Shown: positions 1 to 64,000 of the stretch, one piece after another | How positions within the stretch are numbered: the stretch's first letter is position 1 | How the letters are laid out: every line of letters begins with the position of its first letter | Source: Collimonas fungivorans Ter331 | Lineage (GTDB): Bacteria > Pseudomonadota > Gammaproteobacteria > Burkholderiales > Burkholderiaceae_D | Direction: 5' to 3' | Length of the DNA stretch: 64,000 nt | NCBI RefSeq assembly: GCF_000221045.1 | Contig: NC_015856.1 | Location: 4,697,424-4,761,423, forward strand | Made by a program: the position numbers and the translations under genes | The notes under the pieces: model-generated | Databases searched by the model: none | Seen by the model: only the letters and a program-made list of their open reading frames with translations | Told to the model about the DNA's origin: nothing

Positions 1-34
1 AGGTTTGACATTTCTATTTCTCACCAAGGAAACT

Positions 35-110
35 TGGTGGAGGTTGACGGGATCGAACCGACGACCCCCTGCTTGCAAAGCAGGTGCTCTCCCAGCTGAG
101 CTAAACCCCC
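35..110 (-). tRNA. tRNA-Ala (anticodon TGC)
   Basis: The minus strand reads as a complete 76-nt cloverleaf. It begins GGGGGTTTAGCTCAG, has the anticodon loop CTTTGCAAG with anticodon TGC, a GGTTCGATCC T-loop, and an encoded CCA end. It is the distal tRNA in the 16S-23S spacer of an rRNA operon, transcribed towards position 1; the 23S gene should follow outside the window. Confidence 0.97.
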
Positions 111-119
111 GGAAATCTT

Positions 120-196
120 TGGTGGGTCTGGTTGGGCTCGAACCAACGACCCCCGCGTTATCAACACGGTGCTCTAACCAACTGAGCTACAGACCC
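120..196 (-). tRNA. tRNA-Ile (anticodon GAT)
   Basis: A 77-nt cloverleaf on the minus strand begins GGGTCTGTAGCTCAG, has anticodon GAT in the loop TTGATAAC, a GGTTCGAGCC T-loop and an encoded CCA. Order 16S-tRNA-Ile-tRNA-Ala is the usual spacer layout of proteobacterial rRNA operons. Only 9 nt separate the two tRNAs. Confidence 0.97.
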
Positions 197-318
197 GCTT
201 GGATCAGTACGAGCCTACCATCAACTACCATGCATCTCTGCACGACAGCCTTTGACCGATACCTGTTCTTCTTAACTAACAGACGATAAGTGTGGACGCT
301 TAACTTTCATGCAAACTC

Positions 319-1851
<1,533 letters not shown>

Positions 1852-2042
1852 CAATCTCTGTTTTGTGGCATTGCTGCCTAGCATCTCTGCTATCGCTCAC
1901 TCAAAATACTGACAGTTCACTTGTTTAACCAAGCGACCTATTTTCTTCTTTTGTGAACATTTAATGTTTTAAGTTATACGCCACCCATTTACATGAATGA
2001 CGCTGCACTTCCATCAAACGCCCACACTTATCGACTGTTAAT

Positions 2043-2053
2043 TGTTAAAGAAC
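2043..2053 (-). promoter_or_regulatory. boxA antitermination element of the rRNA leader
   Basis: The minus strand reads GTTCTTTAACA in the leader about 190 nt before 16S. This closely matches the rRNA boxA core (TGCTCTTTAACA in E. coli), which loads the Nus antitermination complex. Position and match are seen; function is inferred from homology. Confidence 0.7.
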
Positions 2054-2130
2054 CTTCTACTTCGCGTCACCTTCTTACCGGTGCGCGGCGCCGAGCGATC
2101 GTGTTGTATTGTCAGCAGCAGAGAGATGAG

Positions 2131-2158
2131 ATTATGTGGCGTTCCAGCTTTTCGTCAA
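2131..2158 (-). promoter_or_regulatory. Predicted rRNA operon promoter
   Basis: On the minus strand TTGACG (complement of 2153-2158) and CATAAT (complement of 2131-2136) are separated by 16 bp, the short spacing typical of rRNA P1 promoters. An A-rich stretch lies just upstream, as expected for an UP element. Transcription would start near 2124 and run through boxA into 16S. No protein gene lies between 1852 and 2356; this stretch is the rRNA leader and promoter. Confidence 0.6.
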
Positions 2159-2356
2159 CTACTTTTTTACGCATTTCCGAAAAACTTCTTACCAACCACA
2201 TCACCTTCAACCCCACTTTTCCCCTCGCAAACTCCACTCTCAAAACAGCCCTAACTTCTCTTCGCTGTCTCGGTAATTTCGCGTCGTTCTCAACGGGAGG
2301 CGAACTATAGCAACCCTCATTCTTCCCCGCAAGTACTTTGTTAAATATATTTTCAT

Positions 2357-3301
2357 TTACCTGTTTTTACCCAGATTCCACTGCACGATGGACTCGCCGC
2401 CGCTGGTGGTTTTGGGTACCGGCCGGAACGCATGGCCATAGATGATTTCAAAAGTGAGCGGCAACTTGCCGTCCGGCCGGCGCCTGGCTTCCAGCGCGAC
2501 TTTAATGCGGGCGCCGGCGGCGCGCCCCAGCAAGCCGCGGCCGCGCGTCGCCAGCGGATTGCCGCCCCAGGCGCGGACGTCGGCCAGCAGTTTCTCCACG
2601 GTGTCATAGGTAACCGTGATGGTTTCCATATCCATGACCGGTGTCGAGAAGCCGGCATTGACCAGCATGTCGCCAAAATCATGCATGTCGACGAAAGGCA
2701 GGACGTGCGCGCCGTCATCGATGCCGGCAAACGCATTACGCAATTCTTTAAAGGTGTCTGGACCGAAGCAGGAAAACATCAGCAAGCCATCCACCCGCAA
2801 TATGCGGCGCCACTCGGCGAACACCCGATCCGGCTGCGGATGCCAGTGCAGGGCCAGGTTAGACCAGACCAGGTCGACCGTGTTCGGCGCCAGCGGCAGC
2901 TGGGCAAAATCGCCGCACAGCAGGTCGGACGCCAGTTCATCGCTTTTACCAGTAAACGGCAGCCACTTCTTCAGCAGGCGATTGACCGACAGTTGCGCCG
3001 TCTGGCGTTGCTCTTTTGCCATCGACAACATGGCGGCAGATGCATCCAGCCCGATAATGGCGGCTTCGCTGAAACGTTGCTGCAGCGTATATATATCCGG
3101 ACCGGCGCCGCAACCGGCATCCAGCACCCGCTGCGGGGTTAGTTTCACCAAAGCAAGACGCTCATGCATGCGGCTTGAGATTTCACGGCGCATGAACTCG
3201 GATTCGCGCACCAGCGCAGGCTGGGCAAACAACTGGCGTACCCGGCGCAGGTCGATCGGCGCACTTTGGCTGGTTTCAAAAGGAGGCAGTGAGGTAGACA
3301 T
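2357..3301 (-). CDS. bioC: Malonyl-ACP O-methyltransferase (BioC-type SAM methyltransferase)
   Basis: A 314-aa class I methyltransferase. The SAM-binding motif VLDAGCGAGPDIYTL lies near residues 68-82, followed by the acidic residue of motif II in GLDASAAML, and then VDLVWSNLALHWHP, characteristic of BioC. BioC methylates the free carboxyl of malonyl-ACP to disguise it as a fatty acid primer for biotin synthesis, in the cytoplasm. I chose the ATG giving MSTSLPPFETS, because the longer frame upstream is low-quality and overlaps the divergent comF promoter. The gene diverges from comF, a common pairing of bioC and comF. The other biotin genes are not in this window. A generic SAM methyltransferase is the alternative. 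Confidence 0.85.
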   Translation of the reverse strand: MSTSLPPFETSQSAPIDLRRVRQLFAQPALVRESEFMRREISSRMHERLALVKLTPQRVLDAGCGAGPDIYTLQQRFSEAAIIGLDASAAMLSMAKEQRQTAQLSVNRLLKKWLPFTGKSDELASDLLCGDFAQLPLAPNTVDLVWSNLALHWHPQPDRVFAEWRRILRVDGLLMFSCFGPDTFKELRNAFAGIDDGAHVLPFVDMHDFGDMLVNAGFSTPVMDMETITVTYDTVEKLLADVRAWGGNPLATRGRGLLGRAAGARIKVALEARRRPDGKLPLTFEIIYGHAFRPVPKTTSGGESIVQWNLGKNR

Positions 3302-3410
3302 CGGAATCCGGCAGGTGAGATGAAATGCGATAATCGCCACTAGTTTACACGCTTGATAGCGTGTAGGCTGAGCGTGCCGCCATCCATCCGACAAGAACGA
3401 GAGCCGCCCT

Positions 3411-4169
3411 GTGTTATTCCCCCGCTTACGCCACTGGCCGCGACAGCAGCTTGCCCACATGCTGGCGCGCATGCCTTCCTGCTGTGCACTGTGCGGGCGC
3501 AGCGGCAAGCAAGTCATTTGCGACGGCTGCAGCGGGCATTATTTTTCCGGCCGGCCGCCGCGCTGTATACAGTGTGCGAATCGCCTGCCCCGGCTCGACG
3601 GCGATAATCCAGCCTTATGCGGCAATTGCCTGAAACAGGCGCGAGCCTTCGATGCCACCATCGTGGCCTGCGACTACACGGCGCCGGCAGACCGGCTGGT
3701 TCTGGCGTTAAAATTCGGCGGACAGCTGGCGTTGGCGCCGGCATTTGCGCAAATGCTGTTCGCAGCGAGCCGGATCGGCGTTCATCCCGGGCAGCAGCCG
3801 GATTTGCCGGATATCTTGACGGCGGTGCCGCTCAGCGCCCAGCGCTTGCAGCAGCGCGGCTTCAACCAGGCGCTGGAGATAGCCCGGCCCTTGGCGCGTT
3901 TGCTTGGACTTGGCTTGCAACATGGACTATTGCTGCGGCAACGCGATACCCTGCCGCAGTCGCTGGCGCCAGACCTGGAACAAAGGCGCCGCAACCTGCG
4001 CCAGGCGTTCATCGTACCGCCGGCCGCCATGATGCAGATACGTGGCCGCCACATAGGCGTGGTCGATGACGTCATGACTACCGGCGAAACGCTGCATGCG
4101 CTGGCGCAAACGCTGCGCCGGCATGGCGCCAGCCGCATTACCAATTTTGTGTTTGCAAGGACGCCATGA
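3411..4169 (+). CDS. comF: ComF family phosphoribosyltransferase-like protein
   Basis: A 252-aa protein with an N-terminal zinc-finger-like region holding CxxC pairs (CALCG, CDGC, CIQC, CGNC; about residues 25-80) and a C-terminal phosphoribosyltransferase fold with the PRPP loop GVVDDVMTTGETL near residues 219-231. ComF/GntX proteins are linked to DNA uptake for transformation or carbon use; the enzymatic substrate is unknown. It diverges from bioC and is followed after about 45 bp by trmL in the same direction, so the two may be co-transcribed. Whether the strain is naturally competent cannot be told from the window. Confidence 0.85.
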   Translation: MLFPRLRHWPRQQLAHMLARMPSCCALCGRSGKQVICDGCSGHYFSGRPPRCIQCANRLPRLDGDNPALCGNCLKQARAFDATIVACDYTAPADRLVLALKFGGQLALAPAFAQMLFAASRIGVHPGQQPDLPDILTAVPLSAQRLQQRGFNQALEIARPLARLLGLGLQHGLLLRQRDTLPQSLAPDLEQRRRNLRQAFIVPPAAMMQIRGRHIGVVDDVMTTGETLHALAQTLRRHGASRITNFVFARTP

Positions 4170-4214
4170 GCACCCTTGCAGCGCGTTGACTATATCTACA
4201 TCAGGAGAATCACG

Positions 4215-4697
4215 TTGTTCCACGTCGTACTGGTTGAACCGGAAATCCCGCCGAACACCGGCAACATCATCCGCCTGTGCGCCAATACCGGTGCGCAATT
4301 GCATCTGATTGAACCGCTCGGCTTCCCCCTGGATGACAGCAAGATGCGCAGGGCCGGCCTGGATTATCACGATTACGCCACCATGCAGGTGCATGCCGAC
4401 TGGAACGATTTCGTGGCCAGCATGCGCGACGCCGGCAGTTATGATCCGAGCCGCATGTTCGCCATGACTACCCACGGCTCGACGCCGTTTGCCAGCCTCC
4501 AATTCCGGCCAGGCGACATCTTTGTGTTCGGCTCGGAAACGCGCGGGCTGGACCCCGCGCTGCGTGAATCGTTTGCGCCCTCGCAGCGCATCCGCTTGCC
4601 GATGCGGCCGGACAACCGCAGCCTGAACCTGTCCAATACCGTGGCGGTCGTGGTGTATGAAGCCTGGCGCCAGAACGGCTACAGCGGCGGCGCCTGA
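4215..4697 (+). CDS. trmL: tRNA (cytidine(34)-2'-O)-methyltransferase
   Basis: A 160-aa single-domain SPOUT (trefoil-knot) methyltransferase that 2'-O-methylates the wobble nucleotide of certain leucine tRNAs. Family signatures are EPEIPPNTGN at the N-terminus, FGSETRGLD in the middle, and MRPDNRSLNLSNTVAV in the C-terminal knot. The start is taken as TTG at 4215: an AGGAG at 4203-4207 sits 7 nt before it, and the protein then begins directly with the conserved FHVVLVEPEIP. An in-frame ATG at 4176 would add 13 poorly conserved residues and lacks a ribosome-binding site. Confidence 0.92.
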   Translation: MFHVVLVEPEIPPNTGNIIRLCANTGAQLHLIEPLGFPLDDSKMRRAGLDYHDYATMQVHADWNDFVASMRDAGSYDPSRMFAMTTHGSTPFASLQFRPGDIFVFGSETRGLDPALRESFAPSQRIRLPMRPDNRSLNLSNTVAVVVYEAWRQNGYSGGA

Positions 4698-4834
4698 ACG
4701 AATTTCCCTTGGCAAAGGGACAATCAGGCGGCGATTGTTATAATCCACCATCTTGCCAATAAGCATGATGTTTTCCGTCACCGCACTTTCTTCGATTTGC
4801 TGTTGGTATTTCCCAATTTAATCAAAGGTCCATC

Positions 4835-5311
4835 ATGTCTTTACGTTCCGTTTCCCTGTTTGTCTGCGCCCTCGCCGTCAGCGTTTCCGCCTATGCACAT
4901 GAATACGATCTCGGCAGCCTGCACATCGGCCATCCTTATGCCCGCGCCACGGCGCCAGGCCAGCCAAGCGGCGGCGCATTCTTGAGTATCGAAAACAAAG
5001 GCAAGGAAGCGGACAAACTGATCGGCGTCAGCTCGCCGGCCGCCAAAAGCGCCGAGATCCACACCATGTCCATGGATGGCAATGTCATGAAAATGCGCGA
5101 AGTCGGCGAGATTGAACTGGCGCCGGCAAGCACCGTCAACATGATCCCTGGCAACGGTTATCACATCATGCTGATCGGCCTGACCCAGCCATTGAAGGCC
5201 GGCGACAAATTCCCGCTGACGCTGACTTTCCAAAAAGCCGGCAAAGTCGAAGTGTCGGTACACGTCACCGACCTCAGCGGCAAGGCAGCCGACGCATCGC
5301 ACCAGCACTGA
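4835..5311 (+). CDS. Periplasmic copper chaperone, PCu(A)C family
   Basis: A 158-aa exported protein. Residues 1-21 form a Sec signal peptide ending SAYA. The mature part carries the copper-binding set H76, M78, M80, M87, H110 and M112, close to the family pattern H(M)X10MX21HXM. Such proteins bind Cu(I) in the periplasm and pass it to cytochrome oxidase assembly (Cu-A centre). The C-terminus ends in His residues (ASHQH). The usual SCO partner is not adjacent. A TATAAT at 4739-4744 may be its -10 element, but no clear -35 is visible. Confidence 0.88.
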   Translation: MSLRSVSLFVCALAVSVSAYAHEYDLGSLHIGHPYARATAPGQPSGGAFLSIENKGKEADKLIGVSSPAAKSAEIHTMSMDGNVMKMREVGEIELAPASTVNMIPGNGYHIMLIGLTQPLKAGDKFPLTLTFQKAGKVEVSVHVTDLSGKAADASHQH

Positions 5312-5330
5312 AGAAAAACGGTAGCTGCAT

Positions 5331-5361
5331 AAAAAAAGCGCGGAATCCGCGCTTTTTTTTT
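5331..5361. terminator. Bidirectional intrinsic terminator
   Basis: An A-run, the hairpin AGCGCGGA/TCCGCGCT and a run of about nine T lie between the convergent copper chaperone gene (+) and rfaE2 (-). The A-run and T-run on either side let it act in both directions. Confidence 0.85.
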
Positions 5362-5381
5362 CATCTTGCCGCTAGCGGCGA

Positions 5382-5861
5382 TCAAGAGCCTTGACGCACC
5401 TTGTCCAGCAATTTGCTGGTCGAACGGTCATGTGCAAACGGGATCGCCACTACCTGCCCGCCATATGCCAGTACCGCCTGGCCTTCCGGAATCGCATCCA
5501 TCTGGTAATCGCCGCCTTTGACATACACTCCCGGCTGCGCTTCCTGCACCACTTCCAAGGCAGTGTCTTCATCAAATTCAACCACCAGGCTGACGGCTTC
5601 CAGCGCCGCCAAAACGGCCATGCGGTCGGCGCAGGTATTGATCGGCCGGTCGTCGCCCTTGCCCAGGCGCTTGACCGAGGCGTCGGTATTCACCGCCACC
5701 ACCAGTGCAGCGCCCTGCTCGCGCGCCTGCGCCAGGTAGGTGACGTGACCACGGTGCAGGATATCGAATACACCGTTGGTCAACACCACCGGCTGCGGCA
5801 AGGCAGCCACGCGGGATTTCAATTCGGCGCGGGTACACAGTTTGGTTTCAAATTTAGGCAT
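5382..5861 (-). CDS. rfaE2: D-glycero-beta-D-manno-heptose 1-phosphate adenylyltransferase
   Basis: A 159-aa nucleotidyltransferase with the cytidylyltransferase-fold signature TNGVFDILHRGHVTYL (HxGH motif, about residues 28-43) and the C-terminal DRSTSKLL matching the STxx nucleotide-binding motif. It attaches AMP to heptose 1-phosphate in the ADP-heptose pathway for the LPS inner core. It is the stand-alone form, corresponding to the C-terminal half of fused HldE, so a separate kinase (RfaE1) must be encoded elsewhere. The start is the ATG giving MPKFETKL; the frame extends further upstream but through the terminator hairpin of the preceding gene. Confidence 0.93.
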   Translation of the reverse strand: MPKFETKLCTRAELKSRVAALPQPVVLTNGVFDILHRGHVTYLAQAREQGAALVVAVNTDASVKRLGKGDDRPINTCADRMAVLAALEAVSLVVEFDEDTALEVVQEAQPGVYVKGGDYQMDAIPEGQAVLAYGGQVVAIPFAHDRSTSKLLDKVRQGS

Positions 5862-5870
5862 GGCGAATAT

Positions 5871-5894
5871 GAAAAAGCCGCAACAACTGCGGCT
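5871..5894 (-). terminator. Intrinsic terminator of the ferritin-like gene
   Basis: On the minus strand AGCCGCA and TGCGGCT form a 7-bp stem with a 5-nt loop, followed by TTTTTC. It lies just after the ferritin-like gene and just before rfaE2, so rfaE2 probably has either its own promoter or read-through supply. Confidence 0.7.
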
Positions 5895-5950
5895 AGGGAT
5901 CAGACAAATTGTCCGCGAACGCGGCGGCGCCAAAACCCGGCGCCGTCACA

Positions 5951-6808
5951 TCAGACTGCCGGGGCTGGCGTCAGCGTGGCCAGGCGGGCCACAACTTCCT
6001 TGCGATAGCGGTTCAGTTCCTGCACCGTATCAAAGGTGCGTTCGAACAGCAAAGACATGTTGTGCAAAATACGATCGACCACTTTCTTTTCCCAGACGCC
6101 GTCGAACTTGATCTGGTCGTCCAGCCAGCGCTCCAGCCATTCCGGATCGGGCAGGCGGCTCTGCACCGTATCGTTCGGGAACAGCGCCTGGTTCACGTGC
6201 AGGTTGGTCGGGTGCAGCGGTTTTTCGGTGCGGCGGGCCGACGCCATCAAGACACCGATCTTGGCGAATGCGGCAGACGCGCTGTCGCCTACTTCAGACA
6301 AGGCCTTCTTCATGTAGCGCAGGTAAGCGCCGCCGTGGCGCGCTTCGTCCTGGCTGATGATCTTGTAGATCTGCTTGATCACAGGCTCGGTGTGCCAGTC
6401 GGAAGCGCAGCGGTACCAGTGGTTGAGGCGGATCTCGCCGCAGAAATGCATCATCAGGGTTTCCAGCGGCGGCGCCGGATCGAATTCGAAACGCACTTTG
6501 TCCAGCTCGGCTTCGGTAGGCACCAGCTCAGGCCGGAAACGGCGCAGGTATTCCATCAGCACCAGGGAATGCTTTTGCTCTTCAAAAAACCATACCGACA
6601 TGAACGCGCAAAAATCGCTGTCGCCGTGGTTATCACGCAAGAACATTTCGGTTGCAGGCAGCGCCGACCATTCCGTAATCGCATTCATGCGAATAGTTTG
6701 AGCTTGTTCGTCGGACAGCTGGGTGGCGTCAAACTTGTCCCATGGAATATCGGTCTCCATGTTCCAGCGGACTTGTTCAAGCGATTTAAACAGTTCTGGA
6801 TACAGCAT
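5951..6808 (-). CDS. Ferritin-like di-iron domain protein
   Basis: A 285-aa protein with the four-helix ferritin-like (R2/desaturase type) di-iron pattern: EEQKHS in one helix, HFCGEIRLNHW in the next, and DEARHGG in a third, giving several Glu/His ligands in ExxH-like spacing. Related betaproteobacterial proteins are annotated only as ferritin-like or acyl-ACP-desaturase-like; the substrate is unknown. No signal peptide is visible. The ATG giving MLYPELF was chosen because AAGG sits 5 nt before it; a TTG five codons earlier is the alternative. It stands alone, closed by its own terminator. Confidence 0.7.
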   Translation of the reverse strand: MLYPELFKSLEQVRWNMETDIPWDKFDATQLSDEQAQTIRMNAITEWSALPATEMFLRDNHGDSDFCAFMSVWFFEEQKHSLVLMEYLRRFRPELVPTEAELDKVRFEFDPAPPLETLMMHFCGEIRLNHWYRCASDWHTEPVIKQIYKIISQDEARHGGAYLRYMKKALSEVGDSASAAFAKIGVLMASARRTEKPLHPTNLHVNQALFPNDTVQSRLPDPEWLERWLDDQIKFDGVWEKKVVDRILHNMSLLFERTFDTVQELNRYRKEVVARLATLTPAPAV

Positions 6809-7024
6809 ACATACCTTAAGCAAGTGAGTTAACTGTTCGATTTTACCAAGAATTTGTTACAAGACCGTTTATAAACCGGCTGGTGGCCGAGTTTTTCCTG
6901 AAAATCCTGCTCAAATCACAACAAAGTCAAGGTATCACTTAGAGTTTTTCATCCAAGCATCGATCTTTAATCATCGCACGTATCCGACGCGAGTCAAGCT
7001 GTCGCAAAAAAACCAGCCTTGTCA

Positions 7025-7720
7025 TTATTTTGAAACAATCTTGGCTTTGCTAGCGCGCGGAGCCGCCTTGCCGCCGGCAGCCGCACCATTTTTCTTGGCC
7101 GGGGGCTTCGATGCCGCGCCGCTTGCCTTGCTGCCCGATTTAGCTGCCGGCTTCACCTTCGCTGCGGTCTTGGCCGGCATCACCATGTTTTCTGCCGCGG
7201 CTACGCTATTGACGGCTTGTTTGAACTGGTTCTGCAGCAAATCCCACCAGGCGTTGGAATTGCCCAGCGAAGGTTCGGCCGCGCTGCTTGGCGCCGGCGG
7301 TTTTTCAGTTTCGGTTGCCGGCTGCGCAGCTTGCGCCGACGCCGGCGGGGCCGCCGAATCCTGCGCCGGGTTCATGAATGAAAACGGAAAACCGGCCGCA
7401 CTGGCCCACGCACTTGCATTCGGCTCGGCATCGCTGTCGCCTTGCCGCTCCGTGCCGGCCTGGTTGACTGAGGCCATTGCCTGCAGCGCGGAAATGGTCC
7501 CGCTCTGCACTTCAAGCGCCTGTATCGTGGTGCGCAGCATGTTGAGATTGAGATTCAGCCACGACTCCACGGCTTTCAGATCGCTGATCTTCTTGTTGAT
7601 TTCCTCTACCGACAAGGTAGGAACAACCATGCCCGGCACACCCATGCCGCCCCACATTTTCTTGATGAATTCGAGACTATCCTGCATTGCGTCGGCTCCT
7701 GGAATACTAGAACGGCTCAT
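7025..7720 (-). CDS. phaM: PhaM-type polyhydroxyalkanoate granule protein
   Basis: A 231-aa protein. Residues 1-90 contain the conserved PhaM segment (DSLEFIKKMWGGMGVPGM, then SVEEINKKISDLKAVESWL). A Pro/Ala-rich linker follows, and the last 50 residues are a Lys/Ala-rich PAKK-type tail resembling histone H1. In Ralstonia eutropha PhaM binds PHA synthase and the nucleoid, so granules are shared between daughter cells. A strong ribosome-binding site (GAAGGAG) precedes the ATG by 7 nt. No PHA synthase is nearby. Domain layout is seen; function is by family resemblance. Confidence 0.85.
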   Translation of the reverse strand: MSRSSIPGADAMQDSLEFIKKMWGGMGVPGMVVPTLSVEEINKKISDLKAVESWLNLNLNMLRTTIQALEVQSGTISALQAMASVNQAGTERQGDSDAEPNASAWASAAGFPFSFMNPAQDSAAPPASAQAAQPATETEKPPAPSSAAEPSLGNSNAWWDLLQNQFKQAVNSVAAAENMVMPAKTAAKVKPAAKSGSKASGAASKPPAKKNGAAAGGKAAPRASKAKIVSK

Positions 7721-7777
7721 CACATATCTCCTTCAGAGATCATCTACAACAACTGCCGGCTTGGGCCGGATCGCGCC

Positions 7778-9058
7778 CTAGGGACGCTGCATCCGGCAAG
7801 TACTGGCCGCCGCCGTTGCCGCCGGCGCCAGATAACGTTCGGTCTTGAAGCCGTAGCCGCTGCCTTCATTATCAAACCGGATGCCGCCGTCGGCAAGCCT
7901 TTGCATCACGGCCACGTACAAGGGCTGTATCAGCTGGTGATCGCTGGCGCGCATGCTGGCTTCATGGAACTTGCTCTTGTACCGGGCGCCTTCCAGCGCC
8001 CGCGCCACGGCGATCGCGTCTGTGCTCCCGGCTTTCTCGATAGCGGCCGCCAGCATGTCGATCATGACATCCATCCGCAAAAACAGATAGTCATCTTTCG
8101 GCTGCGGATAACGCTGGCGGAAACTGCGATAGAAGGCATCGCTGGCGGCATTGCCGTCGACCGCGTTCGGATGCCACTCGGCCACCGCGCGCACCGTGCC
8201 CACTCCAGCCTCGCCGATTGCCGCCGGCGCCCCCAGGCTGTTGCCATAAAAGGTATAGAACTTCAGGCGCAGACCCGCTTCCTTGGCCGCTTTCACCAGC
8301 AGGGTCAAGTCGTTGCCCCAGTTGCCGGTAATCACCGTATCGGCGCCGCTGGCGCGGATCTTGGCGATATAGGGCGCAAAATCCTTGACCTTGCCGATCG
8401 GGTGCAATTCGTCGCCGACGATCCGGATATCCGGCCGCGCCGCCTGCAGCTGCCGCCGCGCAGCCTTGGCGACCTGCTGGCCAAAACTGTAGTCCTGGCC
8501 GATCAGGTAAACGCTTTTTGCCTTGCCGTCGCTTTTGATGACATCCACCAGCGCCTGCATGCGCATGTCGGCATTGGCGTCAAAACGAAAATGCCAGAAG
8601 CTGCATTTTTCGTTGGTCAATACCGGATCGACCGCCGAGTAGTTGAGGAACAGCACCCGATTATCCGGGGACCGGACGTTATGTTTGTTGATTGCTTCCA
8701 CCAGCGCGCCGGCAACCGCGGAGCTATTGCCTTCCAGCACAAAAGGGATTTTCTGATCGGTCAGTTGCTTCAGCTGCAATAACGCGTCTTCCACCCCTTG
8801 CTTGTTATCAAAGACGGTCAGGCTCAGTAAATGTTTGCCATCCGGCAAACGCACACCGCCGCGGGCGTTGACCTGCTCCACCGCAAAGCGGATGTTGCGC
8901 TCCACCGCTTCGCCGGCATTGGCGAAAGGGCCGGACATGCCTTCGATCATGCCCAGCCGGATCGGCGGCAAGTCGCCAGGCGCGGCCCACGCCACGTTAC
9001 CCAGGGCCAGCGTGCATGCCAGCGCGAGACTGGCGGTATGATGTATCGGGAGCTGCAT
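7778..9058 (-). CDS. ABC transporter substrate-binding protein (Leu/Ile/Val-binding family)
   Basis: A 426-aa periplasmic binding protein. A signal peptide covers about residues 1-27 (ends VAWA), followed by the type I fold: IRLGMIEGMSGPFANAGE, VFDNKQG, VYLIGQDYSFGQQ and DTVITGNWGNDLTLL. The family binds amino acids, amides or aromatic acids for an ABC importer. No permease or ATPase gene lies next to it, so it is an orphan here, and its ligand cannot be named. The ATG giving MQLPIHHTA starts a proper signal peptide; a longer frame upstream does not. Confidence 0.82.
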   Translation of the reverse strand: MQLPIHHTASLALACTLALGNVAWAAPGDLPPIRLGMIEGMSGPFANAGEAVERNIRFAVEQVNARGGVRLPDGKHLLSLTVFDNKQGVEDALLQLKQLTDQKIPFVLEGNSSAVAGALVEAINKHNVRSPDNRVLFLNYSAVDPVLTNEKCSFWHFRFDANADMRMQALVDVIKSDGKAKSVYLIGQDYSFGQQVAKAARRQLQAARPDIRIVGDELHPIGKVKDFAPYIAKIRASGADTVITGNWGNDLTLLVKAAKEAGLRLKFYTFYGNSLGAPAAIGEAGVGTVRAVAEWHPNAVDGNAASDAFYRSFRQRYPQPKDDYLFLRMDVMIDMLAAAIEKAGSTDAIAVARALEGARYKSKFHEASMRASDHQLIQPLYVAVMQRLADGGIRFDNEGSGYGFKTERYLAPAATAAASTCRMQRP

Positions 9059-9166
9059 CGGTGCTCGTTCTTGTTTGATGTAAATGCAATATTTTACGTG
9101 TTTATCTGCTTCGCCATGGCTGCCCGGCTTAGTTGCCAGCTCAATCATGGCGGATACGTTTACACT

Positions 9167-10312
9167 ATGCGGATGTCGTCTTCTTCCGCATCCCCCACCA
9201 TTCCGAGCAATCCCTTCGCCAGCCGCAGCCGCTGGCTATGGGTGCTGTTGCTCACGCTGTTGCTGCATATACTGCTGCTCGTCTGGGGTAACCGCCAGTT
9301 CGGCGTCCCGGCGCCGGTGCATCGGCCCGAACCCATGGTCATGGCCACTCTCATGCCATTGCCGCCGGTGGAAAAACCGGTGCTGCTGCCGCAGGCGCCA
9401 AAACCAGCGCCGCAGACAACCAAGCAAGTGAGCAAGCCCAGCGCCCCGGCGCGCCCGAAAGCAGCGCCTGAGCCAAGCGTGGAGGTGCCGGATACGCCGA
9501 TCAGGGAAACCGTGACGCCCATCATCGACGCCGGGCCTGCTGCTCCAGCAACGGCCGATGCGGCCGCTGCCGCCGCGCCGCCGGCAGCCGAGCCCGCCCC
9601 TGCGGCACAGGCGGAAGCAGCGCCGCCGGCCGGCAAGCACTATCAAACCAATCCGCCGCCGTCGGCAGAGCTCAAATACGATGTGCAAGCCTTGCAAAAA
9701 GGCCAAAACTATCACGGCAGCGGCAAGATCACCTGGCAAACCGACGGCGGCAGCTACACCGTCAACGGCGAGGCCGGCATCCTGTTTTTTACCGTCCTTG
9801 ATTTCAAGAGCGAAGGCGAAATCAATGGCTTTGGCGTGGCCCCCGTGACTTTTACGCAGAAGCGCAGGAACAAGCCGCCCACCCAGACCATTTTTCACCG
9901 GGAGCTGAATCGCATCGTTTTTTCGTCTTCGCCGCAAAGCTATCCTCGCAGCGGCGGTGAGCAAGACCGTTCCAGCGTGGTCTGGCAGCTGGCCAGCATA
10001 GGCCGCGGCGACAGCACGCAGTTTGCTCCAGGCGTGGTCATCGACCTGTTCGTTGCCGGCCCGCTGGATGCCGAAACATGGCGCATGCAAATCGTTGGCC
10101 AGGAAAAGGTCAACGTCGACGGCAACGATGTCGATACCTGGCATGTAATTCGCATTCCAGAAGCAGGCTCGCATGAACAGCGGCTGGACATCTGGCTGGC
10201 GCCCCGACAGGAATGGTATCCGGTCAAAATACGCTTTACCGATAAAGACAACGATTATATCGACATGTCGCTGTCCAAATTGAAACAACTGGGCCAGACC
10301 GCCGCGCATTGA
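9167..10312 (+). CDS. DUF3108 protein with TonB-like N-terminal half
   Basis: A 381-aa protein. Residues about 23-42 are a membrane segment (WLWVLLLTLLLHILLLVWG), followed by a long Pro/Ala/Lys-rich linker (about 55-155) of TonB type, then a DUF3108 domain (about 165-381) starting TNPPPSAELKYDV. This predicts an inner-membrane anchor with a periplasmic domain. DUF3108 has no established function. The next gene is a shorter paralogue with a cleavable signal peptide, pointing to tandem duplication. ATG 9167 or 9173 may be the start. It diverges from the binding-protein gene, so 9059-9166 holds both promoters. Confidence 0.75.
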   Translation: MRMSSSSASPTIPSNPFASRSRWLWVLLLTLLLHILLLVWGNRQFGVPAPVHRPEPMVMATLMPLPPVEKPVLLPQAPKPAPQTTKQVSKPSAPARPKAAPEPSVEVPDTPIRETVTPIIDAGPAAPATADAAAAAAPPAAEPAPAAQAEAAPPAGKHYQTNPPPSAELKYDVQALQKGQNYHGSGKITWQTDGGSYTVNGEAGILFFTVLDFKSEGEINGFGVAPVTFTQKRRNKPPTQTIFHRELNRIVFSSSPQSYPRSGGEQDRSSVVWQLASIGRGDSTQFAPGVVIDLFVAGPLDAETWRMQIVGQEKVNVDGNDVDTWHVIRIPEAGSHEQRLDIWLAPRQEWYPVKIRFTDKDNDYIDMSLSKLKQLGQTAAH

Positions 10313-10361
10313 CCAAGGCACGGCATCAAAATTTTTAAATGTAATGTTTTTTTGGAAAACC

Positions 10362-11123
10362 ATGAAACCATCCCTAGTCCGCCTATCCCTGGCCGCCGCA
10401 CTGTGCTGCAGCATGCTGACAGTTTCCGCCGCGACCACCGATCACTCTGCGAGCAAGTACAAAACCGACCTGCCGCCGTCAGCCGACCTGAGTTATGCGA
10501 TCCAGGCCAAGCAGAGCGGCATTACGCTGGGCGGCGAAGGCAGCGTCAAATGGCAGGCGGACGGCAAGCATTTCAGCGTCAAGTCGGAAACTCGCGCCAT
10601 GCTGTTCGGGAAAATCCTGGAAGCCTCCAGCGAGGGTACGATCGACAGCTTCGGCCTGGCGCCGACCCAGTTCATCAACAAGCGCTTCCGCAAGGAAGCA
10701 ACCACCACCACTTTCCATCGCGACAGCGGCACCATCGGCTTTTCCGAATCCAGCGAGAGTTATCCGATCAAAGGCGGCGAACAGGATCGCACCAGCATCA
10801 TCTGGCAGCTGATTTCGGTGGCGCGGGCGGCGCCGCAGCAATTCAAGCCAGGTTCGGAATGGACCTTCTTCGTGGCCGGCATGCGCGATGCGGAACCGTG
10901 GACGTTCAAGGTCGTCAACACTGAAAAAATCAAGACCCCGCTGGGCGACCTGGACGCAGTCCATATTTTCAAGGCGCCGCCGCCGGACGCCAAGGACCAG
11001 CAGCTCGATATCTGGCTGGCGCCGTCGCTGGAATGGTATCCGGTGCGCTTGCGGTTTACCGACCCGAACAAGGATTTTGTCGAGCAGACTCTGCAGCAGG
11101 TCAGCAATAAAGGTGACAAATAA
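10362..11123 (+). CDS. DUF3108 domain-containing exported protein
   Basis: A 253-aa protein with a signal peptide (MKPSLVRLSLAAALCCSML..., cleavage near residue 23) and a single DUF3108 domain. Matching blocks with the preceding gene include DLPPSADLSY versus NPPPSAELKY, GEQDRTSIIWQL versus GEQDRSSVVWQL, and LDIWLAPSLEWYPVRLRFTD versus LDIWLAPRQEWYPVKIRFTD, so the two are paralogues. I start at ATG 10362 since it begins a clean signal peptide; ATG 10344 would add six residues. The last codons GDK-stop are repeated after the stop (see the repeat entry). Function unknown; periplasmic by inference. Confidence 0.78.
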   Translation: MKPSLVRLSLAAALCCSMLTVSAATTDHSASKYKTDLPPSADLSYAIQAKQSGITLGGEGSVKWQADGKHFSVKSETRAMLFGKILEASSEGTIDSFGLAPTQFINKRFRKEATTTTFHRDSGTIGFSESSESYPIKGGEQDRTSIIWQLISVARAAPQQFKPGSEWTFFVAGMRDAEPWTFKVVNTEKIKTPLGDLDAVHIFKAPPPDAKDQQLDIWLAPSLEWYPVRLRFTDPNKDFVEQTLQQVSNKGDK

Positions 11124-11153
11124 GGTGACAAATAAGGTGACAAATAAGGGTAA
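11112..11153 (+). repeat. 12-bp tandem repeat duplicating the last codons and stop
   Basis: GGTGACAAATAA occurs three times in tandem (11112-11123, 11124-11135, 11136-11147), followed by GGGTAA. Because the unit is 12 bp, every copy stays in frame and ends in TAA, so the DUF3108 gene has four consecutive in-frame stops (11121, 11133, 11145, 11151). Confidence 0.95.
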
Positions 11154-11221
11154 ATGAGCCGGAAAATAAGACCGGCAATAAGGCATACAATCTCTTCTTG
11201 AATATTTGAACAGCAAATCAC

Positions 11222-11932
11222 ATGACTACACCAAACGGCGCCATCGTCCTCTTTAGCGGCGGCCAGGACTCCACCACCTGCCTGGCTTGGGCTTTGTCGC
11301 GCTACGAGCGGGTCGAGACGATCGGCTTCGACTACGGCCAGCGCCATGCGGTTGAACTGACCGTGCGCCCGGTCCTGCTGCAGAAAATCCGTGCCCAGTT
11401 TCCGCAATGGGCCGGCAAGCTGGGGGAGGACCACCTGATCGACCTGTCGCTGATTTCAAAAATATCGTCGACCGCGATGACGGAAGACGTTGAAATCGTG
11501 ATGCAGGAAAACGGCTTGCCGAACACCTTTGTGCCCGGACGCAACCTGCTGTTCATGACGGTAGCGGCCACGGTGGCCTATCGGCGCGGCTTGAACGTGC
11601 TGGTTGGCGGCATGTGCGAAACCGATTTCTCCGGTTATCCCGACTGTCGCGATGACACCATGAAAGCCCTGCAAGTGGCGCTGAACCTGGGCATGGCGAC
11701 CCAGATCAAGCTGGAAACGCCCTTGATGTGGATAGACAAGTCGGAAACCTGGAAACTGGCGCAGGACCTCGGCGGCGACGCCCTGGTCGACCTGATCCGG
11801 GCCGATACCCATACCTGCTACCTGGGCCAGCGCGGCGCGCTGCACGACTGGGGTTATGGCTGCGGCACCTGCCCGGCTTGCGCCTTGCGTGCGCGGGGAT
11901 ACCAGCAATTCAGGTCGACCGGAGGCGTTTGA
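11222..11932 (+). CDS. queC: 7-cyano-7-deazaguanine synthase
   Basis: A 236-aa enzyme making preQ0 from 7-carboxy-7-deazaguanine and ammonia with ATP, for queuosine in tRNA. The N-terminal ATP pyrophosphatase loop is [16 protein letters not shown] (about residues 10-25); FDYGQRH follows; the zinc-binding cysteines are in CYLG...[10 protein letters not shown] near the C-terminus. Length is typical. Start ATG 11222 gives [14 protein letters not shown]; no strong ribosome-binding site precedes it. Neighbouring queD/queE are absent. No preQ1 riboswitch is apparent upstream. Confidence 0.96.
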
Positions 11933-12282
11933 CCGCGTCGCGCCAGCCGGCGCGTCAGTAAAAATCCCGATAAAACCTGGCCAGGCGTCAGCAGCGTGGC
12001 AGCTGCGGATGCCGGATTGGCCATGCCCCCTCCCAATCTCCGATGCAAATCCCTCAATAATCCGGGGAAGCAATGTGCAATTGCGAAGGAGAAATATATT
12101 TACGCCCCGTTAATATATTTATCAAGATGCTAAGTACAATCGATGCAAGCGCTGACACCGTGGCGGTGTTGCTGGGGGAAGGCAGTCAGTAACCTGATTG
12201 CCGGCAAATGGAAAGCCGCATCCGCCATACGTGCATGAATGCCGCGCGAACAATGTGTACCACTTAAATTCGGAGAAATTAA
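11933..12282. other. Intergenic region with an AT-rich palindrome
   Basis: This 350-bp gap holds no convincing gene. It contains the perfect 9-bp inverted repeat AAATATATT (12092-12100) and AATATATTT (12112-12120) around an 11-nt spacer, and a smaller hairpin ACACCGTGGCGGTGT near 12156. A 21-codon frame from ATG 12127 has no well-placed ribosome-binding site and is not called. The region presumably carries the promoter of the M48 peptidase. Confidence 0.5.
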
Positions 12283-13074
12283 ATGTCACAGACGGTCGCT
12301 ACGCTTCGCACACAGAAAGAAAAAACCTACCAGGCGCTGATGATAGGTTTCGGTATCTTGCTTTGGATCGCCATTGCGGCGGCAGTAGCAGCATACTGGT
12401 CGGATCCAAAAATGGCGCCGACCTTGCGCATCTATATCGGGTATGCCGTGGCAATCACGCTTTTTTATTGGATCGCGGCCGCGGTTTACCGGGCATCGGC
12501 ATTCGGCAACATGATTCTTCTGGGGCCTGAGCAATTCCCCGAACTGCACCAGATGGTGGTCGCCGGATCGCAGGAAATCGGGCTGTCCGAACCGCCGAAA
12601 ACCTTCCTCTACAATTCCAACGGCGTCTTCAATGCCTTTGCCCGGCGTTTGCTCGGCGGCCGTTACGTATTCCTGACCTCGGCCCTGGTTGAAGCCAATA
12701 GCGATGCCCAGGTACGCTTTGTCATCGGCCATGAACTCGGACACCATGCCGCCGGACATTTGAATCCATGGCTCAACACGCTGAAATTGCCGGCCCATAT
12801 CGTTCCGTTTTTAGGGAAGGCCTATTCCCGTTCGCGCGAATACACTTGCGATAACATCGGCGCTTATTTGTCCAAGGATTTCGAGGCATCGCGCAGTTCC
12901 CTGCAGATGCTCGGCTGCGGCTGCCGCCGATTGAACCAGGCGATGAGTTGCGAGTCTTTCGTGGCGCAAGAAGCGATGGTGCCGCCGGTATTCGGTTTCC
13001 TCAACGAGATTTGCCGCACTCACCCGCGCCTGACACGACGGGTTGCAGCGATCAAGGAACAGATCGACAACTGA
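12283..13074 (+). CDS. M48 family metallopeptidase
   Basis: A 263-aa integral membrane zinc peptidase. Two membrane segments lie at about residues 19-42 and 50-70. The zinc motif HELGHH (HExxH) is near residue 150, and the third ligand Glu is probably in SREYTCDNIGAYL near residues 185-197. The HtpX-like arrangement of two N-terminal membrane helices and a cytoplasmic catalytic domain suggests membrane protein quality control. A good ribosome-binding site (GGAGAAATTAA) precedes the ATG. It converges with the large oxidoreductase gene. Confidence 0.85.
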   Translation: MSQTVATLRTQKEKTYQALMIGFGILLWIAIAAAVAAYWSDPKMAPTLRIYIGYAVAITLFYWIAAAVYRASAFGNMILLGPEQFPELHQMVVAGSQEIGLSEPPKTFLYNSNGVFNAFARRLLGGRYVFLTSALVEANSDAQVRFVIGHELGHHAAGHLNPWLNTLKLPAHIVPFLGKAYSRSREYTCDNIGAYLSKDFEASRSSLQMLGCGCRRLNQAMSCESFVAQEAMVPPVFGFLNEICRTHPRLTRRVAAIKEQIDN

Positions 13075-13084
13075 CTATAGCCCT

Positions 13085-13119
13085 GATATTGATGGGTGCA
13101 TGAGCGGCCCATCAATATC
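13085..13119. terminator. Hairpin between convergent genes
   Basis: GATATTGATGGG (13085-13096) and CCCATCAATATC (13108-13119) form a perfect 12-bp stem with an 11-nt loop, between the stop codons of the M48 peptidase (+) and the oxidoreductase (-). No T-run follows on either strand, so it may act as a 3'-end stabiliser rather than a classic terminator. Confidence 0.6.
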
Positions 13120-13134
13120 TGCCGGTTCAGCCAA

Positions 13135-16100
13135 CTAAGCAGCAATCGAGCGCGCTGCCCCCGCTTTGAGTTCTGGCTCGGGGTGGTTGAACTGATTCAG
13201 CAACTGGGTTTCCTTGGCGCGCGCCGCCGCCAGGTGCCGTTCCTTGACGTGACCGTAACCGCGGATCTCTTCAGGAATGCTGGCGATCGCCACAGCGGCG
13301 GCAAGGTTATCGGCAGTCAACCGCGGCAACAGGGAAGCAACAATTTCCTTGTAGTGTACGATCAGGCCACGCTCTTCCTTGCGCTCAGCCGTATACCCGA
13401 AAACATCCAGGGCCCCGCCGCGCAGGAATTTCAGTTTGGCCAGCAGGCCGAACGCGCGCATCATCCACGGACCGAATTCTTGCTTGATCAGATGGCCGTG
13501 CGCATCGTGCTTGGCCAGCAGCGGCGGCGCCAGATGGAACTTGAGTTTGTAGCCGCCTTCAAACATGCCGGCAATCTTGGCCTTGAAAGCGCCGTCGGTA
13601 TATAAGCGTGCGACTTCATACTCATCCTTGTAAGCCATCAGCTTGAACAGGTAAGTGGCCACCGCGATGCTCAGACGCTGCGCTGCGCGTCCGCTCTCGG
13701 CATGCGGCAACTGCGCTTCGGCGGCCTGCACCTGTTCGACAAATGCGCGGTATTGCTCGGCATAGGCGGCGTCCTGGTAAGAGGTCAGGACAGCGACACG
13801 GCGCTTGACCAGCTCATCCAGATTCGGCGCGCGCTTGAATTCGATCACTTGCGCCGGCGTATCGCTGAGGCGGGTACGTTTTTCCAGCCCGGCCAGATCG
13901 CAAGCCGCGGTGCGGCCCCAGACGAAGGCTTGCTTGTTGAAGGCCACCTGCAAGGCGTTCAATTCAATCGCCCGCATCAGCGATGCTTCTTGCAACGGCA
14001 CCCAGCCCTTTTGCCAGGCATAACCGAGCATGAACATGTTGGTTGCAATGGCGTCGCCCATCAAGGCGGTAGCGATGCGGCCGGCGTCGATGAATTCCAC
14101 GCGGTCGCTGCCGCAAGCTGCACGTATATCCTGCTCTGCCGCGGCATCGGGGAACTGCCAGTCCGGATTCTTGACGAAAGCGGCGGTAGGCGTGCGGGTC
14201 GCGTTGATCGCTGCGTAGGTGCGTCCCTCGCCCATGCGCGACAAGGCGTCGCGGTTGGCGCTGACGATGGCGTCGCAGCCAATCACCAGGTCGGCGTCTC
14301 CGGTGCCGACACGGGTCGAATAGATGTCGTCCGGACGGTCGGCCAGCCGCACATGCGACATCACCGGCCCGCCCTTTTGCGCCAGGCCGCTCATGTCCAG
14401 CACCGAACAGCCTTTGCCTTCGACGTGGGCCGCCATCGCCAGGATCTGGCCGATGGTCACCACGCCGGTGCCGCCGATGCCGGTCACCAGGATGCCGAAC
14501 GGTTTTACCGTGTTCGGCAGCACCGGCGATGGCAAGCTGGCCACCGGCGCCGCAGCTGCGGTTGGCGTCGCGGCTATTTTGGCCGGCTTCTTCAAGCTGC
14601 CGCCTTCGACCGTGACGAAACTCGGACAAAATCCGGTGACGCAGGAAAAATCCTTGTTGCACGACGATTGGTTGATCTGGCGCTTGCGGCCGAATTCGGT
14701 TTCCAGCGGCTCCACCGACAGGCAATTCGACTGCACGCTGCAATCGCCGCAACCTTCACACACGGCCTCATTGATCACGGCGCGTTTGGCCGGATCCGGA
14801 TATTCGTTGCGTTTCCTGCGCCGGCGTTTTTCCGAGGCGCAGGTCTGGTCGTAAATCATGGCCGAGCAGCCTTCGATCTCGCGCAGTTCGCGCTGCACCG
14901 CATCCAGTTCGCTGCGATGGCGAATCGTCACGCCCGGCGCCCAGTCGACGCTCGAACCGTATTTTTCCGGTTCGTCGGTCACCACGATGATCGGCGTCAC
15001 GCCTTCCGCCGCGATCTGCCGTGAAATCATGGCCGGATCGAGCGGGCCGTCGAACGCCTGGCCGCCGGTCATGGCGACCGCATCGTTAAACAGGATCTTG
15101 TAGGTGATGTTGACCTTGGCTGCGACCGAAGCGCGGATCGCCAGCAGGCCGGAGTGGAAATAAGTACCGTCGCCGAGGTTGGCGAACACGTGCTTTTCCG
15201 AGGTAAATGGCGCCTGGCCGACCCAGGTCACGCCTTCGCCGCCCATGTGGGTAAACGTCGACGATTCGCGGTCCATCCACAACACCATGTAGTGGCAGCC
15301 GATGCCGGCCAGGCCGCGGCTGCCGTCCGGCAGTTTGGTCGAGGTATTGTGCGGACAGCCGGAGCAGAAATGCGGGACGCGGTCCTTGTTCGGATCGGGC
15401 TTGCTGCTGATGTTCAGCAGCGCTTCCTTGGCTTCCAGGTAAGCGACCCGCTGCTGTACCCGCTGCGCCACCGGATGGCCCGCGAAGTACTTCGAAATGC
15501 GGGTCGCAATCGCCCTGGCGATCTGCGCCGGATTCAGTTCGTAGGTCGCCGGCAGCAGCCAGTCGCCATGGCCTTCGCCGCTGCGGTTGCTCCACTCGCC
15601 GGTATCGTCGAATTTGCCGACCACGCGCGGCCGCACATCGTCGCGCCAGTTGTACAGTTCTTCCTTGACCTGGTATTCCAGGATCTGGCGTTTTTCTTCC
15701 ACCACCAGGATTTCTTCCAGGCCTTGCGCAAACTCGCGCACGCCTTCCGCTTCCAGCGGCCAGGTCATGCCGATCTTGTACAGGCGGATGCCGATGTCGC
15801 GCGCCACGCTTTCGTCGATGCCGAGGTCGGCCAGCGCCTGGCGCGTGTCGAGATAGGATTTGCCGGCGGTGATGATGCCGATCTTGGCGACCGGGCTGTC
15901 CCAGATGATCTGGTTCAGTTTGTTGACGCGCGCATACGCCAGCGCGGCATACCATTTGTAATTGTTCATCCGCGCTTCCTGCCCCAGCACGGTGTCTGGC
16001 AGGCGGATGTTCAAGCCGTCCGGCGGCAGTTCGAAATCAGTCGGCAAGACAATCTTGACGCGATCCGGATCGAGGTCGACCGAAGCGCCGGACTCGACCA

Positions 16101-16770
16101 GGTCGGTCACGCATTTCATCGATACCCACAGGCCGGTATAGCGGCTCATGGCCCAGCCATGCATGCCGTAATCAAGGTATTCCTGCACCGAGGATGGGTA
16201 CAGCACCGGGATACCGCAGGCTTTCAATATATGTTCGCTTTGGTGGGCGGTAGTCGACGACTTCGCCGCATGGTCGTCGCCGGCCAGCACCAGCACTCCG
16301 CCATGCTGGGAAGTGCCAGCCATGTTGGCATGCTTGAAAACGTCGCCGCAACGGTCGACGCCGGGACCTTTGCCGTACCACAGGCCGAATACGCCGTCGT
16401 ATTGCGCGCCAGGGAACAGGTTGACCTGCTGTGTGCCCCAGACGCTGGTCGCGGCCAGGTCTTCGTTCATGCCGGGGTGGAACTTGACGTGATGCGCGTC
16501 CAGGTATTTTTTTGCCTTGGCCGCGGTCAGGTCGACGCTGCCCAGCGGGGAACCACGATAGCCGGTAACAAAACCGGCGGTGTTCAGACCGGCCAGGACA
16601 TCGCGTTGCCGTTGCAGCATGGGCAGGCGAATAATGGCCTGCGTGCCCGTCATGAAAGCACGGCCACGTTCTAGTGTAAATTTATCATCAAGGGAAATGC
16701 CATCAGCTTCAGACGCTTGCGCCGATTGTGTGGGCAGCAAGGCTTGCGCCGATTTGAGTGGTGCGTTCAT
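13135..16770 (-). CDS. Indolepyruvate:ferredoxin oxidoreductase, fused alpha-gamma type
   Basis: A 1211-aa cytoplasmic enzyme that oxidatively decarboxylates aryl-pyruvates (indolepyruvate, phenylpyruvate) to aryl-acetyl-CoA. Domains in order: an N-terminal pyrimidine-binding domain; a thiamine diphosphate domain with GDGTYFHSG near residue 535; a cysteine-rich ferredoxin-like stretch at about 670-735 (CEGCGDCS, CNKDFSCVTGFC); the gamma domain starting GILVTGIGGTGVVTIGQ near 757; and a C-terminal extension. This single-chain form is common in aerobic betaproteobacteria. GGAG lies 6 nt before the ATG. With phhA and the Lrp regulator next door it fits aromatic amino acid breakdown. Confidence 0.92.
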   Translation of the reverse strand: MNAPLKSAQALLPTQSAQASEADGISLDDKFTLERGRAFMTGTQAIIRLPMLQRQRDVLAGLNTAGFVTGYRGSPLGSVDLTAAKAKKYLDAHHVKFHPGMNEDLAATSVWGTQQVNLFPGAQYDGVFGLWYGKGPGVDRCGDVFKHANMAGTSQHGGVLVLAGDDHAAKSSTTAHQSEHILKACGIPVLYPSSVQEYLDYGMHGWAMSRYTGLWVSMKCVTDLVESGASVDLDPDRVKIVLPTDFELPPDGLNIRLPDTVLGQEARMNNYKWYAALAYARVNKLNQIIWDSPVAKIGIITAGKSYLDTRQALADLGIDESVARDIGIRLYKIGMTWPLEAEGVREFAQGLEEILVVEEKRQILEYQVKEELYNWRDDVRPRVVGKFDDTGEWSNRSGEGHGDWLLPATYELNPAQIARAIATRISKYFAGHPVAQRVQQRVAYLEAKEALLNISSKPDPNKDRVPHFCSGCPHNTSTKLPDGSRGLAGIGCHYMVLWMDRESSTFTHMGGEGVTWVGQAPFTSEKHVFANLGDGTYFHSGLLAIRASVAAKVNITYKILFNDAVAMTGGQAFDGPLDPAMISRQIAAEGVTPIIVVTDEPEKYGSSVDWAPGVTIRHRSELDAVQRELREIEGCSAMIYDQTCASEKRRRRKRNEYPDPAKRAVINEAVCEGCGDCSVQSNCLSVEPLETEFGRKRQINQSSCNKDFSCVTGFCPSFVTVEGGSLKKPAKIAATPTAAAAPVASLPSPVLPNTVKPFGILVTGIGGTGVVTIGQILAMAAHVEGKGCSVLDMSGLAQKGGPVMSHVRLADRPDDIYSTRVGTGDADLVIGCDAIVSANRDALSRMGEGRTYAAINATRTPTAAFVKNPDWQFPDAAAEQDIRAACGSDRVEFIDAGRIATALMGDAIATNMFMLGYAWQKGWVPLQEASLMRAIELNALQVAFNKQAFVWGRTAACDLAGLEKRTRLSDTPAQVIEFKRAPNLDELVKRRVAVLTSYQDAAYAEQYRAFVEQVQAAEAQLPHAESGRAAQRLSIAVATYLFKLMAYKDEYEVARLYTDGAFKAKIAGMFEGGYKLKFHLAPPLLAKHDAHGHLIKQEFGPWMMRAFGLLAKLKFLRGGALDVFGYTAERKEERGLIVHYKEIVASLLPRLTADNLAAAVAIASIPEEIRGYGHVKERHLAAARAKETQLLNQFNHPEPELKAGAARSIAA

Positions 16771-17037
16771 TCAGTCTCCGTGCCAAAAATTATGTTTTTG
16801 ATTGCACTGCGTGGAGGTTATCCTACGCGGTAAAACGTCTTCGCCTTGTGGGCAAATCGTCCTGTTTTTTTACTGCTCATTGCGGCTCCCAGATTATCAC
16901 AAGCGGCTAGTTCCCTCAATGCACGCCGCAACAACTGGATAGAGCAACTGAGCGCGGCGAAATGGGCGTAACAACTGTAACAACTGGTAAATCAAATAGG
17001 AATGGGAATCAACCAGGCGTGTAATGGCACCTTGTCT
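16771..17037. other. Intergenic region upstream of the oxidoreductase gene
   Basis: No gene is seen here. It should carry the promoter of the minus-strand oxidoreductase gene and, if the downstream hairpin element is a plus-strand RNA, that promoter too. A short direct repeat of CAACTG/ACAACTGG occurs between 16930 and 16990. I found no confident -35/-10 pair. Confidence 0.4.
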
Positions 17038-17150
17038 GATGCGGCTGAATACCCTCCCCAGGACCAGCCGCGTCGGGCATTCCTCCCTCTAGTGTTCCCA
17101 TTATCACTAGTTTGCGGATTCTGCTCTCCCCGGCAGAATCCGCTTTTTTA
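17038..17150 (+). ncRNA. Candidate small RNA with three C-rich hairpin loops and intrinsic terminator
   Basis: Three consecutive stems are visible. Hairpin 1 (17038-17074): GATGCGGCTG with CAGCCGCGTC, loop containing CCCTCCCC. Hairpin 2 (17089-17110): CTAGTG with CACTAG, loop TTCCCATTAT. Hairpin 3 (17114-17143): GCGGATTCTGC with GCAGAATCCGC, a perfect 11-bp stem with loop TCTCCCCG, followed by TTTTTTA. The T-run shows the terminator works on the plus strand, yet no plus-strand gene precedes it. Loops rich in UCCC resemble regulators that pair with Shine-Dalgarno sequences. Structure is seen; transcription and function are inferred. It could instead be the 3' tail of phhA read on the other strand. 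Confidence 0.45.
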
Positions 17151-18041
17151 TTTCAGCGCCAGATTGGTTTCACCCGGCAACAACGTGTTTGCCGGCAACG
17201 GCTGCAGCGCCTTCAGGCGCTCGTACATCGGCGTGAAATCCGGCGCCGTGTCGTTGAACAGCTGCTGGAAATCGTCAATCACGAAATAAGTTTCCTGGTA
17301 GGAATCGATCTTGTACAAGGTCCGCATCACGCGTTCGACATCGAACGGCAGCCGCAGCGAGGCCGGGCTGGTCAGGCAATGCTCGATTTCACCGCCCGAC
17401 GACAAGATCCCGGCGCCATATACACGCAAACCCTCAGGACTCTGGATCAGGCCGAATTCGACGGTATACCAGTACAGGCGCGCCAGCATGGCCAGGCCGT
17501 CCAGCTTCATCGCCTTCAGAGCGCCCTTGCCGTACTCTTGCAGATGGTCGGCGAAAATCGGATTGAACAGCAGCGGCACATGGCCGAAAAAGTCATGGAA
17601 CACGTCCGGTTCGACGATGTAGTCGAACTCTTCTGGATCGCGCAGCCAGACCGTGACCGGGAAGCGGCGATTGGCCAGGTGCTCGAAGAAAGTATGGTCC
17701 GGCACCAGGCCCGGCACCGCCACCAAAGTCCAGCCGGTAGCCTTGAACAGCAGGTCTGAACTGTCTACGAAGCGAGGAATGCCGTCGCCGATGTTGAGCA
17801 GTTCCAGGCTTTCGATGAATACGTCGCAAGCCCGCCCCGGGATCAGCTTGGCTTGCCGCTGGTACAGACGGCGCCATAGCGCATGCTGCTCCGGCGTGTA
17901 AGCATCCCAGTCCTGCTTGACCACGTATTGGGCGTCGATCTTGCTGTAATCGCCGCGCAACGCCGCGCCGTCCGATTTTTCGGCGACGGTGGCAAAAAAA
18001 TCGTCGGTATTGACGCCCATGTCCTTTACCTTTGCATCCAT
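17148..18041 (-). CDS. phhA: Phenylalanine 4-monooxygenase
   Basis: A 297-aa iron- and pterin-dependent hydroxylase converting phenylalanine to tyrosine. The iron ligands are the two His of HDFFGHVPLL (about residues 149-158) and the Glu of YWYTVEFGLI. Length fits bacterial PhhA. I start at the ATG giving MDAKVKDMGV, with AGGAAAG 5 nt before it; the frame runs further upstream without support. It is transcribed away from an Lrp-type regulator with a 170-bp shared region. The partner dehydratase phhB is not adjacent. Confidence 0.96.
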   Translation of the reverse strand: MDAKVKDMGVNTDDFFATVAEKSDGAALRGDYSKIDAQYVVKQDWDAYTPEQHALWRRLYQRQAKLIPGRACDVFIESLELLNIGDGIPRFVDSSDLLFKATGWTLVAVPGLVPDHTFFEHLANRRFPVTVWLRDPEEFDYIVEPDVFHDFFGHVPLLFNPIFADHLQEYGKGALKAMKLDGLAMLARLYWYTVEFGLIQSPEGLRVYGAGILSSGGEIEHCLTSPASLRLPFDVERVMRTLYKIDSYQETYFVIDDFQQLFNDTAPDFTPMYERLKALQPLPANTLLPGETNLALK

Positions 18042-18137
18042 TTTTTCTTTCCTGACGAACTTTCTTGAATTAAGCGCTGAATTAAGCACGCCCTGCGCTC
18101 CAATGCCTACAGTATAGGGCCGAGTTAAGGGCAGTTA

Positions 18138-18175
18138 ATTGCAAAATTCGCCCCGCAGAGAAAAATTTGCGCAAT
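18138..18175. promoter_or_regulatory. Imperfect inverted repeat in the phhA/lrp shared promoter region
   Basis: ATTGCAAAATT (18138-18148) and AATTTGCGCAAT (18164-18175) are near-complementary half-sites in the divergent region. They are a plausible operator for the adjacent Lrp-type regulator, since such regulators usually act on their divergent neighbour. Sequence is seen; binding is inferred. Confidence 0.35.
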
Positions 18176-18209
18176 AATAATATGAAAACCATTCTCTTTA
18201 GGGTCATTT

Positions 18210-18728
18210 ATGCCAACGATTGCAATGGATGCAACAGACCGCAAAATTCTGGCGATCTTGCAGGAGGATGGCCGCCTGAGCAACCAGGAGGTGGCGGAAC
18301 GGGTCAACCTGTCGCCGTCGCCGTGCCTGCGCCGCATCAAGCAGCTGGAGCAGGCCGGCGTGATACGGCAATATGTGGCGCTGCTGGAGCCGGACAAGAT
18401 CGGCCTGGGCCTGCTGGCCTACATCAACGTGCGCCTGGAGAAACATAGCGACCCGCAATACCTCAGCGGCACCAAGGCGGCGGCGCAAAACCAGGCCATG
18501 TCGCCGCGCGCCTCTTTTTCCGCCGCCGTCGAGCAGTGGCCGGAAGTGGTTGCCTGCTATGCGATGACCGGCGAAATGGATTTCCTGCTGCGGGTGCATG
18601 TGGAAGACATGACGCATTTTTCGCGGTTCATGATGGAAACATTGCTGCGCCATCCCGCGGTGCTGGACGTCAAATCAAGTTTTGCCCTGCAGCGTATCAA
18701 AGATACGACGGCGCTGCCTCTGCTTTAA
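18210..18728 (+). CDS. Lrp/AsnC family transcriptional regulator
   Basis: A 172-aa regulator. The N-terminal winged helix-turn-helix (about residues 8-55) reads DRKILAILQEDGRLSNQEVA and LSPSPCLRRIKQLEQAGVI; the C-terminal RAM ligand-binding domain has GEMDFLLRVHVEDM. It is longer than a standard Lrp because of an insertion around residues 78-105 (KHSDPQYLSGTKAAAQ...), a feature of some amino-acid-catabolism regulators. It diverges from phhA, so phenylalanine or tyrosine response is likely. Start could also be the in-frame ATG five codons later. Confidence 0.88.
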   Translation: MPTIAMDATDRKILAILQEDGRLSNQEVAERVNLSPSPCLRRIKQLEQAGVIRQYVALLEPDKIGLGLLAYINVRLEKHSDPQYLSGTKAAAQNQAMSPRASFSAAVEQWPEVVACYAMTGEMDFLLRVHVEDMTHFSRFMMETLLRHPAVLDVKSSFALQRIKDTTALPLL

Positions 18729-18735
18729 TTGCACC

Positions 18736-19434
18736 TTAATCACGCTTGATGCCGGGCAGGCTGCCCAGCCATTTCAGCGCGGCGCGCAAGTTCGCCTTGA
18801 GCGTGTAGTCGAGCGTCGCCACCTGTTCCTGCACGGCTTCCTGCAACACGCTGGCCGGATTGGCCGGCGCCAGCTTCAGGTAGGCGTCGGCCTCGCCGTA
18901 ATCGCGATGGATGGCCATGCCGGCTTTCTTGGCGATGTGCATCATCACCTTGTTCGACGACAGGCAATGCATGTACAAGGTATCGATATCGACGTTGCGG
19001 CAACGGATCGCCGCCCGTTCAAACAAGCGGCTGCCGACTCCCATGCCGCGCGCGGAGGCGGCCACCGAGACGCCGAATTCGGCCACCCGCTCCTTGCTGG
19101 TGGATGCGCTCACCGAGGGCAGCGCTTCGCGCGGCGCAAACGCCAGGTGGCCGACGCCGAGCAGGCGCAATTTGCGGTCGTAGACGCCAAACACCGTATC
19201 GCGCGAGAAATCGATATTTTCGACATAACGGCTGAGCAGTTCATCCGATAACACCGAACCGAAGCGCAGCAGGCGATCGCTGCTGCTCAATGCCAGGAAA
19301 TGGCGCAGCAAGCGCCTGCGGGCGCGGCGCGACAATTCCTTGACGAAAATGATTGGCCGCGATGCCTTGCCCGGACCGGCGCCGCCGGTTTTCCCCGGCG
19401 CCTGGCTTGCGCTACCTGCCTCTGCTGTTGTCAT
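18736..19434 (-). CDS. GNAT family N-acetyltransferase
   Basis: A 232-aa protein. After a disordered N-terminus rich in Gly/Ala/Lys (residues 1-25) comes an Arg-rich helix (RRARRRLLRHFLALSSSDRLLRFG) and a GNAT fold. The acetyl-CoA loop is probably ARGMGVGSRLFERA (Q/RxxGxG/A type, about residues 128-141). Substrate unknown. It converges with the Lrp gene (7-bp gap) and lies downstream of cca on the same strand. Confidence 0.75.
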   Translation of the reverse strand: MTTAEAGSASQAPGKTGGAGPGKASRPIIFVKELSRRARRRLLRHFLALSSSDRLLRFGSVLSDELLSRYVENIDFSRDTVFGVYDRKLRLLGVGHLAFAPREALPSVSASTSKERVAEFGVSVAASARGMGVGSRLFERAAIRCRNVDIDTLYMHCLSSNKVMMHIAKKAGMAIHRDYGEADAYLKLAPANPASVLQEAVQEQVATLDYTLKANLRAALKWLGSLPGIKRD

Positions 19435-19467
19435 CCCGGCTTTCCCTTTCGGACCAGCTTACTCGGA

Positions 19468-20694
19468 TCATGAACGCTGTGCTTGCACTACCTGCTCAAC
19501 CATTTCAACCCGCGCTGCATGGATCGCTTCGGGTATCCGTTGCGGCTGCTGCTGGAACATGCCGGCGATCACGCCGGCATTCACCGATTGCGCCGCCTTC
19601 AAGGCGGCCTGCAGATAAGCAAGTTGCGGAAACGGCTTGCCGGCATAACCGGCCCGGCCGCGATAGTCGCATTCGGTGGCGCGCAGCATGTCGACGAAGC
19701 GCTGCGGCTTGCGAAAGGCGTCGCAGCGTCCCAGCAGGTTGACGATCGTGTTCGCGCGCAGCTCGAATGCGCGGCCGACATTGCCGTGTTCGCGCGCCGT
19801 CATCAACGCCAGGTCGCGCGCCTCGCCCGGCACCTTGAGGCGCTGGCAAACCCGTTCCACCAGCTCTACGCCCAGCCCTTCATGACCGTGATGGCTGGGC
19901 CAGCCGGCGGCCGGCGTCGCGCCTTTGCCGAGATCGTGCACCAATGCAGCGAAGCGCACCGGCAATGCATGGTTTTCTGCGGCGGCGGTATCGACCACCA
20001 TCATCACGTGTACGCCGGTGTCGATTTCGGGATGATATTTTTCCGGCTGCGGAATGCCCCACAGGACATCCAGTTCCGGCAGGATGCGCGCCAGCGCACC
20101 GCAAGCGCGCAAGACCTCGAACATGCGCGACGGCCGGCTTTCCATCAGGCCGCGCGCCAGTTCCTGCCAGACTCGCTCCGGCACCAGCGCGTCAACCTCG
20201 CCGGCCGCCACCATGCGCTGCATCAGCGCATTGGTTTCCGGCGCTACCGTAAAGTCGGTAAAGCGCGCGGCAAACCGGGCGACGCGCAAGATGCGCACCG
20301 GATCTTCGGCGAAGGCGTCGGAGACATGGCGGAATACCCGGTCTTGCAAATCCCGGCGGCCGTTGAACGGATCGGCCACGGTACCGTCTCCGGCGCGCGC
20401 GATGGCGTTGATGGTGAGATCGCGCCGCACCAGGTCCTGCTCCAGCGTGACGTCGGGATCGGTATGGAACACAAATCCCTTGTAGCCGGGCGCAGTCTTG
20501 CGTTCGGTGCGCGCCAGCGCGTATTCCTCATGCGTGTCTGGATGCAGGAACACCGGAAAATCCTTGCCGACCGGGCGAAACCCCTGCGCCAGCATGTCGT
20601 CTGGCGTAGCGCCGACCACCACGTAGTCGCGGTCTTTGACCGGGAGTCCGAGCAACTCGTCGCGCACCGCGCCGCCGACTGCAAAAACTTTCAT
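19468..20694 (-). CDS. cca: CCA-adding tRNA nucleotidyltransferase, multifunctional (with HD domain)
   Basis: A 408-aa enzyme that builds and repairs the 3' CCA of tRNA. The class II nucleotidyltransferase head shows GGAVRDELLG (residues 7-16), the catalytic acidic pair in KDRDYVVVG, and RRDLTINAIA. The C-terminal half is an HD phosphohydrolase domain (VHVMMVVDTA, ALVHDLGKG), giving the phosphatase/phosphodiesterase activities of the E. coli-type enzyme. Length is typical. The start ATG gives MKVFAVGGAVRD. Confidence 0.96.
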   Translation of the reverse strand: MKVFAVGGAVRDELLGLPVKDRDYVVVGATPDDMLAQGFRPVGKDFPVFLHPDTHEEYALARTERKTAPGYKGFVFHTDPDVTLEQDLVRRDLTINAIARAGDGTVADPFNGRRDLQDRVFRHVSDAFAEDPVRILRVARFAARFTDFTVAPETNALMQRMVAAGEVDALVPERVWQELARGLMESRPSRMFEVLRACGALARILPELDVLWGIPQPEKYHPEIDTGVHVMMVVDTAAAENHALPVRFAALVHDLGKGATPAAGWPSHHGHEGLGVELVERVCQRLKVPGEARDLALMTAREHGNVGRAFELRANTIVNLLGRCDAFRKPQRFVDMLRATECDYRGRAGYAGKPFPQLAYLQAALKAAQSVNAGVIAGMFQQQPQRIPEAIHAARVEMVEQVVQAQRS

Positions 20695-20705
20695 GGATTG
20701 AACCT

Positions 20706-21416
20706 TTAATCCGGCGGAACTGCGTCCGGCAGTATTTCGGTTTCCGCCAGCGCTTCCTGCATCCAGCGCGCCACCGCGGGATGCGCTTGCACCCGCTCGG
20801 CGTAGGCCTGCAAGGCAGGCGCCAGCGAAACGCCGTAGCTGCGGAAACGCATCACTACCGGCGCAAAATAAGCGTCGGCAATCGAGAAGGCGCCAAACAG
20901 GAATTGATGGTGGCCGAATTCGGACAGGCAGGTTTCCCAGATTTCAACCACCCGTGCGATATCGGCCTGGGCGCCGGCAGTGCGGCCGTATCCCGGCTTG
21001 TTTGTGCGGATATCCATCGGCATGTCCGAACGCAGCGCCGCGAAGCCTGAATGCATTTCAGCGCATATCGAACGGGCGGTGGCGCGCGCCAGCATGTCTT
21101 GCGGCCACATGCCGAGATCGGGAAACTGTTCGGCCAGGTATTCGCAGATCGCCAGCGAATCCCAGATCGCCGTTTCGCCCACCATCAGGATCGGCAGCCG
21201 GCCGCTGGCCGAATAGCGGCCGATGCGGTTTGCGGTGTCGGCCTGGCGCAGCAGGATCTTGAGCTCTTTGAACGGAATCCCGAAAGCGGTCATCGCCACC
21301 CATGGCCGCATCGACCATGAAGAATAATTCTTGTTGGCGATCACCAGCAGCAAGCCGTCCGCGCCGGCTTTTTGCAAGGCGGCGGACAGGCTGGGATCAA
21401 GCTCGGTGGTTTGCAT
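20706..21416 (-). CDS. Glutathione S-transferase family protein
   Basis: A 236-aa protein. The N-terminal thioredoxin-like domain starts LLLVIANKNYSSWSMRPWVAM and includes the cis-Pro segment SGRLPILMVGETAIWDSLAICEYLAEQ, where DS binds the gamma-glutamyl group; an all-helical domain follows (SIADAYFAPVVMRF). The SSWS region supplies a Ser rather than Tyr as likely catalytic residue, as in YfcF-like enzymes. Substrate unknown. GGAG precedes the ATG. It is 11 bp upstream of cca on the same strand, so co-transcription is likely. Confidence 0.85.
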   Translation of the reverse strand: MQTTELDPSLSAALQKAGADGLLLVIANKNYSSWSMRPWVAMTAFGIPFKELKILLRQADTANRIGRYSASGRLPILMVGETAIWDSLAICEYLAEQFPDLGMWPQDMLARATARSICAEMHSGFAALRSDMPMDIRTNKPGYGRTAGAQADIARVVEIWETCLSEFGHHQFLFGAFSIADAYFAPVVMRFRSYGVSLAPALQAYAERVQAHPAVARWMQEALAETEILPDAVPPD

Positions 21417-21449
21417 AGGCGACTCCGGATCTCGACATTCTATGCCATA

Positions 21450-23462
21450 TCAAGGCAAGGCCGATTCAACAAACCCCTTGGGCGCAACGGTGCCCAGCCG
21501 CGCCTTCAAGGATTGCGGCTTGCCGTCGAACAAGGCAGCGTAATAAGTCGCGTTGGACAATACATTCTTTACATAACCGCGGGTTTCGCTGAACGGGATC
21601 GATTCCGCAAAAATCGCGCCTTCGACCGTGCCCGGCAAGGTCGAACGCCAGGCGCGCGGCCGCCCGGGGCCGGCGTTGTAGGCCGCCGACGCCAGCGCTT
21701 GCGAGCCGTCCAGGTCGGCCAGCACCATGCTCAGGTAATTGGTGCCCAGCAGGATGTTGGTGTTGACGTCGGAAATCTGGTCGTTGGTGAAGCCGCTCAA
21801 GCCGATTTTTTTAGCAACCCAGCGCGCCGTCGCCGGCATCACTTGCATCAGGCCGCTGGCGCCGACATTCGAGCGGGCGCTCCTGATAAAACGCGATTCT
21901 TGCCGGATCACGCCATAGACCCAGGCCATGTCGAGCCCCAGGTTCTGGGTATTGGTAGTCATCACGTCGCGGTGGGGCGAGGGGAACCGCTGGTTGAAAT
22001 CGACTTCAACCTTGGTGCGGTCGGAAGTATTCACCATGCGGTCCAGGACATTGTTCTGGCGGGCGAACTCGGCCGCCGTCAGCAGTTGGCGGTCGGTCAT
22101 CTTGCGCAACTCCCAGTTCCACTCGCGCGCCCCTTCGAAACGCAGGTTCATGTCAAAAAACCGCAACGCACGGCGGAAGCCTTGGTTATTTACCATCGGC
22201 GCCATTTCCGCCGGGCTGAAGGCCTGGGTGGAAGAAACCGCAATGATTTTCTGGCCCAGCTCTTCCAGCGCCAATTGGCCGTAGAAGTTGGTCTGGTCGG
22301 CGATCGACTGGAACTGCTGCTGCGCCTGCTCGGATTTGCCCAAGGACTGGTCGGCCCGGGCTTGCCAGTAGACCCAGGCCGGATCGCCGCGCAAAGCCTC
22401 CGGCATCGCCTCGACGCCGCTGCGCACCAGCTTCCAGTCGCCGGCGCGCAGGGCGGAACGGACGCGCCACTGATAGGCATCGCCCGACAATACCGCATTG
22501 CTCTTGACCTGGCGCCAATAGTCGATGGCCTGCGGCTCCAGCTTGAGCGCCGACTGCAGCGCTACCTGCGCCCATGCCAGCGAACGCTCGGATGAAGTCA
22601 GCTGGTCAGATCCGGCGCTCAGCGCCGCCGCTGCGCGGCCGCTATCGTTCTTGGCTACCCGCCCCAAGGCGAGGATGAACAATTCGTGGTTGCTGCGGCC
22701 GGCGCCGGGGCCGCGCGCCAGCACCAGCGCCGACTTGTCGATGGCTTGCGCCACCTGGGAATCGTCGGCGTCGATGTACGGCGTCATGCGGCGCGCAACG
22801 CCGGCAAAACCGGCTTCTACCGCTTGCCGGATCTGGAACCAGACATCGTCGGCGCTGAACTGGCCGTTTTGCGCCAGCATGCCGATCAGCCCGGTGCAAC
22901 CCTGGCCGTAATCCTTGGGCGTAGTCAGCAAGGCGCGTGCTTCATTGGCGACATTGACGCCTTTCAAGGCGGCCGAGGTCAGCGCGTAACATTTCAGTTG
23001 GGTATCGTCGTCGAGGACGAATTTCGGATATTGCTCGTCGAAGGTGTTCCAGTCGCCGGCCTTGCCCAGTTCCAGCAGCCAGTCATTGCGCAAGCGGTCG
23101 GCGATCGCACTGCCGTCGTAGCGCGCCAGGTAGTCGCGGATATCCGACTGCGGCGCCACCAGGTCCTTGATCAGCGGTTTCAGGCGGTAATAATCGACAT
23201 AGGAAGGAATGTCATAATCACTTAAAGTAGAAGCCAGCAGCTCCGCTTTATCCGCATTGTTGGCGCGGGCGGCATCGCGCAGGGCCAGGAAACTGTCGTC
23301 CTGGCCGGTGTAGCTGGCTGCGGTGGCGCCGTTTGCGGAACGTTTCTGGGCATAAGCAGCGCTTGTCATCACAGCGGAAGAAGCCACGGCGATGGCGATG
23401 ACAACAAGCCATTGCGTTTTGAACTGCGTTTTGAACCGCGTTTTAAACTGCGTATTAAACAT
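21450..23462 (-). CDS. slt: Soluble lytic murein transglycosylase
   Basis: A 670-aa periplasmic enzyme that cleaves peptidoglycan between MurNAc and GlcNAc. A signal sequence (hydrophobic core LVVIAIAVASSAVMTSAAYA, about residues 19-38) is preceded by an unusual FKTQ repeat. A long alpha-helical superhelix follows, and the C-terminal SLT domain has the catalytic Glu in GVIRQESRF (near residue 519), then GASGLMQVMPATA and AYNAGPGRPRAW. Length is near E. coli Slt70. It diverges from the cyclo-ligase gene; only 33 bp separate their starts, so the two promoters must overlap the coding sequence. Confidence 0.93.
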   Translation of the reverse strand: MFNTQFKTRFKTQFKTQWLVVIAIAVASSAVMTSAAYAQKRSANGATAASYTGQDDSFLALRDAARANNADKAELLASTLSDYDIPSYVDYYRLKPLIKDLVAPQSDIRDYLARYDGSAIADRLRNDWLLELGKAGDWNTFDEQYPKFVLDDDTQLKCYALTSAALKGVNVANEARALLTTPKDYGQGCTGLIGMLAQNGQFSADDVWFQIRQAVEAGFAGVARRMTPYIDADDSQVAQAIDKSALVLARGPGAGRSNHELFILALGRVAKNDSGRAAAALSAGSDQLTSSERSLAWAQVALQSALKLEPQAIDYWRQVKSNAVLSGDAYQWRVRSALRAGDWKLVRSGVEAMPEALRGDPAWVYWQARADQSLGKSEQAQQQFQSIADQTNFYGQLALEELGQKIIAVSSTQAFSPAEMAPMVNNQGFRRALRFFDMNLRFEGAREWNWELRKMTDRQLLTAAEFARQNNVLDRMVNTSDRTKVEVDFNQRFPSPHRDVMTTNTQNLGLDMAWVYGVIRQESRFIRSARSNVGASGLMQVMPATARWVAKKIGLSGFTNDQISDVNTNILLGTNYLSMVLADLDGSQALASAAYNAGPGRPRAWRSTLPGTVEGAIFAESIPFSETRGYVKNVLSNATYYAALFDGKPQSLKARLGTVAPKGFVESALP
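23412..23459 (-). repeat. 12-bp coding repeat at the slt N-terminus
   Basis: Four near-identical 12-bp units encode FNTQ-FKTR-FKTQ-FKTQ right after the initiator Met of slt, placing three basic residues before the signal peptide core. Differences between units are single bases. Slippage-type expansion is the likely origin. Confidence 0.9.
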
Positions 23463-23495
23463 ATAACTGCCAACCTTATTTTACGAGTGCGAACG

Positions 23496-24092
23496 ATGAC
23501 GTCTAGCATAGCATGTGATGCCAGGGATGCAACACCTGGACCGGACAAAGCGCAGCTGCGGCGTGCCTTGCTGGCAACGCGACAGGCTATCGACCCGGCG
23601 CACCGCCGCAATTGGGATGCGGAACTTGGAAAACGGGTGATCGCCTGGGCTAGCGGTTGGGGCCTGGCGTATCCGGACGGCACGCTGGGCGTCTATTGGC
23701 CGATCCGCGGCGAACCCGACCTGCAACCGGCCTACGCCGAACTGACAGCGCGCGGCATGCGCCTGGCGCTGCCGGTGGTGATCGATGTCGACAGCCCGCT
23801 GCGCTTTGTCGGCTGGAGCCCGGGTGAAGCCATGGTCAAGGATGGTTTCGGGGTCGCCATACCGGCCAGCTATGTGACCGTGATCCCGCAGGCCTTGCTG
23901 ATTCCCTGCGTGGGTTTTAACCGCAACAAGATACGGCTGGGTTACGGCGGCGGCTTTTACGACCGCACGCTGGCGCCGCTGGCGCGGCCGCAGACAGTCG
24001 GCATCGCCTACTCTTGCGCGCTGGCGGAATTTGACGGCGCAGCGCACGATATCGCGCTGGACGCCGTCATCACTGAAGCAATGAGTTTATAA
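23496..24092 (+). CDS. 5-formyltetrahydrofolate cyclo-ligase
   Basis: A 198-aa enzyme converting 5-formyl-THF to 5,10-methenyl-THF with ATP. Signatures are KAQLRRALLATRQAI at the N-terminus and the C-terminal nucleotide/folate loop RNKIRLGYGGGFYDRTLA. I start at ATG 23496 (MTSSIACDARD); the frame continues upstream but overlaps the slt N-terminus. Its stop overlaps the stop of the convergent metF by 6 bp. In many proteobacteria this gene sits at the 6S RNA locus (ygfA), but no 6S RNA is recognisable here. Confidence 0.93.
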   Translation: MTSSIACDARDATPGPDKAQLRRALLATRQAIDPAHRRNWDAELGKRVIAWASGWGLAYPDGTLGVYWPIRGEPDLQPAYAELTARGMRLALPVVIDVDSPLRFVGWSPGEAMVKDGFGVAIPASYVTVIPQALLIPCVGFNRNKIRLGYGGGFYDRTLAPLARPQTVGIAYSCALAEFDGAAHDIALDAVITEAMSL

Positions 24093-24941
24093 CTTGAGGC
24101 GCTGCCAGATGGCGATGGTCGCCGGCGATTGGTTCAGCGTGTAGAAATGCAGGCCGGGCGCGCCGCCCGCCAGCAAACGTTCGCACAGTTGGGTCACCAC
24201 ATCCAGGCCGAAGGCCCGGATCGAATCGCTATCGTCGCCGTAGCTGGCGAGCTTGAGGCGGATCCAGCGCGGGATCTCGGTGCCGCACATGTCTGAAAAA
24301 CGCATCAGCTGCGAATAATTGGTGATCGGCATGATGCCTGCGATCACCGGCACCGCAGCACCCAGTTTCTGGGCTTCGTCGACAAAGCGGAAATACGCAT
24401 CGGCATTGTAGAAGTACTGCGTGATGGCGCCGTTGGCGCCCGCCTTCACCTTGCTGACAAAACGCTGCACGTCGTCTTGCGGCGACTTCGCCTGCGGATG
24501 CATTTCAGGATAGGCTGCGACTTCGATATGGAACCAGTCGCCGGTTTCGGCACGGATGAATTCCACCAGCTCATTGGCGTAACGGAATTCGCCGGAAGAA
24601 ATATCCATCGCGCCGTAACCGCTCGGCAAATCGCCGCGCAACGCAACCAGGCGCTTGATGCCATGATCCTTGTATTGCGCCAGGATGGTCCGCAGCGATT
24701 CGCGCGAACTGCCCAGGCAAGACAGGTGCGGCGCCGCTTCGTGGCCTTCGCTGCGGATATCGAGCACGGTATCCAGCGTACCCTTCTGGGTCGAACCGCC
24801 GGCGCCGAAAGTGACCGAAAAATACCGCGGATGCAGCTCGGCCAGCTTGGCGCGCGTCACACGCAGTTTTTCCGCGCCCTCGGGCGTCTTCGGCGGGAAA
24901 AACTCAATGCTGAAATTCTTTTGAGCGTTTTTTTGTGACAT
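24087..24941 (-). CDS. metF: 5,10-methylenetetrahydrofolate reductase
   Basis: A 284-aa FAD enzyme reducing methylene-THF to methyl-THF for methionine synthesis. Family blocks: FSIEFFPPKTPEG, SVTFGAGGSTQ, LVALRGDLP, EMHPQAKSPQ, GANGAITQYFYNADAY and IMPITNYSQL. Last gene of the operon ahcY-holin-like-metF, whose SAH riboswitch at 26824-26889 should control it. Its ATG directly follows the TAG stop of the gene before (TAGATG), so translation is probably coupled. Confidence 0.97.
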   Translation of the reverse strand: MSQKNAQKNFSIEFFPPKTPEGAEKLRVTRAKLAELHPRYFSVTFGAGGSTQKGTLDTVLDIRSEGHEAAPHLSCLGSSRESLRTILAQYKDHGIKRLVALRGDLPSGYGAMDISSGEFRYANELVEFIRAETGDWFHIEVAAYPEMHPQAKSPQDDVQRFVSKVKAGANGAITQYFYNADAYFRFVDEAQKLGAAVPVIAGIMPITNYSQLMRFSDMCGTEIPRWIRLKLASYGDDSDSIRAFGLDVVTQLCERLLAGGAPGLHFYTLNQSPATIAIWQRLKL

Positions 24942-25286
24942 CTAATTCTTCTTCAGTAGCAAGGTGGACAGCGCCCACGAAACGATGCTGTACAAGATGG
25001 CGCCGCCAACCGCAGACCAGAAACTGGCCACGTAAAACCCGCTCACCAGGTGCGACACCAGCCAGAACATCAGGCCGTTGATGATGAAGATGAACAAGCC
25101 CAGCGTCAGCAAGGTCGCCGGCAAGGTCAGCAGCAGCAGGATCGGACGGATCAGGGTATTGACGAAACCCAGCACCAGCGCCGCGATCAGGGCCGCGCCG
25201 AAACTGGCGAACTGTACCGAATGCATCAGATACGGCACCGCCAGCAAGGCCAGGGTATTTATCAGCCAGGTAATCAGTAAGCGCAT
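24942..25286 (-). CDS. Small holin-like membrane protein (Phage_holin_4_2/YvlD type)
   Basis: A 114-aa protein made almost entirely of four membrane segments (LLITWLINTLALLAVPYLM, ALIAALVLGFVNTLIRP, LLLLTLPATLLTLGLFIFIIN, SFWSAVGGAILYSIVSWAL) and ending in KKN. The NTLIRPILLLLTLPATLLTLG motif region is the YvlD signature. Despite the name, it is not evidence of a prophage. GAGGAA precedes the ATG. It is conserved between ahcY and metF in many betaproteobacteria; why a membrane protein sits in the SAH regulon is unknown. Confidence 0.8.
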   Translation of the reverse strand: MRLLITWLINTLALLAVPYLMHSVQFASFGAALIAALVLGFVNTLIRPILLLLTLPATLLTLGLFIFIINGLMFWLVSHLVSGFYVASFWSAVGGAILYSIVSWALSTLLLKKN

Positions 25287-25349
25287 CGTGTGTTCCTCTT
25301 GGTGTTGCAAGGCCTGGGCACCGGCGTATGCCGGTGCCCAGCCTGGCGG

Positions 25350-26792
25350 TTAGTAACGGTAGTGTTCCGGTTTGTAAGGACCGGTTTGCTTGACGCCGAT
25401 GTAAGCCGCCTGCTCTTCGGTCAAGACCGACAGCTGCGCATTCAGTTTTTTCAACTGCAGGCGCGCGACTTTTTCGTCCAGGTGTTTCGGCAAGGTGTAC
25501 ACGCCGACCGGGTAGGCCTTGGTGTTGACGAACAATTCGATCTGGGCGATGGTCTGGTTGGCGAACGACGAGCTCATCACGTACGACGGATGGCCGGTGC
25601 CGCAACCCAGGTTCACCAGGCGGCCTTCGGCCAGCAGGATGATGCGCTTGCCGTCCGGGAAAATGATGTGGTCGACTTGCGGCTTGATGTTTTCCCAGGT
25701 GTACTGCTTCAGCGCGGCGACTTCGATTTCATTGTCGAAGTGGCCGATGTTGCAGACGATTGCCTGGTCCTTCATCTTTTGCATGTGGGCATGGGTGATC
25801 ACATGGTAGTTGCCGGTGCAGGTGACGAAGATGTCGCCGTGCTCGGCCGCATATTCCATGGTCACCACGCGATAACCTTCCATCGCCGCCTGCAGGGCGC
25901 AGATCGGATCGACTTCAGTCACCCAGACCTGCGCCGACAGCGCGCGCATGGCTTGCGCCGAACCCTTGCCGACATCGCCGTAACCGGCGATCACGGCAAC
26001 CTTGCCGGCGATCATGACGTCAGTCGCACGCTTGATGCCGTCGACCAGCGATTCGCGGCAGCCGTACAGGTTGTCGAACTTGGACTTGGTGACCGAATCG
26101 TTGACGTTGATTGCCGGGAACGCCAGCTTGCCTTCCTTGTGCATCTGGTACAGGCGATGCACGCCGGTAGTGGTTTCTTCCGTCACGCCCTTGATCTGGG
26201 CCAGGCGCGTCGAATACCAGTTCGGCGCAGTCGCCAGCTTTTTCTTGATGGCGTTGAACAGGCAGATTTCTTCTTCCGAGCCTGGATTGTTCAAGACCGA
26301 AATATCTTTTTCCGCGCGGGTGCCGAGGTGCAGCAGCAGCGTTGCATCGCCGCCGTCGTCGAGGATCATGTTGGCTTGCTGTTCGCCCGGCCATTCGAAG
26401 ATGCGGTGCGTGAAATCCCAGTAGTCGTCCAGCGATTCGCCCTTGAAGGCGAACACCGGGGTGCCGGCGGCAGCAATCGCGGCGGCGGCGTGGTCCTGGG
26501 TCGAATAGATATTGCAGGATGCCCAGCGCACCTTGGCGCCCAAGGCTTCCAGGGTCTGGATCAGCACTGCGGTCTGGATCGTCATGTGGATCGAACCGGT
26601 GATGCGTGCGCCCTTGAGCGGCTGGGCTGCGGCGAATTCTTCACGGATCGCCATCAGGCCCGGCATTTCGGTTTCGGCGATCTTGATTTCCTTGTCGCCC
26701 CAGGCGGACAAGCTGATATCGGCGACCACGTAATCGTGGCTGGTGGAAGTTGTCGAGGAATGTGTAGATGCGTTCATGACTGCGGCGTTCAT
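25350..26792 (-). CDS. ahcY: S-adenosylhomocysteine hydrolase
   Basis: A 480-aa NAD-dependent enzyme that splits S-adenosylhomocysteine into adenosine and homocysteine, relieving inhibition of methyltransferases. Substrate-domain blocks are [16 protein letters not shown] and [13 protein letters not shown]; the NAD loop is [16 protein letters not shown] (about residues 262-277); the C-terminus KPEHYRY is invariant. Start: ATG 26792, five bases after a strong GGAGG; a GTG directly before it is possible. First gene of an operon with the holin-like gene and metF, preceded by a SAH riboswitch. Confidence 0.98.
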
Positions 26793-26823
26793 CACGCCCT
26801 CCTTTCGTTAGAAAAAAAGTAAC

Positions 26824-26889
26824 GTGAGCGCAGTTGCAAAATGACTGTACCAAGCCTGGCAGACGGTGTCTGTCGCAACGCTCCTTGGA
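26824..26889 (-). promoter_or_regulatory. S-adenosylhomocysteine riboswitch upstream of ahcY
   Basis: On the minus strand the segment begins CCAAGGAGCGTTGCGACAG, contains hairpin CAGAC-ACC-GTCTG, then GCCAGGCTTGG, and ends GCAACTGCGCTC. GAGCG/CGCTC and TTGC/GCAA form the main stem with the bulge typical of the class, and CCAAG/CTTGG can form the pseudoknot. This matches the SAH riboswitch consensus described in beta- and gammaproteobacteria upstream of ahcY operons, an ON switch that raises expression when SAH builds up. It ends about 30 nt before the ahcY start. Confidence 0.92.
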
Positions 26890-26972
26890 TACGATCCACT
26901 ATTTTAAAGCAAACGGCCAGCTTTCGGCTAGCTGAAGCGCTTATTCCGGCTATCCGGCTTGGCGAACAAGCC

Positions 26973-28040
26973 TCAGACCCAGCCCATTTCGTGCAACTCG
27001 CTCTTGATATAAGCATAGTAGATCGGCGCCGCCACCAGTCCCGGCAGGCCGAACGCGGCTTCGGTCAGGACCATCACCAGCAGCAACTCCCAGCTGCGCG
27101 CATTGATCTGCGAGCCGACGATGCGCGCGTTCAGGAAATATTCCAGCTTGTGGATCACGATCAGGAACACCAGCGCCGCCAGCGCCACATAGATCGACAC
27201 CGACAAGGCCACCAGCACGATCAGCGTATTCGAAATCAGGTTGCCTATCACCGGCAGCAGGCCTGCCAGGAACGTGACCACGATCATGGTCTTGGTCAAC
27301 GGCAGGTGGATGCCGCCGAGGCGCAGCACCACCAGCAGGAAAATCGCTGTCAAGGTGGTGTTCAGCAGGGAAATCTTGACCTGGGCGAACACCACGCGGC
27401 GAAACGCATCCGCCAGCAGCTGCGCCCGTCCCAGCAATTCGGCCGCCAGCGGCTGCAGCAGCGGCATCGGATGGGCGGCGTTCAAGGCCACCATGGCGCC
27501 TAGCACCATGCCCACCAGTACGTGGACGAATACCTGCACCGCTTCCTTGCCGGCCAGCTGCACTTCGCCGCGATGCGACTGCAGCCAGTCGCTGATGATC
27601 TCGCGGATGTCGTCGATATCGTCCGGCAGGTATTGCTGCAGCCAGGCCGGCAGCTGGGTGCGGGCCTGGTCCACCACTACCATCAGCTTCCCTTGCAGCA
27701 CCTGGATGCGGTCGGGGCCGCCGTGGAAAAAGGCCGCCAGCCCGACTATCGCTAGCGTCAGCGCGCCGATGATGATCGCCGACAGGAACACGACCGAAAT
27801 CAGGTGCGCGCGCTGGCTGGTCAGGCGCCGCTGCACCAGGGGCGTCAGGGTACGCACCAGTTCGTACACCAGCAAGCCGGCCAGCAAGGCCGTCAGCATG
27901 TGCAGGGTCATCACCAGGAACAGCCCGGTGAGCGCGACCAGCCAGGCCGCCAGGCGAAAACGCGGCAAGGTGGTGATCACGGGACGCAAAGGACGCTGAT
28001 CGGCAGATGGTTCGGAAACGGTTTGGGGGGCGGAGGCCAT
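26973..28040 (-). CDS. AI-2E family transporter (PerM-like permease)
   Basis: A 355-aa polytopic membrane protein with about eight membrane segments and the family's central soluble region (about residues 95-175). Typical C-terminal blocks: FLAGLLPVIGNLISNTLIVL, HKLEYFLNARIVGSQINARSWE and GLPGLVAAPIYYAYIKSEL. The family includes the autoinducer-2 exporter TqsA and Na+/H+ antiporters, so the substrate is open. The ATG giving MASAPQTVSE is chosen; no clear ribosome-binding site is visible and upstream in-frame starts exist. It lies between metK and the ahcY operon, all on one strand. Confidence 0.82.
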   Translation of the reverse strand: MASAPQTVSEPSADQRPLRPVITTLPRFRLAAWLVALTGLFLVMTLHMLTALLAGLLVYELVRTLTPLVQRRLTSQRAHLISVVFLSAIIIGALTLAIVGLAAFFHGGPDRIQVLQGKLMVVVDQARTQLPAWLQQYLPDDIDDIREIISDWLQSHRGEVQLAGKEAVQVFVHVLVGMVLGAMVALNAAHPMPLLQPLAAELLGRAQLLADAFRRVVFAQVKISLLNTTLTAIFLLVVLRLGGIHLPLTKTMIVVTFLAGLLPVIGNLISNTLIVLVALSVSIYVALAALVFLIVIHKLEYFLNARIVGSQINARSWELLLVMVLTEAAFGLPGLVAAPIYYAYIKSELHEMGWV

Positions 28041-28128
28041 GGCGGGACTTGTTCTTTTGTCGTAGTCACTGAGGTGGTCAGTGTAGCAAGTCGTTACCAT
28101 CGTGCAAAGCACGATTCTGGCATTTGGC

Positions 28129-28166
28129 GCGGCAAGACGGGGAAATGCTTCCCCCCGCCTTGCCGC
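28129..28166 (-). terminator. Long GC-rich hairpin after metK
   Basis: On the minus strand GCGGCAAGGCGGGG pairs with CCCCGTCTTGCCGC (one G-U) around a 10-nt loop, starting about 10 nt after the metK stop. No U-run follows. It probably ends or stabilises the metK transcript. Confidence 0.5.
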
Positions 28167-28176
28167 CAGGCGGCTG

Positions 28177-29337
28177 TTACAGCGCAGCGGCTTTCAGTGC
28201 GGCAGCCTTGTCGGTGCGCTCCCAGGTGAATTCCGGCTCTTCGCGGCCGAAATGGCCGTAGGCTGCGGTCTTCTGGTAGATAGGGCGCAGCAGGTCCAGC
28301 ATCTGCACGATGCCTTTAGGACGCAGGTCGAAATGCTCCAGCACCAGCTGCGCCAGTTTTTCGTCGCTGATCTTGCCGGTGCCGAAGGTGGTCACCATCA
28401 CCGAAGTCGGCTTGGCGATGCCGATGGCGTACGACACCTGGATCTGGCAGCGGGTGGCCAGGCCGGCGGCCACGATGTTCTTGGCGACATAACGGCCGGC
28501 GTAGGCCGCCGAGCGGTCGACCTTGGACGGGTCCTTGCCGGAGAATGCGCCGCCGCCGTGGGGCGCAGCGCCGCCGTAGGTGTCGACAATGATCTTGCGC
28601 CCGGTCAGGCCGCAATCGCCTTGCGGGCCGCCGATGACAAAACGGCCGGTCGGGTTGATCAGGTAGCGGGTGTTCTGCAGCCATTCCTTCGGCACCACCG
28701 GTTTGATGATTTCTTCGATCGCCGCTTCTTCGATCGCCTTGTGCTGCATTTCGGGCGCATGCTGGGTGGACAGCACCACGGTATCGATCGCTACCGGCAC
28801 GCCGTCGACGTATTTCAGCGTGACTTGCGATTTTGCATCCGGACGCAGCCAAGGCAGGCGGCCATCCTTGCGCAACTGCGACTGGCGTTCGACGATGCGG
28901 TGCGCGTAATAGATTGCGGCCGGCATCAGTTCCGGCGTTTCGTCGCAGGCATAACCGAACATCAGGCCCTGGTCGCCGGCGCCCTGGTCGAGATCGATGC
29001 CCTTGCCTTCGTCCACGCCCTGGGCGATGTCCGGCGATTGCTTGTCGTAGCCGACCAGCACCGAGCAGCTCTTGTAATCGATGCCGTAGTCGGCGTTGTC
29101 GTAGCCGATGCGTTTGATGGTTTCGCGCGCGACGGCAATGTAATCGACATTGGCAAAAGTGGTGACTTCACCCGCCAGCACGACCAGGCCGGTATTGCAC
29201 AAGGTTTCGGCGGCGACCCGGGCTTGCGGGTCTTGGGTAAAGATGGCGTCGAGGATAGCGTCGGAGATCTGGTCCGCGACTTTGTCGGGATGACCTTCGG
29301 AGACGGATTCGGAAGTGAAGAGGTACTCATGTGCCAT
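28177..29337 (-). CDS. metK: S-adenosylmethionine synthetase
   Basis: A 386-aa enzyme making SAM from methionine and ATP. Signatures: [19 protein letters not shown] (residues 9-27), [12 protein letters not shown] near residue 120 and [19 protein letters not shown] near 265. Length is typical. It belongs to the local methyl-cycle set with ahcY and metF but has its own promoter and a structured leader (see 29338-29399). The start ATG is preceded by AGGAG inside that leader. Confidence 0.98.
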
Positions 29338-29399
29338 AACAGGCTCCTACAAAAAAACAGTGGTGACCATGTCGCAGTCAAACCTGTTGAGCCTGCGAC
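29338..29399 (-). promoter_or_regulatory. Structured metK leader that can sequester the ribosome-binding site
   Basis: On the minus strand GTCGCAG (complement of 29393-29399) pairs with CTGCGAC (complement of 29371-29377). The strand between them holds CAGGCTCAACAGG. The metK ribosome-binding region reads AGGAGCCTGTT just before ATG. CAGGCTC can pair with GAGCCTG (7 bp), and AACAGG with CCTGTT (6 bp), and the first pairing competes with the hairpin. Mutually exclusive pairings over a start site suggest a translational switch. It does not match the SAM riboswitch classes I know. Pairings are seen; regulation is inferred. Confidence 0.45.
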
Positions 29400-29614
29400 G
29401 CTTTAGCGAAATTTGTATGCCGCCTCGCAAGTTGTCTATTAACTCGGCGGATAATGCTAATTACTATATATTAAGATGATTCTGGCAAGCAATCTATCCG
29501 CCACCTAAAAACACCTTGCAACCTTATTCGGTTTTCAAACTATTGTGCTATTTTACGCCTCTTGAAAAAAATCGGCAAAATCCACCTTCTTTTGGCTCTT
29601 GATGAGCTCCGCCA

Positions 29615-30487
29615 ATGCTTGTAACACTCTTCCGCCTGCTGTCGACGCTGCCCCTGCTTTTCCTGCATGCAATAGGGACGCTAGGCGGCTGGCTGGTATA
29701 CCTGGCCTCGGCTTCGTACCGCGGCAAACTAAAAGACAATCTGTTCCGGGCCGGTTATCCGGCGGCTTTGCCGCAGGCCATCAGCGAATCCGGCAAGAGC
29801 ATGTTCGAGCTGCCGTTCATCTGGTGCGCCGCGCCGCAACGGGTGCTGCGCACCGCCACCATCGAGAACTGGGAGCTGGCGCAAGCGGCGCTGGACGCCA
29901 AGACCGGCGTGATTTTCCTGACCCCGCACCTGGGCTGCTTTGAAATCATCGCCCAGGCGATCGCCACCAAGACCCCGCTTACCGCGCTGTACCGGCCGCC
30001 GCGCAAAGCCGCGCTCAAGCCCTTGATCGAAGGCGCGCGCGGACGCCACAACCTGTTGCTGGCGCCGGCCAACCTGGCGGGCGTGCGCACCCTGTTCAAG
30101 GCGCTCAAGAAGGGCCAGGCGATCGGCCTGCTGCCGGACCAGGTGCCGCAAAACGGCGAAGGCATCTGGGCCGATTTTTTCGGACGCCCGGCCTACACCA
30201 TGACCTTGCCGGCCAAGCTGCAGCAGATGAGCGGCGCGCCGATTATCCTGTCTTATGCCGAACGCTTACCGTTCGGCCGCGGGTATGTGATCCGCTTCGT
30301 GCCTTTCGATGAAACGCCCGGCCACACCCCCGAGCAACGCACGCTAGCCATCAACCTGGCGATGGAAAAGCTGATCGCGCGCTGCCCGGCGCAATATATC
30401 TGGAGCTATAACCGCTACAAGACGCCGCCCGGGGTTGAAGCGCCGCCGGCGGTTTCCAACCCCGCCGCACCGGAGCAGCAGGCATGA
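29615..30487 (+). CDS. Lipid A biosynthesis acyltransferase (LpxL/HtrB family), first copy
   Basis: A 290-aa inner-membrane acyltransferase adding a secondary acyl chain to the lipid A precursor. An N-terminal membrane anchor (about residues 5-32) is followed by the catalytic HX4E motif in TPHLGCFE, then ALYRPPRKAAL and LLPDQVPQNGEGIWADFFG. It overlaps the next gene by 4 bp (ATGA). The pair precedes dapF in the same direction, suggesting an operon of envelope genes. Which acyl chain and position it uses cannot be read from sequence. Confidence 0.9.
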   Translation: MLVTLFRLLSTLPLLFLHAIGTLGGWLVYLASASYRGKLKDNLFRAGYPAALPQAISESGKSMFELPFIWCAAPQRVLRTATIENWELAQAALDAKTGVIFLTPHLGCFEIIAQAIATKTPLTALYRPPRKAALKPLIEGARGRHNLLLAPANLAGVRTLFKALKKGQAIGLLPDQVPQNGEGIWADFFGRPAYTMTLPAKLQQMSGAPIILSYAERLPFGRGYVIRFVPFDETPGHTPEQRTLAINLAMEKLIARCPAQYIWSYNRYKTPPGVEAPPAVSNPAAPEQQA

Positions 30488-31392
30488 GGGCCTTGCTCGG
30501 CTTGCTGTGGCTGGCGCATTTCCTGCCGCTGTGGATCCTGGGACCGATCGGCGAAGCCTTGGGCTCGCTACTGTTCATCATCATGAAACCGCGGCGGCAC
30601 ATCACGCTGACCAACCTGCGGCTGTGTTTTCCAGACATGACGGAAGCCGAGCGCGTGGTGCTGGCGCGCCGCCACTTCCAGGCTTACTCGCGCAGCGTGC
30701 TGGAGCGCAGCGTGCTGTGGTGGGCTTCTGAAAACCGCTTGCGGCGGCTGATCAAGATCGAATCGGACTTGCCGCTCAGTACGCTGCAGGCCGGCCCCAC
30801 CATTCTGCTGTGCCCGCATTTCGTCTGCCTGGAAATTCCCGGCATCGCCCTGGTGCTCAATTCCTCGCTGTCGATCTGCACCATCTATACCCGCCAGCAA
30901 GATGCGGTGACCGATGCCGCGCTGCTGAAAGGCCGATCGCGTTTCCGTCCGGTCAAGCTCTTTACTCGCGAGCAAGGCGTCAAACCCATCATCCGCGCCA
31001 TGCGCGAAGGTTTCCCGTTCATCATGCTGCCGGACATGGACTTCGGCATGAAGGACGCCGAGTTTGTGCCGTTTTTCGGCATCCCGACGGCGACGCTGAC
31101 CGCTACCGCCCGCATTGCCGCCGCCACCAAAGCCAGCGTGGTGCCGATGATCGCAACTTTCCTGCCCGGCTACAGAGGCTGGAAAGTGACCTTCTACCCG
31201 GCCTGGGAAAATTATCCCGGCGACGACATGACGGAAGCCACGCGCCGCATGAACGCCTTTATCGAAGCCCGCATCCTGGAAGCGCCGGCGGAATATTTCT
31301 GGGCCCACAAACGCTTCAAGACACGCCCCCCTGGGCAGGCTGACGTCTATTCCCCGCCTGCGCCGGAGCAGGCCGACACTGCTGCGCACTAG
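30484..31392 (+). CDS. Lipid A biosynthesis acyltransferase (LpxL/LpxM family), second copy
   Basis: A 302-aa paralogue of the gene before it. An N-terminal membrane segment (about residues 3-35) includes the typical RRHITLTNLRLCFPDMT; the catalytic HX4E is in CPHFVCLE (about residues 107-114); later blocks are CTIYTRQQD and IMLPDMDFGMKD. Two tandem acyltransferases would supply the two secondary acylations of hexa-acyl lipid A. Translation is probably coupled through the 4-bp overlap. Confidence 0.9.
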   Translation: MRALLGLLWLAHFLPLWILGPIGEALGSLLFIIMKPRRHITLTNLRLCFPDMTEAERVVLARRHFQAYSRSVLERSVLWWASENRLRRLIKIESDLPLSTLQAGPTILLCPHFVCLEIPGIALVLNSSLSICTIYTRQQDAVTDAALLKGRSRFRPVKLFTREQGVKPIIRAMREGFPFIMLPDMDFGMKDAEFVPFFGIPTATLTATARIAAATKASVVPMIATFLPGYRGWKVTFYPAWENYPGDDMTEATRRMNAFIEARILEAPAEYFWAHKRFKTRPPGQADVYSPPAPEQADTAAH

Positions 31393-31416
31393 CGCCGTTT
31401 CCATCATAATGGCTGC

Positions 31417-32280
31417 ATGAAACTCAAATTCACAAAAATGCACGGCGCCGGCAATGATTTCGTCGTGATCGACGCGATCCACCAGCATGTCGATTTCACT
31501 CCTGCGCAGTGGCAGCGCCTGGGCGACCGCCGCTTTGGCGTGGGCGCGGATCAAATGCTGGTGGTGGAAAAATCGCAGGCGGAAGGCGTCGATTTCCGCT
31601 ACCGGATTTACAACGCCGACGGCGGCGAGGTTGAACAATGCGGCAACGGCGCTCGCGCCTTCGTCAAATTCGTCACTGACAAGGGTCTCACCAGCAAGCG
31701 CGCGATCCGGGTGGAAACCATGTCCGGCATCATCGAACCGAAGCTGGAAGACGACGGCCGCATTACGGTCGCCATGGGCGCGCCGGTCCTGGCGCCCGCC
31801 GCGGTGCCGTTCGACGCCAGCAACCTGGATAGCCGGGCGATGGGCGAAGATACGCTCTGGCCGCTGGATGTCCAGGGCAAACAGGTATGGATCTCAGTAG
31901 TATCGATGGGCAACCCGCATGCGGTGCAGGTAGTCGAGGACAGCGAGGCGGCGCCGGTGCTGGCCGAAGGTCCGCTGATAGAACATCATCCGCGCTTTCC
32001 GCGGCGGGTCAATGCCGGCTTCATGCAGATTGTCGATCGCCACAGCATCAAGCTGCGCGTATTCGAGCGCGGCGCCGGCGAAACCCTGGCTTGCGGCACC
32101 GGCGCTTGCGCTGCGGTGGTTGCCGGCATCCGGCGCGGCCTGCTGGACTCGCCGGTCGCGGTGCAGACCCATGGCGGCGAACTGTCGATCGCCTGGGCCG
32201 GCGGACAGCAGGCGGTCATGATGACCGGCCCGGCGGTATCTGTATTCGAGGGCGAAATCGAAATCGCCGCGGCCGGTTAA
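31417..32280 (+). CDS. dapF: Diaminopimelate epimerase
   Basis: A 287-aa cofactor-free epimerase converting LL- to meso-diaminopimelate for peptidoglycan and lysine. The two catalytic cysteines are C75 in [10 protein letters not shown] and about C226 in [11 protein letters not shown]-terminal [15 protein letters not shown] is the family signature. It follows the lipid A acyltransferases by 24 bp. In relatives dapF is often followed directly by the DUF484 gene and xerC; here a Sel1 gene and two porins lie between. Confidence 0.97.
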
Positions 32281-32299
32281 GCGTCAGTGAGCATAAGCG

Positions 32300-33910
32300 T
32301 TAAAGGACTTCATCGGCTTCCGCCGCTGAAGACGGCACCGCGGTCTTGAAGCGGTATAGGCGCTGCCGGTAATTGCCTTCAGGTCCGTTCGGACCGCAAT
32401 CCACATCTTCAAACAGGCGGGCGATCCGGGTCAGGGCCTGGCGCTCGTCGCCGGTCTGGATCAATATCAGGCGGCGTTTGCTGCGCGCATAGTGAGCGCG
32501 GATATCGATCACCAGGCAATGGCCGCAATCGGCCTGGTTCAAATCCAGCAGCAAAGCCTCGGGCCGGCTGAGGCCGAACAGCACGGCCAGTTCGATCCGT
32601 GCGGCCAGGAACGGGTGCGCCTTGACTTGTTCACGCGTCAGCTGCTGCTTGGCTGCTTCTGCCCAGGCCGCCGGCTGTGCGCTGTCGGCGATTCGCGCCA
32701 GCAGGTTTGCCGCTTCGCCGCTGCCTTGCGCCGCCGCTTTTTGCAGCCAGTAGACGGCGCGCACATCGTTGGCAAGTTTCTCGCGCCGGTTGCGCCAGGC
32801 GCTGAGCCCGCACTCCAGCTGCGCCGCGCGATGTCCCATTTCGGCGGCATGTTCCAGATGGCGCTGCATGTCGACCAGGTTGCGCTGCGAAAACTCCGAC
32901 TTCAGGTAAATGCGCGACAAGGCATACCAGGCATCCGCCAATCCGGCTTCGCCGGCCAGCGTCAGCCAGCGGATTGCTTTTTTGTAATTGGCCGACCCGG
33001 TCCCCACCAGCAAACGTTCGCCGTCGCTGTTCATGCGGGCGTACCACAGGCCCAAGGCCAGCTGCGCGGCCTTGTCGTCGCCATACGCGGCCAGTTCCAG
33101 GAATTGCTGCACCTCGGCCGCATCGAAACCGTCGCTGGTCTGCAGCACCTGGGCGCTGCGCAGCAACAAGGACAGGTTTTCTTCTCCCAGCTGGCGCGCC
33201 AGAGTTTCCGACGGCACATTCAATTGCGCCAGGATATCGGCATACTGTTCCGACAGCGCCCTCGCCAGCGGCAACGCTCTTTCCAGAAACACCGGCCAGT
33301 CGGCTTTTTCCCATGCGAGTTGCGCCAGCGATTGCTGCGCCTGCATCACGCCGGCGTCGGCGGCACGCGCGGTCCATTTCAAGGTCGCGTCCTGTTCCGG
33401 CTTGGACTCAGGCTGAGTCTCAGACTGCACCCCGGCCAGTTTCTCACTTGGCGCCGCGCGGCCTGGCAACGGCGCGCTATCGGCGTGCTGCGCCAGCAGC
33501 CATTGCGCTTCGGCGATGCCGGCGTGGGCGGCGGTTTCCAGGGCCTTGATGACTTTGCCGTGCAAGCCCGGCAACACTTGCGGATTGCCGCCTTCGCGAT
33601 TCAGCACCAATTGCGCCAGCACCAGGCCTGCCTGCATCAGGCCGGCGTCAAAAGCGCGTTCATACCAGACGCAAAGCGCCAACGGATCGCTCGCCGCCTC
33701 AGCCACTTCCAGCGGAATATGGCTGCCGATCAGCATCCATGCTTCGGACTCTTGCTGTTGTGCGGCGCGATCCAGCCAATGCAGCGCTGTCGACAAGCTT
33801 TGCGGCAAGCCGTTGCCGCCGAATAAATAGCGCTTGCCTAGGGCCAGTTGTGCGGCAGCTTGCCCGGCACGCGCCGCGCGAATAATCGCCAAGTCTTCAC
33901 GTTTAGCCAT
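32300..33910 (-). CDS. Sel1/TPR repeat protein
   Basis: A 536-aa helical-repeat protein. Sel1-like units recur: AAQLALGKRYLFGGNGLP...ALHWLDRAA near the N-terminus, WTARAADAGVMQAQQSLAQ, KAAQLALGLWYARMNSD..AIRWLTLAGEAG, and AVYWLQKAAAQGSGEAANLLA. The last 90 residues form a distinct globular end (LLLDLNQADCGHCLVIDIR). No signal peptide is visible, so it is probably cytoplasmic. Sel1 proteins act as scaffolds; partner unknown. It opposes dapF and diverges from the first porin. Confidence 0.7.
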   Translation of the reverse strand: MAKREDLAIIRAARAGQAAAQLALGKRYLFGGNGLPQSLSTALHWLDRAAQQQESEAWMLIGSHIPLEVAEAASDPLALCVWYERAFDAGLMQAGLVLAQLVLNREGGNPQVLPGLHGKVIKALETAAHAGIAEAQWLLAQHADSAPLPGRAAPSEKLAGVQSETQPESKPEQDATLKWTARAADAGVMQAQQSLAQLAWEKADWPVFLERALPLARALSEQYADILAQLNVPSETLARQLGEENLSLLLRSAQVLQTSDGFDAAEVQQFLELAAYGDDKAAQLALGLWYARMNSDGERLLVGTGSANYKKAIRWLTLAGEAGLADAWYALSRIYLKSEFSQRNLVDMQRHLEHAAEMGHRAAQLECGLSAWRNRREKLANDVRAVYWLQKAAAQGSGEAANLLARIADSAQPAAWAEAAKQQLTREQVKAHPFLAARIELAVLFGLSRPEALLLDLNQADCGHCLVIDIRAHYARSKRRLILIQTGDERQALTRIARLFEDVDCGPNGPEGNYRQRLYRFKTAVPSSAAEADEVL

Positions 33911-34329
33911 AAATGCTCATTACCAAAACGTAAATTATCCTCGATAAATGCATGAAATTTTGTTTTTGCTCAATTTTTACAATATGTGAATCTTCTACGC
34001 AACACAAGTTCCCCGCAGACAGAAGCAGGTAAAGGATGCCGCGCTCCGACGCGCGCCAAATGTGGAAGGATAATTCCTACAATTTCGCTTAAATCGTGTC
34101 AAAAATGGCCAACTCCACTTAATAGTCAAAAAAAATCGGGGACAGAGAAGATTTTTTCTTGATATTCGTAGTAAAAATACAACGAATTCATCGAATACAT
34201 GCAGTTTTGACAAATTTACAAATCCACAACAAACCAAACTGCAGGAAATCCGGGCAACTGCCTTTAAGGTTCAATCCTCCGACAAGACGTACGGATGCTT
34301 AAGACCGTTTTCTATTTAAAGGACGTCAA
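33911..34329. other. Intergenic region between the Sel1 gene and porin 1
   Basis: This 419-bp stretch is AT-rich compared with its neighbours and holds no gene. It contains TTGACA at 34207-34212 without a well-spaced -10, and, next to the porin, a leader almost identical to that of porin 2 (GTACGGATGCTTAAGAC, then AAAGGACGTCAA before the ATG). Confidence 0.5.
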
Positions 34330-35445
34330 ATGAAGAAATCACTAATCGCACTGACAGTACTCGGCGCAATCGCAGGTGCAGCACAAGCTCAAAGCTCCGT
34401 CACCATCTACGGTACCGTTGATGCCGGCGTTACCTACTCCAACAACAATGTTCCGGCTAACAATGCAAACGACGGCCGCCTAGGCGGCAGCAAGTTCGGC
34501 GTAGGCTCCGGCAACATCGATACTTCGCGCATCGGCTTCAAGGGCGTGGAAGATCTGGGCGGCGGCCTGAAAGCCCTGTTCCAGCTGGAAGCTGGCTTCA
34601 ATACCGACACCGGCGGTTTCGAACAAGACAAGTCCCTGTTCAACCGTAAATCGGTAGTCGGCCTGGGCGGCAACTTCGGTAGCGTATTGCTGGGCCGTCA
34701 ATCGGACGTCCTGGACGACTATGGTCACCAGTACACTTCCGTCAAGGATTTCGGCAATTTCGTCGGCAGCCCGCACGTTGGCGACCGCCTCGAAGGTTCG
34801 CGCACCCAGAATTCGATCCGCTATAACTCGCCAAGCTTCAGCGGCGTTACTGCCAGCGCCATTTACGGCTTCGGTGAAGAAGCTGGCGCCAACTCCAATG
34901 GCCAGGCTTTCGGCGGCGGCGTTGCTTATGACAATGGTCCTCTGGGTGCTTACCTGGGCTACTATCAGTCGAAGGCAGGCAAGAATTCCGCTGATACTGC
35001 GCCACTGTTCCAGCTGAACCCGGTTGCCGAAGGCGACACCATGAACAAGACTTTCAGCCTGGGCGCCAGCTACCAAGCTGGCCCAGCTCGCCTGTATGGC
35101 AACTGGTCGCGCATCAATGTTCCTGAGCAATACAAGCAGAACATTTTTGAACTGGGCACCGACTACGCTCTGACAGCCCCGCTGCACCTGCTGGCTTCGG
35201 TACAGCACACCCAGTACTCGCTGGACGGCAACACTGAAGGCAACAGTTCCAAGCCGCAGGTAACCCAAGTCAACCTGGGCGTGGATTACTACCTGTCCAA
35301 GCGTACCGATCTGTACACCCTGGCATCCTATGCCAAGGGCAAGAACGGTGCTCCGGTCGGCGACTACTCGGCTCCTGCGGTCCAGAACGACGCCGGCAAG
35401 AGCAACCAGGCTGCTGTTGCAATCGGCATCCGCCACAAGTTCTAA
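34330..35445 (+). CDS. Gram-negative porin (Omp32/OmpC-like), copy 1
   Basis: A 371-aa outer-membrane general porin. Signal peptide residues 1-20 (MKKSLIALTVLGAIAGAAQA); mature start QSSVTIYGTVDAGV; alternating beta-strands; the GFKGVEDLGGGLKALFQLE and NRKSVVGLGGNFGSVLLGRQ blocks; and terminal Phe in IGIRHKF required for BAM insertion. It should form a 16-strand trimeric barrel. A second porin follows in the same direction with nearly the same leader and signal peptide. A strong intrinsic terminator lies downstream. Confidence 0.94.
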   Translation: MKKSLIALTVLGAIAGAAQAQSSVTIYGTVDAGVTYSNNNVPANNANDGRLGGSKFGVGSGNIDTSRIGFKGVEDLGGGLKALFQLEAGFNTDTGGFEQDKSLFNRKSVVGLGGNFGSVLLGRQSDVLDDYGHQYTSVKDFGNFVGSPHVGDRLEGSRTQNSIRYNSPSFSGVTASAIYGFGEEAGANSNGQAFGGGVAYDNGPLGAYLGYYQSKAGKNSADTAPLFQLNPVAEGDTMNKTFSLGASYQAGPARLYGNWSRINVPEQYKQNIFELGTDYALTAPLHLLASVQHTQYSLDGNTEGNSSKPQVTQVNLGVDYYLSKRTDLYTLASYAKGKNGAPVGDYSAPAVQNDAGKSNQAAVAIGIRHKF

Positions 35446-35808
35446 TATAAGTTAGCCGCCTAGTGGCAAAGCTTGCTGTTGCATTAAATCCCGGGCGGTT
35501 CATGCCGCCCGGGGCTTTTTACCAGCCCTCGAGAAAAGCCTGATATCAGTTACGCAACATGCGTAATTGCCCAATTACCCATCCCGCATATCCCGATTTG
35601 CGCAAACCTGAGCCGCCGCAAGCGTTGCTCATGCCCTTCCTTGCCTGTCACAAAAATACAACACAATTAACAATCTTCTTCAATTTCGACCAATTTATAG
35701 CATCACAGGAAACCAAACCGCCAGCATAGCCAGCGAGACACCTTAATGTTCATCCATCCGGCAAGATGTACGGATCCTTAAGACAGTTTTCTAAATAAAG
35801 GACGTCAA
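35446..35808. other. Intergenic region between the two porins
   Basis: It holds the terminator of porin 1 and the promoter/leader of porin 2. The last 50 bp (GTACGGATCCTTAAGAC ... AAAGGACGTCAA) repeat the leader of porin 1 with few changes. No gene is seen. Confidence 0.6.
35490..35521 (+). terminator. Intrinsic terminator of porin 1
   Basis: CCCGGGCGG and CCGCCCGGG form a 9-bp stem with loop TTCATG, followed by GCTTTTTA. Confidence 0.9.
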
Positions 35809-36981
35809 ATGAAGAAATCACTAATCGCACTGGCCGTACTCGGCGCAATCGCAGGTGCAGCACAAGCTCAAAGCTCCGTCACTATCTACGGTATCGTTGA
35901 CACTGGCATCGTTTACACAAGCAAAGCCCTGACATCTACTGGTGGTACAGGCAGCAAATTCAGCATCAACTCCGGCATCATCCAAGGTTCGCGTCTGGGT
36001 TTCAAAGGCGTTGAAGATCTGGGCGGCGGTCTGAAGGCTCTGTTCCAACTGGAAGCTGGTTTCAACAACGACACTGGCGGCCTGCAAGGCGACAAGGGTA
36101 CAACTACTCTGTTCCGTCGTAAGTCGGTAGTCGGTCTGGGCGGCAACTTCGGTTCCGTCCTGCTGGGTCGTCAAACTGACATCCTGGACGACGTCAGCCA
36201 ATGGACTTCGGTTCAAGACTTCGGTGGTGTAACTGGTTCCGTCGGTCACAATCTGGACCGTTTGGAAGGTACACGTACTAACAATTCGATCCGTTACAAC
36301 ACTCCAGACGTATCCGGCTTCACCGGTAGCCTGATCTATGGCTTCGGCGAAACAGCTGGTCAAACTTCGGCTGGCCAATCGTTCGGCGCTGGCGCTCAAT
36401 ACGCTAACGGTCCTCTGGGTCTGTTCGCTGCTTACTACCAATCGAAACTGGGTTCGCCAACAGCTAGCGACACTTCGCTGATCAACGGTTCGCAAGTAGC
36501 TAACTTCTCCGGCAAATCCGGCGACACAGCTCTGAAGACATTCAGCATCGGTGCTAGCTACCAAGCTGGTCCTGCACGCCTGTACGGTAACTGGTCGCGT
36601 ACCAAGCAACCTCTGGCAACCAGCTCGAACTCGGCTACTACCGGCATCCTGCAACCAGGCAGCTTCACAGTTGGCAGCTTCAACAACACCAAGGCTGACA
36701 TCTTCGAACTGGGCGTGAACTACGCTGTTACAGCTCCTCTGCACCTGCTGGCTAGCGTTCAATACAACAAGCTGACATTTGCTGATGCTGGCGCCGACAA
36801 GGGCAAGCTGACCCAATTCAACCTGGGTACAGACTACTTCCTGTCGAAGCGTACTGACCTGTATGCTTTCGTTTCGAACCTGCGCGCTAAGGATGCTGTC
36901 AATCCAGGCGTCTACGGCGACAGCCTTGGCGACACTGGCAACCAGACAGCAGTTGCTGTTGGTATCCGTCACAAGTTCTAA
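35809..36981 (+). CDS. Gram-negative porin (Omp32/OmpC-like), copy 2
   Basis: A 390-aa porin paralogous to the preceding one, with the same 20-residue signal peptide apart from one residue, the same GFKGVEDLGGGLKALFQLEAGF block and the C-terminal GIRHKF. Its codon use differs clearly: Ala GCT, Gly GGT, Arg CGT and Thr ACA/ACT are frequent, while copy 1 mixes these with GC-ending codons. That pattern suggests adaptation to very high expression. Differences concentrate in the presumed external loops. Own terminator at 37038-37073. Confidence 0.94.
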   Translation: MKKSLIALAVLGAIAGAAQAQSSVTIYGIVDTGIVYTSKALTSTGGTGSKFSINSGIIQGSRLGFKGVEDLGGGLKALFQLEAGFNNDTGGLQGDKGTTTLFRRKSVVGLGGNFGSVLLGRQTDILDDVSQWTSVQDFGGVTGSVGHNLDRLEGTRTNNSIRYNTPDVSGFTGSLIYGFGETAGQTSAGQSFGAGAQYANGPLGLFAAYYQSKLGSPTASDTSLINGSQVANFSGKSGDTALKTFSIGASYQAGPARLYGNWSRTKQPLATSSNSATTGILQPGSFTVGSFNNTKADIFELGVNYAVTAPLHLLASVQYNKLTFADAGADKGKLTQFNLGTDYFLSKRTDLYAFVSNLRAKDAVNPGVYGDSLGDTGNQTAVAVGIRHKF

Positions 36982-37037
36982 TTTAAGCTGGCCGAACCCG
37001 CGGCAGCAAGCGGGCAAGGTTGCTTGACTAGAGATGT

Positions 37038-37073
37038 AAAAGGCTCACATGGCTTGCCATGTGGGCCTTTTTT
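37038..37073 (+). terminator. Intrinsic terminator of porin 2
   Basis: AGGCTCACATGG and CCATGTGGGCCT form a 12-bp stem (with one G-T) around CTTG, flanked by AAAA and TTTTTTAT. Confidence 0.9.
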
Positions 37074-37173
37074 ATTGTCTGCGCGACAGGACCTCCGGTT
37101 GTCATGCACCGGCATAGCGGTGTACCCTTGATCATTCTCTTTTTTCATCACCGATTTCATCACCGATACGCAC

Positions 37174-37836
37174 ATGAGCCTCCCACTGGATCCCGATACT
37201 GTCGCCCAATATCTGATCGACTCTCCCCATTTTTTTGAAGAACATGCCGAACTGCTGGCCAAGATCCGCCTCAGCAGCCCTTTGCTCGGCCGTGCCGTTT
37301 CGCTGCAAGAGCGGCAAATGGAAGTGCTGCGCGAAAAAATCAAGGTGCAGGACCTGCGCCTGGCCGACATGATGCGCAACGCCCAGGAAAATGATGCGAG
37401 CTCGCACAAGCTGTACGCCTGGACCCGCAGCCTGCTGCTGGCGCGTAATGACGTTGACTTGCCGCACACGCTGGTCGATGGCCTGCGCACCAGTTTTGGC
37501 GTGCCCCAGGCCACCTTGCGCCTGTGGGGCGTGGCCGAGGATTATTCGCATACATGGTTTGCCGCGGAAGCTTCCGAGGATGCCAAGATTTTCGCCAATG
37601 GCTTGAGCCTGCCGTTTTGCGGCAGCAATAATGACTTCGAAGCAGCTGCCTGGCTGGAGCATCACGTCCAGTCGGTAGCCATGCTGCCCTTACGCAGCGC
37701 CGCCGCCTCGGCTACCTTCGGCCTGCTGGTGCTGGGCTCGCCCGATCCGCAACGCTTCAGCGCCGACATGGCCACCGATTTCCTGGTGCAGATTGGCGAG
37801 ACCGCAAGCGCTGCGCTGGCCTGCCTGCTCGAGTAA
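37174..37836 (+). CDS. DUF484 family GAF-like protein
   Basis: A 220-aa protein with the DUF484 start (DPDTVAQYLIDSPHFFEEHAELL), a coiled-coil stretch (about residues 45-80) and a GAF-like domain (ATLRLWGV ... SVAMLPLRSAAASATFGLLVLGSPDPQRF). Genes of this family almost always lie between dapF and xerC, but the role is unknown. It is followed by xerC after 23 bp. Just before it, TTTCATCACCGAT is repeated twice. Confidence 0.85.
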   Translation: MSLPLDPDTVAQYLIDSPHFFEEHAELLAKIRLSSPLLGRAVSLQERQMEVLREKIKVQDLRLADMMRNAQENDASSHKLYAWTRSLLLARNDVDLPHTLVDGLRTSFGVPQATLRLWGVAEDYSHTWFAAEASEDAKIFANGLSLPFCGSNNDFEAAAWLEHHVQSVAMLPLRSAAASATFGLLVLGSPDPQRFSADMATDFLVQIGETASAALACLLE

Positions 37837-37859
37837 GCCCGCAATAATACGCCCGAATC

Positions 37860-38834
37860 ATGAGCGTCGACGCCAACCAGGCTTACCTCAGCGGCTATCT
37901 GGACAGCCTGGCGGGCCAGCGCCAGTTGTCAGCGCATACCATCAGCAACTACGGCCGCGACCTGAAAGAACTGGCAAGCCTGACGCAAGCATTGGGCGAT
38001 AACTGGCAGTTCGCCGCCATAACCCACTTCCATATCCGCAAATTTGCCGCGCAATTGCATTCGCGCGGCTTGAATCCCAGCTCGATCGCGCGCAAGCTGT
38101 CGGCCTGGCGCGGATTTTTCGAATGGCTGGCGGAGCAGACCACGCTCGCCAGCAATCCCGTCGAAGGCGTGAAAGCCCCCAAGCGCACCAAACCGCTGCC
38201 GAAAGCGATGGCAGCAGACGATGCAATACACCTGGTCGCCAGCGGCAACCCGCTGGCCGATGCCGGCTCCAGCATGGCGCTGTGCAACCAGGCGATGTTT
38301 GAACTGCTGTATTCCAGCGGCCTGCGGGTTTCGGAACTGGCCGGGCTGGACCTGCACTATAGCCGCCAGCCGGACCACGAATCGGCCGGCTGGATCGACC
38401 TTGACGCCGCCGAAGTGACGGTCACCGGCAAAGGCGGCAAGAAACGCAGCGTGCCGGTGGGAAAACCGGCGATACAAGCGATTGCAGCCTGGCTGCCGCA
38501 ACGCGCGGCGCTGCTCAAAAGCGACCAGGGCGAACATGCGGCAGCCTTGTTCCTGACCGAACGCGGCACACGCGTCTCGCCGCGCGTGGTGCAGTTGCGG
38601 CTGAAACATCACGCGCAGTCGCTCGGCATCGCCAGCAATGTGCATCCCCACGTGCTGCGTCATTCATTCGCCTCGCACATGCTGCAGGGTTCAGGCGACT
38701 TGCGTGCCGTGCAAGAACTGCTGGGACATGCGTCGATTGCCGCCACCCAGGTCTACACCTCGCTTGATTTCCAGCGCCTGGCGCAGGTATATGACGCCGC
38801 CCATCCGCGGGCAAAAAAAATCACCGACAAATAA
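37860..38834 (+). CDS. xerC: Site-specific tyrosine recombinase XerC
   Basis: A 324-aa recombinase that resolves chromosome dimers at dif together with XerD. N-terminal SAM-like core-binding domain (residues about 5-100) and C-terminal catalytic domain with Arg in SSGLRVSELAGLD, Lys in GKGGKKRSVPV, HVLRHSFASHML, LGHASIAATQVY (H and nucleophile Tyr). The dapF-DUF484-xerC association and length support XerC rather than a phage integrase. XerD and dif are not in the window. Confidence 0.93.
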   Translation: MSVDANQAYLSGYLDSLAGQRQLSAHTISNYGRDLKELASLTQALGDNWQFAAITHFHIRKFAAQLHSRGLNPSSIARKLSAWRGFFEWLAEQTTLASNPVEGVKAPKRTKPLPKAMAADDAIHLVASGNPLADAGSSMALCNQAMFELLYSSGLRVSELAGLDLHYSRQPDHESAGWIDLDAAEVTVTGKGGKKRSVPVGKPAIQAIAAWLPQRAALLKSDQGEHAAALFLTERGTRVSPRVVQLRLKHHAQSLGIASNVHPHVLRHSFASHMLQGSGDLRAVQELLGHASIAATQVYTSLDFQRLAQVYDAAHPRAKKITDK

Positions 38835-38850
38835 CGCACGAGCAACCCAC

Positions 38851-38917
38851 ATGCAACTCGCATGCAACAAGCGCTTGAAACGCCAATTTGAAACTCAAAT
38901 ATGCAACTGAATTGCAT
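38851..38917. promoter_or_regulatory. ATGCAAC repeats and inverted repeat before the zur-like gene
   Basis: ATGCAAC occurs at 38851, 38862 and 38901; the third copy forms the inverted repeat ATGCAA-CTGAA-TTGCAT (38901-38917). A CATAAT at 38924-38929 could be the -10, placing the palindrome in the promoter. It is a plausible autoregulatory operator of the Fur-family protein, although it does not look like the AT-rich Zur box of enterics. Confidence 0.4.
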
Positions 38918-38956
38918 TTCAGGCATAATTGAGGCCTTACCTACCCATATTGCACC

Positions 38957-39562
38957 ATGAACCCAGGCCCAAAATCCAAATCTGTCGCGACCATGGCCGC
39001 CAGCAGCTCCCGTCCGCATACGGCGGCATTGGCCGAGGCCCAGCTGCGCGAGGTCGCGTTGCGTATCACGCCTGCCCGCATCAAGGTGCTGGCCGCCCTG
39101 CTGGAAGCACGTTGCGCTTTTTCTCATCAAGACATGCAAGACCAGTTTACCGAGATGGACCGGGTAACCTTGTACCGCGCCCTCGATTGCCTGACAGACG
39201 CCGGCCTGGCGCACAAGATCGCCGGCGACGACCGCGTCTTCCGCTATAGCGCCGGCACCGAACACAGCGAATCAAGCCACGCCGCCGGCCATTCCGGCCA
39301 CGCCACACATCAAACCCAGCACCAGCACGGCCATTTCAAGTGCACCCGCTGCGCCAAAATATTCTGCCTGGATGGCAGCGGCGACGCAGGTTTCCTCGAC
39401 AGCATGCTGGCGCTGGGCGACAGCCATGCCGGCAGCAGCACCACGCCGGCGAAGCTGCGCAAGCAGTTGCAGCAAGCCTTGCAAGACACGCTGGGCAAGG
39501 GTTTCCAGGGCCACGAGATCGAACTGACCATCAAGGGCTGGTGCGCAGACTGCGCGCATTGA
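38957..39562 (+). CDS. Fur family transcriptional regulator, probably Zur
   Basis: A 201-aa metal-responsive repressor. The winged helix is at about residues 30-95 (ITPARIKVLAALLEARCAFSHQDM, then MDRVTLYRALDCLTDAGLAHKI). Then comes a His-rich stretch (HSESSHAAGHSGHATHQTQH), the metal-site cysteines in FKCTRCAKIFCLDG, and a final CADCAH. Context points to zinc rather than iron: a COG0523 GTPase, a cysteine-poor DksA and a ZnuD-like receptor follow. Start could be ATG 38993 (MAASSSRP). Confidence 0.82.
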   Translation: MNPGPKSKSVATMAASSSRPHTAALAEAQLREVALRITPARIKVLAALLEARCAFSHQDMQDQFTEMDRVTLYRALDCLTDAGLAHKIAGDDRVFRYSAGTEHSESSHAAGHSGHATHQTQHQHGHFKCTRCAKIFCLDGSGDAGFLDSMLALGDSHAGSSTTPAKLRKQLQQALQDTLGKGFQGHEIELTIKGWCADCAH

Positions 39563-39660
39563 TTTGCAATAGCGCGCAGTTGCAGCCACGGCTGGCCCAT
39601 TCGAATTCCCCCGCGCACTTCCTCATCCCTATATCGTTTTTTACTTTTCCGGATCGCGTC

Positions 39661-40716
39661 ATGGCACTTATACCCACCACTATCCTGACCGGCTTTCTCG
39701 GCGCCGGCAAAACCACTTTGCTCAACCGCATCCTGCAACAGCAGCATGGCCATAAGATTGCCGTGATTGAAAATGAGTTCGGCCAGGAAAATATCGACAA
39801 TGAAATCCTGGTCCAGGACAGCACAGAACAAATCGTCGAAATGAACAACGGCTGCATCTGCTGCACGGTGCGCGGCGACCTGATCGTCGCCCTGACCACT
39901 TTGGCGCGCCGCCGCGCCGCCGGCGAGCTGAACTTCGACCGGGTGATCATCGAAACCACCGGCATGGCCAACCCGGGGCCGGTAGCGCAAACCTTCTTTG
40001 TCGACGACGAAGTGGCGATGCACTTCATGCTCGATGCAATCGTCACCGTGGTGGATGCAAAACACGCGATGATGCAACTCGACCAGCAGGAAGAAGCGCA
40101 ACGCCAGGTCGGTTTCGCCGACAAGCTGCTGCTCTCCAAGACCGACCTGGTGACGACGGCAGAGGTAACCGCCCTGACCAGCCGCCTCAAGCGCATCAAC
40201 CCGCGCGCGCCGATCATCACCCTCGATCCGCAGCACACGCCGATAGAAGAAATCCTGGATATCCGCGGTTTCAACCTCAACGCCAAGCTGGAAATCGATC
40301 CTGACTTTTTGGCAACAGAGGAAGAACATGGCCACGAACACAGCGGCGACGATTGCGATCACCCCTCCCACCAGCACCAAGGGCACGGCCACCACGACCA
40401 TCACCATGCACATCACGATGACGAAATCGCCGCTTTTGTTTTCAAAAGTGAAAGACCTTTCGACACTGCTCGCCTGGATGAATTCCTGGGCGGCCTGGTG
40501 CAGGTCTACGGACCGCGCATGTTGCGCTACAAAGGCGTATTGTTGATGGATGGCGCCGACCGCAAGGTAGTGTTCCAAGGAGTGCACCAGATCATGGGCA
40601 GCGACGTCGGCGGCAAATGGGACGCAAATGAGACACGCGGCAGCAAAATGGTCTTCATTGGCAAGAATCTGCCGAAAGACATCTTTATTCGCGGTTTGGA
40701 GCAATGTTTGGTATAA
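39661..40716 (+). CDS. COG0523 family GTPase, zinc metallochaperone
   Basis: A 351-aa G3E GTPase. Walker A GFLGAGKTT at residues 10-18; the family metal motif CxCC at C65-I-C67-C68 (NNGCICCTVRGD); base-recognition KTD in LLSKTDLV; a dense His/Asp stretch at about residues 220-256; and the C-terminal CobW_C domain. Zinc-regulated members (ZigA, YeiR, ZNG1 types) hand zinc to client proteins during starvation. It follows the zur-like gene by 98 bp and precedes dksA, a trio known from Pseudomonas and other proteobacteria. Confidence 0.88.
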   Translation: MALIPTTILTGFLGAGKTTLLNRILQQQHGHKIAVIENEFGQENIDNEILVQDSTEQIVEMNNGCICCTVRGDLIVALTTLARRRAAGELNFDRVIIETTGMANPGPVAQTFFVDDEVAMHFMLDAIVTVVDAKHAMMQLDQQEEAQRQVGFADKLLLSKTDLVTTAEVTALTSRLKRINPRAPIITLDPQHTPIEEILDIRGFNLNAKLEIDPDFLATEEEHGHEHSGDDCDHPSHQHQGHGHHDHHHAHHDDEIAAFVFKSERPFDTARLDEFLGGLVQVYGPRMLRYKGVLLMDGADRKVVFQGVHQIMGSDVGGKWDANETRGSKMVFIGKNLPKDIFIRGLEQCLV

Positions 40717-40797
40717 ACTATGGCAGTTTTGCGCTGGGAAATCACTGGATAGCGGCCAATCACACCATTGCCTGGCCGCTGATTAAGGGAGAGGACC

Positions 40798-41718
40798 ATG
40801 AACCTGACCGTTAAAAAGACCGTTGCCAAGAAGGCATCGGCCTCGCTAGGCAAATCGACGCCGAAGGCCCGGCAGGCTGCCGTTCCCGCCAGCAGCACAG
40901 TGAAAAAAGCAGTCAAGAGCGCCGTGACAGGCGTTGCCAAAAGCACCGTAGCTGCAAAATCAGCAAAACTTTCCGCCAAGGCGCCGCGGAAGACCGAGAC
41001 CCCAGTTGCCACCGCAAGCAAGGCCGTGTCCAAAGTCGCCAAACCCGATCCCAAACCTGTTGTAAAATCCCTAGCCAAGAAAACGGCGATTGCCAAGTCG
41101 TCCTCCGTAGCGGCGGCAGACAAGGCAGCGCGCAATACCCAGGCCAGTAGTTCTGTAACAACGAAACTGAGTTCCCCAACGGCCAGATCCGGCGCTAGCA
41201 GCACCAGCGACAAGCCCGCAAGTGCCGGATTAACGGATAAAATTGAAAAAAACGTCGTATCGAAAGCAAGCGAAGTGGCTACTAAAACAACCAAACCAAC
41301 ATCTGATTCCATTCTGTTGACCGAAGAGCAAATCCTCAAGATGGGCGAAAAGGACTACATGAATGAAGCGCAACTGGCTTTCTTCAAGGCGCGTTTGCAG
41401 CAGTTAGAAATCGACCTGCTCAAGAACGCCGGGGAAACCACGGAACATCTGCGCGAAACCGTCCTCGTGCCGGATCCTGCAGACCGCGCCACCATCGAGG
41501 AAGAACATGCGCTCGAATTGCGTACCCGTGACCGTGAGCGCAAGCTGCTGAAGAAGGTGCAGCAATCGATCGCATCGATCGACGCCGGCGAATACGGCTG
41601 GTGCGAAGAAACCGGCGAACCGATCGGCATTCCTCGTTTGCTGGCGCGTCCGACGGCAACCCTGTCGCTGGAAGCGCAACAACGCCGCGAACTGAAACAA
41701 AAGCTTTACGGCGATTGA
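40798..41718 (+). CDS. dksA: DksA-type RNA polymerase-binding factor with long basic N-terminal tail
   Basis: A 306-aa protein. Residues 1-170 are low-complexity Lys/Ala/Ser/Thr (KKAVKSAVTGVAKSTVAAK type) resembling histone H1. From residue 172 (ILLTEEQILKMGEKDYMNEAQ) it is a normal DksA: coiled coil with the tip region DPADRATIEEE, then GWCEETGEPIGIPRLLARPTATLS. Of the four zinc cysteines of E. coli DksA only the first remains, so the fold should not need zinc. An 8-bp inverted repeat (AGCGGCCA/TGGCCGCT) and GGGAGAGG precede the start. It may be the main DksA or a zinc-starvation form. Confidence 0.85.
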   Translation: MNLTVKKTVAKKASASLGKSTPKARQAAVPASSTVKKAVKSAVTGVAKSTVAAKSAKLSAKAPRKTETPVATASKAVSKVAKPDPKPVVKSLAKKTAIAKSSSVAAADKAARNTQASSSVTTKLSSPTARSGASSTSDKPASAGLTDKIEKNVVSKASEVATKTTKPTSDSILLTEEQILKMGEKDYMNEAQLAFFKARLQQLEIDLLKNAGETTEHLRETVLVPDPADRATIEEEHALELRTRDRERKLLKKVQQSIASIDAGEYGWCEETGEPIGIPRLLARPTATLSLEAQQRRELKQKLYGD

Positions 41719-41854
41719 TTCCCGGAGCAGCCAGGCTGCGTGAAAACACCGGCCGGAACAACGGCCTGGTTTCCCCGCAGCCCGGCCGCTGGCGCGCTTC
41801 TGCGTCGTTCCTGCGCCGGTTCCGTTATCGTGTTCCGCTTATCCAGATTCCTTG

Positions 41855-42244
41855 ATGTCAGCCCAAGCCCTCAGTTCGAGACTACTCCAGCACGCCGCCC
41901 CGGCCCCGGCGCCGATGCTGGCGCTTGTGCTGATATGCGCGATCCTGTTCTCGCAATGGCTGGGACTGACGCATAGCATCGTCCATGCGGCCTGGGAAAA
42001 CAAGCAGGCGACCAGCCTGACGCACATCACGTCGGTGATTGAACGCGTGATCGAAGGCGGCGGCAAAGCCCATCACTCTTGCGCAGCGTTCGACGACGCC
42101 ACCCTGGCCGCAACGATCTACTCGGCGCCACTGAATCTGCCGCCGCTGCCCGGCAAGCACCTGCTGGCTTTGTGGCAGGCATTCGCTTCCTGGGATGCCC
42201 CGTTCACCTGCCATTTCTCATCGCGCGCACCGCCCCGCTCCTGA
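41855..42244 (+). CDS. Small membrane-anchored protein next to the TonB receptor
   Basis: A 129-aa protein with one N-terminal membrane segment (MLALVLICAILFSQWLGL, about residues 21-39) followed by HSIVHAAWE, a HHSC motif near residue 75 and a Pro-rich end. Small proteins of this type (DUF2946-like) often precede metal-uptake receptors; the assignment rests on layout and position. The start is ATG 41855 directly after a TTG. Periplasmic His/Cys residues could bind metal, but this is inference. Confidence 0.5.
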   Translation: MSAQALSSRLLQHAAPAPAPMLALVLICAILFSQWLGLTHSIVHAAWENKQATSLTHITSVIERVIEGGGKAHHSCAAFDDATLAATIYSAPLNLPPLPGKHLLALWQAFASWDAPFTCHFSSRAPPRS

Positions 42245-42417
42245 CAGGACGCAGTCAACCGCTTCGTTTATGCGAAGCGTCAACCCATTGCATCGAATCA
42301 TTTATCGCCGTCGCCCGGATCATATCGACCATGCGAACCATGCGTGACTGATCGCGCTCCTGCGCGCTTTCCGCATCGCTGCGGAATGCGGCGGCGATTA
42401 CCTGTCTAGGAATCATC

Positions 42418-44439
42418 ATGCTTGTCCAACGTACGCTGTTATCCAGTGCGGTCCTGTCCGCGCTGGCCGTTTTATCGTCTGCCGCATCGGCCCAGGCCGA
42501 CACTGCCGAAGCGGCCAAGACCTTGCCGCCCATCGTAGTCAGCGCCAGCCCGCTCAACGCCAACGTCGACACCCAGATCCTGGCTCCGGCCAAGGTATTG
42601 TTCGGCGAAGAACTGCGCAACAAGACCGGCGCCTCGCTGGGCGACACCCTGTCGCAGGAACTCGGCGTGTCGGCCTCCGGTTTCGGCGCCGGCGCTTCCC
42701 GCCCCATCATCCGCGGCATGGAAGGTCCGCGCGTCAAGATCCTGCAAAACGGCATGTCGGTGGCCGACGTCTCCAGCCTGTCCAACGACCACGCGGTAGC
42801 CACCGAAGCCGCGACCGCGCGCCAGATCGAAATCCTGCGCGGCCCGGCCGCATTATTGTATGGGTCCGGCGCAATCGGCGGCCTGGTCAACGTCGTCAAC
42901 GACCGTATTCCTACCGAGCTGCAAAAAGGCATCAGCGGCGAAGCCGAGGCCCGCTACAGCAGCGGCGACAACGGCCGCAGCACATCCCTGGTGCTGGACG
43001 GCTCGGCCGGACCGATAGGCATGCACCTGGACGGCAACTGGCGCGACACCGGCAACTACAAGATCCCGGAACACGCCACCCGCAACGACGCCGATTCGGC
43101 ATCAGGCCGCTTGCCGAATTCGTTTACCCATGAAACCGGGGTCGGCGCCGGCGCCTCCTACATCGCGTCCTGGGGTTACATCGGCGCCTCGGTGGCGACC
43201 CTGGATGACCACTACGGCATCCCTACTGCGGAAAAATCCTTCATCGACCTGCACCAGACCCGCTACGACATCGCCGGCCAGATCGACCAACCGCTGGCCG
43301 GATTCGAAAAACTGACATTCAAACTAGGCCATACCGACTACACCCACACCGAGAAACAGGAAAACGGCACGCCAAATACGATCTTCTCCAACAAGTCGAC
43401 CGAAAGCCGATGGGAGCTCGCCCACAAGCCGCTGGCCGGCTGGCATGGCACTTTCGGCATGCAAACCGAAGACATGCGCTTCTCGGCCCTGGCTGCCGAA
43501 AGCGGATTGCCAGACACCGTGCCGCGCACTAAGTCGACTTCGATCGCCGCCTTCCTGGTAGAGGAACGCAACTTCGGCCCGGTGCTGGCCAGCGCCGGCC
43601 TGCGCCTTGAATCGGTCAAGCGCCGCCCTGATGCCGACTCAGGTTTCGCCGATCGTAAATTCAATCTGGCGTCCTATTCGGTCGGCGCCTTGTGGAGCTT
43701 CGTGCCCGGGTACGGATTCGGTCCGACGGTGTCGATCGCGCAGCGCGCACCGGCTGCCGAAGAACTGTATTCCAACGGCCCGCACGAATCGACTGCCACT
43801 TTCGATATCGGCGACCCCACCTTGAAAAAAGAAACCTCGCGCAATATCGAACTGACCTTGCAAAAAACCAGCGGACTGATTCGCTGGAAAGCCAACCTGT
43901 TCCAGAATCACGTCAGCAATTACGTGTTTGGCCGCAATGCCGGCGCGGTTGACGACAGCGGTGCGCCCGATCCGGACGGCGAGTTCACCGAACGCTTCTG
44001 GTCACAGGCAGACGCCACCATCCGCGGCGCCGAAGCGGAAATCAGCTACAACCTGCGCGGCGAAGGTTTTTCGGTACGCGGTTTTGCCGATACCTCGCGC
44101 GGCAGGCTGGACAACATGGGCAACCTGCCGCTGCAGCCGGCCAGCCGCTACGGCGTCGATCTCGGTTATGTGCAAGGCGCATGGCGCAGCGGCCTCACCA
44201 TCCTGCGCGCACAGCAGCAGGATCGGCTGGCGACCTTTGAAAGCAGCGAGACGCCGGGCTACACCAAGATCGATGCCAATCTTTCTTACACCCAGCAAGT
44301 CGGCGCGCTGCAGCTGACCTGGTTTGCCCTGGCCAAAAACCTGTTGAACCAGGATATCCGCCTGGCGACCTCGGTGCTGAAGGATGTCGCGCCGCAGCCT
44401 GGGCGCAGCTTCGTCCTTGGCGTACGCACCAAGTTCTAA
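42418..44439 (+). CDS. TonB-dependent outer-membrane receptor, ZnuD-like
   Basis: A 673-aa receptor. Signal peptide 1-25 (ends ASAQA). The plug domain (about residues 35-165) has LPPIVVSASPL as TonB-box region, IIRGMEGPRVKILQNGMSVADVS and EILRGPAALLYGSGAIGGLVNVVNDRIP, which resemble ZnuD. The 22-strand barrel ends in VLGVRTKF. ZnuD imports zinc across the outer membrane. The neighbouring zur-like, COG0523 and dksA genes support zinc. A heme or other metal ligand is the alternative. A 173-bp gap with two short hairpins precedes it; no cobalamin riboswitch was seen. Confidence 0.82.
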   Translation: MLVQRTLLSSAVLSALAVLSSAASAQADTAEAAKTLPPIVVSASPLNANVDTQILAPAKVLFGEELRNKTGASLGDTLSQELGVSASGFGAGASRPIIRGMEGPRVKILQNGMSVADVSSLSNDHAVATEAATARQIEILRGPAALLYGSGAIGGLVNVVNDRIPTELQKGISGEAEARYSSGDNGRSTSLVLDGSAGPIGMHLDGNWRDTGNYKIPEHATRNDADSASGRLPNSFTHETGVGAGASYIASWGYIGASVATLDDHYGIPTAEKSFIDLHQTRYDIAGQIDQPLAGFEKLTFKLGHTDYTHTEKQENGTPNTIFSNKSTESRWELAHKPLAGWHGTFGMQTEDMRFSALAAESGLPDTVPRTKSTSIAAFLVEERNFGPVLASAGLRLESVKRRPDADSGFADRKFNLASYSVGALWSFVPGYGFGPTVSIAQRAPAAEELYSNGPHESTATFDIGDPTLKKETSRNIELTLQKTSGLIRWKANLFQNHVSNYVFGRNAGAVDDSGAPDPDGEFTERFWSQADATIRGAEAEISYNLRGEGFSVRGFADTSRGRLDNMGNLPLQPASRYGVDLGYVQGAWRSGLTILRAQQQDRLATFESSETPGYTKIDANLSYTQQVGALQLTWFALAKNLLNQDIRLATSVLKDVAPQPGRSFVLGVRTKF

Positions 44440-44834
44440 GCTGGAACCGGGATCGCAAAGCAAGCGAGGTCGCCAGGCCGCAACTTGCCGCGCGCTCCCG
44501 GTTGGCAGCGGAAGCTGTAGACAAGATGACCATTCCTGGCGTCGGATATGCAAAAATCGCAACATATTTATGTCACAACTTAAGGCGTCCGGACATACTT
44601 CCTGAGTTGCTTTGTGTTACCTTTGGAGGTATCGATTGATCATGCTTTTTTTAGGCAGCAATGGGCAAAAGCGGGAACAGTCTCAAAACAAAAATGTCGC
44701 CATGAACATAGCAGGCAGCATGGCAAATGCGATGATAAAAACGCAATCCGCGGAGCCGGCGCCGGATCAGCAGGCAGCACTCCGATACATATAAAATCGC
44801 AGCTTTGATAGCAACTTACTTTCGGGATTAACAC
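44440..44834. other. Intergenic region between the TonB receptor and the STAS gene
   Basis: Directly after the receptor stop, AACCGGGA and TCCCGGTT can pair across about 50 nt, without a T-run. The rest is AT-richer than the flanks and contains one possible short gene (44636-44794) and presumably the promoter of the STAS gene. Confidence 0.4.
44636..44794 (+). CDS. Possible 52-aa small protein
   Basis: A frame with a strong Shine-Dalgarno (GGAGG, 44625-44629) six bases before TTG 44636; ATG 44642 is a second start. The product MIMLFLGSNGQKREQSQNKN... has no recognisable domain or clear membrane segment. Support is limited to the ribosome-binding site; it may be chance. Confidence 0.25.
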   Translation: MIMLFLGSNGQKREQSQNKNVAMNIAGSMANAMIKTQSAEPAPDQQAALRYI

Positions 44835-46214
44835 GTGGGGATTTTCTCGCTCTTCGGCAAAAATAATCGTCCAAACGGCGCACCGCCGGAGGATGACAAG
44901 GTACCAGCCGCAGCAGACAATCAAGCGCCGGTTCTGTTTGGCGAAAGCCATGAGCGGCTGAGCAACTCGACCACGCTGCGCGATGGTTCTGCACGCAGCA
45001 CCACGAGCATGAAGATCGATGCGATCGAATCGGAAATGTCGTCCGAGTTCGTCCATCTGCCGCCCTCTCCCAAGCCGGCCGGCCCAGATAGCGTGGCGCC
45101 GGTCACGCTAAGCCACGGCAACACCACCCAGCTGACGCTGCCGGTGATGAGCAGGACCACCGAATACCTGGACGACCAGTCGCGCAGCGGCAGCATCGAA
45201 GTGTCAGTGTCCGATACCCCCGAAGTCATTGAAGAAGCGGCGGTACTGTTCGCCAGCGACCAGAGCGACATTGCCGAAGCGCTCCTGTTAAGCGCCATTA
45301 CGGAAAACAATCTCGGTTCCTCCACCCACATCGTCTGGTGGATGCTGCTGGACCTGTACCAGATCACCGGCAAGCAGCAGGAATTCGACAATCTGTCGGT
45401 CGACTTCGCCAACAAGTTTGAAACTTCGCCGCCGACCTGGATCGATATCATGACCCTCGATCCGCAGGCAAAAACCCAGGAAAAGGCGGGCGCGCCGCCA
45501 GCCGTGGCCTTCTCCGGTAAACTCGACGCCAATATCGGCAAGCAGCTGGAACGCGCGCAAAAACTGAGCGCCACCCATCCGGCCGTGCGCCTGGAGTTTA
45601 CCCGGGTCAGCTCGGTCGATCCGATCGGCTGCGGCCTGCTGCTGCGCATGTTGAAAAAACTGCAAAAATCCGGACTGGACCTGATCCTGGTCGGCGCCGA
45701 TGAACTGGCCGACAAGATCCGCGAGATCCTGCTGGTCGGACGGCGCGACGAAACCGCTGCGCCATGGCTGCTGCTGCTGGAAATACTGCATCTGCTCAAC
45801 CTGGAACAGGCCTACGAAGACGCCAGCATAGATTATTCGATCACGTTTGAAGTCTCGCCGCCGCCGTTTGTCGCTCCCCACACCAAGATCATCACCGCGG
45901 CCGAGGACAACGCCCAGAGCGTAAGCCTTAACGGCAACAACAGCCTGCTCATGCCGATACTGATCGAAGGCCGCACCGAAGAGCTGCTGACCAAGATCCA
46001 GACCCACGCCATCGCCCACAGTCCTGCGATCATCGATTGCTCACGCCTGGTCAGGGTCGACTTCAGCGCTGCCGGCGAGCTGCTCAACGGGCTGTCATTA
46101 CTCGCCAGCAACGGCAATGCGATCGAGTTCCACGGCGTCAACCACCTGGTGACCGCCCTGTTCAAGGTCGTCGGCATACAGGAAATCGTGCGCGTAGTGC
46201 CGCGAAAAAATTAA
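44835..46214 (+). CDS. Protein with two STAS-like domains
   Basis: A 459-aa protein starting at GTG (MGIFSLFGKNN). Residues 1-120 are low-complexity. A helical part follows (about 125-200, IEEAAVLFASDQSDIAEALLL). Then come a STAS-like domain (AVAFSGKLDANIGKQLERAQ, SVDPIGCGLLLRML) and a second one at the C-terminus (LMPILIEGRTEELLTKIQ, VRVDFSAAGELLNGLSLL). STAS domains work in partner-switching or as anti-anti-sigma-like modules; no kinase or phosphatase partner is adjacent. Target unknown. GGGA lies about 10 nt before the GTG. Confidence 0.72.
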   Translation: MGIFSLFGKNNRPNGAPPEDDKVPAAADNQAPVLFGESHERLSNSTTLRDGSARSTTSMKIDAIESEMSSEFVHLPPSPKPAGPDSVAPVTLSHGNTTQLTLPVMSRTTEYLDDQSRSGSIEVSVSDTPEVIEEAAVLFASDQSDIAEALLLSAITENNLGSSTHIVWWMLLDLYQITGKQQEFDNLSVDFANKFETSPPTWIDIMTLDPQAKTQEKAGAPPAVAFSGKLDANIGKQLERAQKLSATHPAVRLEFTRVSSVDPIGCGLLLRMLKKLQKSGLDLILVGADELADKIREILLVGRRDETAAPWLLLLEILHLLNLEQAYEDASIDYSITFEVSPPPFVAPHTKIITAAEDNAQSVSLNGNNSLLMPILIEGRTEELLTKIQTHAIAHSPAIIDCSRLVRVDFSAAGELLNGLSLLASNGNAIEFHGVNHLVTALFKVVGIQEIVRVVPRKN

Positions 46215-46276
46215 TTTTTTAACAAACCCCACCCTCTGCAGTTAGAAAAACAACGCTAAATCCACGTAATTCAGCG

Positions 46277-46304
46277 CTTGTAATCAGACCGGCCGTCCCC
46301 ATTT
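46277..46304 (+). promoter_or_regulatory. Sigma-32 (heat-shock) promoter of hslVU
   Basis: CTTGTAA (46277-46283), a 13-bp spacer and CCCCATTT (46297-46304) match the RpoH consensus CTTGAAA-N11-16-CCCCATNT almost fully. It lies about 110 bp before hslV, an established heat-shock operon. The -10 is embedded in the inverted repeat GTCCC...GGGAC. Confidence 0.8.
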
Positions 46305-46416
46305 TTTTGGGACAGTATCGATTTGTCATTCGATAGCGAATCACATGCAGTCCCGGCGCCTTGCGCCCTGCATGCGCGGCCAGGCTACCCCGGCCGCATT
46401 TTCTGAGGCTAGCAAA

Positions 46417-46953
46417 ATGGAACAATTTCACGGCACCACCATCCTCTCGGTACGGCGCGGCAACAGCGTTGCGCTGGGCGGGGATGGCCAGGTCACACTC
46501 GGCAATGTCGTCATGAAGGGCACCGCCCGCAAAGTTCGCAAGTTATATCAAGGCAAGGTACTGGTCGGTTTCGCCGGCGGCACCGCCGATGCATTCACCT
46601 TGCTCGACCTGTTCGAAGCAAAACTGGAAAAACACCAGGGCAACCTGATGCGGGCCTCGGTCGACCTCGCCAAGGAATGGCGCACCGACCGCATGCTGCG
46701 CCGGCTGGAAGCAATGCTGCTGACCGCCGACCGCGAAACCACACTGGTAATCACCGGCAACGGCGATGTGCTGGAGCCCACCGACGGCATCGGCGCGATC
46801 GGCTCAGGCGGCACTTTCGCCCAGTCGGCCGCCAAGGCGCTGCAGGAAAACACCGAGCTGTCGCCGGCCGATATCGTCAAGAAATCGCTGGTCATCGCCG
46901 GCGAGCTCTGCATCTACACCAACCAGTCGCACATCATCGAAACTCTCGATTAA
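46417..46953 (+). CDS. hslV: ATP-dependent protease peptidase subunit HslV
   Basis: A 178-aa proteasome-like Thr protease. A short propeptide MEQFHG is removed to expose the nucleophile Thr7 (TTILSVRRG). Further signatures: [24 protein letters not shown] and [14 protein letters not shown]. It forms a double hexameric ring with HslU in the cytoplasm, degrading misfolded or regulatory proteins. First gene of hslVU; a 5'-extended frame exists but the chosen ATG gives the conserved N-terminus. Confidence 0.97.
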
Positions 46954-46964
46954 GACCCAACACC

Positions 46965-48320
<1,356 letters not shown>

Positions 48321-48388
48321 GCGGCGACGCTGCCCGCCGGGTTCATTCCGGCGGCAATGCCGCCAGGCCGGTTAGCGCTTGGAAACAG

Positions 48389-48949
48389 CTATTTGTCCTG
48401 CACCGGCACCGCCGGCTGTTCCGGCGGCAGATCCTGGTTAGGCGCCTGCTGCATCATCTGGGCCGGTACCGGCGCAGCCCCGCCCGGTCCCGCGCCGTTC
48501 AGTCCCAACTTGGTGCGCGCATCTTCCGGCAGCATCACCCGCTTCAGAACACCACCCTCAGACAGCAAGACATAGGTTGCGTGCACTTCCTTGACGCTGG
48601 TTCCCGGCAGCAGCTCCTTGCCCTGCCGCACTGCCTGCGCCGGCTTGCCGTCGGCGCTCAGGATCGCCACGCTCTCGCCGTCCTTTTTCGCAGCGACCAC
48701 GCCCAACAACTGGTAGTTGCTGGCCACCGTCACTGTGCCGCGGCCGCCGAACAAGCCCGCCGCCAGCGAAACATCGATCTGCGCCTGTTCAGCCTGCGGC
48801 GGCGCCGTCACTGCACGCAGCGGGGGCTTGACCAGTTGCATCACCCAGTATGCCGTGCAGGCGCACAGCAGCATGAACAGCAGCAGGCTGAGGAATTCCG
48901 GCAGGCGTTTGCTTTGGCGGCCGAGTTTTTTGGTTATTTGCAGTTTCAC
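48389..48949 (-). CDS. gspC: Type II secretion protein C
   Basis: A 186-aa inner-membrane protein: a membrane helix at about residues 18-40 (FLSLLLFMLLCACTAYWVMQL), then the periplasmic homology region (LFGGRGTVTVASNYQLLGVVAAKKDGESVAILSADGKP), which contacts the GspD N-domains, and a Pro/Gln-rich end. There is no PDZ domain. Starts at GTG with AGGAAAAGC just before it. It is the last gene of the operon, 18 bp after gspF; in many relatives gspC is at the front instead. Confidence 0.82.
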   Translation of the reverse strand: MKLQITKKLGRQSKRLPEFLSLLLFMLLCACTAYWVMQLVKPPLRAVTAPPQAEQAQIDVSLAAGLFGGRGTVTVASNYQLLGVVAAKKDGESVAILSADGKPAQAVRQGKELLPGTSVKEVHATYVLLSEGGVLKRVMLPEDARTKLGLNGAGPGGAAPVPAQMMQQAPNQDLPPEQPAVPVQDK

Positions 48950-48967
48950 GCTTTTCCTAATTTTGTC

Positions 48968-50188
48968 CTAACGCACCAGCTGGTTGATTTCAATAATCGG
49001 CATCAGCACCGCCAGCACGATCAACAGCACCACTACCCCCATCGCCAAGATCAGGGCCGGTTCCAGCAAGCCGGCGATGGTCATGGCGCGCCGTTCCAGG
49101 TCCTGTTCCTGGGCGCTGGCGGCGCGCTCCAGCATGGCGGGCAATTCGCCGGTCACCTCGCCGGCCCGTATCATGTGGATCAGCATCGGCGGAAAATGCT
49201 TGTGCGCGGCCAGCGCGCGCGCCAGGCCCACGCCTTCACGCACGCTGGTGGCGGCGGTATCGACCTGCTGCCGCATGGCGACATTGGACAGCGTATCGCG
49301 GCTGGTTTGCAGGGCTTTCAGGATCGGCACGCCGGAGCCGGTGGTAATCGCCAGCGTACTGGCAAACCGCGCGGTATTCAGGCTGCGCTCGAATTTTCCA
49401 TACAGCGGCGCATTCAGCAGCCAGGTATGCCAGCGCATCTTGGTCGCCGGGTTTTTCAGCGCCATGCGCCAGCTGTAGAACAACGCGATCACCACGATCA
49501 GGACCATCCAGCCATAGTTGCGTACAAAGTCCGAAGTGGCGAGCATCATCACGGTCAGCATCGGCAGCTTCTGCTTGGTGTTGGCGAATACCGAAACGAT
49601 CTGCGGCACCACGTAGGTCAACAGGAAAATCACAATCACGAACGCCACCACGGTCACGATCGCCGGATAGGTAAACGCCAGTTTCACCTTCTGCACCAGC
49701 GAATTGCGGCGCTCGATATAATCGGCCAGCCGCGACAGCACACGCGACAACTGGCCGATCTGCTCGCCCGAAGCAACCAGCGCCCGGTAGATTTCCGCGA
49801 AGTCGCGCGGATGGCCAGCCAGCGCCGAAGACAAGGAAGCGCCGCCCATGACCTCGGACCGGATCGATGCGATCAGGTCGCGCTGGTAACTGCGCTCGGC
49901 CTGTTCCAGCAACGCCGTCAGGGCTTGCTCCAATGGCAGGCTGGCTTCCAGCAGGCTGGCCAGCTGGCGCGTAAACAAGGCGATCTCCACCGTCGACAGA
50001 TGCTCGCCAAAACCGCGCCGTTTCAGGTTGCCGGCAGCATCCACCTGCTGCGCGATCGCTTCTACCGTCAGCGGCAGCAACCCCTGGGCGCGCAGATCGG
50101 CGCGCGCCATCTTGGCGCTGTCCGCATTCACCACGCCCTTGGTGGTGCTGCCGGCGGTATCTACCGCTTCGTAACGAAATGCTGGCAC
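48968..50188 (-). CDS. gspF: Type II secretion inner-membrane platform protein F
   Basis: A 406-aa polytopic protein. Two T2SSF domains (about residues 70-195 and 270-395) with RQLASLLEASLPLEQAL and TLAITTGSGVPILKAL, and three membrane helices (LAFTYPAIVTVVAFVIVIFLL, NYGWMVLIVVIALFYS, and LEPALILAMGVVVLLIVLAVLMPI). It forms the base platform for pseudopilus assembly. Starts at GTG, five bases after AGGAG. It follows gspE by 31 bp. Confidence 0.94.
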   Translation of the reverse strand: MPAFRYEAVDTAGSTTKGVVNADSAKMARADLRAQGLLPLTVEAIAQQVDAAGNLKRRGFGEHLSTVEIALFTRQLASLLEASLPLEQALTALLEQAERSYQRDLIASIRSEVMGGASLSSALAGHPRDFAEIYRALVASGEQIGQLSRVLSRLADYIERRNSLVQKVKLAFTYPAIVTVVAFVIVIFLLTYVVPQIVSVFANTKQKLPMLTVMMLATSDFVRNYGWMVLIVVIALFYSWRMALKNPATKMRWHTWLLNAPLYGKFERSLNTARFASTLAITTGSGVPILKALQTSRDTLSNVAMRQQVDTAATSVREGVGLARALAAHKHFPPMLIHMIRAGEVTGELPAMLERAASAQEQDLERRAMTIAGLLEPALILAMGVVVLLIVLAVLMPIIEINQLVR

Positions 50189-50219
50189 TCTGCTCCTCTG
50201 CTCTTCGCTGGTTTTTCAG

Positions 50220-51671
50220 TCATTCTTTGGTGACCCGCAGCAGCTCGGCCTGGGTCGTGATGCCTTCGGTCAGCCAGCGTTCGCCATCCTGGCGCATGGT
50301 GCGCATGCCATTGCGCTGCGCCACCTGCTGGATCTCGGCTTCCGAGGCCCGGTTATGGATCTGTGCGGTAATTTCATCGGTAGTCAGCAACAACTCGTAG
50401 ACGCCGACCCGGCCGTGGTAGCCGGTGTGGCCGCATTGCTCGCAGCCGACCGCGTGCCACAGCTGGCCGTCGTGGCGGCGGCAATGGGTGCATAGCTTGC
50501 GCACCAGGCGCTGCGCGACCACTCCCAGCAGGGAAGACGACAGCAGGAAGGGTTCGATCCCCATGTCCAGCAACCGCGTCACCGCGGCGGCGGAATCGTT
50601 GGTGTGCAAGGTGGCCAGCACCAGATGGCCGGTCAGCGAAGCCTGCACCGCGATCTGCGCGGTTTCCAGGTCGCGGATTTCACCGATCATGATGACATCC
50701 GGATCCTGCCGCAAGATCGCCCGCAAGGCTTTGGCGAACGTCATGTCGATGCGCGCATTGACCTGGGTCTGGCCGACCCCGGCCAGTTCGTACTCGATCG
50801 GATCTTCCACCGTCAGGATATTGGTGCTGCTGGTATTCAGGCGCGACAATGCCGCGTACAGCGTGGTGGTCTTGCCCGAGCCGGTCGGCCCGGTGACCAG
50901 CACGATGCCGTGCGGCTGCGCGATCAGGCGGTCGAACTGCGGCAGGACTGCCGGGCTCATACCCAGGTGCTGCAGATCGAGCCGGCCGGCTTCCTTGTCC
51001 AGCAGGCGCAGCACGGCGCGTTCGCCGTGGCCGGTCGGCAAGGTCGACACCCGCACGTCCACCGGCTTGCCGCCGACGCGCAAGGTAATGCGGCCGTCCT
51101 GCGGCAAACGTTTTTCGGCGATATCGAGCTGCGCCATGATCTTGATACGGGAAATCAGGGAGGCATGGACCGCTTTTTTCGGCCGCACCACATCGCGCAG
51201 GCTGCCGTCGATGCGGAAACGCACTACCGAAATCTGCTCGAACGGTTCGATGTGGATATCGGAAGCGCCTTCGCGCAGCGCTTGCGTCAGCAGCACGTTG
51301 ATCATGCGGATCACCGGCGCGTCGTCGGACGATTCCAGCAGGTCTTCGATGGCCGGCATGTCTTGCATCAGCTTGGCGAGATCGAGATCGGATTCGAATT
51401 CGTCGACCACCTGCGCGGCATCGCCGCCGGCGCCGGCATAGGCCCTGGCGATCGCCTCGTCGAGCTCCTCGCGCGACAGCGTGCGGAACCTGACGCGGCC
51501 GAAACGGCGGCTGGCTTCGGCGATCGCGCTAGGCTTGGTCGCCTCGGAAATCCACAACTCGACCGCATTGTCGGCGCCGTTGGCATCTTCGGTACGCTGC
51601 GCCAGCAATGAAAAATCGCGAGCGAAAGCGTAGGGCAGCAGGCGCGTATCGGTCATCCTGGGATCGCTCAT
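50220..51671 (-). CDS. gspE: Type II secretion ATPase E
   Basis: A 483-aa cytoplasmic traffic ATPase. N1/N2 domains (residues 1-120); Walker A GPTGSGKTTTLYAAL near residue 260; Asp box; Walker B DPDVIMIGEIRDLETAQ; His box ATLHTNDSAAAVTRLLDMG; and the tetracysteine zinc module CTHC...CEQC at about 390-415. It powers pseudopilus growth. The ATG overlaps the gspD stop (ATGA). Confidence 0.96.
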   Translation of the reverse strand: MSDPRMTDTRLLPYAFARDFSLLAQRTEDANGADNAVELWISEATKPSAIAEASRRFGRVRFRTLSREELDEAIARAYAGAGGDAAQVVDEFESDLDLAKLMQDMPAIEDLLESSDDAPVIRMINVLLTQALREGASDIHIEPFEQISVVRFRIDGSLRDVVRPKKAVHASLISRIKIMAQLDIAEKRLPQDGRITLRVGGKPVDVRVSTLPTGHGERAVLRLLDKEAGRLDLQHLGMSPAVLPQFDRLIAQPHGIVLVTGPTGSGKTTTLYAALSRLNTSSTNILTVEDPIEYELAGVGQTQVNARIDMTFAKALRAILRQDPDVIMIGEIRDLETAQIAVQASLTGHLVLATLHTNDSAAAVTRLLDMGIEPFLLSSSLLGVVAQRLVRKLCTHCRRHDGQLWHAVGCEQCGHTGYHGRVGVYELLLTTDEITAQIHNRASEAEIQQVAQRNGMRTMRQDGERWLTEGITTQAELLRVTKE

Positions 51672-53962
51672 GGCGTTCTGTCATTCAATAAGCCCGGAGC
51701 AGGCGTGGCCGCGGGTTTCGGCGGCTGCAGCGCAGGCTGCTCGGGAGCCGGCTGATGTCCGTCCGGCGCATCCTGTTGCTTGCGCAGGTCGATGAACGGG
51801 CCGCCGTCTTCCAGCTTGGATGTCACCGACGAGCCGAAATCGGTCAGGATGCTCTTGTCCGGCTGCACCTTGATCTGCTGCTTGCGCATGTAATCGTAGC
51901 GATCCACGGCCAGCATATTGCTGGTGTTTTTGTCGCGCACGATGATCGGGCGCAGGAATATCATCAGGTTGGTTTTTTCGCGGGAGCCGGACTGGTATTT
52001 GAAGAGATTGCCGATAAACGGCAAATCGCCCAGCAGCGGGACTTTTTGCACGCCGTTCTGGTTGTTGTCGCCGATCAGGCCGCCCAATGCAATGATTTCG
52101 CCATCGTCGATCACCACATTGGTATCCAACGTACGCTTGTTGGTGGTCGGTCCGTTCGTATCCTTGGCGGTGCCGTTCACGACTGCCGATACTTCTTGCG
52201 AAATTTCCAGGCGCACGGTGCCGCCCTCTGAGATATGCGGCTTGATCTTCAGCGCGGTGCCGACGTCCTTGCGGTCGATGGTGGTAAACGGGCTGCTGGT
52301 GCCGGCGCCGGTGGTCAGCGTCGAGCCGGTGACAAACGGCACATTCTGACCCACCACGATCTTGGCTTCTTCATTGTCCAGCGTCAGCAGGTTGGGCATG
52401 GACAAGACATTGCTTCCCGAGGTTGCGTTCAAGGCGCTGGCCAATGCCCCCAGGCCGATTTTCCCGGCGATCTGGCGGAATATGCCAAGCTGCAAGCCGC
52501 TGCCGACTGAAGGTACGGTAGCAGTGGTCCCGGTATTCACAGTCTGGCTAATTGCCGTATTGAACAGATTGCTGCCAACCAGACCGGTATTAGTGCCGGT
52601 GAAGCCGGTGCCGCCGCCGACCCGGTAATTGCTCTTCGAATCGCCGCTCAGGGCCAGCCACTGCACACCGATCTCGCTGGCGGCGGTATCCGTGACTTCG
52701 ACGATCAAGGCTTCTACATAGACCTGGGCGCGGCGCGTATCGAGCTGCTCGATCACGCCGCGGATATTGCGGTAGACCGGTTCGCTGGCGGTGATGATCA
52801 GGGTATTGGTAGAGTCGTCCGCCTGGATAAAGCCGGCGGCGCCGCTACCGCTGCCGCCAGAAGACTGGGACGAGCTATCGGAAGACGGCGACGACTGTGT
52901 CGAAGGCGAAGTGGAATTATTATTCGATCCCAACGCGCTGCTGCTGTTGGAACCCTGCAGCATGCCGCCGGAACTGCTGCTGGAACTCTTGCTGGACTGG
53001 CTGACATTCGACATCGACGTATCCTGCGACACAATCGCGCGCAAGGTCTTGGCCAGCTTCACGGCATCGGCGTTTTTCAGATACACCACATGCACGTTGC
53101 CGGCGTTGGCGGTCGGCTGGTCGAGCTTGGCGATCAAGGACTTGGCCAGGTTGGCGCGGCCGGCGGACGGCGCCCGCACGATCACTGAATTGGTCCTGGA
53201 ATCGGCCATGATCATGGTGCGGGCGCTATCGCTGGCGCCCGGCGCGGCAGAGCCGGAATCGAGCAGCTTGCTCGCCATCACGGCGATATCGCTGGCTACC
53301 GCATAGCGCACCGGAATCACATCCAGGTCGTTGACCGCCGGCACATCGAGTGCGGCGATCATTTTCCCCAGGCGCTGCAAGTTTTCCGCGTAATCGGTCA
53401 CCACCAGCGTGTTGTTGCCCGGATTGGCGTTGATCGTGTTGTTGGGTGAAATCAGCGGCCGCAGCACCGGCAGGATATTGGTTGCCGATTCATAGTTCAG
53501 CGAAAAAATCTGGGTGGCGATCTGGTCGCCGCGGACGCTGGCCGGCCTGGTCGGCGCCACTTGCAGCTTGGCGTCGGCTTCCGGCACCACTTTCACAAAA
53601 CCGTCGCCGCGCACCACGGCATAACCTTGCAGGCGCAGGGTCGAGGCCAGCAGGTCGAAAGCCTGGGCCTTGCTCAGCGGTTTTTCCGACACCAAGTTGA
53701 TGCTGCCCTTGACGCGCGGATCGACGATGAACGTCGTGTTGGTGTACTGGCCGACAGCCTTGATCACCGATTCGATATCGGCGCCGACGAAATTCATTAC
53801 GGCCTGGCCGCTCACGCCTTCGGCAGCGGTACCGGTGGTTCCCAGCACCGGCTGTGCCACAGAGGTGCCGGCAGCAGTAGCACAAGTCAGCAGGGCGATG
53901 GCGGCGGCGCTGCGCCAGTTGCTTGTACTTGAAAGTAGTGCGAAATACATTTTATCTTTCAT
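51668..53962 (-). CDS. gspD: Type II secretion secretin D
   Basis: A 764-aa outer-membrane secretin. Signal peptide about residues 1-36; N0 domain (NFVGADIESVIKAVGQYTN) and three N domains; the C-terminal secretin domain (VQWLALSGDSKSNY, SMPNLLTLDNEEAKIVVGQNVPFVTGS, IKPHISEGGTVRLEISQEVS). A Ser/Gly/Asn-rich insertion of about 55 residues (about 325-385) sits inside N3. No Cys follows the signal peptide, so it is not a lipoprotein. Overlaps gspN and gspE by 4 bp each. Confidence 0.96.
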   Translation of the reverse strand: MKDKMYFALLSSTSNWRSAAAIALLTCATAAGTSVAQPVLGTTGTAAEGVSGQAVMNFVGADIESVIKAVGQYTNTTFIVDPRVKGSINLVSEKPLSKAQAFDLLASTLRLQGYAVVRGDGFVKVVPEADAKLQVAPTRPASVRGDQIATQIFSLNYESATNILPVLRPLISPNNTINANPGNNTLVVTDYAENLQRLGKMIAALDVPAVNDLDVIPVRYAVASDIAVMASKLLDSGSAAPGASDSARTMIMADSRTNSVIVRAPSAGRANLAKSLIAKLDQPTANAGNVHVVYLKNADAVKLAKTLRAIVSQDTSMSNVSQSSKSSSSSSGGMLQGSNSSSALGSNNNSTSPSTQSSPSSDSSSQSSGGSGSGAAGFIQADDSTNTLIITASEPVYRNIRGVIEQLDTRRAQVYVEALIVEVTDTAASEIGVQWLALSGDSKSNYRVGGGTGFTGTNTGLVGSNLFNTAISQTVNTGTTATVPSVGSGLQLGIFRQIAGKIGLGALASALNATSGSNVLSMPNLLTLDNEEAKIVVGQNVPFVTGSTLTTGAGTSSPFTTIDRKDVGTALKIKPHISEGGTVRLEISQEVSAVVNGTAKDTNGPTTNKRTLDTNVVIDDGEIIALGGLIGDNNQNGVQKVPLLGDLPFIGNLFKYQSGSREKTNLMIFLRPIIVRDKNTSNMLAVDRYDYMRKQQIKVQPDKSILTDFGSSVTSKLEDGGPFIDLRKQQDAPDGHQPAPEQPALQPPKPAATPAPGLLNDRTP

Positions 53963-54747
53963 GATTTGAACTCTAGTCCGATAACGTTTCTGCCATTCAC
54001 CTGGCGCCGCTGCCCCAATAAACTGAGCAAAGTCGCCAACTTTTCCTCTTGTCCTGCCGCAGCTTCCGCGCTACCCGAAAACTGAAAATGTCCGTCTTGC
54101 AGTTTGCCGCTGCCGTTCAACAGCATCGCCCCGCCCAAGGTCGACAGCGTCAATCCCGCCTGCCGCCCCTGCCAGTCAAAGCGCAGGCGATAACTGCCGA
54201 GCGGCTTGACCGGAGACAAACGCGACGCCATCGCCAGCAAATCCAGCGTCATCACGCCGTTGACATCCACCCCGCCGCCGGTGTTGCGCGCCACCGTCAG
54301 CGGCTGCCAGCCCAGCTGCATCTTGCCCGACGGCTGCAAGGTATTCAAGGGCGCGCCCAGCGCCGCCAGCCGCTCGGCCGGCAAAACCATGCTGGCCGGG
54401 CTGACGTTCCATGCGCTCCAGCTGCCGCGGATGCTGACCGCGGTCGACAGCACTTGTGCATTTTCCAATGTCGCCTCGACCCGCCCCAGCAATACCAGCG
54501 GCGACAGGCGCCAAGCGAAGCGCCCCGGCAACAAGGCCGTCACGGCATCCCTGCCGCTAGGCGCTGCACCGATAAAGGCTGAACCATGCCACAAGGAACC
54601 TTGCGCATCGCCCAGCGTCAGCCTGCCTCCGGTGCGGCTCTCCAGCAGCGGCGCCAGCCATGCCGCCGGTAAAAAAATCGACACCGTGACCAGCGCGCTC
54701 AGCAATGCCACCGCTGTCCACATCAATACTCTGCCCAAGCCGCGCAT
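53959..54747 (-). CDS. gspN: Type II secretion protein N
   Basis: A 262-aa inner-membrane protein with an N-terminal helix (VLMWTAVALLSALVTVSIFL) and a periplasmic beta-rich domain (LTLGDAQGSLWHGSAFIG, LGWQPLTVARNTGGGVDVNG). GspN is an accessory part present in only some systems. ATG 54747 with AGGGAA before it; a TTG directly upstream is the alternative. It sits between gspM and gspD. Confidence 0.85.
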   Translation of the reverse strand: MRGLGRVLMWTAVALLSALVTVSIFLPAAWLAPLLESRTGGRLTLGDAQGSLWHGSAFIGAAPSGRDAVTALLPGRFAWRLSPLVLLGRVEATLENAQVLSTAVSIRGSWSAWNVSPASMVLPAERLAALGAPLNTLQPSGKMQLGWQPLTVARNTGGGVDVNGVMTLDLLAMASRLSPVKPLGSYRLRFDWQGRQAGLTLSTLGGAMLLNGSGKLQDGHFQFSGSAEAAAGQEEKLATLLSLLGQRRQVNGRNVIGLEFKS

Positions 54748-54804
54748 CAAATTCCCTGGGACCGGAATGAAGACGCTGGCGCTGGTCCTGTCCGTTTGCC
54801 GCCA

Positions 54805-55350
54805 TTACTCATGCTTTTGCTGCCACAAGGTGACCGTGGCGTTGACGATGCCCGGCTGCGCATTCGCTCCCGTGGCCGCGCTGATGTTGGCGTCCACCAC
54901 TTGCCAATGCGCATTTTTTTGCGCATCGTCGAGCCAGTCGAGCAGGCCGGCGAACGCCACCGCAGATAACTGCACCTTGGCCATGTCGCCGCTCAGCGCC
55001 ACGCTCTGCGGATTCAAACCCTTGCTTTTCAATGCAGTCTCGACCGCCTCCTTGCTGAGCGGCGCAGCCGGCCGCTCGGCCGCCTGGCCGGACAATGACA
55101 GTGCCTTGGCCGTCAACGACTGCAGTTCGGCGGCTTGCTGGCGCAGCGCCGGCAAGTCTTTCTGCAGACGGGCGCGCCCGCTCAGCGCCGGGTCCAGCAG
55201 GAGCAGGTAAATCACGGCAACCAGGATCAATGCCCCGGCGCCGGCCAGCAGCCGGCGTTCGCGCTGGTTCCTTTGCGCCCAGTACTGGTTTGCAGGGATG
55301 CTGATTTTTTCCCAGGCTTGCTGTAGGGGATTCGAATTACTGGTCGACAT
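54805..55350 (-). CDS. gspM: Type II secretion protein M
   Basis: A 181-aa single-pass inner-membrane protein: cytoplasmic NQYWAQRNQRERRL, membrane helix LLAGAGALILVAVIYLLLLDP (about residues 36-56), a helical stretch (RLQKDLPALRQQAAELQSL) and a ferredoxin-like periplasmic domain. It binds GspL. The ATG overlaps the gspL stop in TAATG. Confidence 0.9.
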   Translation of the reverse strand: MSTSNSNPLQQAWEKISIPANQYWAQRNQRERRLLAGAGALILVAVIYLLLLDPALSGRARLQKDLPALRQQAAELQSLTAKALSLSGQAAERPAAPLSKEAVETALKSKGLNPQSVALSGDMAKVQLSAVAFAGLLDWLDDAQKNAHWQVVDANISAATGANAQPGIVNATVTLWQQKHE

Positions 55351-56633
55351 TACTTGCGGCTCCCGATCTGCCATACGCCGGTAGCCGGCTTGCTCAGTGT
55401 TAATTGGTTACTTTCCAGCGCGCCCTTGACCTGGGCTTCGGCCGCATCCGCATCGGCTGCATTTTTCAAGCGCACCAGGAGATGATGGTCGCGATACTCG
55501 ACGCTGCTGATCGCCGCGATGTCCGCGCTTTGCGGCGATCCGGCCCAGGCTGCGCCGAATATCGAGGCCAGGGCAAGAAAATCGTCGGCTGCAAGCTGGC
55601 CGCCATCGCGCTGCGCGGCGGCGATCTTTTGCCTGGTCTGGGCGATCGGATCGACGATCACGGTTTCTTTCGGATAAGCCGCACGGTAGCTCTGCATCAT
55701 GCCGGTACGCAGGCCGGCGGCTTCGCGCCGCATGCGCAGCCAGTCGTAATTCAGGCTGACGATATTCACCAGCAGCACGGCTGCCGCCAATCCCAGCGGC
55801 CAGCGCCAGCGGCGCCAGCTGAACTCGGTGCCGGCGGCGCTGGCGGTCAGGCCGCTCATCAAATCGATACCGCTGCGTGCCAGCTCCTGGACGCCTGCTA
55901 TCCAGTGCGACCAGTCGTCAGGCTGCACCGTGATATGCGACTGATCGAATTCCTGGTACTGCGCCAGGCTCGATTGCGGTACATACAAGGTAACGGGATG
56001 CTGCGGCGAGATCGCCATCATGCTTTCCAGCACATCCTGCGCCACCGATTGTCCCGAAGCCGGCGACATGGACCAGCCCAGGCCTTGTTCTGCCGACATG
56101 CGCAGGGCGACGTCGATATCGCCGCCGTGGTCGGTAACGGCGGCGACCGCCGTATCCGGATCGCGCAGGGGCAGGCACAGCTGCGCCGGCCATGCTTGCA
56201 GGTTATGCGCGCCCAGCGCCAGCAAGGTCTTGACCAGCAGTTCCAGCCAGTCCCTTTGCACCACGGCGATCAGGCGCAAATTATCGGCGGCGCGGCCGGC
56301 AACGCTGCTGCGCTTGCGGCCGGCGACGATCACGCAATCAAAGGGATCAACCAGAAGTTGTTCTTCCACCAGGTTCGGCAGCGCCATTTTCAGCTTGGCG
56401 TCGGATAGCGGCGGCACCTGCAGTTGCAGCAGGTTGACGTCGGCCGCGGCCAGCAGCAGCACCACGCGGGTGGCGCCCGCGATCACCTCAGCCAGGCCGG
56501 ACAGCTGCTCGGCGCCCTGGCGTTCGATGCGGCCGCTGTCGGCCGCCAGCGCATAGCGGCAATCGGGCATGGCTACCGCCGCCGCGCTGTCGAGCGTGGC
56601 TTTGGCGGGCAAGCGGATATATAAGGTACTCAA
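55350..56633 (-). CDS. gspL: Type II secretion protein L
   Basis: A 427-aa bitopic protein. An actin-like cytoplasmic domain (residues 1-240; LQVPPLSDAKLKMALPNLVEEQLL) that docks GspE, one membrane helix (WPLGLAAAVLLVNIVSLNYDW, about 267-287) and a periplasmic ferredoxin-like domain. Starts at TTG 56633, with GGAAG seven bases before; no in-frame ATG fits the N-terminus. Lies 14 bp after gspK. Confidence 0.9.
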   Translation of the reverse strand: MSTLYIRLPAKATLDSAAAVAMPDCRYALAADSGRIERQGAEQLSGLAEVIAGATRVVLLLAAADVNLLQLQVPPLSDAKLKMALPNLVEEQLLVDPFDCVIVAGRKRSSVAGRAADNLRLIAVVQRDWLELLVKTLLALGAHNLQAWPAQLCLPLRDPDTAVAAVTDHGGDIDVALRMSAEQGLGWSMSPASGQSVAQDVLESMMAISPQHPVTLYVPQSSLAQYQEFDQSHITVQPDDWSHWIAGVQELARSGIDLMSGLTASAAGTEFSWRRWRWPLGLAAAVLLVNIVSLNYDWLRMRREAAGLRTGMMQSYRAAYPKETVIVDPIAQTRQKIAAAQRDGGQLAADDFLALASIFGAAWAGSPQSADIAAISSVEYRDHHLLVRLKNAADADAAEAQVKGALESNQLTLSKPATGVWQIGSRK

Positions 56634-56647
56634 AACGCATCTTCCAT

Positions 56648-57631
56648 TTATTGTTCTCTAATCCACACTATGTTGCTGCCGGCTCGGTTATTGGTCGGAC
56701 GCTGTATCAAGGATACGGTATTGAGACCCGCCCGCCCCATTCGAATCTTGCCGTACACCAAAAAAAAGTTGCTGGAGACCGCTATATTGGCGCTCGGCGA
56801 AAAGGGTTTCCCGAACAGATTCGACATTTGCGACGACAAATTCGTCGTATCGAGAAACGGCGCGGCACGGCGGGCGGCTACCAGCGTATTCGCCTCCGAC
56901 AGCGACAAATCGGCGAAACGGGCCGCCAGCACCTCCGCCGGCGCGGTATTCGCATTGATCGGCATGGTAGCGCCGGCCAGAGGCAGCACTACAACAAAGT
57001 CTTGCAATTGCTTCACCATGGCCGGGGTATAACCAGGCACCGCCAGCAGGTCGTCCACCTGCAGCAAGGGCAAGGCGCTGCTGTCCGACTTGGCCGCGGT
57101 CTGCTGCCCTGCAGGGTTGGTGATCGGCTGGCTTTTGGCGATGGCCTGCGCAGTGGCGGTAGCCAGCGTGGTCGGCAGGTGCAGGTAACCCAGCAGGCGC
57201 TTGTACACCGCCACCTCGTCGGCGACCGGGTTGCCGTTCTGGCTCAGGTTGTTCAGGTTGTAACGCGACTGCGCATCGATGATGCTGCCGGAGAGGACGG
57301 CGTCGCCCGCGTCACCGGCCGACTGGCCGTCTTCCACATATTGATCGAGACGGGTATCGGCCAGGGGCGCGGCCCACGGCTGGCCCAGATGGTCGTAGTT
57401 GAACTGGCGCCCGCTGGCGCGCAAGATCATGCTGGCCCAGTCCAGGGCGCCGCGCATGATCCAGTCTTTCTGCAGCTGCAGGCGCTGGTTCTCGATCGAG
57501 CGCACCTGCACCTGCTGCTGCCAGAACAAGCTGGCGACGATGGTCACCGCCAGCGTCGTCAGCAGCAAGGCGGTCACCACCGCGACGCCGCGCTGTGCGT
57601 ATAACCTGAGCGACGGCGGCCTCCTGCTCAT
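56648..57631 (-). CDS. gspK: Type II secretion minor pseudopilin K
   Basis: A 327-aa large minor pseudopilin of the pilus tip. The N-terminal leader ends at RG|VAVVTALLLTTLAVTIVASL, then the conserved QVRSIENQRLQLQKDWIMRGALDWA and a large globular domain with a helix-hairpin-helix-like part (PINANTAPAEVLAARF). The ATG overlaps the gspJ stop (ATGA). Confidence 0.93.
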   Translation of the reverse strand: MSRRPPSLRLYAQRGVAVVTALLLTTLAVTIVASLFWQQQVQVRSIENQRLQLQKDWIMRGALDWASMILRASGRQFNYDHLGQPWAAPLADTRLDQYVEDGQSAGDAGDAVLSGSIIDAQSRYNLNNLSQNGNPVADEVAVYKRLLGYLHLPTTLATATAQAIAKSQPITNPAGQQTAAKSDSSALPLLQVDDLLAVPGYTPAMVKQLQDFVVVLPLAGATMPINANTAPAEVLAARFADLSLSEANTLVAARRAAPFLDTTNLSSQMSNLFGKPFSPSANIAVSSNFFLVYGKIRMGRAGLNTVSLIQRPTNNRAGSNIVWIREQ

Positions 57632-58311
57632 GACGCCCCCAGCAGGAAGGTCTTGGCCATGGTGCTGCTGCTGTCACCGTTGCTGTGGCCGCGCAGCTGC
57701 AAGGCGACCTGCAGGCCGGTCCAGCGGTTGGCGTTGAGGTTGGCGCTATCCTGGCTGCCGGTGCCGGCGGCAGCGGCAGATGGACGCCAGCCCTGGCCGT
57801 CGCTGCCCCACAGTTGCATCTGCATGTCGGCGATATCGGACTGCAGCAGCACGGCCTGGCCGTTGTTGCCAGTATCGCCGGCATCGTTGAGGGCGCTCTG
57901 CCACATGGTGTCGAGCAGGTTCAGGTCGCGCGTGGGCGCCGATTCCTGGCGTGTCAGGCGGCCGTCGCGCAAGCGGTAGCCGATGACCTGGACGCGGGTC
58001 GGCTGCTGGTCGGCAAACACCAGCCGCACCATCAGCAAGCGCCCCGGCTGCGCCAGCAAGGTCGGCCGCGCCGACATCAGGCTGAGCGGCGCGATCTGGG
58101 CGCAATCGCTTTGCAGCTGGGCAAAGGTCAGCTGCATGCCGCGCGTCTGTTCCATTTCGGTGGTCAGTGAAACCCGCGACCGCACGATGCCGTCCAGTCC
58201 GCGCCAGCCGAGTATCGCCACCATCGCCAGTATGGTGATGGCAATAATCATTTCGACCAGGGTGAAACCGGACGAGCCGCTTCTGCTGCGAACTTTGCTG
58301 CTAACGCGCAT
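57628..58311 (-). CDS. gspJ: Type II secretion minor pseudopilin J
   Basis: A 227-aa minor pseudopilin with prepilin cleavage site SG|FTLVEMIIAITILAMVAILG near residue 14. It has conserved FAQLQSDCAQIAP and TRDLNLLDTM. The ATG lies 11 bp inside the end of gspI, giving MRVSSKVRSRSGSSG before the cleavage site; the longer open frame upstream antedates the leader and is rejected. Confidence 0.93.
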   Translation of the reverse strand: MRVSSKVRSRSGSSGFTLVEMIIAITILAMVAILGWRGLDGIVRSRVSLTTEMEQTRGMQLTFAQLQSDCAQIAPLSLMSARPTLLAQPGRLLMVRLVFADQQPTRVQVIGYRLRDGRLTRQESAPTRDLNLLDTMWQSALNDAGDTGNNGQAVLLQSDIADMQMQLWGSDGQGWRPSAAAAGTGSQDSANLNANRWTGLQVALQLRGHSNGDSSSTMAKTFLLGAS

Positions 58312-58693
58312 TCGGCACCACCTGCGACAGGCTAATGATGCGCCGGTCCGAACTGCCGTTGGCGAATACTGCGACCTCGACCCGGCGGAAATACGGGTTC
58401 GGCGTGCCGGATACCTTTTCTTCGCAATGCAGCGGCAAATCGCCTTGCGGACAATCGAAGGAACGGTTGCCGATGGAAGGCCACTCATGGCCGAGACGGA
58501 TCTGGGTCAGCCGGTTTTCCGCCGACCAGTTGGCCATCATGGCGGCGCGCAAGCCGCTGCTGTTCTGCGTCAGGCTGCCGACCGCCCGCAGGCTGGCGCC
58601 GAGCGAAGTGCCGACGATGACCAGCGCCACCAGCACTTCCAGCAAGGTAAAACCTGCATCATGGCGATGGGGAAGCGGCTTCGGTGTAAACAT
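58301..58693 (-). CDS. gspI: Type II secretion minor pseudopilin I
   Basis: A 130-aa minor pseudopilin with cleavage site AG|FTLLEVLVALVIVGTSLGAS near residue 14 and conserved NWSAENRLTQIRLG. Adjacent to gspH with no gap and overlapping gspJ by 11 bp. Confidence 0.94.
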   Translation of the reverse strand: MFTPKPLPHRHDAGFTLLEVLVALVIVGTSLGASLRAVGSLTQNSSGLRAAMMANWSAENRLTQIRLGHEWPSIGNRSFDCPQGDLPLHCEEKVSGTPNPYFRRVEVAVFANGSSDRRIISLSQVVPNAR

Positions 58694-59200
58694 TTATTCG
58701 ACCGCAAAATGGCCGACGCCGTCGGCGCGGATGACAACGCTGCTGTCGCCGCTGGCCATGGTCAGCGCGAACGGCTTGTCGACCGGCTCGCGGCCGAAGA
58801 TGATGCGCAGCGTGTCCGGCGCGGATGCTTCGGTCGGCGCCGGATTCATGGAAAGCTGCATGGGCGTGCGCTTGAAATCGCGCTGGCGCAGCATGTCGTC
58901 CTGGGTCAGCGCCTGCCAGCCGTTTTCTTCGCGCACCAGGAAACGATAACTGTTGGCGTCGGCCTCGAAAGCGGTGGGACGGTTGCGCAAGATGGCTTCT
59001 TCGCGCGTCAATTGCAGCAGCAAGGCAATGCGCTGGGCATCGTTCTGCATCACCTGGCGGTCGCTGCGGAAAGCGTTAAGCGAGACCGCGCCCAGCGTGA
59101 TGCCGGCAATCACCACCACCACCAGCAGCTCCAGCAGGGTAAACCCCTGGATCCGGCCGGCTCTGATCTGGCGCAGATTGCGATGCGCCATTGCAAACAT
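58694..59200 (-). CDS. gspH: Type II secretion minor pseudopilin H
   Basis: A 168-aa minor pseudopilin with cleavage site QG|FTLLELLVVVVIAGITLGAV near residue 19. I start at ATG 59200, which overlaps the gspG stop as TAATG and follows GGGAT; a GTG four codons upstream is possible. The body has DAQRIALLLQLTREEAILRN. Confidence 0.92.
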   Translation of the reverse strand: MFAMAHRNLRQIRAGRIQGFTLLELLVVVVIAGITLGAVSLNAFRSDRQVMQNDAQRIALLLQLTREEAILRNRPTAFEADANSYRFLVREENGWQALTQDDMLRQRDFKRTPMQLSMNPAPTEASAPDTLRIIFGREPVDKPFALTMASGDSSVVIRADGVGHFAVE

Positions 59201-59661
59201 TACAGATCCCACGAGCCGATGTCGGCGTCATTGCCTTCACCGCCCGGCTGGCCGTCGGCGCCGTAGGAGAATATGTCCACTTCGCCCTTGATGCCTGGCG
59301 ACAGGTATTGGTAAGGCGTGCCCCAGGGATCTTTAGGCAGCTTGTCGATATAGCCGCCGCTCTTCCAGCCGTTGGCGGCGGGACCGTTGGTGGGCTTGGC
59401 GACCAGCGCCTGCAAGCCTTGTTCGGTGGTCGGGTAGCGCTGGTTGTCCAGCTTGTACAGCTTGAGCGCCTGCATCAAGGTGCCGATGTCCTGGCGCGCC
59501 GCCTGGATCCGCGCATCGTCGGTGCGGCCCATCAGCTTAGGTACCACCAATGCCGCCAGGATCCCCATGATCACCACCACCACCATGATTTCAATCAGCG
59601 TGAATCCGCGCTGCATGAGCGTAGGGCGACGTCGAACGACAGGGAACATTGTGCTATGCAT
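59200..59661 (-). CDS. gspG: Type II secretion major pseudopilin G
   Basis: A 153-aa major pseudopilin. Cleavage site RG|FTLIEIMVVVVIMGILAALVVPK near residue 19, followed by QDIGTLMQALKLYKLDNQRYPTTEQGL, LPKDPWGTPYQYLSPG and FSYGADGQPGGEG, the calcium-binding loop. First gene of the operon (G-H-I-J-K-L-M-N-D-E-F-C), with AAGGAA just before the ATG. The prepilin peptidase gspO is not in this cluster, so processing relies on a peptidase elsewhere. Confidence 0.96.
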   Translation of the reverse strand: MHSTMFPVVRRRPTLMQRGFTLIEIMVVVVIMGILAALVVPKLMGRTDDARIQAARQDIGTLMQALKLYKLDNQRYPTTEQGLQALVAKPTNGPAANGWKSGGYIDKLPKDPWGTPYQYLSPGIKGEVDIFSYGADGQPGGEGNDADIGSWDL

Positions 59662-59861
59662 TTCTTTCCTTATCAAAAAGGCCATGGACATGTTTGGAAA
59701 GGGCGATTATATGCCGCAATCGTTGCAAACAAGCATGAGAGATACACTTAATTCTACCCAGTGTATCTATCCAGGTTTTGTCACTGATTTGACACAAAGA
59801 AATGATACTACTTCAAACATGCGCGACCACATTGCATCGCCATGCCCAATCCGTAAAAATA

Positions 59862-60896
59862 TTACGCGGACTCTTCGCGCGGATTGCGCGACAGCAGCAG
59901 CTCCATTACCGACTGCAGCGAATCGCCGTCGAATAAAACGCCGGCCACCGCATTGCTGATCGGCATATCGACCCCGCACTCCTGCGCCAGCGCGCGCACC
60001 GCGGCGGCGCAACGCACGCCCTCGGCGACATGGCCGAGTTCGGTGACGATCGAAGCCAGCGGCTTGCCTTGCGCCAGGCCCAGGCCGACCCGCCGATTGC
60101 GCGACAGGTCGCCGGTGCAGGTCAGGATCAGGTCGCCGACCCCCGACAAGCCCATGAAGGTTTCGCTGCGGCCGCCGAGCGCAATGCCGAGCCGGGTGAT
60201 TTCCGCCAGGCCGCGGGTGATCAGGGCGGCCCGCGCATTCAGGCCGAGTCCGAGGCCATCGGCCACGCCGGTGGCGATTGCCAGGATATTCTTCACCGCG
60301 CCGCCGACTTCGACGCCGACCAGGTCGTCGGTTGAATAGACGCGGATATTGCCGCCGTGGACCGCCGCCACCACCTGTTCGCACAGTCCCGCATGGACGC
60401 TGGCGACCGACAAGGCGCACGGCAGGCCGCGCGCGACTTCCTGAGCAAAAGACGGCCCCGACAGCGCTGCGGCTGGAATCGCGTCGCCCAGCACCTGACG
60501 CACGATCTGGTGCGGCAGCAGGCGTGTGTTTTCTTCAAAACCCTTGCACAGCCAGACGATATTCGGGATAGGGAAAGCTTGCAGCTGCTGCGCCAGTTCG
60601 CGCAGACCGGAGACGGACGAAGCAACGATCAGCAGTGCTTCGCTCTGCGTCGCTGGCGCAGCCGTCGTCGCACCTGCAGCCGTAGTCACATGTGCAAGCG
60701 CTTCGGAAAAATCGGCGCTGAGGGACAGCGTTTCCGGCAAGGCAAAACCGGGCAGGTAAGCAGCGTTTTCGCGTTGTGCGGCGGCCGCCGCCATGGTGTC
60801 CGGATTGCGCCCCCACAGCAGCACATTGTGGCGCTGCGCCAAGGCGATCGCCAGCGCGGTGCCCCAGGCGCCGGCGCCGAGTACAGTGATGTTCAT
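59862..60896 (-). CDS. gpsA: Glycerol-3-phosphate dehydrogenase [NAD(P)+]
   Basis: A 344-aa enzyme making sn-glycerol 3-phosphate from dihydroxyacetone phosphate for phospholipids. Nucleotide loop [17 protein letters not shown] at residues 5-21; KGFEENT; catalytic Lys in [26 protein letters not shown] short Ala-rich insertion (about residues 78-92) is unusual. I start at the ATG giving MNITVLGAG; a GTG 27 bp upstream is in frame. Confidence 0.95.
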
Positions 60897-60967
60897 GGAA
60901 GGGATGGTGGGTTCAGGAGACACGGGCGGCCATCAAACGTGTAAAACAAAAATAGGCGGGGCAAAGG

Positions 60968-61426
60968 TCAATCGCCCCAGACCTCGGTCGCCTTGACATA
61001 TCCGGCCTGGCCGTCGCGATGGCGCACCTTGGCCCAGCCGGACGCTACCGGGTCAACCAGTTCCAGGAGCACGCCCTTGTCGGCGGTAAACACGACAGCC
61101 GCGGCATCGTCGGGATTGGCCCGGATCTTGGCGTTGGCGATACTGACCTGCAGGTTGCGCTTGGCGACCAGTCCCTTGGACTGCAGCCACGACAAATCGC
61201 CGCTGGCGTCGCGCACCTTGGTCCACTCGCCATAGGTCAGCACTACTTCGACCGGCATGCCGCGCGGCGCGACCGCTACCCGCCGGCCTTTTTCGGATGG
61301 CGCATCGTACAACACCACCGGCGCCGCACCGACCGTCTTGAAGTCGAGCGCATGGGCAGAACCGGCAACGCCAAGCAAGCTGGCCGACAACAAAGCGGTG
61401 GAACCGGCTATGCGTGCAAAATTCAT
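60968..61426 (-). CDS. Exported SH3-domain protein
   Basis: A 152-aa protein with a signal peptide (residues 1-26, ending SAHA) and two bacterial SH3-like repeats: VGAAPVVLYDAPSEKGRRVAVAPRGMPVEVV and the later NAKIRANPDDAAAVVFTADKGVLLELVD ... WAKVRHRDGQAGYVKATEVWGD. Such domains often bind peptidoglycan or envelope proteins; the role here is unknown. GGAGAG precedes the ATG. It lies between secB and gpsA on one strand, a neighbourhood common in betaproteobacteria. Confidence 0.78.
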   Translation of the reverse strand: MNFARIAGSTALLSASLLGVAGSAHALDFKTVGAAPVVLYDAPSEKGRRVAVAPRGMPVEVVLTYGEWTKVRDASGDLSWLQSKGLVAKRNLQVSIANAKIRANPDDAAAVVFTADKGVLLELVDPVASGWAKVRHRDGQAGYVKATEVWGD

Positions 61427-61545
61427 CTATTGCTCTCCAGTTGCGGTAAAACTTCCAGGGCGGACAACTGTATCCCTGCCTGGCGCCGTCGGTCCGGCGC
61501 CAGGCGAGGCAAAACTGCGCGCTCCGCCCTGCTTGCTATGCAAAA

Positions 61546-62052
61546 TCAGTTGATCGCCGAAGTACCGTCAACCGCAATGCTGTCGCCGCTGCCTTTTTGC
61601 TGCTGTTCGGCCAGCGCTTGCAGGCGTTGTTGATAGAACACTTCAAAATTGATTTCGGCCAGGTGGATAGGCGGGAAACCGGCGCGCGTGATAGCGTCCG
61701 CCAGGTTGGCGCGCAGATAAGGATAGACGATGTTCGGGCAGCCGATGCCGAGCAGCGGGTCCAGCTGTTCGGTCGGGATATTGCGCAGCTCGAAAATGCC
61801 GGCTTGCTTGCCTTCGACCAGGAACGCTACCTTGTCTTTCACCTTGGCGGTGACGGTCACCGTGACAGTCGACTCGAAAATGCCTTCGGCCAGCGCTTCA
61901 GCGCCGACATCCACCGCTACTTCGATTTGCGGAGCTTCCTGCTCGAGGAAAATGGCCGGCGAATTCGGTTGTTCAAGCGACAAATCTTTCAGGTAAACGC
62001 GTTGAATCTGGAACACCGGTTGTTGTTCAGCTTGTTGGTTCTCTTCAGCCAT
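61546..62052 (-). CDS. secB: Protein-export chaperone SecB
   Basis: A 168-aa cytoplasmic tetrameric chaperone keeping preproteins unfolded for SecA. Signatures: [19 protein letters not shown], the acidic face [10 protein letters not shown]-like strand, and [37 protein letters not shown] near residues 102-140. It follows grxC and the rhodanese gene, the usual rhodanese-grxC-secB-gpsA order. Confidence 0.97.
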
Positions 62053-62080
62053 GACACTCTTTCAGTTAACATTTAAATTA

Positions 62081-62113
62081 GCCGGGCAGCAGACAAGCTG
62101 CCTGGCGGGTTTT
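62081..62113. terminator. Hairpin with T-run between grxC and secB
   Basis: GCCGGGCAGC and GCTGCCTGGC pair around AGACAA, followed on the plus strand by GGGTTTTT. The T-run faces the plus direction although both neighbours are on the minus strand, where it forms the secB leader. A role is unclear. Confidence 0.4.
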
Positions 62114-62186
62114 TGGCGCGATCAGCGGCACAATCTGCAACAATACCTGAATCGCGGGGCCAATTGACGAAATTAGTTGCCCGAAA

Positions 62187-62450
62187 TCAGGCACTTTGCA
62201 GCAAGGGCTCCAGCTTGCCATCGCGATCCAGCGCATGCAAGTCGTCAAAGCCGCCGACATGGGTCGCGCCGATATAAATTTGCGGCACGGTGCGGCGGCC
62301 GGTCTTTTGCATCATCGTGTCGCGCTGCGCCGGATCGAGGTCGATCCGGATCTTTTCGATATCCTCCACGCCTTTCGCCTTCAGCAATTGTTCGGCGCGG
62401 ATGCAATATGGGCACACAGCAGTGCTATACATTACTACATGGGCAGTCAT
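62187..62450 (-). CDS. grxC: Glutaredoxin 3
   Basis: An 87-aa dithiol glutaredoxin. Active site C13-P-Y-C16 (STAVCPYCIRA), cis-Pro motif RRTVPQIYIG and the glutathione-binding GGFDDLHAL. It reduces disulfides with glutathione in the cytoplasm. It is 48 bp downstream of the rhodanese gene on the same strand. Confidence 0.96.
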   Translation of the reverse strand: MTAHVVMYSTAVCPYCIRAEQLLKAKGVEDIEKIRIDLDPAQRDTMMQKTGRRTVPQIYIGATHVGGFDDLHALDRDGKLEPLLQSA

Positions 62451-62498
62451 GGTTGTTCCTTGTGCTGACTGAGCCGGATCCAGGGGATCGCGGCCGTG

Positions 62499-62900
62499 TT
62501 ATTTGACGGTAGGCAGGCCCTGGGTCTGCCAGGCGGCGATGCCGCCTTCCAGGTTATAGGCCTGGGCAAAACCCGCTTGCCCCAGCTGGGCGACAGCCTT
62601 GGTAGCCTGGTTGCCAGTCTGGCATACCACCAACACGTTCTTTGCTTTAAACTTCTCCAGTTCGACCATGCGCTGCGGCAAGTCTTTCAAGGGGATATTC
62701 TTGGCGTCGATCAGGTGGGCGGCGGCGAAAGCATCGCTGTCGCGTACATCGAGCACCAGTGTCTTGCCTTGGTTAATCAGCTGGGTAGCCTGTAAAGTCG
62801 ACACCCGGTTACCGCGTTTTTGCAACAAGGGCAGCAGCAGTGCGCCGCCCGACAAAATTGCTACTGCGAACAGAAAAATGTTATCAATCAAGAATTTCAC
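62499..62900 (-). CDS. Membrane-anchored rhodanese-like protein
   Basis: A 133-aa protein: an N-terminal membrane helix (NIFLFAVAILSGGALLLPLL, residues 7-26) and a rhodanese domain with the active-site loop VVCQTGNQATK (Cys93). It starts at GTG (MKFLIDN). YibN-type proteins of this layout lie upstream of grxC-secB in many proteobacteria; sulfur transfer is possible but the substrate is unknown. Confidence 0.9.
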   Translation of the reverse strand: MKFLIDNIFLFAVAILSGGALLLPLLQKRGNRVSTLQATQLINQGKTLVLDVRDSDAFAAAHLIDAKNIPLKDLPQRMVELEKFKAKNVLVVCQTGNQATKAVAQLGQAGFAQAYNLEGGIAAWQTQGLPTVK

Positions 62901-63084
62901 GTTGATCCAATGGTATTAGTTAATCCCGCCATTATAAAATAGAAGCTGAAGCGCCATTCAATTCGTATCAGGTCCCGCGAAAAAACCTTTGCGCTTTGCC
63001 TGCCGACTGGTAAATGCGGAGCCTTCGGCTGAATTCCAATGGCAAGCAATAGATTTCTTACTTTTAGTTGACAAACTCACCACC

Positions 63085-63831
63085 ATGTACAAACTCGTAT
63101 TGATGCGCCACGGCGAATCCACCTGGAACCTGGCTAACCGCTTCACCGGCTGGGTCGACGTCGACCTTACCGAAAAAGGCGTGGCTGAAGCTAGGCAGGC
63201 AGGCCAGCTGCTGAAAGAAGCCGGTTTCACTTTCGACCTGGCCTACACCTCGGTACTGAAACGCGCGATCCGCACCCTGTGGGGCACGCTCGACGAGATG
63301 GACCTGATGTGGCTGCCGGTCAGGCATCACTGGCGCCTGAACGAACGCCACTATGGCGCCCTGCAAGGCTTGAACAAGGCGGAAACCGCGGCCAAATACG
63401 GCGACGAACAGGTCATGGTGTGGCGCCGCAGCTATGACACGCCGCCGATGCCGCTGGAACCGGGCGATCCGCGCACTTCCTACGACGATCCGCGCTACGC
63501 CGGCCTGAAACGCGAGGAAATCCCACTGACCGAATGCCTGAAAGATACGGTAGCGCGCGTCTTGCCGTTCTGGAACGATGAAATCGCACCGTCCATCCGC
63601 AGCGGCAAGCGCATCATCATTTCAGCCCATGGCAACAGCCTGCGCGCCCTGATCAAGATGCTGGACGGCATCAGCGACCAGGACATCGTCGGCCTTAACA
63701 TCCCCAACGGCCAGCCATTGGTATACGAACTGGACGCCGACCTGAAACCGATCAAGAGCTATTACCTTGGCGACCAGGCGGCGATAGCAGCGGCGATGAA
63801 CGCCGTCGCCAGCCAGGGGAAAGCGAAATAA
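63085..63831 (+). CDS. gpmA: 2,3-bisphosphoglycerate-dependent phosphoglycerate mutase
   Basis: A 248-aa glycolytic enzyme interconverting 3- and 2-phosphoglycerate. The phospho-histidine is His9 in [11 protein letters not shown]; other signatures are [19 protein letters not shown] and [11 protein letters not shown]. Length is standard. It diverges from the rhodanese gene; 62901-63084 holds both promoters. The next gene appears to overlap its stop codon. Confidence 0.97.
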
Positions 63832-64000
63832 ATATCTCGCTGGACAAGCTCTTCGGCAGCAGCAAACCCCGTCGCGCCATTGGCCGCCCGCCAGCGGCGC
63901 GGCTATTGGCATTGTTGCTGGCGGCGGCGCTGGCGGCAACCCTGCCCCTGGGCGCCGGCGCCGCTGTCAAAATCACCGAGCGCAGCAAGCAGAAGCAGGC
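63828..64000 (+). CDS. Start of an envC-like murein hydrolase activator gene (partial)
   Basis: A frame open to the window edge reads [20 protein letters not shown], then a hydrophobic signal core ([23 protein letters not shown]) and [10 protein letters not shown], like the start of EnvC/M23 proteins that follow gpmA in many betaproteobacteria. There is no in-frame ATG, GTG or TTG before the signal core. An AGGGG at 63815-63819 is placed 8 nt before ATA 63828, which overlaps the gpmA stop as ATAA. The start may therefore be ATA, or CTG 63840. Identity rests on 57 codons and position. Confidence 0.55.

Follow-up and report, generated by a model that had tools for sequence, protein, structure and literature searches.

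The window that we analyzed, a 64,000-nt stretch of the Collimonas fungivorans Ter331 genome, contains two neighboring minus-strand genes, one for an indolepyruvate ferredoxin oxidoreductase family protein (IOR; 13135-16770) and one for phenylalanine 4-monooxygenase (phhA; 17148-18089), both assigned by NCBIfam. Between them lies a plus-strand element, relative to which IOR is the divergent and phhA the convergent neighbor. Hairpin 1 of this element (17033-17079) has a 15-bp stem and the loop AATACCCTCCCCAGGAC, which includes CCCTCCCC; a CU-rich linker, TTCCTCCCT (17080-17088), is unpaired in the fold and is the segment for which we propose pairing; hairpin 2 (17089-17110) has a 6-bp stem (CTAGTG/CACTAG) and the loop TTCCCATTAT; and hairpin 3, together with six T, forms an intrinsic terminator (17114-17149). 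An earlier note on this DNA had described three plus-strand hairpins, the third with a perfect 11-bp stem followed by six T, and both the sequence and the fold agree (stem, 17114-17143; loop, TCTCCCCG; T-run, 17144-17149). Its placing of a plus-strand terminator between minus-strand genes is likewise borne out by the terminator scan, which found hairpin 3 on the plus strand, and by the strand of IOR and phhA; terminator-like sites in the region as a whole were no commoner than in shuffled sequences (4 found versus 4.1 expected). The 171-nt region folded at −67.9 kcal/mol; 200 dinucleotide shuffles gave −46.4±3.9 kcal/mol (z = −5.49), and not one of them was as stable. The T-run of the element touches the phhA stop codon (17148-17150) on the opposite strand. 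By eye, phhA has no minus-strand terminator of its own within 160 nt past its stop, so phhA mRNA may run antisense through the putative sRNA gene.

Upstream of the hairpins, a conserved block, GTAACAACTGTAACAACTGGTAAATC, is followed by a weak −35-like hexamer and then by TGTAAT or TTTAAT. On the plus strand of the window, we found three GTAA(C)-type direct repeats (16968-16993, starting at 16968, 16977, and 16987), the −35-like hexamer TAGGAA (16997-17002), assigned from its spacing of 17 nt to the −10 box, and the −10 box TGTAAT itself (17020-17025). The RNA is predicted to start at about 17032 and to be about 118 nt long. The earlier note had placed the element at 17038-17150, and although this location stands, the start does not, because the predicted start is slightly upstream and the promoter reaches back to 16968. 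A promoter scan of the region listed no site at the element, which we attribute to a −35 box too weak for the scan. The repeats are conserved between unconserved flanks in all three genera that carry the putative sRNA (Collimonas, Glaciimonas, and Herbaspirillum), with Herbaspirillum keeping two of them, and all 18 named sRNA loci keep one spacing, of 39 nt from the start of the last repeat to the end of the −10 box. In Herbaspirillum the −10 box reads TTTAAT, and the −35-like hexamer is TTGGAN in most copies. In Herbaspirillum slots, for example L021-L028, the interval from IOR to the sRNA promoter also contains a conserved sequence similar to CAACAATATTTCCGGCTGAAAAAAA.

An Rfam 15 scan of the window at gathering score found no family at the element, in keeping with the earlier view that it is not a known family, and the best match of a permissive search near it, which lay on the opposite strand, scored 15.2 bits where the cut-off is 50. 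The Rfam matches in the window were rRNA, two tRNAs, and an SAH riboswitch (26819-26893, minus strand, 59.1 bits), and nothing else; the two tRNAs and a 16S rRNA gene lie at the window start (38-1852, minus strand). Open reading frames on the plus strand of the element are short or antisense to phhA, and the terminator U-run is the only Hfq-type feature visible in its sequence. The element has, as far as its sequence tells, the own promoter and intrinsic terminator of a stand-alone sRNA and a structure kept by compensatory changes (see below), and its linker is a conserved unpaired CU-rich segment of the kind seen in Shine-Dalgarno-blocking (UCCC-type) RNAs.

When 195 genomes of the family were searched at the DNA level, 27 gave matches, one of them a 25-base match in G063; this match, like a second short one in G116, was left out of the alignment. 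All 25 intact aligned copies lay between IOR and phhA with the orientation unchanged, phhA being ∼1.2 kb further off in L026 and L027. A covariance model (R1) of the 3′ part of 25 copies (linker and hairpins 2 and 3; sRNAs only) had matches at E≤0.001 in 30 of the 190 family genomes searched: 12 in group g1 (Collimonas), 5 in g15 (Glaciimonas), 10 in g27 (Herbaspirillum), 2 in g5, and 1 in g37. Under strict filters, the 399 genomes of the order gave five R1 matches at E≤0.01, two of them the real element. The matches outside the family (G239, G367, and G559; at most 32 bits) were by eye ordinary terminators, as was a second R1 match in the genome of the window. This genome has one copy of the element and a single occurrence of the terminator pattern GCGGATYC..GRATCCGCTTTTT. 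A candidate family of sRNAs in Collimonas, Glaciimonas, and Herbaspirillum, without an entry in Rfam 15, has strong support from comparison among relatives.

The IOR-phhA slot was without repeats or RNA at six loci (L118, L119, L122, L124, L127, and L131), which are Herbaspirillum records plus one MAG named Duganella and which form a branch inside the sRNA-bearing group; the absence of the sRNA from this Herbaspirillum subgroup is probably a secondary loss. A decayed copy, one of the 12 in g1, was present at L020/L077 (G083, a 1.7-Mb genome with a Collimonas code), in which the repeats and linker are recognizable, the terminator stem is broken, and phhA is only 40% identical. Additional DNA of kilobase size occupies the slot at L129 (slot of 2451 nt) and L165 (slot of 3547 nt).

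The covariance check in relatives that the earlier note had proposed revealed compensatory changes in hairpins 1 and 3. In the Collimonas and Glaciimonas alignment used for hairpin 1 (16 sequences, 15 distinct), 99.3% of cells pair, 8 of 28 consensus pairs had changed on both sides with pairing kept (6 of these 8 in the hairpin 1 stem), and none of 500 shuffles reached the observed value on any of five measures. Herbaspirillum has a different hairpin sequence in place of hairpin 1. For the terminator, we used 20 distinct copies from the three genera in an alignment fitted to the model, and 5 of the 11 stem pairs showed changes on both sides; none of 500 shuffles reached the observed covariation score or number of cells with both sides changed, but 43 of 500 reached the count of pairs changed on both sides and 363 of 500 the number of further pair types. 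The hairpin 2 stem was the same in all 20 distinct copies and is therefore silent on covariation, either way.

The unpaired segments differed in how well they were conserved. The hairpin 2 loop changed completely, from UUCCCAUUAU to UUGAAAGCACC, in Herbaspirillum, and the more distant locus L080 lacks a C-rich terminator loop, whereas, of 25 aligned copies, 24 have the linker CCUCCC(C)UCU and the remaining one has CCUCCCCCU. The earlier proposal that the three C-rich loops are the active parts is not supported; the linker (UUCCUCCCUCU), which had not been listed, is the best conserved CU-rich part.

These patterns bear on the possibility that the element is not a regulatory RNA but what remains of a lost gene, its promoter and terminator, serving also as a transcriptional barrier behind phhA. 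Its absence from a Herbaspirillum subgroup and the decayed copy in a 1.7-Mb genome would fit such a remnant. However, a bare terminator needs neither a promoter nor hairpin 1, and for the strand of phhA the element offers a hairpin without a U-run. Because compensatory changes, a kept promoter, and a near-unchanged linker in three genera point to selection on an RNA, we regard a mere remnant or barrier as very improbable.

The earlier note had also remarked that no gene explains the element, which is true of the window and fails in other Oxalobacteraceae, some of which have a gene for a calcium-binding EF-hand protein at the corresponding place. The IOR-phhA slot of G002 and G016 contains, on the same strand, a gene for an EF-hand protein with a signal peptide (Pfam EF-hand), and these loci have both the repeats and a GCGGATTCC terminator. 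Among 80 named loci (none named H. seropedicae), 47 had IOR and could be parsed and 33 were dropped; the 47 slots comprised 18 with the sRNA, 2 with a diverged coding-free RNA (L129 and L139), 5 with an EF-hand gene, and 22 with neither. The repeats were present in 25 of 25 slots with an RNA or EF-hand gene, versus 0 of 22 slots with neither (Fisher p-value of 7e-14, with rows that are non-independent by descent). Since these 22 slots have IOR, the idea that the repeats are part of the IOR promoter was rejected. At the five EF-hand loci, a −10-like hexamer lies, within one base, at the distance seen in the sRNA loci, although it is weaker and more variable in sequence (TTACAT, TTACAG, GTACAG, or TTAGAG). 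In a set of 30 EF-hand loci, 23 of which had a parsable EF-hand frame, the repeats (by a looser pattern) were found within 260 nt upstream in 20 of the 23, and IOR was within the flank in 14 of the 23. A profile of the slot EF-hand proteins found matches (E≤1e-5) in 62 of the 195 family genomes; the genome of the window gave none, either at that threshold or, with a smaller profile, at E≤0.1. EF-hand matches in four other Collimonas genomes (G102, G117, G143, and G175) lie either on a different contig from the sRNA or megabases away from it, and thus not in the IOR-phhA slot.

The distribution of the exact repeat pattern suggests what kind of regulator might act at the slot. In the genome of the window, TGTAACAANNNGTAA occurs exactly at three sites, namely at the element, upstream of a porin gene (Pfam Porin_4, E of 1e-57), and ∼240 nt before a protease-like frame (M4-type by eye), and a second Collimonas genome has the same three exact sites. 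One Glaciimonas and one Herbaspirillum genome each have a single exact site, at the sRNA locus; a g24 genome has two, one of them at an EF-hand gene; and G002 has none, its EF-hand gene carrying GTAACCACAGGTAA. When up to one mismatch was allowed, the genome of the window contained 15 sites versus 17 for a backward control, so only the exact form is informative. The repeats recur every 9-10 bp, and this step, together with the porin target, suggests a regulator of the OmpR/PhoB family. From these sequence features, the GTAA(C)-type repeats are a probable activator site, and the most likely protein to bind the GTAACA repeats would be an OmpR/PhoB-type response regulator that also serves the Collimonas porin promoter. 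A literature search for GTAACA repeats in connection with OmpR found nothing usable. At L039 and L221, in two Collimonas genomes, exact repeats lay beside a divergent secreted-protein frame and ∼240 nt before a frame that by eye is secreted and protease-like.

The 3′ ends of the EF-hand genes provide a second point of comparison. A 3′-UTR origin of the CpxQ type does not apply to the window, in which both neighboring genes are on the other strand; in EF-hand-bearing relatives, the site of the related module is the 3′ end of the EF-hand coding mRNA. Of the 23 parsable EF-hand loci, we examined the 13 with a discernible T-run terminator, and R1 matched 7 of these 3′ ends at E<1. Two g5 3′ ends scored 40 and 39 bits, 79 and 36 nt past the stop codon, each higher than all three R1 matches outside the family; their position behind EF-hand genes overturned the view that these two matches were false positives. 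The 80 named loci contained 130 terminator-like hairpins, 20 of which start with CGGA (with or without a preceding G or A), and 20 of these 20 were in the IOR-phhA slot, at 17 sRNAs, L129, L139, and the EF-hand locus L130. The suspicion that CGGA terminators are generic was thus not borne out in these loci, although such terminators are present elsewhere in the order. Noviherbaspirillum-type EF-hand loci have no terminator of the kind found in the element. CTCC was present in 10 of the 13 3′ ends, versus 4.8 expected in shuffles (P∼0.001), for a motif that was chosen post hoc, that lies in some copies inside terminator stems, and that was counted at L197 in a 3′ end cut short at an early T-run.

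One explanation for these results is that the sRNA is real but resembles the EF-hand locus only in that the slot is tolerant and has one regulated promoter that has driven unrelated genes, with terminators alike by chance or convergence. Such an explanation would account for the lack of a recognized counterpart of hairpin 1 in EF-hand loci, for the weak R1 scores of five of the seven 3′ ends matched, and for the differing terminators of g30, g26, and L203 (that of L196 is GCGGG), and GCGGA-type terminators are also present elsewhere in the order. It fits less well with the agreement of repeats, −10 spacing, strand, and slot all together, with the restriction of CGGA terminators in the 80 loci to this slot, EF-hand locus L130 included, and with two g5 3′ ends that outscore every match outside the family. 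We consider promoter sharing without common descent of the 3′ module rather unlikely, and turn to the order in which an EF-hand gene and an RNA of common origin would have appeared.

In trees built from PhhA and IOR pieces, several inner branches of which are weak, the sRNA genera formed one branch, including the Herbaspirillum subgroup without the RNA, and the coding-free loci L080, L129, and L139 formed a second, next to EF-hand-bearing Noviherbaspirillum-type genomes. EF-hand genes with repeats occurred in several separate branches. A single EF-hand clade was rejected (p-AU of 0.007) and a single clade of all coding-free forms was not (p-AU of 0.31). Counts on the tree alone did not polarize gain versus loss, and would accommodate a history in which the RNA came first and other lineages gained an EF-hand gene by insertion between promoter and 3′ module, as would the 22 of 47 slots with neither RNA nor EF-hand gene. 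However, the separate branches of EF-hand genes with repeats and the outcomes of the two clade tests argue against this order, repeated precise insertion of the same gene being less likely than one or two losses, and we judge insertion improbable. The tree pattern, together with the absence of the EF-hand gene from the genome of the window, favors the EF-hand gene first and the RNA later, the coding part presumably having been lost once or twice. More tentatively, and with some doubt, we suggest that an ancestral mRNA for an envelope EF-hand protein may have carried a CU-rich regulatory 3′ end, much as cpxP does with CpxQ, and that in one or two lineages a coding deletion fused its promoter to the 3′ module, leaving an sRNA of the same regulon.

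We propose the following mechanism. An envelope-sensing regulator of the OmpR/PhoB type at the GTAACA repeats would switch the RNA on, and the RNA of ∼118 nt would be transcribed independently from its own promoter and end at hairpin 3. The linker UUCCUCCCUCU, helped by the C-rich loops, would pair with G-rich Shine-Dalgarno regions and thereby block translation. This RNA would have arisen when the EF-hand coding sequence was lost and the promoter and 3′ module (CU-rich stretch, hairpin 2, and terminator) were kept. Taken as a whole, the reading of the element as an independent trans-acting sRNA that is under OmpR/PhoB-type control, pairs through its linker with Shine-Dalgarno sequences, and was born by loss of EF-hand coding sequence is one that we hold with moderate confidence.

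The search for targets gave leads only. The pattern GAGGGAGG-N3-11-ATG occurred at four sites in the genome of the window (compared with 1 for the control), one of which begins a long frame and is the one plausible start among them. We also ranked duplexes between four CU-rich segments and 51 mechanically chosen ORFs of the window plus a porin; whole-RNA duplex energies were not used because the stems were mostly disrupted. The porin ranked 4 of 52 with the linker, which we treat as a lead at most, and neither the Shine-Dalgarno pattern in the genome nor the duplex search of 52 genes produced a convincing target. The proposal that the element tunes aromatic amino acid catabolism had its position as the sole basis and is not supported: phhA, IOR, and an Lrp-type gene were not outstanding partners (best rank 4 of 52, for IOR with the hairpin 3 loop), and of the 23 loci in which a related EF-hand gene could be parsed, 10 showed no phhA in the stretch examined. 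The locus points instead to the cell envelope.

Surveys of sRNAs exist for H. seropedicae (PMC7011215, PMC6337395), the former listing 117 sRNAs in its Additional file 1. The terms phhA, phenylalanine, and indolepyruvate are absent from the main texts of both. Four published H. seropedicae sRNAs, represented by the oligonucleotides in Table 2 of PMC7011215, had no match to the Herbaspirillum loci examined; two 4-mismatch matches, at L164 and L159, were disregarded. Literature searches on Collimonas sRNAs and on EF-hand genes with a small RNA in Oxalobacteraceae found nothing on the locus.

In our judgement, the origin of stand-alone bacterial sRNAs is an open question for which there are few before-and-after cases in one place, and a narrow literature search on sRNA origin by loss of coding sequence found no such case. 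Here one slot in one family, apparently with one promoter, holds a protein gene, a coding-free RNA, or nothing, which makes the conversion of an mRNA to an sRNA directly testable. The locus may therefore illustrate how loss of the coding part of a protein gene can give rise to an sRNA, and the question that it raises is whether the 3′ end of the EF-hand mRNA already regulates the targets of the sRNA.

Several known systems resemble the element in part. The UCCC-loop sRNAs of Gram-positive bacteria (Listeria LhrC and the Staphylococcus Rsa RNAs) have CU-rich unpaired segments complementary to Shine-Dalgarno sequences, and the element also has CU-rich unpaired segments; however, no sequence relation is seen in Rfam, and the best conserved CU-rich part of the element is a linker and not a loop. 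The AbcR1 and AbcR2 RNAs of alpha-rhizobia are proteobacterial trans-acting sRNAs said to use motifs of the anti-Shine-Dalgarno type, as is proposed here, but they have no Rfam relation to the element and lie in another neighborhood. OmrA, OmrB, and MicF are controlled by OmpR, and the link proposed here between an sRNA and a putative porin-type regulator, by way of direct repeats in tandem, resembles theirs, although their sequences are unrelated to the element. CpxQ of enterobacteria derives from the 3′ UTR of cpxP and is cut from the coding mRNA (PMC9438474). As in the element, its 3′ end is tied to the gene for a small envelope-stress protein and to a response regulator, and its 3′ module is the best conserved part. 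In contrast to CpxQ, the element is without a coding sequence and would start at a promoter, and the two are unrelated in sequence (no Rfam match). In MicX/MalH, the same genomic place gives rise to an RNA from an mRNA 3′ end in one species and to an RNA with its own promoter in another (PMC9438474), much as one place here has a form at an mRNA 3′ end and a form with its own promoter. The two forms of MicX/MalH use two different promoters, whereas in the slot described here the promoter is apparently shared between the EF-hand gene and the sRNA.
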